Shown here in pieces: positions 1 to 36,166 of a DNA stretch of 36,166 bases. Position 1 is the first letter of the stretch. Each line of letters begins with the position of its first letter. The stretch covers positions 55,619 through 91,784 of the forward strand of contig JARGNO010000010.1 of the NCBI GenBank assembly GCA_029213165.1. Direction: 5' to 3'. The position numbers were made by a program, and so were the translations under genes. This DNA is from Minwuia sp. GTDB taxonomy: Bacteria; Pseudomonadota; Alphaproteobacteria; Minwuiales; Minwuiaceae. A model generated the notes under the pieces. It saw nothing but the letters and a program-made list of their open reading frames with translations. It did not search any database and was not told the origin of the DNA.

Positions 1-160
1 TGAGGATCGTGGTGAAGGTATGGGCGTTGGGTGCGACGCCAGCTTCCACCATGCGCTGAAGCCAGTGTTGCGCCTCGTCCAGGGTCTCTGTCCTGTTGAG
101 GATCGTGGTGAAGGTATGGGCGTTGGGTGCGACGCCAGCTTCCACCATGCGGTGAAGCCA
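1..160. repeat. Tandem DNA repeat encoding adjacent PPR units
   Basis: Bases 1-55 are identical to 97-151 and the match resumes after one mismatch (57-64 with 153-160). The period of 96 bases equals 32 codons, so the repeat stays in frame within the PPR gene. The remaining third of each unit has diverged. This points to recent duplication or gene conversion of repeat units. More copies may lie beyond the left edge. Confidence 0.85.
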
Positions 161-619
161 TTCCCTCATCGTGTGCATGTCCGGGGAGCGGCGAATCAAT
201 GTAGTATATGTCACGACGTCGGGGCGAACTTGCTGTGGGCGGTTGCCAAAAATATTTTGTGCGGCGGCCAAGTTCGGGGCGTCGCGCAGGCGCTTGTTAA
301 AAGCAATAACATCAGGATCAAGAGAAGGGTGGTCGCCAAAAAAGGCGCCAGTGAAGATTGCTTTCTCAACACCTTGCGTGGCGGAAGTGATACCCGTACC
401 CGTAAGGTCAGAACCGGAGAAATCCATTTCTCCGATGTACATGTTGCCAAGAGGAATACCATTGAGAGAGATGTTTTTAAAGTCCTCCGCTGGATCTAAC
501 CCAGCAGCCCGAGCGAAATGCTTCAGGCCCTTTCCTTTTTTGGCAAACAGCGCATGAACGGTTGTCAAATCGAGCTTCACATCGCAGACAATGTCTTCAT
601 TATCTGCCTGATCGGTCAT
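1..619 (-). CDS. Pentapeptide-like plus pentatricopeptide (PPR) repeat protein, 3' end outside window
   Basis: An open minus-strand frame runs from an ATG at 619 off the left edge: 206 codons, no stop. Residues 48-80 show a hydrophobic residue every fifth position (F48, L52, L57, I62, F67, L72, I77), as in pentapeptide-repeat beta-helices. From residue 102 come helical repeats of 31-32 residues, each opening like PDVVTYTTLI or PNAHTFTTIL and closing like MVEAGVAP, the hallmark of PPR repeats (canonical length 35; short variants of 31-32 are known). PPR proteins bind single-stranded RNA and are mainly eukaryotic organelle factors, so RNA binding is inferred. The start codon overlaps the upstream gene's stop (ATGA), with AAAGGAAA about 8 bases before it, so translation is probably coupled. 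No signal peptide or membrane segment is visible. The repeat class is fairly certain; the function is unknown. Confidence 0.75.
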   Translation of the reverse strand, partial: MTDQADNEDIVCDVKLDLTTVHALFAKKGKGLKHFARAAGLDPAEDFKNISLNGIPLGNMYIGEMDFSGSDLTGTGITSATQGVEKAIFTGAFFGDHPSLDPDVIAFNKRLRDAPNLAAAQNIFGNRPQQVRPDVVTYTTLIRRSPDMHTMREWLHRMVEAGVAPNAHTFTTILNRTETLDEAQHWLQRMVEAGVAPNAHTFTTIL

Positions 620-1488
620 ACCACTGTTTCCTTTTGCTTCATATCGATCAGAATTTCTGATGGCTTCATAGCAGCTTCTATTTTTGAGTGTTCGTACTTA
701 TTGAATGCGCGGGTAATCGCCATTTGGGCCAGTTTCGCTTTTACCGTCAGTATGTCGTCATCGACGATTCCCGCTTCATCCACGCAGTTGACGAAGAGAT
801 CATCGCGCAGCATAGCCAATGCCACGTTGACCGCAATTCGATTTCCGCCACGCAGTGCATGAAATGTCGCTAGAGAGCGACCATTCCGGTTGAGGTAAGT
901 GTCGCTATTCAGATAGGGAAGCCCCGTTTCTGGATCTCCTCCAGTGCCGTCTGCTCCGATTTGCCACCGCATGACCTGGTCGGGGTTCGCATCAGGCGGG
1001 GGTGTATCCCTCGAAACAAGGTAGCGCCGGTGTGTTCTCGTCTCTTTTTGGGTGTGAGTATTGCTGGAGCGCAGAGATCCACCAGTGCCAACCTCAGCCG
1101 TGACAATTTGGTTCTTCGGGGTCGTAAGATTGACAGTTCCCTTAACTTGGCCTTCCGTTGAGCGCTCAGTCTGATGAGCTTCCTGTGTATTGAAGATTTC
1201 CGGATCGACCAGCACGCTGTAGCCGGGACCAAAATCGAATTCGCCCCCTTCAAGCTGCAATAGAACGCTCAATCGCCTCAACGCGATCACGAGCCTAATT
1301 TCTTGATTGCCGTTCTCAATCCGTTGATTTGCTGTGACGGTTTGCGGCGTAACGGTGAGTTGGGCCTGTATCTCACGCTGGGCGCCTTCGCCAATCTTGA
1401 CGCCCACACGCAATGACGCCAGATTCAGACGGTCATTCGCCCCCTCTGAAATCGAGAATTGCCTGTCAATTTGATGTTCAGCGGGCAT
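616..1488 (-). CDS. Hypothetical protein coupled to the PPR-repeat gene
   Basis: A 290-residue protein of a family I do not recognise. It starts at ATG 1488 with only a weak ribosome binding site and ends in a TGA that overlaps the ATG of the PPR gene. No signal peptide, membrane segment, zinc cluster, P-loop or obvious catalytic motif is visible. Residues 1-150 look rich in beta-strands, with alternating hydrophobic residues and a Thr/Ser/Gln-rich stretch at about 105-150. Residues 165-215 are polar with many Gly/Asn/Asp. The C-terminal 70 residues look helical and end in a charged tail (IDMKQKETVV). Base composition is clearly more AT-rich than the housekeeping genes nearby, which suggests transfer. 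The overlap argues that this protein and the PPR protein act together. A structural or effector role cannot be told apart from the sequence. Confidence 0.65.
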   Translation of the reverse strand: MPAEHQIDRQFSISEGANDRLNLASLRVGVKIGEGAQREIQAQLTVTPQTVTANQRIENGNQEIRLVIALRRLSVLLQLEGGEFDFGPGYSVLVDPEIFNTQEAHQTERSTEGQVKGTVNLTTPKNQIVTAEVGTGGSLRSSNTHTQKETRTHRRYLVSRDTPPPDANPDQVMRWQIGADGTGGDPETGLPYLNSDTYLNRNGRSLATFHALRGGNRIAVNVALAMLRDDLFVNCVDEAGIVDDDILTVKAKLAQMAITRAFNKYEHSKIEAAMKPSEILIDMKQKETVV

Positions 1489-1792
1489 CGCTCGGAGCCT
1501 ACGAGAAAATATTCGTCAGTCAATCAGCTTGGCTCATCCAATTGGGTTTAGATTACGCCTCTTCTGATTATCTCCGGGGTACGATGTGCGAGTTTAGAAC
1601 CTTTCGACGAATGCGACACATGTGTTCTTGATGCCCGATGATTGTCCCAGACAGCCGAACTGGTCTCTCAAACTCGCGACTTCACAATGAGAATCATGAT
1701 AGCAGGCTTCTGGAGTCTGTGTATGTCCGGGGTCCTGTGGTTCGGAACCCCGAACCACGTTGCAGTGGGACCTTGATCTTAGTGCACGCCGC
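1489..1792. other. Intergenic region upstream of the PPR operon
   Basis: No supported gene. It must hold the promoter of the minus-strand gene pair, but no convincing -35/-10 pair was found. A perfect hairpin (stem GTGGTTCGG at 1737-1745 with its complement at 1750-1758, 4-base loop) lies 35 bases past the ogt stop. It has no T-run on either strand, so it is at best a weak terminator for ogt. Confidence 0.5.
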
Positions 1793-2287
1793 CTACAACA
1801 ACGCCCCCTCATGCCGCAGCAGCCACACCTTGTCCTCCACGCCGCCTGCCGCCGAGAAACCGCCCATCTTGCCGTTGGCGGCGACGATGCGGTGGCAGGG
1901 GATGATGATGGGGATGGGGTTGCGGCCGCAGGCGGTGCCGACGGCGCGGGCGGAGGCGCCGAGTTCCTCGGCCACGCCGCCATAGGTGCGGACGTGGCCC
2001 TTCGGGATGCGCTGCATGATGTGCCAGACCAGGCGCTGGAAGGTGGTGCCCTGGGGGCGGACGGGCAGGTCGAAGCTGTCCAGGTCGCCGGCGAAATAGG
2101 CGTCGAGCTGCCGGGCGGTCTCTGCGATCAGGGGGTGTTTCAGCGCCGTGTCGGTTGGGGTGACCGCGTCGTCGGTGCCGTCCCCGTCCCCCGTGTCCTC
2201 CACATTCCAGCGCAGTTCGGTGATCGCGTCGTCATCGATGCGCAGCCGGATCGGCCCCAGCGGGCTTTCCAGGATGGTTGTCAGCAT
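1793..2287 (-). CDS. ogt: Methylated-DNA--protein-cysteine S-methyltransferase
   Basis: A 164-residue single-domain protein that repairs O6-alkylguanine by irreversibly moving the alkyl group to its own cysteine. The active-site motif PCHRI is at residues 130-134, with the acceptor Cys131, followed by the conserved ANGKMGGFSAAGG stretch. The upstream IPKGHVRTYGGVA region (about 94-106) matches the DNA-binding helix part of the family. Length fits Ogt rather than the larger Ada. Start chosen at ATG 2287 because GGGAG stands about 7 bases before it and the family's N-terminus begins here; the frame is open further upstream but only as a shadow of the neighbouring gene. An acidic Gly/Asp-rich insert (about 30-45) in the N-terminal domain is unusual. 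It lies 44 bases downstream of the DUF255 gene on the same strand. Confidence 0.93.
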   Translation of the reverse strand: MLTTILESPLGPIRLRIDDDAITELRWNVEDTGDGDGTDDAVTPTDTALKHPLIAETARQLDAYFAGDLDSFDLPVRPQGTTFQRLVWHIMQRIPKGHVRTYGGVAEELGASARAVGTACGRNPIPIIIPCHRIVAANGKMGGFSAAGGVEDKVWLLRHEGALL

Positions 2288-2331
2288 CAGCCCGTCTCCC
2301 TTCGTTCTGGCTCCTGGCGTTCCGGTTCCCG

Positions 2332-4377
2332 TCAGCCTGCGTCGATCAGGGCCTGGGCGAGCTGCTCCGGGTCGGTGATCGGCAGGCCGCAGACCATCTG
2401 TCGGCAAAGATACGCGGTCGGCGCGCCTTGTGCCATGGTCTTGCCACTTGCGGGATGGTGCGCGGGCAGGCTGGCGTCCGGGTCGATGCGCGACAGCAGG
2501 CGGTCCGGTCCGGCGCTGAGGGCGACGGCGCGCAGCAGGGCATCGGTCGCCGTGGTATCCGCCGGGCCGACCACCACCACATCCTGCGCCGCCATGTCGA
2601 AGGCGACGGCGTTCAGCGCCGTGGCGATGGGGAAGAAGTTGCGGGTCACCTGATCCGCCACAACGTCGGTCAGGGCCTGCAGGCGTTGTTTCCACGCGGG
2701 CTTTCCGGTCAGGCGCCAGAGCCGCGAGAGGTTCTCCACCATCACGCCATTGCCGTTGGGGGTGGCATTGTCGCCCAGGCCCAGGCTGCGCACGATCAGC
2801 GCCTCCGCATCGTCGGCGGTGAAGTGATAGGCACCGCTGTCCGGCTCCAGGAAATGCCGCTCCAGCGCTTCGGTCCAGGTGGTGGCGTGGTCCAGATAGC
2901 GTTGGTCGCCCGAGACCTCATGCAGGGCCAGCGCGCCACGCACCATGCCGGCGTGATCGTCCAGCATCCCCGCGATCCGGGCCTGTCCGGCGCGGAAGCT
3001 GTGGTGCAGCCGCCCGTCACCGGCATCCATGTCGCGGACCACGGCGTCGAAGGCCTGACGCGCCGCCTCCACCCAGGTCGGCTCGGCGAAGGTCGTCCCG
3101 GCCTCCACCAGGGCCGCGATCATCATGCCGTTCCAGTCGGCCAGCACCTTGTCGTCCCAGCCGGGCCGGACCCGCCCGGCGCGATGCGCCAGCAGGCGGC
3201 TGCGGCAGGTGGCCAGCATGGCCTCGGTCTCCGCATCCATCAGGTCCGGCTGCAGGCGGCGGTTGAGGATGTTGTGGCCTTCGAAATTGCCTTCCGGGGT
3301 GACGTCATAGTGGCTCTTGAACAGGGCCGCATCGACGCCCAGCACGCTGTCGATCTCGGCCGCGTCCCAGACGTAGAACTTGCCCTCCTGGCCCTCCGAA
3401 TCCGCGTCCAGCGTGGCGGCGAAGGCACCGTTCTCCGCCACCATTTCGCGCAGGGTCCACTCCGCCGTCTCCCGGATGCGCTGTTCCAGCAGGGGATGGC
3501 GCTCCCGCCGCCAGACCTGGGTCATCAGCATCAGCAGGGCGGAATTGTCGTAGAGCATCTTCTCGAAATGCGGCGCCAGCCACTCGGCATCCACCGAATA
3601 GCGCGCGAAGCCGCCACCCAGGTGGTCATAGATGCCGCCCTGCGCCATGCGGACCAGCGTGTTCATGACCGCGTGGCGCATGTCCGGGTTGCCGGTGCGC
3701 AGATGCGCGCGCCAGACCATCTCCAGGATCGGCACCTGCGGGAACTTCGGGGCCTGGCCGATGCCGCCATGGGTCGGGTCGAACTCCTGCAACAGCCGCT
3801 CCGCCGCGCGGTCCAGCACATCGGCGGTGATCTGCGGGCGGCTCTCCGCATCCGGCAGCCTGGCATTCTGTTTCAACCCGTTGGTCAGGGCATCGACGTT
3901 CTTCACGATGGTGTCGCGGTCGGTCTCGTAGACCTCCTTCACCCGTTCGAGCACCGCGGGAAAGCCGGGGCGGCCATAGCGCGTCTCCGGCGGGAAATAG
4001 GTGCCGCCCCAGAACGGCTTGCCCTCCGGCGTCAGGAACATGGTCAGCGGCCAGCCGCCCTGTTCCCCCAGCATGGCCAGCGCGGTCTGGTAGATGGTGT
4101 CGATGTCGGGGCGTTCCTCCCGATCCACCTTGATGTTGATGAACAGGTCGTTCATCAGCGCCGCCACCGCCGGGTTCTCGAAGCTTTCATGCGCCATGAC
4201 GTGGCACCAGTGGCAGGCCGCATAGCCCACGGAAAGCAGCACCGGCTTGCCCGTGCGCGCCGCTTCGTCCAGTGCCGCCTGGGACCAGCCCTGCCAGTGG
4301 ACCGGATTGTCCGCGTGCTGCACCAGATAGGGGCTGGTTTCCTGGTCGAGGTTGTTGCGCCCGAAATCGAGGGTCAT
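2332..4377 (-). CDS. DUF255 (YyaL/SSP411-type) thioredoxin-domain protein
   Basis: A 681-residue cytoplasmic protein of the YyaL / spermatogenesis-associated protein 20 family. The N-terminal thioredoxin-like domain (about 1-165) carries the family signature SPYLVQHADNPVHW (15-28) and the redox-type motif CHWC at residues 55-58, followed by VDREERPD and GGWPLTMFLTP. The rest resembles an (alpha/alpha)6-barrel of glycoside-hydrolase type, as known for the family, including GGIYDHLGGGFARYSVD and the WNG motif. Full length for the family. Biochemical role is not settled; a redox or sugar-related function is usually guessed. ATG 4377 is the first start before the conserved region. It is transcribed divergently from the DUF6489 gene and precedes ogt by 44 bases. 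Confidence 0.9.
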   Translation of the reverse strand: MTLDFGRNNLDQETSPYLVQHADNPVHWQGWSQAALDEAARTGKPVLLSVGYAACHWCHVMAHESFENPAVAALMNDLFINIKVDREERPDIDTIYQTALAMLGEQGGWPLTMFLTPEGKPFWGGTYFPPETRYGRPGFPAVLERVKEVYETDRDTIVKNVDALTNGLKQNARLPDAESRPQITADVLDRAAERLLQEFDPTHGGIGQAPKFPQVPILEMVWRAHLRTGNPDMRHAVMNTLVRMAQGGIYDHLGGGFARYSVDAEWLAPHFEKMLYDNSALLMLMTQVWRRERHPLLEQRIRETAEWTLREMVAENGAFAATLDADSEGQEGKFYVWDAAEIDSVLGVDAALFKSHYDVTPEGNFEGHNILNRRLQPDLMDAETEAMLATCRSRLLAHRAGRVRPGWDDKVLADWNGMMIAALVEAGTTFAEPTWVEAARQAFDAVVRDMDAGDGRLHHSFRAGQARIAGMLDDHAGMVRGALALHEVSGDQRYLDHATTWTEALERHFLEPDSGAYHFTADDAEALIVRSLGLGDNATPNGNGVMVENLSRLWRLTGKPAWKQRLQALTDVVADQVTRNFFPIATALNAVAFDMAAQDVVVVGPADTTATDALLRAVALSAGPDRLLSRIDPDASLPAHHPASGKTMAQGAPTAYLCRQMVCGLPITDPEQLAQALIDAG

Positions 4378-4479
4378 GCTGTGGCTGCTCCCGGAACCTG
4401 TTGGCGATGGCCGCCATTGCCCCCGGGGGGCGGAATGGGGTCATATGCTGTGTCACTTCCTGACCATAGGACGGCCATC

Positions 4480-4728
4480 ATGAAAGTCACCATCGACATA
4501 GACTGCACGCCCGAAGAAGCCAGGACCTTCATGGGCCTGCCCGATGTGCAGCCGATGCAGCAGCGCCTGATGGAGGAACTGGAGGAGCGGCTGCGCCAGA
4601 ACGTGCGGGACATGGAACCGGAGGCGCTGATGAACAAGTGGCTGCCGCTGGGGATGCAGGGCATGGAGAATATCCAGAAGGCCATGTGGTCGAGCATGAT
4701 GAACGCGGGCAAGAAACCGACGGACTGA
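4480..4728 (+). CDS. DUF6489 family small protein
   Basis: An 82-residue protein starting MKVTIDIDCTPEEARTFMGL, a pattern I associate with the DUF6489 family found beside mnmE in alphaproteobacteria. The middle (about 25-50) is a charged amphipathic helix, and residues 57-77 are Met-rich and amphipathic. No catalytic residues, signal peptide or membrane span. The frame is open far upstream on the plus strand, but that is a shadow of the DUF255 gene, so ATG 4480 is chosen; AGGACGG lies just before it. Function unknown. The AARTFMG part somewhat recalls phasin-like coiled helices but is too short to call. Confidence 0.75.
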   Translation: MKVTIDIDCTPEEARTFMGLPDVQPMQQRLMEELEERLRQNVRDMEPEALMNKWLPLGMQGMENIQKAMWSSMMNAGKKPTD

Positions 4729-4795
4729 TTGCGGACTGCCCGCGCCTGCTGCCTGAAGCCGCCCGCTACCTGAAACCACCTGACACCTGATCCGC

Positions 4796-4812
4796 GGAGG
4801 GTTCGCGCCATC
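4796..4812 (+). promoter_or_regulatory. mnmE: mnmE ribosome binding site and ATC start codon
   Basis: GGAGG at 4796-4800 sits 9 bases before an ATC codon at 4810-4812 that begins the conserved N-terminus of MnmE. Between the in-frame stop at 4771-4773 and GTG 4870 there is no ATG, GTG or TTG in this frame. Either ATC is used as a rare start or base 4812 is a sequencing error or mutation of ATG. Confidence 0.6.
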
Positions 4813-6165
4813 GCCGCCGCCGATACCATCCATGCGCTGTCCAGCGCGCCGGGACCTGCCGGCGTTGCCGTGGTGCGCCTGTCCGGGCCGGACACCCGTG
4901 CGGCGCTCACCGCCCTGACCGGAGAGCTGCCGCGGCCCCGCCATGCCGCGCTGCGGGCGCTGCGCGACCCGGCGACGGGGGAGGTGCTGGACCGGGGACT
5001 GGTGCTCTGGTTTCCTGCGCCGCACAGCTACACGGGGGAGGATCTGGCGGAGCTGCACGTGCATGGCGGCCGCGCGGTGCTGGACGGACTGTTCCGGGTG
5101 CTGGCGGCACAGCCCGGCCTGCGCATGGCGGAGGCGGGGGAGTTCACCCGCCGCGCCGTGGCCAACGGCAAGCTCGACCTGACGGCGGCGGAGGGGGTGG
5201 GCGACCTGATTGCCGCCGAGACCGCGGCGCAGCGGCGGCAGGCGCTGCAACAGGCGGACGGGCATCTGGCTGCGCTCTACGGGGGCTGGAGCACGGATCT
5301 GGTCGCCGTCCTGGCCCATCTGGAGGCCTGGCTGGATTTTCCCGATGAGGAACTGCCGGAGAACCTTGTCCCTGAAACCACCGCCCGGCTGTCCGGCCTG
5401 CGCCGCCGCGTCGCCGCGCATCTGGCCGATGCCCGGCAGGGGGAACGGATCAGGGACGGGCTGCAGGTCGCAATTGTCGGCGCACCGAACGCGGGCAAGT
5501 CGACCCTGCTGAATGCGCTGGCCCAGCGGGACGTGGCCATCGTCACGGCGGAACCTGGAACGACGCGGGATGTGCTGGAGGTACAGCTCGACCTGGGCGG
5601 TCATGCCGTCATCCTGCTCGATACCGCGGGGCTGCGGGAGACGGAGAACGTCGTCGAGCAGGAGGGGATACGCCGGGCACGGCAGCGGGCCGGTAGTGCG
5701 GATGTGGTGATGCATCTGGTGGCGGCCGGGGCGCCGTTCCGGCCTCTGGAACTCGATCCCGAAGCGCCCGGCGCTGCCTCACCGCATGTCATCGGAGTGC
5801 GCAGCAAGGCGGACCTCCCGCACGATCCGGAACCCCAAGATATTGTGTCATCACCTGTCATCAACCTCTCGGTCATGACGGGTGAAGGCCTACCGGAACT
5901 GCTCCAGGTATTGACGGACAAGGCGCGGGAACTGACCGGAACGGGCGGAACCGCCCCCCCGACCCGCTGGCGACACCGGGAGAGTCTGGGCCACACAACC
6001 GAGGCGCTGCAGCGGGCCGAGGAGGGCCTGATGGACGGGCTGCCGCTCGAACTGGTGGGTGAGGATCTGCGCATGGCGATCAGGGCGCTGGGCCGGATCA
6101 CCGGCAAGGTCGATGTGGAAGACCTGCTGGACGTGATCTTCCGGGATTTCTGCATCGGAAAGTGA
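4810..6165 (+). CDS. mnmE: tRNA uridine-5-carboxymethylaminomethyl(34) synthesis GTPase MnmE
   Basis: With MnmG this GTPase builds the (carboxymethyl)aminomethyl group on U34 of several tRNAs. From the ATC at 4810 the product is 451 residues, the usual length. The N-terminal formyl-tetrahydrofolate domain opens DTIHALSSAPGPAGVAVVRL. The inserted Ras-like G domain has G1 GAPNAGKS (224-231), G3 DTAG (271-274) and an atypical G4, SKAD (332-335) instead of NKxD. The protein ends in the family-defining CIGK (448-451), whose Cys is needed for modification. A GTG at 4870 would remove the first 20 residues, including the first beta-strand, and has no good ribosome binding site, so ATC 4810 is preferred. 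It heads the mnmE-mnmG-rsmG-parA-parB series. Confidence 0.93.
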   Translation: MAAADTIHALSSAPGPAGVAVVRLSGPDTRAALTALTGELPRPRHAALRALRDPATGEVLDRGLVLWFPAPHSYTGEDLAELHVHGGRAVLDGLFRVLAAQPGLRMAEAGEFTRRAVANGKLDLTAAEGVGDLIAAETAAQRRQALQQADGHLAALYGGWSTDLVAVLAHLEAWLDFPDEELPENLVPETTARLSGLRRRVAAHLADARQGERIRDGLQVAIVGAPNAGKSTLLNALAQRDVAIVTAEPGTTRDVLEVQLDLGGHAVILLDTAGLRETENVVEQEGIRRARQRAGSADVVMHLVAAGAPFRPLELDPEAPGAASPHVIGVRSKADLPHDPEPQDIVSSPVINLSVMTGEGLPELLQVLTDKARELTGTGGTAPPTRWRHRESLGHTTEALQRAEEGLMDGLPLELVGEDLRMAIRALGRITGKVDVEDLLDVIFRDFCIGK

Positions 6166-6176
6166 GCCCACAGGGC

Positions 6177-6192
6177 TGTTTCACGTGAAACA
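6177..6192 (+). promoter_or_regulatory. parS: parS centromere site 1
   Basis: A perfect 16-bp palindrome TGTTTCACGTGAAACA, the alphaproteobacterial parS consensus bound by ParB. Flanking bases extend the dyad to 20 bp (6175-6194). It lies in the mnmE-mnmG gap, 3.5 kb from parB. Confidence 0.95.
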
Positions 6193-6261
6193 GCACACCC
6201 ATGACCCTTGCCAGGCCCGCACCGCATTGACTCGCGCGCCATCAGGAGTAGAAGCAAGCCC

Positions 6262-8160
6262 ATGAAGAGCGAAAACAGCGCATTCTGGGATGTCATCGTC
6301 ATCGGTGGGGGCCATGCGGGCTGTGAGGCCGCCGCCGCCGCGGCCCGCAGCGGCGCACGCACCTTGCTGCTGACCCACCGCCTGGACACCATTGGCGAGA
6401 TGTCCTGCAACCCGGCCATCGGTGGACTGGGCAAGGGTCACCTGGTGCGGGAGATCGATGCGCTTGACGGGGTGATGGCCCGGGTGGCCGATGCCGCCGG
6501 AATCCAGTTCCGTCTGCTCAACCGGTCCCGCGGCCCTGCCGTTCGCGGTCCCCGCGCGCAGTCCGACCGCAAGCTCTATCGCAATGCGATGCAGGCCATA
6601 CTCGCGGCGCAGGAGGGTCTTACCCTGAAAGGCGCTGCCGCCGAGGATCTGGTCATTGACCATTCGGGGGAATGTCCGAAGGTAACCGGCGTGATCACGG
6701 CGGACGGCGAGGTCCTACCTGCCGCCCGGGTGGTGTTGACCACCGGCACCTTCCTGCGTGGCCTGATCCATATCGGCGAAAAGCGGATACCCGCCGGGCG
6801 GGCAGGGGAGGCACCGGCGACCGGTCTGGCCCTGACCCTGGAACGGGCGGGCTTTGCCCTCGGGCGTCTGAAGACCGGAACCCCGCCCCGGCTGGATGGC
6901 AGCACCATCGACTGGTCGGCGCTGGATGAGCAGAAGGGGGATGAACCCCCCGTGCCATTCTCCTTTCTGACGACGCGGATCACGACACCACAGATCTCCT
7001 GCCACATCACTGAAACCAATCCGGCGGTGCATGACATCATCCGCGCCAACCTCTCGCGCTCTCCGATGTACTCCGGTCAGATCGAATCCACCGGGCCGCG
7101 CTATTGCCCCTCCATCGAGGACAAGGTGGTGCGGTTTGCCGACCGGTCCCGGCATCAGGTGTTTCTCGAACCGGAAGGGCTGGACGACGATACGGTCTAT
7201 CCCAACGGGATCTCGACCAGCCTGCCGGAAGATGTGCAGCACGCCATGCTGCGCCAGATGCCCGGCCTCGCCAATGCCAGGATCATCCGGCCCGGCTATG
7301 CCATCGAATATGATTACGTCGATCCGCGCGAATTGCATCACAGTCTGGAGACGCGGCGCATCGGTGGCCTCTATCTCGCCGGTCAGATCAATGGCACCAC
7401 CGGATATGAGGAAGCCGCAGCCCAGGGCCTGATCGCCGGGTTGAACGCGGCGCGCAGTGCAGGGGGACAGGCGCCCTGCATCCTCGACAGGGCAGAGGCC
7501 TATATCGGCGTGATGATCGATGATCTGGTGACACGCGGTACGGCTGAGCCCTATCGCATGTTCACCTCCCGCGCCGAGTACCGGCTGTCGCTGCGGGCCG
7601 ACAATGCGGACCAGCGTCTGACAGCCCGTGGTGTGGCGATGGGCTGTGTCGGACACCAACGGGAACATGTCTACAGGGCGAAGGCAGCGACACTGGCGGC
7701 GGCCCGCGAGATGGTCGCCCGTCTGAACCTGACACCACAGGAAGCCCGCCGTCACGGGCTGCAGGTCAATCTGGATGGCGCGCGTCGTACAGCCGCTGAC
7801 CTGTTGCGCTACCCCTCCATCAGCCTGTCAGACCTGACGCGGGTCTGGCCGGAACTGGAGGCTTGTGATCCGGACATCCGGGAGCAGCTTGAGATCGATG
7901 CGGTATACGCCGGATACCTGGACCGTCAGCAGGCAGACATTGTCGCCTTCCGCAAGGATGAGTCCCTGGTATTGCCGGACGGTCTCGACTTCTCGGTGAT
8001 CAGTGGACTGTCGAACGAGATGGTGGAGAAGCTGCAGCGGGCGCGGCCGGCGACACTTGGTCAGGCCGGTCGGATCCCTGGTGTGACACCGGCGGCGCTG
8101 ACCCTGTTGCTGGCACATGTCCGGCGCGGGGTTGGTATCGTCCGTACACCGGCAGGCTGA
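6262..8160 (+). CDS. mnmG: tRNA uridine-5-carboxymethylaminomethyl(34) synthesis enzyme MnmG (GidA)
   Basis: A 632-residue FAD- and NADH-dependent partner of MnmE in modifying U34 of tRNAs. The Rossmann FAD motif [12 protein letters not shown] starts at residue 13. The family signature [13 protein letters not shown] follows at about 50-62, and FAD-site sequences such as [16 protein letters not shown] lie near residue 378. The C-terminal helical domain that contacts MnmE is complete. ATG 6262 is chosen because the FAD fold begins nine residues later and AGGAG lies upstream; an in-frame ATG at 6208 would add 18 residues with no homology expected. It follows mnmE by 96 bases, with parS between, and is 7 bases from rsmG. 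Confidence 0.95.
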
Positions 8161-8167
8161 CCGGCAC

Positions 8168-8788
8168 ATGGATGCCGATGGGTTCAGGGCGCGGAGCGGT
8201 GTTTCACGTGAAACACTCACCCGCTTGCAGGATCTCGAGTCCCTGTTGAATCGCTGGAATCCCCGCATCAATCTGGTATCCCGCTCGACACTGGAGCATT
8301 TCTGGTCCCGCCACGTGCTGGATTCCTGGCAGCTTGTGCCGCTGGTTTCGGATACCGCCAGGACATGGATCGACCTCGGCAGTGGCGGCGGCTTTCCGGG
8401 CCTCGTCGTTGCCGCAACCCATCCCGCCCATGTCACCCTGATTGAATCGGATGCGCGAAAATGCGTCTTCCTGCGGGAGGCGGCGCGGACCATGGGGCTG
8501 GGTATCACCGTGATCACCCGGCGGATCGAGACCGTGACCGATCTGAAGGCGGATGTGGTCAGCGCCCGTGCCCTGGCGCCCCTGTCCCAGCTTCTCGACT
8601 GGGCCGAACCCTTCATGCATTCGGACAGCATTGGTGCGTTTCTGAAGGGTCAAGATATAGAGAGTGAGTTGACCACGGCCACGAAATGTTGGAAATTCGC
8701 CTGGGAGCGTCATCAGAGCCTCAGTGACGGGGCTGGCTCCGTACTCCTGGTTCGGGGGCTTGAACACCATGGAAATGCCGAGACGTAA
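8168..8788 (+). CDS. rsmG: 16S rRNA (guanine(527)-N7)-methyltransferase RsmG (GidB)
   Basis: A 206-residue SAM-dependent methyltransferase that makes m7G527 in 16S rRNA. The SAM-binding motif DLGSGGGFPG is at 69-78, preceded by the family stretch NRWNPRINLVSRSTLEHFWSRHVLDS written across 28-53. Start chosen at ATG 8168, just past the mnmG stop, giving normal length; upstream in-frame starts lie inside mnmG. The N-terminal residues GVSRETL are encoded by a parS site, so this stretch is constrained by two functions. The 3' end overlaps parA by 20 bases. Confidence 0.93.
   Translation: MDADGFRARSGVSRETLTRLQDLESLLNRWNPRINLVSRSTLEHFWSRHVLDSWQLVPLVSDTARTWIDLGSGGGFPGLVVAATHPAHVTLIESDARKCVFLREAARTMGLGITVITRRIETVTDLKADVVSARALAPLSQLLDWAEPFMHSDSIGAFLKGQDIESELTTATKCWKFAWERHQSLSDGAGSVLLVRGLEHHGNAET
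8200..8215 (+). promoter_or_regulatory. parS: parS centromere site 2, inside rsmG
   Basis: A second exact copy of TGTTTCACGTGAAACA, embedded in the rsmG coding region at codons 11-16. It is 2,023 bases from site 1 and about 0.6 kb before parA. Confidence 0.95.
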
Positions 8789-9572
8789 CAGATTGGCCCG
8801 CAAGCTTGCCGTCGTGAACCAGAAGGGCGGGGTTGGCAAGACGACCACCGCGATCAACCTCGGGACCGCCCTGGCTGCCGTGGGCCGCAAGGTGCTGCTG
8901 GTGGATCTGGATGCGCAGGGCAATGCCTCCACCGGGTTGGGTATCGACCGGGCGAAACGTGACCGCACATCCTACCATCTGCTGGTCCGCGCCTCAGCGG
9001 TAGGGGCGACGATCGTGCCGTCAGCCATACCCAATCTGGACATCATTCCGGCATCGGTAGAACTGTCCGGTGCGGAACTGGAACTGGTAGAACTGAACCC
9101 GCCGCAGCGTCAGCTCGATGAGGCGCTTCGCCCGGTGATGCCGGATTATGACTTCATCCTGATCGACTGTCCGCCCTCCCTCAATCTGGTCACGGTCAAT
9201 GCAATGGTCGCGGCGGATGCGGTGCTGGTTCCCTTGCAGTGCGAGTTCTTCGCGCTGGAAGGGCTGTCGCAATTGCTGTCCACCATCGACCGCGTGCGGC
9301 GCACCCTGAACCCGAAGCTGGAAGTGCAGGGGATCGTGCTGACCATGTTCGACCGCCGCAACCGGCTGTCGGAACAGGTCGCCGATGATGTCCGCGCGCA
9401 CCTGGGCGCGAAGGTCTATGACACGATCATCCCGCGCAATGTCCGGGTATCGGAGGCCCCCTCGCATGGACGTCCCGCGCTGTTGTATGATCACCGTTGT
9501 GCCGGCAGCCAGGCCTATATCCAGCTTGCCGGTGAGATGCTGCGACGGGAACGGCAGCGGACGGCGGCCTGA
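8769..9572 (+). CDS. parA: Chromosome partitioning ATPase ParA (Soj)
   Basis: A 267-residue deviant-Walker ATPase that positions or segregates ParB-parS complexes over the nucleoid. The Walker A motif KGGVGKTTT is at about 19-27 with the signature lysine, followed by DLDAQGNASTG (Walker A' region) and IDCPPSLNLVTVNA (Walker B). ATG 8769 is chosen; it begins inside the last codons of rsmG after GGGGG, so translation may be coupled. The in-frame start at 8724 would add 15 residues fully inside rsmG. It lacks the long N-terminal extension of plasmid ParA proteins, which fits a chromosomal copy. Confidence 0.95.
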   Translation: MEMPRRNRLARKLAVVNQKGGVGKTTTAINLGTALAAVGRKVLLVDLDAQGNASTGLGIDRAKRDRTSYHLLVRASAVGATIVPSAIPNLDIIPASVELSGAELELVELNPPQRQLDEALRPVMPDYDFILIDCPPSLNLVTVNAMVAADAVLVPLQCEFFALEGLSQLLSTIDRVRRTLNPKLEVQGIVLTMFDRRNRLSEQVADDVRAHLGAKVYDTIIPRNVRVSEAPSHGRPALLYDHRCAGSQAYIQLAGEMLRRERQRTAA

Positions 9573-9708
9573 ATTCCCGTCCGTCCGCACAGCCGGGGCA
9601 GGGTCATGACCACGCCGGTTTCCGTCATGTTTCAGAGAGTTGTCCGACCGAGTGCGGGCAGGGCCGGTCTGCACGACCGATGATGCGGTTCAGGGAGCCA
9701 GCAGAGAA

Positions 9709-10644
9709 ATGACCTTCAATGATGATTCCGGTGACCAGAACCGCCCCAGGCCCGAGGCAGGCGCCAGTGCGCGCAATCCCTCCTCACGCGGTCTCGGCCG
9801 CGGCCTTTCCGCCCTGCTGGGGGAAGAGGTCGGCGGGAACGACAGGGCGCAGGATCGTGCCCGTGGCCTGAAACAGGTTCCGGTTGCCTACCTGCGTCCC
9901 GGCAGGTTCCAGCCGCGGCAGGCCTTCGACGAGGATGAACTTGCGACCCTGGTGCAGTCGATCAACCGCCAGGGGATCCTGCAGCCGCTGATCGTCCGTC
10001 GCCTGCCGGGGGAAGCGGAAGAGAACTACGAGATCGTTGCGGGGGAGCGCCGCTGGCGTGCGGCGCAGCTTGCCCGACTGCACGAGGTTCCGGTCATCAT
10101 TCGGGAACTGAGTGATACCGAGACCCTGCAGATAGCCCTGATCGAGAACATCCAGCGGCAGGACCTGAACCCGATGGAAGAGGCGGAGGGCTATCAGCGC
10201 CTGATGCAGGAGTTCAGTCATTCCCCCGTCGAGATCGCCGAGGCGGTTGGCAAGAGCCGCAGTCATGTTGCCAATGCGGTCCGCCTGCTGTCCCTACCTG
10301 ACGATGTGAAGTCCTACGTCCGGTCAGGCGAATTGTCGGCGGGTGCGGCACGCGCGGTGATCACCGCCGATGATCCCGCATCGCTGGCGCGGGAGGTGGT
10401 GGAGCGCGGTCTCAACGTCCGTGATGTCGAGGCGATCCGCCGCCAGGTGAAGCAGGAAACCGAGGTCCGGCCAAAGGCGGAATCCCGGAAAGACGCGGAT
10501 ACTGCGGCTCTGGAGCAAAGTCTTGCTGACGCCCTGGGGCTGAAGGTGGAGATCCGCCACAAGGGTACCAGGGGCGAGGTTCGGATCACCTATCGCACCC
10601 TGGAACAGCTCGACGAGATCTGCCAGCGGCTTACGCGCACCTGA
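9709..10644 (+). CDS. parB: Chromosome partitioning protein ParB (Spo0J), parS-binding CTPase
   Basis: A 311-residue protein that loads on parS and slides as a CTP-dependent clamp. Residues 27-37 (RGLGRGLSALL) are the N-terminal ParA-contacting motif. The CTP-binding ParB/Srx domain covers about 55-155 with GERRWRAAQ (112-120) and ENIQRQDLNPMEEA (146-159). The helix-turn-helix that reads parS is at about 174-193 (VEIAEAVGKSRSHVANAV), followed by a C-terminal dimerisation domain. Start ATG 9709 is preferred because GGGAG stands upstream and the conserved N-terminus follows; an in-frame start at 9640 has no such support. It follows parA by 136 bases and converges with holA. Confidence 0.95.
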   Translation: MTFNDDSGDQNRPRPEAGASARNPSSRGLGRGLSALLGEEVGGNDRAQDRARGLKQVPVAYLRPGRFQPRQAFDEDELATLVQSINRQGILQPLIVRRLPGEAEENYEIVAGERRWRAAQLARLHEVPVIIRELSDTETLQIALIENIQRQDLNPMEEAEGYQRLMQEFSHSPVEIAEAVGKSRSHVANAVRLLSLPDDVKSYVRSGELSAGAARAVITADDPASLAREVVERGLNVRDVEAIRRQVKQETEVRPKAESRKDADTAALEQSLADALGLKVEIRHKGTRGEVRITYRTLEQLDEICQRLTRT

Positions 10645-10677
10645 GCAGGCGCGTCAGGAACCGGTCTGCTTCAAGAA

Positions 10678-10746
10678 GGTATGGCCAGGGTCTATCGGGA
10701 AATACGGTCTGACTTTTCAGAAGCGGCGCGAACGTCGGGCCATACC
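10678..10746. other. Inverted repeat at the parB/holA convergence
   Basis: GGTATGGCC (10678-10686) is complemented exactly by GGCCATACC (10738-10746), the latter inside the 3' end of holA. The loop is about 51 bases and there is no T-run. It might help end convergent transcription, but the long loop makes this uncertain. Confidence 0.3.
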
Positions 10747-11766
10747 CTGTGCCGCGGTTCCCAGTCGCAACAGCAGGTCGCGATAGACAAGACTCTCCGA
10801 CAACTGGCCTGACCGACCACGAATGTCAGCCTCGACGATCAGGCGTCGGGCCGTGGCCCTACGGTCGGAGGGCCAGTAGGCGGCCATCCGCTGGAAGGCA
10901 TCCTGGCGGGAACGGGGAAAGATCCGCAGGCCCTTCAGGGCCGCATCGACCGGCTTGCCGGATTGCCTCGCGGCATCCAGAACATCGAACCGATCAAGCT
11001 GTGTCAGCAGTGACGTGACGGTGATGATCGGATGGGTCTTCTCTGCCATGCTCTTGTCGAACAGCCGCAGGGCCTCGACGGTGTCGCCGCCGAGACAGGC
11101 AAAGGCGATGGTTTCAAAGCCGACAGCCGAGCTGTCTCCCAGTGCGGCCTCCACATCGGCCACAGTGATCTGCTGCTTCGGGTCGCCGACGTAGAGCGTC
11201 AGCATCCTTATGGTCTCACGGTTCATGCGCCGATCCGGCCCCAGACGGGCCAGAAGAGCCTGTCTGGCGTCGCCGAGAATGCGAAAATCCTCCTCGCGCA
11301 GGATTTCATCGACGAGACGGTCCATCGAACCGGCGTCATCAGGGTAGCAACCGACAGCTACCGCGTTGATAACCTTGGGAGAAGCGACCCGACTGCGGAG
11401 TTTCTGGTTAGGTCGCACATCGCCGAGTTCGACGGTGACCAGTGACCCGACCGGATTGTCCAGCCAGGATTCGACCGCGCGTGTCGCGGCGGCGCTGCTG
11501 GCGTTGACGACGCGGATGACGCGCTCCCCGCCGAACATGCTGACCTGGGCAGCCTCATCCGACAGCCGTGCCGGATCGTCGGCCAGGGTCTCGCCGTCCA
11601 GGCGCAGGATGTCATCTGCCCCCGCGTCATCTCCCAGATGCCTGCGTGCGACGGCCATGGCGCGTTCGGCGGCGAGACCGGTATCCGGCCCGAAGAAGAC
11701 ATAGAGGCGAATGTCGGGATGGGGACGGCCGAGCTTGCTGTCTGCGTCCCGCCCTTTCCATTCCAT
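10717..11766 (-). CDS. holA: DNA polymerase III subunit delta
   Basis: A 349-residue clamp-loader subunit that opens the beta sliding clamp. It has the HolA layout: an N-terminal Rossmann-like region with LYVFFGPDTGLAAERA near residue 21, an ERVIRVVNAS strand, then GPDRRMNRETIRML and AAVGDSS-type elements leading to the C-terminal collar helices (FPRSRQDAFQRMAAYWP). The delta subunit lacks a functional P-loop, and none is seen. The start at ATG 11766 follows the lptE stop by 4 bases with AGGG/ACAGG upstream. The first 16 residues differ from the usual N-terminus, so the start is slightly uncertain. Last gene of the leuS-lptE-holA unit. Confidence 0.9.
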   Translation of the reverse strand: MEWKGRDADSKLGRPHPDIRLYVFFGPDTGLAAERAMAVARRHLGDDAGADDILRLDGETLADDPARLSDEAAQVSMFGGERVIRVVNASSAAATRAVESWLDNPVGSLVTVELGDVRPNQKLRSRVASPKVINAVAVGCYPDDAGSMDRLVDEILREEDFRILGDARQALLARLGPDRRMNRETIRMLTLYVGDPKQQITVADVEAALGDSSAVGFETIAFACLGGDTVEALRLFDKSMAEKTHPIITVTSLLTQLDRFDVLDAARQSGKPVDAALKGLRIFPRSRQDAFQRMAAYWPSDRRATARRLIVEADIRGRSGQLSESLVYRDLLLRLGTAAQGMARRSRRF

Positions 11767-11770
11767 CGGA

Positions 11771-12340
11771 TTACCTGTCCCTGAGCGCCAGCAGCAGTCG
11801 CGTGCGGATGGCCTCTCCCGCCTGTTTTCCGGCTAGGCGTTCGGCGTCGCGCTGGCCCATCAGCGAGGCGAAGGTGTCGGCCACGACGTTGTAGGCGACG
11901 GTGCGCCGGACCTGGCCCTGGTCGTAGGTGGTCAGTCCGGCGGCGTCCTGCAGTTGCCAGGCTACATCGACGATGACGTTGATCCGTGCCGCCGATTCAT
12001 CAACCTGGATGGCGACACGCTCCGTGCTCGTCTTCAGCTGGGACCGCAGCCGGTAACGCGGCGCGATGCCTGTCTGCCGGTCGCCGATGCCGTCCAGGAT
12101 CGCCAGTCGCATGGCCTGACCGATCCGCCCCGGCGGCTGATCCACACTGACCGCGCGGAGGCTGCTGGCGAGAGAGCCGCCCTCTGGCGCATAGACCGGT
12201 TCGAAACCGCAGGCGGCAAGAGCAAGCGTGAGGCCGAGGGCAAGCACGCCAAGACGCAGCACGCCGCACATCCTTCGGGTGGAGGTTCTCACCTGTCCGG
12301 CTGACACGGCTGTCCCGAATGTGCTTCCGCTATCTGGCAT
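11771..12340 (-). CDS. lptE: LPS-assembly lipoprotein LptE
   Basis: A 189-residue outer-membrane lipoprotein that plugs LptD and delivers lipopolysaccharide to the cell surface. A hydrophobic signal segment leads to the lipobox LALAAC with the lipidated Cys at residue 44, followed by GFEPVYAPEGG, the typical start of mature alphaproteobacterial LptE. The rest is the beta/alpha sandwich with the conserved C-terminal helices. The ATG at 12340 shares its A with the leuS stop (TGATG), so translation is coupled. An internal Met at residue 24 (MCGVLRLGVL) would also give a good lipoprotein signal and may be the true start. Confidence 0.88.
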   Translation of the reverse strand: MPDSGSTFGTAVSAGQVRTSTRRMCGVLRLGVLALGLTLALAACGFEPVYAPEGGSLASSLRAVSVDQPPGRIGQAMRLAILDGIGDRQTGIAPRYRLRSQLKTSTERVAIQVDESAARINVIVDVAWQLQDAAGLTTYDQGQVRRTVAYNVVADTFASLMGQRDAERLAGKQAGEAIRTRLLLALRDR

Positions 12341-14955
12341 CAGACCACAATATTGACGATCCGGTTGGGCACAACGATGACCTTGCGGACAGGTTTGCCG
12401 TCAATGGCGCGCACCACGTTCGGGGCCTCCAGTGCGGCGGCGCGCACGGCTTCCTCGTCACTGTCCCTGGCGATCTCGATCACCGCGCGCTTCTTGCCGA
12501 GCACCTGGACGGCGATGCTGACCACATCCTCCGTCACCAGTGCAGGATCGGCCTCCGGCCACGGCGTGTCGACCAGCAGACCGGAACCGCCCAGCATCTC
12601 CCAGGCTTCCTCCGCCATGTGCGGCGTCAGTGGCGCCATCAGGCGCACCAGGGCCTCGACGGCAAACCGCCGGACGGACCGGTCGGTTGCGGAATCGCCG
12701 CGCAGCTTCTCGATGGCATTGGTCAACTGATGCAGCCGCGCCACGGCCTTGTTGAAGTGGAACCGTTCCAGGTCATCGGTGAAACCGGCAATCGTGCGAT
12801 GTGCGGTACGCAGCAGTTCGTCCGCCGCAGACCCGGCATCGGGCGCGGGCGCGCCATCCACACTGCCGGTCTGAACCGTCTGTCGCACGGCGCGCCAGGC
12901 CCGCTGCAGGAAGCGCCAGGCTCCATTGACGCCTTCATCGGACCATTCCAGATCGCGCTCCGGCGGGCTGTCGGAAAGCATGAACCAGCGCGCGGTATCC
13001 GCGCCGTACTTGCCGATGATCGCACCGGGATCGACGGTGTTGTTCTTCGACTTGCTCATCTTTTCCAGCGGTCCCTCGACCACCGGCGCACCGGTCCCGG
13101 TCTGGCTGAGGCTGCCGTCCTCGGCCTTCTCGACTTCCTGGGGGTAGACCCAGATGTCGCCGCCATTCGCATCCCGCCCGGCGTGATAGGTGCGGTGGGT
13201 GACCATGCCCTGGGTGAACAGCCCGTCGAAGGGCTCGTCCAGCGCGCCATAGCCGCTCTGTTTCATCGCCCGCATGAAGAAGCGGGAATAGAGCAGGTGC
13301 AGGATCGCATGTTCGATACCGCCGATGTACTGGTCGACGGGCAGCCAGTAATCGAACTCCTCCGGCCGTACCGGCGCGTCCGTGGCATCGGCGCTGGCGA
13401 AGCGCGCGAAGTACCACGACGAATCGACAAAGGTATCCATCGTGTCGGTTTCGCGCTGCGCATCGGCGCCACACTTCGGGCAAGCCACGTCACGCCAGGT
13501 GGGGTGATGGTCCAGCGCGTTGCCGGGCTTCTCGAAGGTCACATCCATCGGCAGGGCGACGGGCAGGTCGGACGCCGGTACCGGGACCACGCCGCAGGTA
13601 CCGCAATGTATGACCGGAATCGGGCAGCCCCAGTAGCGCTGGCGGCTGAGGCCCCAGTCGCGCAGGCGGAAGTTGACGGTGCGCTCACCTGTCTTCGCGC
13701 CCTCGATCCGGTCGATGATCTCGGCCTTCGCATCCGGCACGGTCATACCGTCCAGGAAGCGGGAATTGATCAGCAGACCATCGCCGGTATACGCGGTGTT
13801 GCCGACCGTAAACGTCGCCGCGTCGCTGTCAGACGGACAGACGACAGGGGTCACATCCAGGCCGTACTTGCGGGCGAAGTCCAGGTCGCGCTGATCATGT
13901 GCCGGGCAACCGAAGATGGCACCGGTGCCGTATTCCATCAGCACGAAGTTGGCGATGTAAACGGGCAGGGTGATGCTGTCATCCAGGGGATGACGCACCC
14001 GCAGACCGGTGTCGAAACCCTTCTTTTCCGCGCGTTCCAGCGCTTCCTCCGAGGTGCCCATCTGGCGGCACTCCTCCACGAAGGCCTGCGCCCCGGGATT
14101 GTCGGCGGCGATCTGCTGGGCCAATGGATGCTCGGCGGAGATGGCCATGAAACTGGCGCCGAACAGGGTGTCGGGCCGGGTGGTGTAGATGGTCAGACCG
14201 TCTTCGTGCCCTGCCACCGTGCGGTCGAAGGCGAAGGTCATGCGCAGACCCTCCGAGCGGCCGATCCACTGGGTCTGCATGGCCCGTACCCGGTCGGGCC
14301 AGCGGTCCATGGTGCCGAGCGATGACAGCAATTCGTCGGAGAAGGCCGTGATGCGGAAGAACCACTGGGTCAGCTTGCGCTTCTCCACCACCGCACCGGA
14401 GCGCCAGCCCCGCCCGTCGATGACCTGTTCGTTGGCCAGCACGGTGTGGTCCACCGGATCCCAGTTGACCCAACTCTCCCGCCGGTAGACCAGGTCCTGC
14501 TCCAGCATGTCGAGGAACAGGCGTTGCTGGTGCTGGTAGTAGCTGACATCGCAGGTCGCGAACTCCCGCGTCCAGTCGAGGCTGAGGCCCATCGACTTCA
14601 GCTCTGCCCGCATGTTGTCGATATTGGCCCAGGTCCATTCTGCCGGATGGACCTTCTTGTCGCGCGCGGCGTTCTCCGCCGGCAGTCCGAAGGCGTCCCA
14701 GCCCATCGGATGCAGCACGTTGAAGCCCCGGGCACGCTTGTAGCGCGCGACCACGTCCCCCAGCGTGTAGTTGCGCACGTGTCCCATGTGGATGCGCCCC
14801 GATGGATAGGGGAACATCTCCAGCACGTAGTATTTTTCCCGCCCCGGCTCGGCCTCCGCCCGGAAGCTCTGGCGTTCATCCCAGACCGCCTGCCATTTCG
14901 GCTCGGTCTCGGCGGGGTTGTAGCGTTCGTTCATGTCGGTCATGGCGGCTGTCAT
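12340..14955 (-). CDS. leuS: Leucyl-tRNA synthetase
   Basis: An 871-residue class I aminoacyl-tRNA synthetase that charges tRNA-Leu. The HIGH motif appears as HMGH (56-59) and KMSKS at 632-636. A zinc-ribbon-like pair, CGTC and CPKC, lies between, along with the CP1 editing domain and the C-terminal anticodon-binding domain. Length is normal. ATG 14955 is the first start; Met5 or Met8 (MNERYNPAE) could equally serve. A 668-codon plus-strand frame opposite it is a high-GC shadow. Overlaps lptE by one base and follows the DUF3576 lipoprotein gene by 132 bases. Confidence 0.96.
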
Positions 14956-15087
14956 CTGTCGGCGATAGGGAACGGGATCATGGCGGGGACCCGGACAGCC
15001 GATCCGGTCATGGCTGCTCGGCTTGGCGGTCAGTCCTTGGGCAGGGGGCGCGTCACGGAATCCGGTTGGACCGTGACCCGTCCCCGG

Positions 15088-15570
15088 TCATAGCAGGCCG
15101 GATTCCTGCCGCAGCTGCAGGGCGCGGAACAGGATTGTCTCCTCCAGGTTCGTGCGCACCTTGTCGGTGGCGGGCAGATCGATCCACTGACCGGTCCCGC
15201 GCAGCTCCTGACGGATCAGGCCGAGTGAAAAGGCATCAGGCGACAGGGACCGTGAGGTAAATGTCACATTCACACGGAAACGCTCGGTCGGTGCGGCGGC
15301 GGGAACATACCATTCCGTCCGGATCCGGCCTTCACTCTCCGACGCCTCGGTGATCGGCAGGAAACCGAGTGTCTCCAGCGAGGCCGTCCACAGGAAAGGG
15401 TTGACCACAGACCTTGCGGATACGGCCTGCTGCTGCTCACGTGCCGCAACCCGCTGACTCTCAACGAATTCCGCATCGCTGTCGCTGAACGGATTGAGCG
15501 ACGCGCACGCGCCGAGGGCCAGCGTGGCAAGAATCAGGAGCATCCTGGCCCCGCCGTGACGTGCTTTCAT
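15088..15570 (-). CDS. DUF3576 family lipoprotein
   Basis: A 160-residue predicted lipoprotein. A short hydrophobic signal (MLLILATLALGACASL) ends in the lipobox LGAC with Cys22. The mature part contains NPFLWTASLETLGFLPI and the terminal TNLEETILFRALQLRQESGLL region, which I associate with DUF3576, commonly next to leuS in alphaproteobacteria. No enzymatic motif. ATG 15570 or Met10 at 15543 are both possible starts; the second gives a more typical signal peptide. Likely anchored in the outer membrane; its co-location with lptE hints at an envelope role, but this is inference. Confidence 0.82.
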   Translation of the reverse strand: MKARHGGARMLLILATLALGACASLNPFSDSDAEFVESQRVAAREQQQAVSARSVVNPFLWTASLETLGFLPITEASESEGRIRTEWYVPAAAPTERFRVNVTFTSRSLSPDAFSLGLIRQELRGTGQWIDLPATDKVRTNLEETILFRALQLRQESGLL

Positions 15571-15739
15571 GTCTGCAATTCCGATGTTCTGACCATGCTC
15601 ATTCCGGTTCTATCCGACGTTCCGCGGGACCACAACAGGCGCTGACGTCACGCGCGGCGGGATTGATTCACCTGCGGGGAGTGTGTAGTCCCCTTCTGAA
15701 GTAACCGCGTCTTCATTGATTGCTGAAAACCTGCGTCCC

Positions 15740-16570
15740 ATGCCCACTGCAATTGCATCCACTGGCCCTGACCGCGAATGGTTCCGCCGCATGTGCGGAA
15801 CCGTGGCGATGCTGCTCACACTTGGTGGCGGCAGTGCCCTTGCCGGGTCTGACCTGAAGGCTGGTGGAACACTGCAGCTTGTGGCCCCGTTGGAGCAGTC
15901 GGTCCCCTCCATTGGTCGTATTCACGGTGCGGACGCTCCGGCCCTGATCGATCTTCTGACACTGACACCGCGGGATGGCGGGCAGATCGGCGGCGGCCTC
16001 AATCTGTCGGTTGAACCCACCGGCACCCAGGACAGCGTGCCCCGGGTTGGCGTCGACTTCACCGATAGGGCACTTGGCGTCGATTTCACGGTATTCGGCA
16101 GCGTCGGCGACACGGCGCAGCGCTATGGCGTTTCCTCTCTCGCCCCGGCCGAGCCTGTCTCCCGCTTCGCGCTTTCAGCCGCTTCGGTGGATCCGACATC
16201 CGATCCCGAGCGTGGCAATGCCTGGCTGGTCGGTGGCCGCATCGGCTACGACGGTTTCTCCATCGGTGCCGATCTGGCGCAGGGGGACGATCTGAAGCTG
16301 GGCCGAATGCTGACGGACTATCGCCTTGGCATGAGCTATGCCGGCGCCAATTGGCAGGTCGGCCTGAAATACGTCCGCAGCCTGTCGGAGCGTGAGCAGC
16401 AGGCGCCCGACATCGCGGATGCGCTGGAGATCGGCGGTGCCTGGCAGCTCAACGGCTCCATCGGCCTGGTCGGTGGCATCCAGTTCTGGGACCAGGGGCC
16501 ATCCGCCGGTCTGGACAGCGAGGCCAACCGCGACGCCTTGATCTTCCTGGGCACCCGCATCCAGTTCTGA
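15740..16570 (+). CDS. Putative outer-membrane beta-barrel protein (porin-like)
   Basis: A 276-residue exported protein. An N-terminal signal (hydrophobic MCGTVAMLLTLGGGSALA) ends near A35/G36. The mature region has alternating strands (LNLSVEPTG, VGVDFTDRALGVDFTVFGSV, GYDGFSIGADLAQ, YRLGMSYAGANWQVGLKYV) and ends in Phe (GTRIQF), the usual outer-membrane barrel signature. It resembles Gram-negative porins in style but is short, and I cannot place it in a named family. The in-frame TTG at 15716 and the ATG at 15791, closest to the signal peptide, are alternatives to ATG 15740; none has a strong ribosome binding site. Divergent from the DUF3576 gene. Confidence 0.7.
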   Translation: MPTAIASTGPDREWFRRMCGTVAMLLTLGGGSALAGSDLKAGGTLQLVAPLEQSVPSIGRIHGADAPALIDLLTLTPRDGGQIGGGLNLSVEPTGTQDSVPRVGVDFTDRALGVDFTVFGSVGDTAQRYGVSSLAPAEPVSRFALSAASVDPTSDPERGNAWLVGGRIGYDGFSIGADLAQGDDLKLGRMLTDYRLGMSYAGANWQVGLKYVRSLSEREQQAPDIADALEIGGAWQLNGSIGLVGGIQFWDQGPSAGLDSEANRDALIFLGTRIQF

Positions 16571-16649
16571 ACCGGAAGCCGGCTGTTGGTATGCAGTCGG
16601 GCTTCGGCGAGTCATTTTGTCACAATAGGTATTGACTCTCGTCTTTGCG

Positions 16650-16677
16650 TTGACATTGACTGATTCGGCGCTAATTT
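16650..16677 (+). promoter_or_regulatory. Candidate promoter of the NYN leader
   Basis: TTGACA at 16650-16655 and TAATTT at 16672-16677, spaced 16 bases. It would start transcription near 16684, just before the hairpin leader. The -35 is perfect and the -10 weak. Confidence 0.35.
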
Positions 16678-16681
16678 GTGC

Positions 16682-16736
16682 GCCAGTAGCTCCCCACTGG
16701 ACTCGACTGGCAACGGTCCCCGGTGGGGTTTTTTTT
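16682..16736 (+). terminator. Structured leader with intrinsic terminator before the NYN gene
   Basis: CCCC-GGT-GGGG (16718-16728) followed by eight T (16729-16736) is an intrinsic terminator, possibly extended by CCCCAC (16692-16697) pairing with GTGGGG. Upstream, GCCAGT (16682-16687) can pair either with ACTGG (16696-16700) or ACTGGC (16706-16711). The T-run ends only 11 bases before the NYN start codon, so it may act as an attenuator of that gene, as the terminator of the barrel gene, or as the end of a short RNA of about 50 bases. Confidence 0.6.
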
Positions 16737-16747
16737 GAGCGATTTTT

Positions 16748-17374
16748 ATGCCGCAAATTGATTTAAAATTGAATGCGATGGCGTTCTTTGACGCTCAGAA
16801 CCTTTTTCAGCACGCAAAATCTGCATTCGGTCATCACCACCCGAATTTTGATCCGGTGAAATTGCATCAGGCCGTATGTAGAGAAATGGGATGGCGACCA
16901 ACCCTGACGAGATTCTATACAGGCATCCCTGATCCAAAGTTCAGCGAAATGTGGGCGGGATACTGGACCAGTCGCCTGCTCACACTGAAGCGACAAGGTG
17001 TCCATGTTACGACGCGATCATTGCGATATCGCGCCAAGAGCATGCCAGCGGTCGACGGTGGAACCGAAACCTTCCATGTGCCGCAGGAGAAAGGGATCGA
17101 TGTACGCATTGCGCTGGACCTTGTGAAATGTGCGCGGAAACGTGAGTTCGATGTGGCCCTGCTCTTCAGTCAGGATCAGGATCTCAATGAAGTTGTTGAC
17201 GAAGTGCGCGAGATTGCGAGGGAGCAGCAAAGGGAAATCCAAATCTGTTGCCCCTTTCCATATGGACCAGGGGCTTCTTACGGGAGAGGCATAGATCGTA
17301 CTGAATGGTTCCGAATGGACGAAGAATTCTATAACGCCTGCATTGATCCACGAGACTATCGGCCACGACGATAG
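16748..17374 (+). CDS. NYN-domain (PIN-like) putative ribonuclease
   Basis: A 208-residue protein with a NYN/PIN-like fold. The first strand is MAFFDAQNLF with Asp15. Later acidic residues expected in the metal site are Asp118 and Asp124 (GIDVRIALDLV) and SQDQD (141-145), where the family usually has a D.D or SGDSDF-type motif. NYN proteins are generally metal-dependent RNA nucleases; activity here is inferred. ATG 16748 has GAGCG upstream; Met11 at 16778 would start right at the domain but lacks a ribosome binding site. Base composition is more AT-rich than the flanking genes. No toxin-antitoxin partner is adjacent, so it appears to be a solitary accessory gene. Confidence 0.78.
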   Translation: MPQIDLKLNAMAFFDAQNLFQHAKSAFGHHHPNFDPVKLHQAVCREMGWRPTLTRFYTGIPDPKFSEMWAGYWTSRLLTLKRQGVHVTTRSLRYRAKSMPAVDGGTETFHVPQEKGIDVRIALDLVKCARKREFDVALLFSQDQDLNEVVDEVREIAREQQREIQICCPFPYGPGASYGRGIDRTEWFRMDEEFYNACIDPRDYRPRR

Positions 17375-17487
17375 CTCGGGATTCCTGATTTCCCGCAGCG
17401 CCATTTTGGCTGCAGGGATGGTTGCCCTTGCCCCCAGGCGCATCCTCGCCTAGTTGATGGCCGGGAACGGGAAGATGTCTCCCCGGA

Positions 17488-18306
17488 ATGACAGCGATAC
17501 GGAACCTTGCCATGGATCATCTCGACCGCCTGGAAAGCCAGAGCGTGTATATCTTCAGGGAGGCGTTCAACCGTCTCGGCCGCGTCGGCATGCTCTGGTC
17601 GCTGGGCAAGGACTCCAACGTGATGATCTGGCTGGCGCGCAAGGCCTTCCACGGTCATGTGCCGTTCCCCGTGATGCATGTCGATACGGAGAAGAAGTTC
17701 CCGGAGATGTACGAATTCCGGGACCGCTACATCAAGGAATGGAACCTGAACTTCCTCAGCGGCAAGTGCCCGCCGATCGAAGAGATGGACCCCAGCCTGC
17801 CGCCCGCCGCCCGCTCCGCCGCCCGCAAGACCGAGGGGCTGAAGAATTTCCTGGCCACCAATCCCTTTGACGGCATCTTTGCCGGAATCCGCCGCGACGA
17901 ACAGGCGACCCGCGCCAAGGAGCGCGTGTTCAGCCCGCGCGGGGCCACCGGCGCCTGGAACTTCCGCGACCAGCCGCCCGAGTTCTGGGACCAGTTCAAC
18001 ACCGACTTCCCTCCGGGCACCCATGTGCGCATCCACCCGCTGCTGCACTGGACCGAAATGGACATCTGGCTCTACACGCAGCGTGAGAACATTCCCGTCA
18101 TCGACCTGTATTTCGCCAGGAACGGCAAACGCTATCGCTCGCTGGGGGACAAGGACATCACCAATCCGGTGGACTCCAACGCCGAGACGCTGGACGAGAT
18201 CATCGAGGAACTGCGGACCACCAGGGTCTCCGAACGGTCCGGCCGGGCCATGGATCATGAGGCCGAGGACGCGTTCGAGCGTCTGCGCGCCGACGGCTAC
18301 ATGTAA
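17488..18306 (+). CDS. cysD: Sulfate adenylyltransferase subunit 2
   Basis: A 272-residue small subunit of ATP sulfurylase, which makes adenosine 5'-phosphosulfate (APS) from sulfate and ATP. The ATP-pyrophosphatase loop is SLGKDS (38-43). Family signatures HVDTEKKFPEMYEFRD (64-79), GIRRDEQATRAKER and the closing RSGRAMDHEAEDAFERL are present. Ser-Leu-Gly in the loop replaces the more common Ser-Gly/Ile-Gly. An alternative start at Met9 (17512) would give the usual MDHLDRLE beginning; ATG 17488 has CCCCGG-type weak upstream sequence. It is followed 12 bases later by cysN-cysC. Confidence 0.93.
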   Translation: MTAIRNLAMDHLDRLESQSVYIFREAFNRLGRVGMLWSLGKDSNVMIWLARKAFHGHVPFPVMHVDTEKKFPEMYEFRDRYIKEWNLNFLSGKCPPIEEMDPSLPPAARSAARKTEGLKNFLATNPFDGIFAGIRRDEQATRAKERVFSPRGATGAWNFRDQPPEFWDQFNTDFPPGTHVRIHPLLHWTEMDIWLYTQRENIPVIDLYFARNGKRYRSLGDKDITNPVDSNAETLDEIIEELRTTRVSERSGRAMDHEAEDAFERLRADGYM

Positions 18307-18318
18307 GGGGTCCGGACC

Positions 18319-20181
18319 ATGAGCAACCATCGCGAATCCCTGAAGACCGTCTTCGTCGGCCATGTGGACCACGGCAAGTCCACGCTGGTCGGGCGGCTGT
18401 TCCATGACACCGACTCGCTGCCCGATGGCCGGGTCGAGGAAATCCGCAAGATGTGCGAACGGCGCGGCATGCCGTTCGAATATGCCTTCCTGATGGATGC
18501 GCTGCAGGCGGAGCGCGATCAGGGCATCACCATCGACACCTCGCAGATCTGGTTCAAGACGGCCAAGCGCGACTACGTCATCATCGACGCGCCGGGCCAC
18601 AAGGAATTCCTGAAGAACATGATCACCGGCGCGGCAGCAGCGGATGCGGCCATCCTGGTGATCGACGCCAACGAGGGCGTGCAGGAACAGTCCCGTCGCC
18701 ATGGCTACCTGCTGCATCTGATGGGCATCGGCCAGGTCACGGTCTGCGTCAACAAGATGGATCTGGTGGACTATTCCCAGGCCAGGTTCGAGGCCATCGA
18801 GGAAGAGTTCCGCGCCTATCTGACCAGCATCGGCGTGACCCCCAACCACGTCATTCCGGTTTCAGGACGTGAAGGTGACCTGATCACCGGCCCGTCGAAG
18901 CGGATGCCCTGGTACCTCGGCCCCAGCATCACGGAGGCGCTGGACGGGTTCCGCGTGCCACTGCCGGCCACCGACCAGCCGCTGCGGTTTCCGGTGCAGG
19001 ATGTCTACAAGTTCGATGAACGCCGCATCATTGCCGGGCGGATCGAGAGCGGCACCATCCGGGTTGGCGACACGCTGCTGTTCTCTCCCATCAACAAGAC
19101 GGCGAAGGTCCGCACCATCGAGGCCTGGAACGTCGATCAGCTGCCCATGAAGGCCTCCGCCGGGCAGTCGGTGGGCATCACGCTGGACGAGCAGCTGTTC
19201 ATCGAGCGTGGCCATATCGCCAGTCACGAGAACCAGCCGCCGGTCGAGACGGATGTCTTCCGCGCCCATGTCTTCTGGCTGGGCAACGACGCACTGGTGC
19301 CGGGCAAGACCTACAAGATGAAGCTGGCGAACGCGGAGGCACGGGTGACCGTGCAGTCCATCGACCGGGTCATCGACACAGGTGACCTCAGCCATGTGCA
19401 GTCCGACCGGGTGGAGCGCAATGCGGTGGCGGAAGTCACCATCCGCTCGCGCCAGATGCTGGCGCTGGATGAGTTCCGCCACAACCAGAAGACCGGCCGC
19501 TTCGTGCTGGTGGACGGTTTCGACATTGCCGGTGGCGGCATCATCTCCATGGAGGGCTATGCCGATCAGCGCAGCCTGATCACCGTCCGGGCCACCAATG
19601 TGACCAAGGTCGAGGCCGCGATCGGGTCGGAGGAACGCCACAAGCGCAATGGCCACAAGGGCGGTGTGCTCTGGTTCACCGGCCTGTCGGGCGCGGGCAA
19701 GTCGACCATTGCGGTGGCGACGGAACGGCGGCTGTTCGACAAGGGCTACCAGGTCTATGTGCTGGATGGCGACAACGTGCGTTTCGGCCTGAATGCCGAC
19801 CTGGGGTTCAGTCCGGAGGATCGCGCGGAGAACATCCGACGCGTCGGTGAGGTCGCGGCCCTGATGGCCAAGGCCGGCTTCATCGTCGTCACCGCCTTCA
19901 TCTCCCCCTACCGTTCCGACCGGGACCGGGCGCGGGCAGCGGCGGGCGCGGATTTCCACGAGATCCACATCGATGCGGACGTGGCGACCTGCGAAAGCCG
20001 GGACCCGAAGGGCCTGTACAAGAAGGCACGTGCGGGCGAGATCAAGGATTTCACCGGCATCTCCGCCCCCTATGAGGCTCCGGATGCGGCTGAACTGACC
20101 GTGGACACGTCAGACCTGTCAGTCGACGACAGCGTCGCCCGCGTCTCCGCCTACGTCGACCGCACCTTCACCCAGACCTGA
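18319..20181 (+). CDS. cysNC: Bifunctional sulfate adenylyltransferase subunit 1 / APS kinase (CysN-CysC fusion)
   Basis: A 620-residue fusion. Residues 1-430 form CysN, an elongation-factor-like GTPase that drives CysD: G1 GHVDHGKS (14-21), DAPGH (90-94) and NKMD (145-148). Residues 445-620 form CysC, which phosphorylates APS to PAPS: P-loop GLSGAGKST (455-463), [10 protein letters not shown], and FISPYRSDR. The layout equals NodQ of rhizobia. Start ATG 18319, 12 bases after cysD with AAGGGG upstream. The pair yields PAPS for either sulfate reduction or sulfotransfer; no reductase or sulfotransferase is seen in the window. Confidence 0.95.
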
Positions 20182-20304
20182 GGGGAGGTCACACCGCCTG
20201 CCACCCGACTGCGGGATGGCAGCGAGAATCCACACGTCCCTCCGGCGCTCTCGGGTTCGACCCGGGCGCCCGGTCTCCCACGCCTGTGCGGAACTGCTGG
20301 GTAT

Positions 20305-20317
20305 CCGGGTCAAGCCC
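20305..20317 (-). repeat. Palindromic repeat copy 1 (inverted)
   Basis: CCGGGTCAAGCCC, the reverse complement of the core shared with copies at 20383-20401 and 36041-36057. In its own orientation it continues into a GATACCCA-like flank, comparable with ATCCA in the other copies. Confidence 0.65.
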
Positions 20318-20382
20318 GAGAGTGGCGGAGAGGGGGTGGAGATACCGGTGAACCAGTTGCCAACCTACCTCACAGACGTTGT

Positions 20383-20401
20383 GCCCGGGCTTGACCCGGG
20401 C
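20383..20401 (+). repeat. Palindromic repeat copy 2
   Basis: GCCCGGG-CTTGA-CCCGGGC, a perfect 7-bp stem with a 5-base loop, followed by ATCCATGG. This motif class is widespread between genes in alphaproteobacteria and resembles REP-type elements. Confidence 0.75.
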
Positions 20402-20559
20402 ATCCATGGCTCCGACGGGTCCCCCATGCTCGGGACGTGAAACGCATCCGGTACGCCTGTGCACCTGCTTTTGGCGTCTGGTGCCCAAGCCCTGCCCTTA
20501 CCCGACGACTTCCCCTCTGCCATGATTGCCCGATCAGTCGCCACGCCGGAGGGACCGCC

Positions 20560-21588
20560 ATGAAATTCTCGCTGATGTACAGCTTCGTGGTGGAGCCGGG
20601 CGGGCCGATGAGTCACCTGGAGACCTTCCGGGAGATGGACCGGCTGCTGCCGCTGGCGGAACAGCTCGGCTTTCATGCCTTCCACACCACCGAGCATCAT
20701 TTCCAGAACAATGGCTGGGCGCCGAACCCGCTGCTGGTGCTGGCCAAGGCGGCGGGCCTGACCACGCGGATGCGGCTCGCCACCAACATCATGGTGGTGA
20801 CGCTGTGCCAGCCGCTGCGGCTACTGGAGGATCTGCTGACCCTCGACAACCTCTCCGGCGGGCGGGTCACGCTGGGCACATCGCCGGGCTATGTCTCGGA
20901 GGAATTCTCCGCCTATGGCGTGACCTACGAGGACCGGTTCCGCCTGCATGAGGAGATCATCGACTTCCTGCAGCACGGCTGGGCCAATCCTTCGGACGTG
21001 GGCTTCGAAGGCAAGCTGTTCCAGGTTCCGCCCGTGGCCCTGATGCCGACGCCGGTGCAGCGGGAACTGCCGATCTGGTACGGCGTCTCCGGCCCGAAGC
21101 TGCTGGCCCGCGCCGCGCGCCGCCGGGTGCCTGTCACCGCCTCCCCGCGTCATGCGCTGGGGGAACTGGTGGAGCATTTCGCGCGCTATGAGCAGGTCGC
21201 GGCGGAAGTCGGCTACGTGCCGGAGGAACGCCCCGTGATCCGGGAGGCTTTCGTCGCCCCCACGACCGCCGAGGCCGAGCGGCTGGCCGGTCCGGCGCTG
21301 GAGCAGATGTTCAGCCTCTATGCGCGGAAGTCAGCGGAGGGCGAACGCGGCCTGCGCAACGACAATGGCGACCTGGTCACCGAAGCCTCCGCCGTGAAGT
21401 TCCAGAACTTCGCCTCCCGCTACATGGTCGGCGACCCGGAGGTGATGCGCCGCGACATCCAGGAACTGATCGACCGCCTGTCCCCCACCGAGATCGTGCT
21501 CCGCATGCAGCTCCCCGGCATCCCGACAGACGCCCTGGAACAGTCCCTCCGCCTGTTCGCGAAGGAAGTGATGCCAGCGTTCAGTTGA
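20560..21588 (+). CDS. LLM-class flavin-dependent oxidoreductase
   Basis: A 342-residue protein of the bacterial luciferase-like monooxygenase family, a TIM barrel that normally uses reduced FMN or F420. Visible signatures are MKFSLMYSF, FHTTEHHFQNNGW (about 42-54), RMRLATNIMV, LEDLLTLDNLSGGRVTLGTSPGY (barrel core) and GVSGPKLLARAARR. ATG 20560 is chosen because GGAGGGA stands 7 bases before it and the barrel begins at once; an in-frame ATG 41 codons upstream reads through the repeat-rich spacer. Substrate is unknown. It stands alone, with repeats upstream and an AT-rich island downstream. Confidence 0.9.
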   Translation: MKFSLMYSFVVEPGGPMSHLETFREMDRLLPLAEQLGFHAFHTTEHHFQNNGWAPNPLLVLAKAAGLTTRMRLATNIMVVTLCQPLRLLEDLLTLDNLSGGRVTLGTSPGYVSEEFSAYGVTYEDRFRLHEEIIDFLQHGWANPSDVGFEGKLFQVPPVALMPTPVQRELPIWYGVSGPKLLARAARRRVPVTASPRHALGELVEHFARYEQVAAEVGYVPEERPVIREAFVAPTTAEAERLAGPALEQMFSLYARKSAEGERGLRNDNGDLVTEASAVKFQNFASRYMVGDPEVMRRDIQELIDRLSPTEIVLRMQLPGIPTDALEQSLRLFAKEVMPAFS

Positions 21589-22266
21589 GGAGAAGAGGGC
21601 CTTCGCAGACGGCATCATGTGACTGTCTTTCGCCAAGTAGGTGAAAAAACCTTCCTAAATATCTTGATTCTATTGATTCGGATAGTCGTCATCAAAACGC
21701 AATACACTCCCGCTATAAGGCAGAGACTGAAGCAGCCAGCAATGGAGGATAGAATGCTTGCAATCATGCTTCTCTTTCGGTCTGCACTTGTTCACCACAA
21801 GGCAGATCGTCCTTCAGGGAGCAATCCCAATCCTATCGAAAAGCCTGAAGCTGACCACGTGTCTGCCATCCAAAGCCTGGATTGGCATACTGCGTTCTCC
21901 GAGTTCTCAACAGAGAACCACGATGAGGACCCACCGGTTGCGGTCAACGAGAACACGGAACCCCCCAGCCTTTGCCAGGGTGAGAAGGTGTCGCTTCGGA
22001 ACATGGCCGCTGTGATCAAGTGGTTCGATGGAAAACCGGCTGCATGATCAACCAGCCAACCAATCGGGAGACAACGCAGAAAAGTGCATTTGAGGGGAAT
22101 CAACAGGTCAACCGTTGGAAGGCCCAGACCTGTTTCTTTTGAGAATTTTCACGACGCGGCAGTCCGTTGGGCCTCCGCAGTTATCCTTGCCATACCGACC
22201 GGAATATTCCCCGGTCTGCAACCGCCAGGTTGAATGAGAGCGAAAAAGACGGCTGTCAGTATTCGC
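21589..22266. other. AT-richer island with at most one small gene
   Basis: Composition is visibly more AT-rich than the flanking genes. Apart from the doubtful 97-residue frame at 21754-22047 nothing recognisable was found. A TATAAG at 21715-21720 could be a -10 element for that frame, but no matching -35 was seen. Confidence 0.45.
21754..22047 (+). CDS. Small hypothetical protein, doubtful
   Basis: A 97-residue frame starting at ATG 21754, supported by GGAGG at 21744-21748 with 5-base spacing. The N-terminus (MLAIMLLFRSALVHHK) is hydrophobic but too short for a clear signal peptide. The middle is acidic and Pro/Asn/Glu-rich, the end basic (AAVIKWFDGKPAA). No family recognised. The frame is open 45 codons further upstream, where the extra sequence is hydrophobic. 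It could be an orphan gene or chance. Confidence 0.35.
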   Translation: MLAIMLLFRSALVHHKADRPSGSNPNPIEKPEADHVSAIQSLDWHTAFSEFSTENHDEDPPVAVNENTEPPSLCQGEKVSLRNMAAVIKWFDGKPAA

Positions 22267-23463
22267 TCAACCACCCGGCAGTTTCACCGCTCCAGTCTCG
22301 GCCAGCTCGGCAATCTCAGCCTCGCCATAGCCCAGCCCTGCGAGAATCTCCGCGCCCTGCTCGCCGATCTCCGGCGCGTGGGACAGGTCGGCGGGGGACT
22401 GGGGGGCGCCGGGGACGCGGACCAGGGGGCTTTCGCCGAATCCGGGCTGGTCGGTGACCGGAGCGGTATCGGTGGCCTGCACATGCGGGTGGGCCAGCCA
22501 GCCGGGCAGGTCCATCACCGGATCGCAGAGGATGTTGCGGGCCTTCAGGATCTCCAGCCACTCGGCGGAAGTCTTCTGCCGGAAGCGGGGCAGGAAACCG
22601 TCGCGGATCACGTCCAGATGCTGTCCCCGCTCGGCGAAGGTCTTCAGGCGCGGGTCGGCACCGATCTCCGGCAGGCCGATGGCATCACAGATGACCGGGA
22701 ATTCGGCATCGCGCACCAGGGTGACGGCGATCCAGCCGTCCGCCGTCTGGTAATTGCCGGCAGGCGGGTTGAAGGCCTTGGGCGTCTCCCCGGCAATCGC
22801 GGCCTCCAGCACCTTCGGTGCCAGCAGTGCGGCGGCACCGCCCATCAGGCTGATGTCCAGATGCCGCCCCGCGCCGCCATTGCGGCGGGCATAGATTGCG
22901 GTGGCCACGGCCTGGTAGGCGAACAGGCCGGTCAGCGTGTCGACGATGACCGCGCCGACCTTCACCGGGGTGCCGTCCGGCGCGGTGTTCAGGCTCATCA
23001 GGCCGGAGAAGGCCTGCGCCACGGTGTCGGTGCAGGCGCGCTCGCGATAGGGACCGGACTGACCGAAGCCGGAGATCGAGGCATAGAGCAGGCCGGGATT
23101 GAGGTCACGCATCGCGTCATAACCGACGCCCAGCCGGTCGGCGACACCGGGGCGAAAGCTCTCCAGCATCACGTCGGCCTCCGCCGCCAGCCTGTGCACG
23201 ATGGCCAGCCCGTCCGGGTGCTTCAGGTCCAGCGCGATGGAGCGCTTGCCGCGGCTGTAGTAGACGCTGTGGGCCGAGTGCTCCCCCTTGCGCACCCCTA
23301 TGGGCCGGATCCAGTCCCCGGCGAAGGGTTCCACCTTGACCACTTTCGCACCATAGAGCGCCAGCAGCATGCCGCAGTGCGGGGCCGCGACGCCCTGCGA
23401 AAGGTCCAGGACCTTCAGGCCCCGGAAAGGTGTGGCGTAGTCCGGCGTCTGGTCGGTGCTCAT
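22267..23463 (-). CDS. CaiB/BaiF family III CoA-transferase
   Basis: A 398-residue family III CoA-transferase that moves CoA between organic acids, with a catalytic Asp forming an anhydride intermediate. The N-terminus PFRGLKVLDLSQGVAAPHCG is typical, as are RGKRSIALDLKHPDG (71-85), ESFRPGVADRLGVGYD (101-116) and GFGQSGPYRERACTDTVAQA (132-151). Asp175 in VDTLTG is the probable catalytic residue by its position after this stretch. Start ATG 23463 with GGGGGGAG upstream. The frame continues upstream into the EamA gene only as a shadow. The actual acids are unknown. Confidence 0.92.
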   Translation of the reverse strand: MSTDQTPDYATPFRGLKVLDLSQGVAAPHCGMLLALYGAKVVKVEPFAGDWIRPIGVRKGEHSAHSVYYSRGKRSIALDLKHPDGLAIVHRLAAEADVMLESFRPGVADRLGVGYDAMRDLNPGLLYASISGFGQSGPYRERACTDTVAQAFSGLMSLNTAPDGTPVKVGAVIVDTLTGLFAYQAVATAIYARRNGGAGRHLDISLMGGAAALLAPKVLEAAIAGETPKAFNPPAGNYQTADGWIAVTLVRDAEFPVICDAIGLPEIGADPRLKTFAERGQHLDVIRDGFLPRFRQKTSAEWLEILKARNILCDPVMDLPGWLAHPHVQATDTAPVTDQPGFGESPLVRVPGAPQSPADLSHAPEIGEQGAEILAGLGYGEAEIAELAETGAVKLPGG

Positions 23464-23525
23464 GGCTTCTCCCCCCGCGTGGAATTCAATACTTGATGCA
23501 AACCGGCTTGTGCCTGCGCGCGCCC

Positions 23526-24431
23526 TCAGGCAGGACGCGCCGGATCCGGCTGTGTTGTCTCGACGGCACCCTTCACCTTGCGCTCCCGCCAGGCGATGTA
23601 GAAGCCGCCGAAGAAGATCAGGGCGCCGCCGATCCAGACCCAGAGGTCCAGCACCTGCGCGAACAGGAAATAGCCCAGCAAGGCGGAAAAGATCAGCTTG
23701 CCGAAATCGAACGGCAGCACGGCCGTGGCGTCGGCCAGGCGGAAGGCCTGGGTGAAACTGAGCTGGGCGATGGTGCCGACAATGCCGATGGCCACCAGCC
23801 ATGGCCATTGCTCCGGCGTCGGCCAGGTCCATACGAAGGCGGCGGCGATGCCGGAGATCGGCCCCATCATCAGCACCATGTAGAGCGCCACGGTGACGGC
23901 GGAATCGGTCGCCGTCAGGCGCTTGATGATGATCATGGCTACGCCCCAGATCATGGCGGAACAGAGGATGTAGATCGCGCCGCTGGGGATCTCCGCCACA
24001 CCGGGACGCAGGATGATCAGGGCACCGACGAAGCCGACGACAAGCGCTGCCGTGCGGTGGGCGCGGAACCGCTCCCCCAGGAACAGCACCGCCAGCACGG
24101 AGACGAACAGCGGCGCGGTGAAGGACAGGGCCTGCACCAGGCCCAGTGCGATGCCGGTGGTGATGCCATAGAAGAACAGCAGCATGGCGACCGAATTGAC
24201 CACCGCGCGCAGGCCATGCAACGGCAGTCGCTGGGTCCTGAACGGCGCCAGCCCGTGCCGCATCAGGATCGGCAACAGCGCGAAGAAACCGAAGACATTG
24301 CGGAAGAACGCGATCTCGAACCCGTGTATTCCGGTGGTGCCGAGATACTGGATCATCGCATGCATGACACTGAAGCCGAGTGTCGAGAGCACCATGAAAC
24401 CGGCACCGGCAAGGGTATTGGACTGGTTCAA
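23526..24431 (-). CDS. EamA/DMT-superfamily transporter
   Basis: A 301-residue inner-membrane protein with about ten hydrophobic helices in two EamA repeats (about 8-140 and 150-285), the layout of drug/metabolite transporters that export amino acids, metabolites or riboflavin-like compounds. Typical elements are GFEIAFFRNVFGFFALLP (36-53), LSFTAPLFVSVLAVLFLGE (100-118) and, in the second half, AVLPFDFGKLIFSALLGYFLF. The start is TTG 24431, with AGGA 8 bases before it; no ATG fits the conserved N-terminus. Substrate unknown. It is between the dioxygenase and CoA-transferase genes on the same strand. Confidence 0.9.
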   Translation of the reverse strand: MNQSNTLAGAGFMVLSTLGFSVMHAMIQYLGTTGIHGFEIAFFRNVFGFFALLPILMRHGLAPFRTQRLPLHGLRAVVNSVAMLLFFYGITTGIALGLVQALSFTAPLFVSVLAVLFLGERFRAHRTAALVVGFVGALIILRPGVAEIPSGAIYILCSAMIWGVAMIIIKRLTATDSAVTVALYMVLMMGPISGIAAAFVWTWPTPEQWPWLVAIGIVGTIAQLSFTQAFRLADATAVLPFDFGKLIFSALLGYFLFAQVLDLWVWIGGALIFFGGFYIAWRERKVKGAVETTQPDPARPA

Positions 24432-24558
24432 GCTGATTGTCCTGAAGGGGGAGGCAGTTCAGACAGATGTATTAGCCGCTATGGCCCCGGAGCAGAAGGG
24501 GGAACCACGCAGGGCTGTCCCCCGCCGACATCTGTGGATCAGCGCCGCGCCGGCCCGG

Positions 24559-25395
24559 TCATGCGGGGCGGTCACCGGCCAGGGTGATGCGATGCATGAT
24601 GCGGCGGTATCCGTGATAGTCGTTGACCGGATTGTGCTGGGCACAGCGGTTGTCCCAGAAGGCGATGGCCCCGGGCGACCAGACGAAACGGCAGGTGAAC
24701 TCGGGCCGGATCTGATGCTGAAACAGATAGTCCAGGATCGGCTTGCTCTCGGCCTCTGTCATGCCATCGAACCGCTCCGTGTGGGCGACATTGACGAACA
24801 GCGCCTTGCGACCGGTTTCAGGATGGGTACGGACGGCGGGGTGGTACGACAGGTAGTCCTTCCCCGCCTCCGCCGTGCCGCCGGATTTGATCCGGTCCTC
24901 CCGGGTCTTTGAAACATCCGCCTTGGCGGAACTGTGAATGGCCGTCAGCCCGTCCAGCAGGCCCTGGAATGTCGGGCTGAGCGCTTCGTAGGCCAGATAC
25001 TGGTTGGCGAACAGGGTATCGCCGCCCTGGGGCGGGATCTCGCGGGCCAGCAGCATGCTGCCCATCGGGGGTTCGTCCAGATAGACCGTGTCGGAATGCC
25101 AGATGCCGCCGAAATTGGTGGTTTCATTCTCCAGCTTCGCGACCTCGATGATCTGCGGGAAGTCATCCAGCCCCTTCACGAAGGGATATTCGACCGGCGT
25201 GCCGAATGCCTGGGCGAAGGCGAGGAAACGCGCAGGCTTGATCGGCTGGTCGCGCAGGAAGATCACCAGATGGTCCAGCAGGGCCTGCCGCAATGCCGCG
25301 ACGGTGTCCGGCTGGAGATCACGTGAGAGATCGACGCCGGAAACCTCCGCGCCGATGGCTCCGGCGACACGCCGGACCACGAGAGAGTCAGTCAT
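24559..25395 (-). CDS. TauD/TfdA family 2-oxoglutarate-dependent dioxygenase
   Basis: A 278-residue Fe(II)/2-oxoglutarate dioxygenase. The iron ligands are His100 and Asp102 (WHSDTVY) and His254 (WDNRCAQH); the 2-oxoglutarate Arg is probably in YRRIMHRI near residue 265-269. The N-terminus GAIGAEVSGVDLSRDL is typical of TauD/TfdA enzymes, which hydroxylate taurine, chlorophenoxyacetates, alkyl sulfates or carnitine-pathway compounds; this substrate cannot be told. ATG 25395 follows the TPR gene's stop by 4 bases with CAGGGAAA-like sequence just before, so the two are probably co-transcribed. Confidence 0.92.
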   Translation of the reverse strand: MTDSLVVRRVAGAIGAEVSGVDLSRDLQPDTVAALRQALLDHLVIFLRDQPIKPARFLAFAQAFGTPVEYPFVKGLDDFPQIIEVAKLENETTNFGGIWHSDTVYLDEPPMGSMLLAREIPPQGGDTLFANQYLAYEALSPTFQGLLDGLTAIHSSAKADVSKTREDRIKSGGTAEAGKDYLSYHPAVRTHPETGRKALFVNVAHTERFDGMTEAESKPILDYLFQHQIRPEFTCRFVWSPGAIAFWDNRCAQHNPVNDYHGYRRIMHRITLAGDRPA

Positions 25396-25399
25396 GAGT

Positions 25400-25960
25400 T
25401 CAGATTTCCCTGTCCTTCAGCGCCTTCGCGATCTCGTCGGCGCGCTGCCTGATTTCCGCCATGTGCGGGTTGATCAGCAGCGCCTCGCGAAAGGCCTGCA
25501 GCGCCGCCTCCGGCTGTTCGATCCGGTCATAGATCATGCCCAGCCCGGAAAGGGCGCCGAAATGGCGTGGTTCGAGATCCAGTACCTTCTGGATGTCCTC
25601 GATCGATCCGACGTAGTTCTTGCGGATGAAACGCAAGGTGGCCCGGCGGTTCCAGCCCTCCGCGAACTCGGGCGCCAGCTCGACCGCGGCATCCAGCTGT
25701 TCCTCTGCCTGGCCATAGAGCCCCATCTGCATCGCCTCGCGTGAATCCATCAGCAACAGATCGACCATCTGACTGCCGGATTCGAACCAGACCTCCCAGA
25801 TCCGGTTCTGTACCTGCAGCGCGGACTTGCCCTGTGCGGCCTGCAGATCGGCGAACAGGTTGTCCAGCACCGGATCACGCTGGTCCGCCCTTGCCCCCGG
25901 TCCCGGGAAGAGGCCGAACGCGACGATCAGACAGGTGAGCAGGCTCTGAATTCGGAACAT
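25400..25960 (-). CDS. Exported tetratricopeptide-repeat protein
   Basis: A 186-residue protein with an N-terminal signal peptide (hydrophobic LLTCLIVAFGLFPGPGARA, cleavage near A25) followed by at least three TPR units at about 77-177, seen in YGQAEEQLDAAVELAPEFAE, GSIEDIQKVLDLEPRHFGAL and PEAALQAFREALLINPHMAE. TPR units mediate protein-protein contacts; no partner is known. Probably periplasmic. Starts at ATG 25960 and lies 4 bases before the dioxygenase gene, though the two may simply share a transcript. Confidence 0.85.
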   Translation of the reverse strand: MFRIQSLLTCLIVAFGLFPGPGARADQRDPVLDNLFADLQAAQGKSALQVQNRIWEVWFESGSQMVDLLLMDSREAMQMGLYGQAEEQLDAAVELAPEFAEGWNRRATLRFIRKNYVGSIEDIQKVLDLEPRHFGALSGLGMIYDRIEQPEAALQAFREALLINPHMAEIRQRADEIAKALKDREI

Positions 25961-26088
25961 GAAGGCATTTTGCCACGATCCGTCCCGGATCAGAAGACCC
26001 GGTTGTTCAGGAGGGGGAGAGGGCAGGCCGGGGTCAACAAAGGAGTCTTCCGGAGAGGGCTGGCAGGGGCCCGCAGACGACTCCCGCC

Positions 26089-26877
26089 CTAGAACACCCA
26101 GTAGCCGCCGTCGATCAGGAAGCTCTGCGCGGTGTGGAAGCTGGAGGTCTCGCTCATCAGGTAGACGGCGACACCGCCGAAATCCTCCGGCTTGCCCCAG
26201 CGGCGCATCGGCATGCGCGGCATGACGTTGCCGTGGAAGCGCGGGTCGGCGAAGGATCCTTCGGTCATGTCGGTCTCGATCCAGCCGGGCAGGATCGAAT
26301 TTGCGGTTATGCCATAGCGTGCGAACTCGATGGCCATGGCGTTGGTCATGGAGATCAGGCCGCCCTTGGACGCCGCATAGTGCTCGTTGCGTGCCGGGCC
26401 GGAAATCGCGGCCAGCGATGCGGTGCCGACCAGGCGACCGAAGGGATCGCCGTTCTTGGCGCGCTCCACCATGTGGCGGGCGGCGGCGCGGAAGGTCAGG
26501 AAGGCACCGTCCAGGTTGACCGACATGACCTTGTGCCAGTCATCCAGCGTCATCTCGGTGAACGACGTGCCACGGGCGGACATGCCGGCATTGGCAAAGC
26601 AGCCGTCAACCCGGCCATGGGCCTCCAGCGTCTCGGCGAAGCGCTTGTCGACCTCTGCCTCGTTGCTGACATCGCAGAGGAAGGACGTATGGGTGCCGCC
26701 GGCACCGACTTCCTTCAGCCGCGCCAGGGCCTCTGCATTCTTCTCCGCGCTGCGGCCCCAGACACAGACATCGCCGCCCGCCATGGCGATGGCCTCGCCA
26801 AAGCCCAGGCCGATGCCGCCGTTGCCGCCGGTGATCAGGGCAACCTTGCCGCTGAGATCGAAGGGTGTGTAGGTCAT
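26089..26877 (-). CDS. SDR-family NAD(P)-dependent oxidoreductase
   Basis: A 262-residue classical short-chain dehydrogenase. The cofactor motif TGGNGGIG is at 16-23, the NAG motif (ANAG) at 95-98, and the catalytic residues are Ser154, Tyr167 and Lys171 (YAASK). The C-terminus with FLIDGGYWVF is family-typical. An Asp/Arg pair near residue 40 (WGRS) suggests NADP preference, by inference. ATG 26877 is preceded by GGGGAGGA. Substrate unknown. Divergent from pyrE. Confidence 0.93.
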   Translation of the reverse strand: MTYTPFDLSGKVALITGGNGGIGLGFGEAIAMAGGDVCVWGRSAEKNAEALARLKEVGAGGTHTSFLCDVSNEAEVDKRFAETLEAHGRVDGCFANAGMSARGTSFTEMTLDDWHKVMSVNLDGAFLTFRAAARHMVERAKNGDPFGRLVGTASLAAISGPARNEHYAASKGGLISMTNAMAIEFARYGITANSILPGWIETDMTEGSFADPRFHGNVMPRMPMRRWGKPEDFGGVAVYLMSETSSFHTAQSFLIDGGYWVF

Positions 26878-27056
26878 GGAAATCCTCCCCAGGGTGTTTC
26901 AGGCAGTTTTGATACCGCATTCCACAACGGTTTGCATCGGCTTGCGACCGCATGGCGCGGATTTCACCGGTGCAGGAGCAGGCCGGTGCGATTCCATCAC
27001 GCGATGGACTGCTATATAAGGCGCGCATGTTCGACGGAAATCAGGGGCTGGGTCAT

Positions 27057-27761
27057 ATGGCGGTCAACAGGAACCATCCGGAATCACAGGAGGCCGCGCG
27101 CCTTGTCAGCCGGATGCTGATCGAGACGGAGGCGGTGCGTTTCAATGCGGAAACGCCGTTCATCTTCACCGCCGGCTGGGCCAGTCCGGTCTATATCGAC
27201 TGCCGCAAGCTGATCGCCTTTCCGCGGGTACGCATGAAGATCACCCAACTGGCCGCCGACATGCTGGGCCGCGAGGTCGGGTTCGAGGCCTTTGACAGTG
27301 TCGCGGGCGGCGAGACTGCGGGCATCCCCTATGCCGCGTGGATCGCCGACAAGCTGATGCTGCCGATGCAGTACGTGCGCAAGAAGCCGAAGGGCTTTGG
27401 TCGTATGGCGCAGATCGAGGGCAATCTGCAGGAAGGCGAGCGCGTGCTGCTGGTGGAAGACCTGACCTCCGACGGTGGCTCGAAGATCAATTTCTGCGAA
27501 GCCATCCGCAACGCTGGCGCCCACGTCGACCATGCCTTCGTGGTCTTCTACTACGACATCTTTCCCCATGCCCCGGCCAACTTCGAACGGGCGGCGATCG
27601 AGCTGCATTACCTCGCCACCTGGCGGGATGTGCTGGTCGCGGCGCGGGAGAGTGGATATTTCGAGACCGGGACCCTGGACGAGGTGGAGAAGTTCCTGGA
27701 CGACCCCGTGGGGTGGTCCGGCGCACACGGGGGCCGTGCCGACATTCCGGAACAGGGGTGA
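27057..27761 (+). CDS. pyrE: Orotate phosphoribosyltransferase
   Basis: A 234-residue enzyme that joins orotate and PRPP to orotidine 5'-phosphate in pyrimidine synthesis. The PRPP-binding motif [13 protein letters not shown] is at about 131-143; [15 protein letters not shown] (108-122) is the flexible loop with catalytic Lys. ATG 27057 is chosen because AGGGGCTGGG precedes it; an in-frame ATG at 27027 adds ten residues. A TATATAAG at 27013-27020 may be the -10, placing transcription start near 27027, which also disfavours the upstream ATG. The upstream divergent gene is the SDR. Confidence 0.92.
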
Positions 27762-27821
27762 CGCCAGGCGGGCTGCAAGCCGCGGCCAGCAACATTTCGC
27801 CGCACCGCACACTACCTATTG

Positions 27822-27830
27822 TGCAATGCA
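27822..27830 (+). promoter_or_regulatory. TGCAATGCA palindrome upstream of the phasin gene
   Basis: A 9-bp palindrome 69 bases before the phasin start. It is the same motif found twice between metC and aapJ. It resembles the TGC...GCA half-sites of PhaR, the repressor of phasin genes in alphaproteobacteria. Confidence 0.45.
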
Positions 27831-27898
27831 ACATGAGTTGTTATCTGTGCTCCAGGTTCCAGGGCGTCCCTTGACGCGCGTGAATACGGAGAATTCTG

Positions 27899-28672
27899 AT
27901 GACAGACAACAAGACGGACGAAACGCCGAAGGCCGCCGAGACGGCACCGAAGGCGGAAGCCGCGCCGAAGACCGAGACCGTGGAAGCAGCCAAGGCAGCA
28001 CCGGTCGCGGAACAGTCGGCGCCTGCGAAGGCTGCCGCACCCAAGGCAGCACCGGCGAAGAAGGCCCCGGCCAAGGCTGCTGCCCCCAAGGCTGCTCCGG
28101 CGAAGAAGACCCCGGCCCGCAAGCCCGCGACGGCAAGGCCCGCCGCGACTGCGGCGAAGAAGGCTGCGCCCGCGAAAGCCAAGGCGGCACCTGCCAAGGC
28201 GGCACCTACCAAGGCGGCCACCACCGGCAAGCCTGGAGTTGCCCGCAAGGCGACGGCTGCGAAGCCCGCGACGGCGGCAGCACCGAAGAAGGTGGCTGCA
28301 ACCGCTGAAACCGTCGCAAGCGCCTTTCAGCCGGACATGTTCGCGGCCCTGCGTGACAGCATCGAGATCGTGGTCGAGACCAATCGCACCGCCGTCGAGA
28401 CCGCCATGGAGCTGCAGGAGACCACGACCAGTTTCGTGCAGAGCCGTCTGGCTGCCAGTGCCGCAGTTGTTGATCGCATCGGCAGCGCCGAGGGCCTGAC
28501 CGAGATCGCAGATCTGCAGCGTGAATATGCCGAGTCGGCCTTCGAGGCCTGGTCGACCCACTTCGGCGTGGTCAGCACGACCTATCAGGACATCCTGGCG
28601 CGCGGCGTCGAGCTGGCGGCCCAGCGTGTCAATGCGGCCTCCGAGCAGGTGCGCGAAGCAAGCTGGTTCTGA
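27899..28672 (+). CDS. Phasin-family protein with Lys/Ala/Pro-rich N-terminal half
   Basis: A 257-residue protein. Residues 1-140 are low-complexity Ala/Lys/Pro repeats (KAAPAKKAPAK type) like the tails of histone H1, AlgP or the PHB-granule/nucleoid linker PhaM. Residues about 140-257 carry a phasin-like helical domain (FAALRDSIEIVVETNRTAVE, ESAFEAWSTHFGVVSTTYQD), as found on polyhydroxyalkanoate granules. The start ATG 27899 has GGAG 7 bases before it. The combination suggests a granule surface protein that might also touch nucleic acid; that is inference. No PHA synthase is in the window. Confidence 0.78.
   Translation: MTDNKTDETPKAAETAPKAEAAPKTETVEAAKAAPVAEQSAPAKAAAPKAAPAKKAPAKAAAPKAAPAKKTPARKPATARPAATAAKKAAPAKAKAAPAKAAPTKAATTGKPGVARKATAAKPATAAAPKKVAATAETVASAFQPDMFAALRDSIEIVVETNRTAVETAMELQETTTSFVQSRLAASAAVVDRIGSAEGLTEIADLQREYAESAFEAWSTHFGVVSTTYQDILARGVELAAQRVNAASEQVREASWF
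28020..28290 (+). repeat. Low-complexity Ala/Lys/Pro coding repeat
   Basis: Codons for Ala, Lys and Pro recur in near-repeats such as CCCAAGGCTGC and CCGGCGAAGAAG, inside the N-terminal half of the phasin gene. Such tracts often vary in length between strains. Confidence 0.7.
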
Positions 28673-28994
28673 ACCGCGCCGTCACCGGCGCGTCCGAATT
28701 TCGGGAGAGGCCTTCGGGTCGCGTAGCGTTCCCGATACGAAGGGGGTCACCGGACGGTGGCCCCCTTCTGCGTTCTCGCAGGCTGGCGAGTTGCCCTCAC
28801 GCCTGCCTGACAATGCCGTGAGTGGTTCGCGCTGCCAGCCTGACTTGGCGCAGCCCTAGCGCCGTTTTCGTCCCCTACGACGGCGGTCAGGCGCGGGAGG
28901 ACATGGTGGCGGGACTCGATACGGTCTGGACGGCAATTGTAGGTCGCACAACAGGGAAACAGGCTGCGGAAACGAACGATCATCTCGCAATGCC
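28673..28994. other. Intergenic region between phasin and orphan gene
   Basis: Besides the phasin terminator nothing recognisable. A 62-codon plus-strand frame at 28822 lacks a ribosome binding site or family signal. The stretch is the junction between normal high-GC sequence and the AT-rich orphan gene. Confidence 0.5.
28740..28767 (+). terminator. Phasin gene terminator
   Basis: AAGGGGG (28740-28746) and CCCCCTT (28761-28767) enclose TCACC and GGTGG, giving a 12-bp stem with one G-T pair and loop GGAC. It lies 67 bases past the phasin stop; the T-run is short. Confidence 0.7.
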
Positions 28995-29624
28995 GTGTGC
29001 GAATTGCTGAGGTTGGGCCTTATTGAGGCTGAGCGCATCTTTGGTGAGAACCATGCATGTTCATATGAGTACGCATTGAGTGCGGCAGAACTTTGCAATT
29101 TCGACGATAGCAAGACTCAAATTCCCGACAATTCATGCTATGTTCCGGTCATGGATGATGTCGGACTCGCGAACTACATCGCTGGGCTTAGCCGCGACCA
29201 TGTAGAGGTTGGGCGCGTGGACCGAGATATTTCCCACGCGCTCGGAGGAAGATTAGGCGATGCAATTTTGCTCTCAGACTACAGCCTAACAAAAATTCAT
29301 TTAAAGCACCCAGATATTACGTTTGAAGATTACAGGATCATCCCTGTTATTCTAATGGAATCAGCAATTATTATAAGAAGAAAGAAAAACCGAAATACAG
29401 CAGAGCTTTCTTTACCACCAATAGAGGAAAGTTTGAAATCCCGATATGGCTACCGTTTGTGCCTCAAACCTGCTGAAGAAGGCGTGTTTGTAACTGCGTT
29501 TCATCGGTTAACGATGCAAGAGGCACGTCGGCATATCCGCAATGGTCTGAAGACAGATAGGCTCGTGAGAGAAGATAGTCAGGGGCTGGCAAAGCAGTTG
29601 AACCACCTTGCCAGCCCAACATGA
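28995..29624 (+). CDS. Orphan protein, weak PBECR-type nuclease resemblance
   Basis: A 209-residue frame beginning with GTG 28995 (ATG 29152, 52 codons later, is an alternative; neither has a strong ribosome binding site). Base composition is markedly AT-rich against its neighbours, suggesting acquisition. Residues 94-175 (LSDYSLTKIHLKHPDITFEDY, then a strand of IIIRRKK, YRLCLKPAEEGVFVTAFHRL) recall the BECR fold of phage polyvalent-protein nucleases (PBECR), in which such a His-rich helix and FVTAFH strand occur. This is pattern recognition only. A 10-bp inverted repeat spans its last codons. No partner gene is adjacent, so a toxin-antitoxin pair is not seen. Real-gene status likely but not certain. 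Confidence 0.55.
   Translation: MCELLRLGLIEAERIFGENHACSYEYALSAAELCNFDDSKTQIPDNSCYVPVMDDVGLANYIAGLSRDHVEVGRVDRDISHALGGRLGDAILLSDYSLTKIHLKHPDITFEDYRIIPVILMESAIIIRRKKNRNTAELSLPPIEESLKSRYGYRLCLKPAEEGVFVTAFHRLTMQEARRHIRNGLKTDRLVREDSQGLAKQLNHLASPT
29583..29617 (+). terminator. Inverted repeat at the 3' end of the orphan gene
   Basis: GGGCTGGCAA (29583-29592) pairs exactly with TTGCCAGCCC (29608-29617), a 10-bp stem with a 15-base loop, ending 5 bases before the stop codon. No T-run follows, so a terminator role is only possible. Confidence 0.4.
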
Positions 29625-29895
29625 GGAGGGGCTCCCGGATCCCTCATTGCGCTCCCGCTGAACAGCGGTGCTACGGCAGGGAGTCTCACCGTGTCGCACA
29701 TGTAAGTAATTTTATACCAAGAATCGCACGAAATTAGGAATCTTTGTTCGCGACGATTTTGAAATATTATTTCGCGATTGTGCTGTAGTGCGCAGAAACT
29801 CATCGAAGAACTGAACGTGTGAGAGACGCCATACTTGCAATACCCGAGCTTTGATTGCTGCAAAGACAAGAGCACAATTTGACATATTCGGTTCC

Positions 29896-31068
29896 TTAGC
29901 CCGCCAGCCGTTCCAGCCCTGCCTTCAGGTCGGCCTTCAGGTCGTCGGTGTCTTCCAGGCCGATGTGCAGGCGTACAAGCAGGCCGGGGCCGGACCATTT
30001 GGTGGCGGTGCGGAACTGTTCCGGCTTCTGGTGGATGACGAGGCTTTCGTAGCCGCCCCACGACGCACCGAGGCCAAACAGCTCCAGACCGTCAATCATC
30101 CGCGCCAGGTCATCATCGCTGTAGCCCTCGCGAAGGATGATGGAGAACAGGCCTGACGCGCCGAGGAAGTCGCGTTTCCAGATGGCGTGACCCGGATGGC
30201 TCGGCAGGCCGGGATGCAGCACGCGGTCGACTTCCGGGCGGGTTTCCAGCCAGGCCGCGACATCCAGTGCGTTGATCATGTGCTGGCGCAACCGCACACC
30301 AAGGGTGCGCAGGCCCCGCAGGCCGAGATAGATGTCATCCGGCCCAACGCACTGGCCCAGTGCCTGCGCGGTCTGGCGCAGCGGCTGCCAGGCGGCCTCA
30401 TTGGTCACGACCACACCCAGCATCGCGTCCGAATGGCCGACGATGTACTTGGTGGCGGCATGGATCGAGACATCGACACCATGGTCGAAGGGGCGGAAGA
30501 ACAGCGGGCTGGCCCAGGTATTGTCCATCAGGACCATGGCCCCGGCTTTCTTCGCCTCCGCCGCGATGGCGGGAATGTCCTGCACTTCGAAGGTATGCGA
30601 ACCCGGTGCCTCGACATAGACGATCTTCGTGTTCGGGCGGATCAGGTCAGCGATGCCGGCCCCGATCAGGGGGTCGTAGTAGGTCGTCTCCACGCCGAAG
30701 CGCTTCATCACCCCGTCGCAATAGCTGCGGGTCGGACGATAGGCCGAGTCACTGACCAGGATGTGGTCACCGGCAGAGACATAGGACGTGATCGCCGCCG
30801 CGATCGCCGCGAGGCCGGACGGAAAGGCGAAGGCACTGTGACCGCCCTCGACCTCTGCCATCGCCTCCTCGAAGGCCAGCGATGTCGGGTGGCCGATGCG
30901 GCCGTACATGGTCACGGTCTCGCCCTTCTCGCGCCGCGCCCCATTGGCCTTCATCGACGCCATCGAGGGATTGAGGATGGTGGAGGTGTGATAGACGGGC
31001 GGGTTCACCACGCCGTGGTTGCTCTCCGGGTCGCGCCCGGCCGTGACGATGGTGGTGTCCTGCTTCAT
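29896..31068 (-). CDS. metC: Cystathionine beta-lyase (Cys/Met metabolism PLP enzyme)
   Basis: A 390-residue PLP enzyme of the Cys/Met metabolism family. Substrate-loop and PLP signatures are present: YGRIGHPTSLAFEEAMAEVEGG (55-76), MDNTWASP (181-188) and HAATKYIVGHSDAM (203-216), with the Schiff-base Lys207. The opening KQDTTIVTAGRDP and TWASPLFFRPFDHG wording point to cystathionine beta-lyase (homocysteine synthesis) over MetB or MetZ. ATG 31068 is chosen for the GAGGGGAA upstream; the frame is open a further 78 codons without homology expected. Divergent from aapJ. Confidence 0.88.
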   Translation of the reverse strand: MKQDTTIVTAGRDPESNHGVVNPPVYHTSTILNPSMASMKANGARREKGETVTMYGRIGHPTSLAFEEAMAEVEGGHSAFAFPSGLAAIAAAITSYVSAGDHILVSDSAYRPTRSYCDGVMKRFGVETTYYDPLIGAGIADLIRPNTKIVYVEAPGSHTFEVQDIPAIAAEAKKAGAMVLMDNTWASPLFFRPFDHGVDVSIHAATKYIVGHSDAMLGVVVTNEAAWQPLRQTAQALGQCVGPDDIYLGLRGLRTLGVRLRQHMINALDVAAWLETRPEVDRVLHPGLPSHPGHAIWKRDFLGASGLFSIILREGYSDDDLARMIDGLELFGLGASWGGYESLVIHQKPEQFRTATKWSGPGLLVRLHIGLEDTDDLKADLKAGLERLAG

Positions 31069-31402
31069 GATCGACTGACTTCCCCTCAGGTCCTGCATAT
31101 GCCCGGTGCCATGCCGCGCGTCTGATCGATTGTCGGGCGCGACGGATGCCGGTTGTGACGACTGCTGGTCGCGATACTGACAGAGCTTTGGTCCGCAGGC
31201 CAAGTGCTGCATTGCAGTACGCGCCACCTTGCAATGCAGAAACCCTGTTGTGTTGTCTGAAACCCGGGCATAGGCTGCGCTTGTTAAACGCACCTCGGAC
31301 ACAAGTGGTGCTTCCGGACCGGTGAGGCATCGACCCCATCGGCCACTTACAGGACGGCACTGCGACTATCCGGGGATCGGATGAAACAGGGAGTTTTCCA
31401 AT
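31069..31402. other. metC/aapJ divergent intergenic region
   Basis: A 334-base control region without a supported gene. It holds two TGCAWTGCA palindromes 22 bases apart (listed separately). Promoter elements for either gene could not be assigned with confidence. Confidence 0.5.
31207..31238 (+). promoter_or_regulatory. Paired TGCAWTGCA palindromes, possible PhaR-type operator
   Basis: CTGCATTGCAG (31207-31217) fits the published PhaR consensus CTGC-N3-GCAG exactly. A second site, TGCAATGCA, lies at 31230-31238. Their centres are 22 bp apart, about two helical turns, so both would face the same side of the DNA. Confidence 0.45.
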
Positions 31403-32422
31403 ATGAAAGTTAAAGGCGCAATCATTGCTGCGGCTGCCGTTATGGCGGTATCGGCGGCAGCGAACGCGGCCACGCTCGACGACGTGAAAGCCAAGGGCTT
31501 CGTCCAGTGTGGTGTGTCGACCGGCCTCGCCGGTTTTGCGTTCACGGATGCCAATGGTGTCTGGGACGGTTTCGACGTCACCTTCTGTCGCGCGACCGCT
31601 GCGGCCATCTTCGGTGATGCGAATGCCATCAAGTTCACGCCGACCACGGGCAAGACCCGCTTCACGGCGCTGGCTTCCGGTGAGGTCGATATCCTGTATC
31701 GCAACACCACCTGGACGCTCAGCCGCGACGTGGACCTGGGCTTCACCTTCACCGGTGTGAACTATTACGATGGTCAGGGCTTCATGGTCCGCAAGAGCCT
31801 GGGCGTGAAGTCCGCCAAGGAACTGGACGGCGCCACGGTCTGCATCCAGACCGGCACCACGACCGAACTGAACCTGGCTGATTTCTTCCGTGCCAATGGC
31901 ATGAGCTATGAGCCGGTTCCGATCGAGACCAACGCAGAGGCACAGCAGAAGTACCTGTCCAACGCCTGTGACGTGTATACCACGGACGCTTCCGGCCTGG
32001 CCGCCACGCGCGCAACCTTCGAGAAGCCGGGTGAGCATGCGCTGCTGCCGGAAATCATCTCCAAGGAACCCCTCGGTCCGCTGGTTCGCCAGGGTGACGA
32101 CCAGTGGGCGGACATCAGCGCCTGGGTGCTGAACGCGCTGATCATCGCCGAGGAAAAGGGCGTGACCAAGGCCAATGTGGCCAAGCTGGCTGCCGATGGC
32201 TCCGCTGATCCGGAAGTCAATCGCCTGCTGGGCAAGGAAGGCAGCTACGGCGAAATGCTGGGCCTGCCCGCTGACTGGGCCGTGCACGCGATTTCCGCCG
32301 GTGGCAACTACGGCGAGATCTTCGAGCGCAACGTGGGCGAAAGCACCGCGATTGGTCTGGCCCGTGGCCTGAACCAGCTCTGGAGCAAGGGCGGCATCCT
32401 CTACGCACCGCCGTTCCGTTGA
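31403..32422 (+). CDS. aapJ: General L-amino acid ABC transporter, periplasmic binding protein
   Basis: A 339-residue periplasmic binding protein. The signal peptide MKVKGAIIAAAAVMAVSAAANA is cleaved before ATLDDVKAKG. The mature protein has the AapJ hallmarks: GFVQCGVSTGLAGFA (residues 33-47), GFDVTFCRATAAAIFGD and NYYDGQGFMVRK. It captures a broad range of amino acids for the AapQMP complex. ATG 31403 with AGGGAG 8 bases upstream. Followed by a terminator-like hairpin and then the permease genes, an arrangement that lets the binding protein be made in excess. Confidence 0.93.
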   Translation: MKVKGAIIAAAAVMAVSAAANAATLDDVKAKGFVQCGVSTGLAGFAFTDANGVWDGFDVTFCRATAAAIFGDANAIKFTPTTGKTRFTALASGEVDILYRNTTWTLSRDVDLGFTFTGVNYYDGQGFMVRKSLGVKSAKELDGATVCIQTGTTTELNLADFFRANGMSYEPVPIETNAEAQQKYLSNACDVYTTDASGLAATRATFEKPGEHALLPEIISKEPLGPLVRQGDDQWADISAWVLNALIIAEEKGVTKANVAKLAADGSADPEVNRLLGKEGSYGEMLGLPADWAVHAISAGGNYGEIFERNVGESTAIGLARGLNQLWSKGGILYAPPFR

Positions 32423-32431
32423 TCTGAAGAT

Positions 32432-32461
32432 CGGGCGCGTCATCCAGGGGTGACGCGCCCG
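32432..32461 (+). terminator. Hairpin between aapJ and aapQ
   Basis: CGGGCGCGTCA (32432-32442) and TGACGCGCCCG (32451-32461) form a perfect 11-bp stem with an 8-base loop, followed by a T-rich GTTTCTTTCT. It probably ends part of the aapJ transcripts or protects their 3' end. Confidence 0.8.
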
Positions 32462-32536
32462 GTTTCTTTCTGACGGGGAGGCGATTGGCCGGATTGTTGT
32501 TCTGTCCGGCGCCGTAGTGCGAGGGGGCTCTGTGCC

Positions 32537-33754
32537 ATGGCCACGATCTCCAGTACCGGAGACACGAACTTCCGTATCGGGATGTTGATCTACGACACCC
32601 GTTACCGGTCCTACACCATCCAGATTATTGCTTTGATCATATTCATGCTGGCCGCCGCCTGGCTGGTCAACAACGTGATCGAGAATCTCGCCGCGCTGGG
32701 CAAGACCTTCAGCTTCGGTTTTCTCAACGACACCGCCTCCTACGACATCAACCAGCGCCTGATCGACTATTCGTCGACCTCCAGTCACGCGCGGGCAGCG
32801 GTTGTCGGCATTCTCAACACGCTTCTGGTCGCCATCCTGGGCTGCATCACGGCCACGGTGGTCGGCGTTGTCGCCGGTGTCCTGCGCCTGTCGAACAACT
32901 GGCTGATCGCGCGCCTGATGACGATCTATGTCGAGGGCTTCCGCAACATTCCGGTGCTGGTCTGGATCCTGATCACCGTCGCGGTGATCAACGAGACCCT
33001 GCCGGCGCCGAACCAGTTCCGCGGTGCCGACCCGGATGCCTCGCCGCTGCTTGGCGGCATGCTGGTGCTGACCAACCGTGGCTTCTACATCCCCGCCCCG
33101 GTGATGGGCGACATGTCGATGGCCGTGGTCATTGTCTTCCTGCTCTCCGTTGGCGTCATGATCGGGTTCCGGCGCTGGGCGAAGAAGCGCCAGGAAGCGA
33201 CCGGCGAGATCCTGCCGCTGTTGCCGATTTCGCTGGGAATCCTGTTCCTGCCGACCTTGCTGGTCTTCTTCCTGCTCGGGATGCCGATAACGCTCGAATA
33301 CCCGGAGCTGAAGGGCTTCAATTTCAGGGGCGGCGTATTCATGCGTGACAGTCTGATCGGCCTCTGGCTGGCACTGTCGCTCTATACCGGTGCCTTCACG
33401 GCAGAGATTGTCCGTGCCGGTATCCTGGCCGTCAGCAAGGGCCAGTCGGAAGCCGCCTTCGCGCTGGGGCTGCGACCGGGCCGGACCATGAATCTGGTGA
33501 TCCTGCCGCAGGCCCTGCGTGTCATCGTGCCGCCGCTGATCAGCCAGTACCTGAACCTGACCAAGAATTCCTCTCTCGCCATCGCGGTCGGCTACATGGA
33601 CGCCACGGGTACGCTTGGCGGTATCTCGCTGAACCAGACGGGCAAGGAGTTCGAGTGCCTGATGTTGCTCATGGCATTCTATCTCATTGTTTCGCTGAGT
33701 ATTTCTGCGGTGATGAACTGGTACAACGAACGAGTCAAGTTGAGGGAGAGGTGA
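32537..33754 (+). CDS. aapQ: General L-amino acid ABC transporter permease AapQ
   Basis: A 405-residue inner-membrane permease, longer than the usual 220-residue His/Gln permeases, as known for AapQ/BztB. About eight hydrophobic helices are visible, beginning with IIALIIFMLAAAWLVNNVI (about 31-49). The cytoplasmic EAA loop that docks to the ATPase is in EIVRAGILAVSKGQSEAAFALG (about 290-312). A large central polar segment precedes the final helices. ATG 32537 with GAGGGGG upstream. The stop is 1 base from aapM. Confidence 0.92.
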   Translation: MATISSTGDTNFRIGMLIYDTRYRSYTIQIIALIIFMLAAAWLVNNVIENLAALGKTFSFGFLNDTASYDINQRLIDYSSTSSHARAAVVGILNTLLVAILGCITATVVGVVAGVLRLSNNWLIARLMTIYVEGFRNIPVLVWILITVAVINETLPAPNQFRGADPDASPLLGGMLVLTNRGFYIPAPVMGDMSMAVVIVFLLSVGVMIGFRRWAKKRQEATGEILPLLPISLGILFLPTLLVFFLLGMPITLEYPELKGFNFRGGVFMRDSLIGLWLALSLYTGAFTAEIVRAGILAVSKGQSEAAFALGLRPGRTMNLVILPQALRVIVPPLISQYLNLTKNSSLAIAVGYMDATGTLGGISLNQTGKEFECLMLLMAFYLIVSLSISAVMNWYNERVKLRER

Positions 33755-33755
33755 G

Positions 33756-35069
33756 ATGAGCGCCAACCGCGAACCCTTCGTCGCCTCCGGCGACATTCCG
33801 CCGTCGCCGCCGCCCTCCAGCGTGGTCGGTCCCGTCGCCTGGGTGCGGGAGAACCTGTTCTCCAGCATTCCCAACGCGATCATGACCCTGGCCGGGCTCT
33901 TCATCATCTACAGCCTGCTGGCCTCGGTCATTCCCTGGCTGTTCGTGAATTCGGTCTGGAATGCGACGTCCCTCGGCCACTGCCGGGAGATCGACAATGG
34001 TGCCTGCCTGGCCGTCATCAAGGAACGCTACCTGCAGTTCATCTACGGTTTCTATCCGGAGGCTGAACGCTGGCGCGCAATCCTGACATTCGTGCTGATG
34101 GTTGTGGCCGTCTGGCCAATCCTGTTCGCCGGGGCACCGCGCAAGCTGTTCTATTTCTCGGCCGTCTATCCGGCCCTGGCCTATTGGCTGATCTGGGGTG
34201 GGACCATCTGGGGACCGGTCGGCGTCATGCTCGGCCCGATCATCGCCATCATCACTTACCGGATCCTGTCTACAGTGCTGCGTGGCACCTCGATGGAGGA
34301 AGGGATAGCCGGTGTGCTGGCTCTGATTGCCGCCGGCCTGGCCATGGTGATCTGGTGGCTGCTTGGCGTCGAGCTTTTCGACGGCACCGTGAGCAGCATC
34401 GTGTCGATTGGCCTGCCGGTCGTCGAATCCGACAAGATCGGCGGCTTCCTGCTGTCCACGCTGATCGGCGTCAGCGGTATCGCGGGTTCCTTCCCGCTGG
34501 GCATCGCGCTTGCCCTCGGTCGGCGTTCGAACCTGCTGTTCATCAAGGCGATCAGCACCGGCTTCATCGAGTTCATCCGGGGTGTGCCGCTGATCACGCT
34601 GCTGTTCGTGGCCTCCACCTTGCTGAACTACTTCCTGCCTCCGGGCACCAGTTTCGACATCATCCTTCGGGTCGTGATCATGGTGACGCTGTTCGCATCC
34701 GCCTATATGGCGGAGGTGATCCGGGGTGGACTCGCGGCCCTGCCGAAGGGGCAGTACGAGGCGGCGGACGCGCTGGGCCTGGACTACTGGAAGTCGATGC
34801 GTCTGATCATCCTGCCGCAGGCGCTGAAGATCTCCATTCCCGGCATCGTCAATACCTTCATCGGACTGTTCAAGGATACGGTGCTGGTGTCGGTGATCGG
34901 ACTGCTGGACCCGGTGGGCATCCTCAACCCGATCCGTGCCGACCAGAACTGGAACGGCATCGTCTGGGAGCTGTATGGCTTCATCTCCATCTTCTTCTTC
35001 ATCTTCTGCTTCGGCATGTCCCGCTATTCGCAGTATCTGGAGCGCAAGCTTCAGACCGGGCACCGTTGA
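33756..35069 (+). CDS. aapM: General L-amino acid ABC transporter permease AapM
   Basis: A 437-residue inner-membrane permease, paired with AapQ to form the channel. The EAA-loop sequence is EVIRGGLAALPKGQYEAADALG (about 320-340). The N-terminal Pro/Ser-rich segment precedes about eight or nine hydrophobic helices. The start ATG is one base after the aapQ stop, with GGAGAGG upstream, so translation is coupled. It is 24 bases from aapP. Confidence 0.92.
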   Translation: MSANREPFVASGDIPPSPPPSSVVGPVAWVRENLFSSIPNAIMTLAGLFIIYSLLASVIPWLFVNSVWNATSLGHCREIDNGACLAVIKERYLQFIYGFYPEAERWRAILTFVLMVVAVWPILFAGAPRKLFYFSAVYPALAYWLIWGGTIWGPVGVMLGPIIAIITYRILSTVLRGTSMEEGIAGVLALIAAGLAMVIWWLLGVELFDGTVSSIVSIGLPVVESDKIGGFLLSTLIGVSGIAGSFPLGIALALGRRSNLLFIKAISTGFIEFIRGVPLITLLFVASTLLNYFLPPGTSFDIILRVVIMVTLFASAYMAEVIRGGLAALPKGQYEAADALGLDYWKSMRLIILPQALKISIPGIVNTFIGLFKDTVLVSVIGLLDPVGILNPIRADQNWNGIVWELYGFISIFFFIFCFGMSRYSQYLERKLQTGHR

Positions 35070-35093
35070 TCGCGCACAGGAAAGGTCTCAACC

Positions 35094-35885
35094 ATGAGTG
35101 AAGTGGCAACTGATCGCGAGATTGATCGTTCGAAGCTGCAGGTGTCCGACGAGGTCGCCATCGAGATCACGATGATGAACAAGTGGTACGGGGATTTCCA
35201 CGTGCTGCGCGACATCAGCCTGACCGTGAACCGGGGGGAGCGGATCGTGGTCTGCGGCCCGTCCGGGTCCGGCAAGTCGACCCTGATCCGCTGCATCAAC
35301 CGGCTGGAGGAACACCAGAAGGGCACCATCGTGGTGGATGGGATCGAGCTGTCGTCGGATCTGAAGAACATCGACAAGATCCGCTCCGAGGTCGGCATGT
35401 GCTTCCAGCACTTCAACCTGTTCCCGCATCTGTCGGTGCTCGACAACTGCACCCTGGCGCCGATCTGGGTCCGCAAGGAACCCCGCAAGGAAGCCGAAGA
35501 CCGCGCCATGCATTACCTGGAGCGGGTGAAGATCGCCGATCAGGCGATGAAGTTCCCCGGCCAGCTCTCGGGCGGTCAGCAGCAGCGCGTGGCGATTGCC
35601 CGCTCGCTCTGCATGAACCCGCGCATCATGCTGTTCGATGAGCCGACATCGGCCCTGGATCCGGAGATGATCAAGGAAGTGCTGGACGTCATGGTCGACC
35701 TGGCGGAGACCGGCATGACCATGATCTGTGTCACCCACGAAATGGGCTTTGCCCGCCAGGTGGCCAACCGGGTCATCTTCATGGATCAGGGCCAGATCAT
35801 CGAACAGAACGAACCGGAGGAGTTCTTCCTCAACCCGCAGAGCGATCGCACCAAGCTGTTCCTCAGCCAGATCCTCAGTCACTGA
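35094..35885 (+). CDS. aapP: General L-amino acid ABC transporter ATP-binding protein AapP
   Basis: A 263-residue ATPase that powers uptake. Walker [10 protein letters not shown] is at 55-63, the Q-loop FQHFNLF at 104-110, the ABC signature LSGGQQQR at 158-165, Walker B IMLFDEP at 178-184 and the H-loop CVTHEMGF near 212-219. It belongs to the polar amino acid group. ATG 35094, 24 bases after aapM. A strong hairpin follows, closing the operon. Confidence 0.96.
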
Positions 35886-35923
35886 CCGCGTACCGGGACC
35901 GCCCGGTCACGAACGAACCCATG

Positions 35924-35959
35924 AAACGGCGTCGTCGGGAACATCCGGCGACGCCGTTT
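35924..35959 (+). terminator. aap operon terminator
   Basis: AAACGGCGTCG (35924-35934) pairs perfectly with CGACGCCGTTT (35949-35959); four more pairs, one of them G-T, extend it to 15 bp with loop GAACAT. The stem ends in TTT; no long T-run follows. Confidence 0.8.
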
Positions 35960-36040
35960 GTGGTTGCGTGGAGATGTCACCGATCAGCGGCGGTGGCGGC
36001 AGACGATTTCGAGGGAGTCTCCACCTCGTGGAACGTCTTT

Positions 36041-36057
36041 GCCGGGCTTGACCCGGC
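36041..36057 (+). repeat. Palindromic repeat copy 3
   Basis: GCCGGG-CTTGA-CCCGGC, a 6-bp stem with the same loop as copy 2 at 20383-20401, followed by AATCCA. The last 200 bases of the window hold no other recognisable feature. Confidence 0.7.
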
Positions 36058-36166
36058 AATCCAGCTTGCCGCACCGGCGATGACTGTCAGGTGCTCTCGG
36101 GCGGCCTGGCTTGCGGCAGCGGCGGTGTTCACAGGAGACGGCGGGCTGGCCGACCCGGCCAACCCC

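Follow-up and report, generated by a model that had tools for sequence, protein, structure and literature searches.

According to the available part of its description, the AbiF/RCd22 system of C. difficile has one promoter that gives rise to a short RNA with an intrinsic terminator and to a longer read-through transcript, no promoter is predicted before the toxin gene, and the RNA neutralises the protein in cis and in trans (PMC12373285). Type III toxin-antitoxin (TA) systems (ToxIN, CptIN, TenpIN), as far as the accessible text describes them, likewise combine an endoribonuclease gene with an intrinsic terminator upstream, before which lie a promoter and an RNA (PMC5086642), and the accessible text on AvcID shows that RNA antitoxins pair with other enzymes too (PMC10511110). 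NYN-domain proteins have been described from a different angle. The CRISPR-associated NYN of Bacteroides fragilis is reported, in the portion of the source at hand, to cut RNA, to need D13 for this cleavage and to have a fold close to 2QIP, the NYN protein VPA0982 (PMC11346440); the enzyme belongs to a type III CRISPR system, and no leader RNA occurs in the available part of that description (PMC11346440). HEC-09, a candidate defence protein, is a protein-only PADLOC model that does not contain an RNA part, and Hma-embedded candidates are mentioned in the available extract of PMC12988326. Among the matches listed in a search of the NYN and HEC literature in open PMC (as distinct from subscription papers and preprints), no title or abstract start dealt with a module of the kind described below.

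The window analysed here, i.e., the whole stretch of 36,166 nucleotides from Minwuia sp., carries such an NYN gene with an intrinsic-terminator-like site, recognised from sequence and predicted fold, directly 5' of it, as type III TA systems have before the toxin gene. The relevant features are as follows:

16571-17424, plus strand: whole acquired module (putative promoter, hairpin RNA and NYN gene), delimited by the empty site in congeners
16650-16655, plus strand: TTGACA, the probable -35 box of a promoter specific to the RNA, from the TTGAC spacing across loci
16672-16677, plus strand: weak -10 box, perhaps TAATTT, read by eye in the window copy
16682-16687, plus strand: GCCAGT segment, complementary to 16696-16700 (ACTGG) or 16706-16711 (ACTGGC)
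16692-16728, plus strand: conserved hairpin, from fold, covariation and covariance-model searches
16692-16700/16720-16728, plus strand: outer helix of the hairpin fold, 9 bp
16701-16704/16719, plus strand: internal loop of the hairpin fold, 4x1, ACUC/C
16705-16709/16714-16718, plus strand: inner helix of the hairpin fold, 5 bp (GACUG-GCAA-CGGUC)
16710-16713, plus strand: GCAA loop of the hairpin fold
16729-16736, plus strand: T8 tract, which makes the intrinsic-terminator-like site complete (sequence and terminator scan)
16737-16747, plus strand: spacer of eleven bases between T8 and ATG, from the sequence
16748-17374, plus strand: gene of an NYN-domain ribonuclease of 208 aa (Pfam NYN, E 1.3e-7)

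The locus resembles AbiF/RCd22 (abiF RNA, Rfam RF03085), in so far as the accessible text describes that system, in the order of a promoter, a non-coding RNA ending in an intrinsic terminator and a promoterless toxin gene, and also in its setting, AbiF/RCd22 being located in a prophage and window-type modules in viral contigs. It differs in encoding an NYN instead of an Abi_2 protein and in that the abiF motif was not found here; moreover, RCd22 measures 88-132 nt and comprises two abiF motifs and a separate terminator in the part of its description available, whereas here one hairpin is both. The arrangement of type III TA systems is shared as well, but no tandem repeat array is present, no pseudoknot is evident and the NYN fold takes the place of ToxN. 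Only one hairpin was found between the TTGAC box and the NYN gene in the window and its subfamily, and the units of genus g159 (see below) lie at least 107-226 nt apart. Membership of the ToxN, CptN or TenpN families was not found either (Pfam NYN only; best fold match 2qip). The module thus belongs to neither AbiF/RCd22 nor type III TA, and the single hairpin without a tandem repeat array before NYN counts against its reading as an antitoxin module.

A preliminary description of this DNA had placed a terminator before the NYN gene. A GC-rich hairpin extending to 16728, followed by T8, eleven bases and the ATG at 16748, is indeed present, but the proposed stem CCCC-GGT-GGGG (4 bp) was not retained: the outer stem favoured in the predicted fold is CCCCACUGG/CCGGUGGGG (9 bp), around the ACUC/C loop and the inner hairpin. 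The fold of 16679-16736 was predicted at -23.8 kcal/mol (z -2.0; 7 of 200 shuffles equally good) and that of 16651-16748 at -34.4 kcal/mol (z -2.5; 2 of 200 equally good). In a loose terminator scan of 6 kb on both strands the five sites found were not significant against 3.7 (sd 2.0) in shuffles, so that the sequence alone was insufficient and comparison among relatives had to decide. The window had no Rfam match at the gathering score, and for 16560-16800 the single match up to E 1 was DUF2693-FD (E 0.97). Fourteen loci gave nine Rfam matches up to E 0.1, of which only three plasmid RNAI matches passed the gathering score.

The GCCAGT segment is, as had been noticed, complementary in sequence to two ACTGG segments, but the pairing is absent from both minimum-energy folds (16679-16736 and 16651-16748) and the segment is not conserved in relatives. 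For these reasons an attenuator with mutually exclusive terminator and antiterminator was rejected, and the attenuation by alternative hairpins suggested earlier is not supported: its GCCAGT partner is missing in relatives, and the probable transcription start, only about 5-12 nt 5' of the hairpin, leaves an antiterminator little space. Pairing of the NYN ribosome site with the RNA was also considered and set aside, because the GGGGG that might form pairs with CUCCCC is present in five loci (L002, L043, L015, L016, L039) and missing from the window and from L020.

The assignment of the gene behind the terminator to NYN was borne out, PF01936 (NYN) being the sole Pfam match of the 208-aa protein (32.6 bits against a cut-off of 24.2). 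D15, D118, D143 and D145 are intact in the window protein, and the first three are invariant among ten sequences. The active residues predicted for the B. fragilis enzyme, in the part of its description available, are D13, D118 and D143 against D15, D118 and D143 here, matched by position and not by superposition. An AlphaFold2 model (pLDDT 90) had 2qip as its best PDB match. By profile and conserved acidic site, the protein thus qualifies as an NYN ribonuclease (PF01936). It also matched the PADLOC HEC-09 model (PDLC04163) at 5e-10 and 37 bits, over residues 86-161 only and with no PADLOC cut-off given. Nine of ten further NYN proteins scanned matched HEC-09 at E <= 0.001, P0003 being the one without a match; the match is weak in the window's subfamily and strong in distant plasmid proteins (P0004, 1e-48; L098, 3e-40).

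The module is flanked by the upstream gene at 15716-16570 and by a PAPS-reductase-type (cysD-like) gene at 17488. The latter is present in all nine genomes of the family, while the NYN gene and its leader each occur in one of the nine, the window's own. Eight loci were compared with the window, of which four are closed sites: the counterparts of 16570 and 17425 are separated by 77 nt in L004 and L005 and by about 45-53 nt in L006 and L007. The flanking blocks of L008 and L009 are separated by other sequence of about 1 kb, and in L010 and L011 the upstream gene is missing from the stretch compared. By comparison with these four closed sites, what was acquired is the putative promoter, the hairpin and the NYN gene, and nothing else. 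The hairpin lies about 120 nt 3' of the upstream gene, as would an ordinary terminator of that gene that stands before NYN by chance; however, the counterparts of that gene in the four congeners, where the site is empty, have no hairpin, and the hairpin accompanies NYN in unrelated neighbourhoods, so this explanation was rejected as scarcely credible. The distribution of NYN matches is sporadic, with any match in 13 of 385 class genomes, and among 398 phylum genomes searched with a profile, the genome of the window was the sole one at E <= 1e-10.

Within the window's subfamily, the hairpin was found 9-61 nt 5' of the ORF in all 14 loci with a readable 5' end (window, L002, L014, L020, L021, L043-L046 and L048-L052), which lie in several unrelated neighbourhoods; an NYN gene without the RNA occurred in none of the 14. 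We refer to these loci as the proteobacterial clade. They are not independent, since L044, L046, L049 and L051 are close relatives. L002 is an Azoarcus MAG whose NYN (55% identity) has an in-frame stop, L014 is a Methylobacterium replicon with an NYN gene, and L020 and L021 are genomes of the window's class, the NYN of L021 being frameshifted. Ten viral contigs carry an NYN gene (L043-L052, with L046 and L047 alike). In two of the four inspected (L044, L050) the module separates the gene of the terminase large subunit from the portal gene; L045 has it near a capsid gene and L043 near an integrase. The viral loci were obtained with an alignment query, which gave 12 loci; P0001, the window protein, as sole query gave none in the viral scan, and phage records had no tblastn match for NYN. 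Duplicates of other loci (L047, L055-L059), C-terminal fragments with no 5' end (L028, L029) and remote loci in which the covariance model had no match (L030, L031, L053, L054) were omitted. The covariance model also had no match in L027, where NYN is broken into three pieces.

Poor conservation of the hairpins had been named in advance as a result that would refute the earlier interpretation, and the hairpin proved to be conserved, with compensatory changes. In an alignment of 14 sequences (on which RNAalifold was also run) 96.8% of the cells are paired, against 36-60% when the partners are slid by 1-3 columns, and both partners have changed in six pairs, where shuffles give 1.2. A further 25 copies were aligned manually, guided by the structure. 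Of the 198 outer-helix pairs in the 22 copies whose arms have 9+9 nt (leaving out L043, L045 and one L082 copy with unequal arms), 196 are intact, a value reached by none of 2000 arm swaps between sequences. The inner helix keeps 105 of 106 pairs; its length and sequence differ between copies, but its pairing is restored in almost all of them. After arm swaps, 92% of the outer and 77% of the inner helix pairs were formed on average. The compensatory changes and the conserved pairing place the hairpin beyond chance despite the weak terminator scan. In L014 the T tract is poor and the hairpin helix is retained, which suggests a role of the helix beyond termination; on the same reading, termination is not universal among the module copies.

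These data also bear on a "moron"-like insulator of expression, i.e., a terminator that silences a harmful gene as long as it is not overridden by strong transcription or by an antiterminator of a phage. The setting of the module among phage genes in L044, L050 and L045, as given above, would suit such a device. A mere terminator, however, needs no compensatory conservation of both helices, the window's chromosomal copy and the actinobacterial plasmid copies stand outside phage operons, and the closely spaced units described below have no NYN gene; we consider the insulator improbable.

Nineteen loci, 13 of the proteobacterial clade and six actinobacterial ones, extend far enough upstream to be compared, and in 15 of these a TTGAC sequence begins 41-48 nt 5' of the hairpin (42 nt in the window). 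By simple arithmetic (4^-5) the chance of TTGAC within eight positions is below 1% per locus. A consensus scan gave no sigma-70 site at the threshold used. Given the TTGAC spacing, transcription probably starts ~5-12 nt before the hairpin. A separate promoter between terminator and ATG was discarded for the window, whose 11 nt leave hardly any room; in the L044 group, with about 50 nt between hairpin and ORF, a promoter there is possible. This 50-nt gap (L044:1919-1969, L046:1929-1979, L049:1900-1949, L051:1907-1957) contains an ATGTTC..GACATGTTC element, which may be an operator in this viral subgroup. The earlier suggestion that the stretch encodes a small RNA and is read through into the nuclease gene agrees well with the near-fixed distance of TTGAC, the units without NYN and the compensatory changes.

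Among wider relatives, six actinobacterial plasmid homologues (L015, L016, L035, L036, L039 and L040) have a similar hairpin, which begins with GCTCC(C/T)C in five of them; L037, L038 and L041 have no hairpin-terminator by the criterion used. The proteobacterial model gave E 0.097 for L035 and E 0.29 for L040 and no match up to E 1 for the other four, and the putative homology of these hairpins is based on position and likeness. A terminator within 100 nt of the start passed the criterion in 19 of 23 homologues (the 14 subfamily and nine actinobacterial loci) against 5 of 45 control genes (Fisher 7e-9, computed on related, non-independent loci), the controls being genes from the same plasmid loci picked by availability and not at random. 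The starts used in these counts were 1 nt early for L021, 1983 instead of 1977 for L050, and 1531 or 1504 for L036. The NYN proteins of L022-L026 form a sister group marked by long C-terminal extensions (frames about 300-370 aa long; identity 38-42% in one search and 34-38% in another); these loci have no passing hairpin-terminator (0/5), and with them the count becomes 19 of 28.

Seven of ten distant plasmid NYN loci also passed the terminator criterion, with hairpins of other sequence 18-26 nt 5' of the start; with two near-identical loci merged the count is 6 of 9 (Fisher 1e-3 against the controls). All six of the ten that were scanned matched HEC-09 (L017, L019, L093, L094, L095, L098), and the small-plasmid Klebsiella NYN of L017 did so strongly (1e-48). 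The RNA motif GCGATTAAGTT recurs in three leaders, with two copies in L095, and a terminator-like hairpin comes after it (L093:690-797, Klebsiella IncR; L096:690-797, P. aeruginosa p4; L095:595-797, Klebsiella 5.4-kb plasmid); these leaders are a candidate for a second NYN-linked RNA family. In L017:1100-1230 (Klebsiella, 4.2 kb) and L018:460-595 (E. coli, 3.5 kb) the leader ends with AAAAAGGCCTGCATATGCAGGCCTTTTT about 20 nt 5' of NYN, and on the Phaeobacter plasmid pP18_h (L097:255-305) a long inverted repeat, nearly perfect (GTCTCTTAGCAACAACTG with its complement), lies 5' of NYN, with no T tract. This sample of loci points to a general architecture of non-coding RNA, terminator and NYN. Tentatively, and with more doubt than conviction, phage and plasmid NYN proteins including HEC-09 might be RNA-controlled toxins, each subfamily having its own structured RNA and terminator about 20 nt 5' of the gene. 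The window would then be a very compact form, in which one hairpin is RNA, antitoxin and terminator.

The hairpin was also found apart from NYN. The covariance model, whose matches to its 14 training sequences arise by construction, was run on the 385 class and 398 phylum genomes and matched 21 of the former (E <= 0.01) and 7 of the latter (E <= 0.001), G000 being in both sets. Seven different genomes reached at least 40 bits, of which G000, G311 and G278 hold NYN loci used in building the model; the remaining genomes, all below 34 bits, probably contain generic terminators. G362 has the hairpin with the first 29 NYN codons only, and G408 the hairpin with about seven codons that, by eye, resemble an NYN start. 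In G341 the hairpin lies 83 nt from a contig end and a C-terminal NYN fragment is on another contig, which leaves the state of this genome uncertain. G183, with three hairpins, is not among the genomes listed with an NYN match. When 22 model-hit loci (including those of G362, G341 and G408, and excluding G183) were compared with NYN by tblastn, only L061 (G362) matched. One of the G183 hairpins is directly 5' of an ORF whose first residues resemble the NYN of the related G278; this ORF has no Pfam match, and we take it to be methyltransferase-like from its NPPW motif. The promoter-hairpin unit can thus apparently serve a gene other than NYN.

In G278 the unit is present eleven times, spread over two contigs, and its loop is of two types (A and B). 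In L080 and L081 neighbouring units are 107-226 nt apart, too close for an NYN gene between them. In genus g159, TTGAC at 45-46 nt together with TATAAT was found in five of nine units (4/6 in L080 and 1/3 in L082), and the multiplication is partly due to segmental duplication together with hslV sequence. The units concerned lie beside hslV-like sequence (L080:3155-4447, L081:1-572, L082:2385-3117), one L082 unit being 5' of an ORF with the NPPW motif.

RNA without an intact NYN thus occurs in three genomes, and perhaps a fourth (G341). On these small numbers the order of loss appears to be that expected of a toxin and its antitoxin, and the units without NYN and the hairpins that outlive NYN would fit a trans-acting RNA better than a purely cis-acting attenuator. 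In an autogenous attenuator, the hairpin would be the target of NYN in its own nascent mRNA, and binding or cleavage would alter read-through or mRNA stability, so that the enzyme would set its own level and the short RNA would be a by-product. The position of the hairpin directly 5' of the gene in all 14 subfamily loci, a T tract that is mostly kept (the 19 of 23 homologues above) and the cutting of RNA by an NYN enzyme, as stated in the accessible text of PMC11346440, all suit this arrangement. Against it, closely spaced NYN-less units and hairpins surviving the loss of NYN would be useless to a purely cis device, there is little antiterminator room, and L014 has kept the helix while its T tract decayed. 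We regard autogenous control as unlikely, though worth keeping in mind. Alternatively, the RNA could be an active cofactor or trans-acting regulator instead of an inhibitor, either a small RNA with mRNA targets or a guide or sensor of NYN. A discrete conserved RNA that adjoins a nuclease, and multicopy units with two loop types in one genus, would be in keeping with this; the alignments, however, have neither a long conserved unpaired seed nor a variable guide segment, and such a role appears quite improbable.

We are highly confident that the hairpin RNA and NYN form one co-mobile ncRNA-nuclease module. As the hairpin travels with NYN between distant bacteria, viruses and plasmids, the two are probably one unit, in which the RNA probably checks the enzyme. 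Whether this check takes the form of neutralisation, in analogy to type III TA or AbiF/RCd22, is in our judgement evenly poised. The sporadic occurrence, the location in viruses and on plasmids, the match to the defence candidate HEC-09 and the RNA cleavage by an NYN enzyme with corresponding catalytic residues speak for it as well; against it stand the homologues that have no passing hairpin-terminator, the broken copy L027 that the model does not match, the poor T tract of L014, the G183 unit 5' of another ORF and the segmental part of the g159 multiplication. Taking as starting point what was observed, namely the hairpin, its covariation, the TTGAC spacing, the co-inheritance, the empty site and the intact catalytic residues, we infer a course of events that runs from the start of transcription, through its termination and read-through in the living cell, to the binding of the RNA to the protein, the toxicity and its trigger. 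RNA polymerase would start just 5' of the hairpin, and most transcripts would end at the hairpin and T tract, as RNAs with a length of roughly 45-60 nt. A smaller share would read through into the NYN mRNA, which termination would thereby limit, and the RNA would consequently be in excess over the nuclease. The RNA would most likely bind NYN via the conserved helices and the internal loop and keep it inactive; if fresh RNA were no longer supplied (e.g., after a phage has stopped transcription in the host), the nuclease would be released.

The mobile NYN nucleases, known as proteins only in the libraries used, thereby gain a conserved RNA partner that has no Rfam family at the gathering score. 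Testing an NYN protein such as HEC-09 for toxicity or for defence against phages without its leader would omit a likely regulator. With a length of about 850 bp, the module is directly testable. If the RNA neutralises NYN, control by RNA antitoxins would have arisen with a further nuclease fold besides the ToxN-like and Abi_2 proteins.
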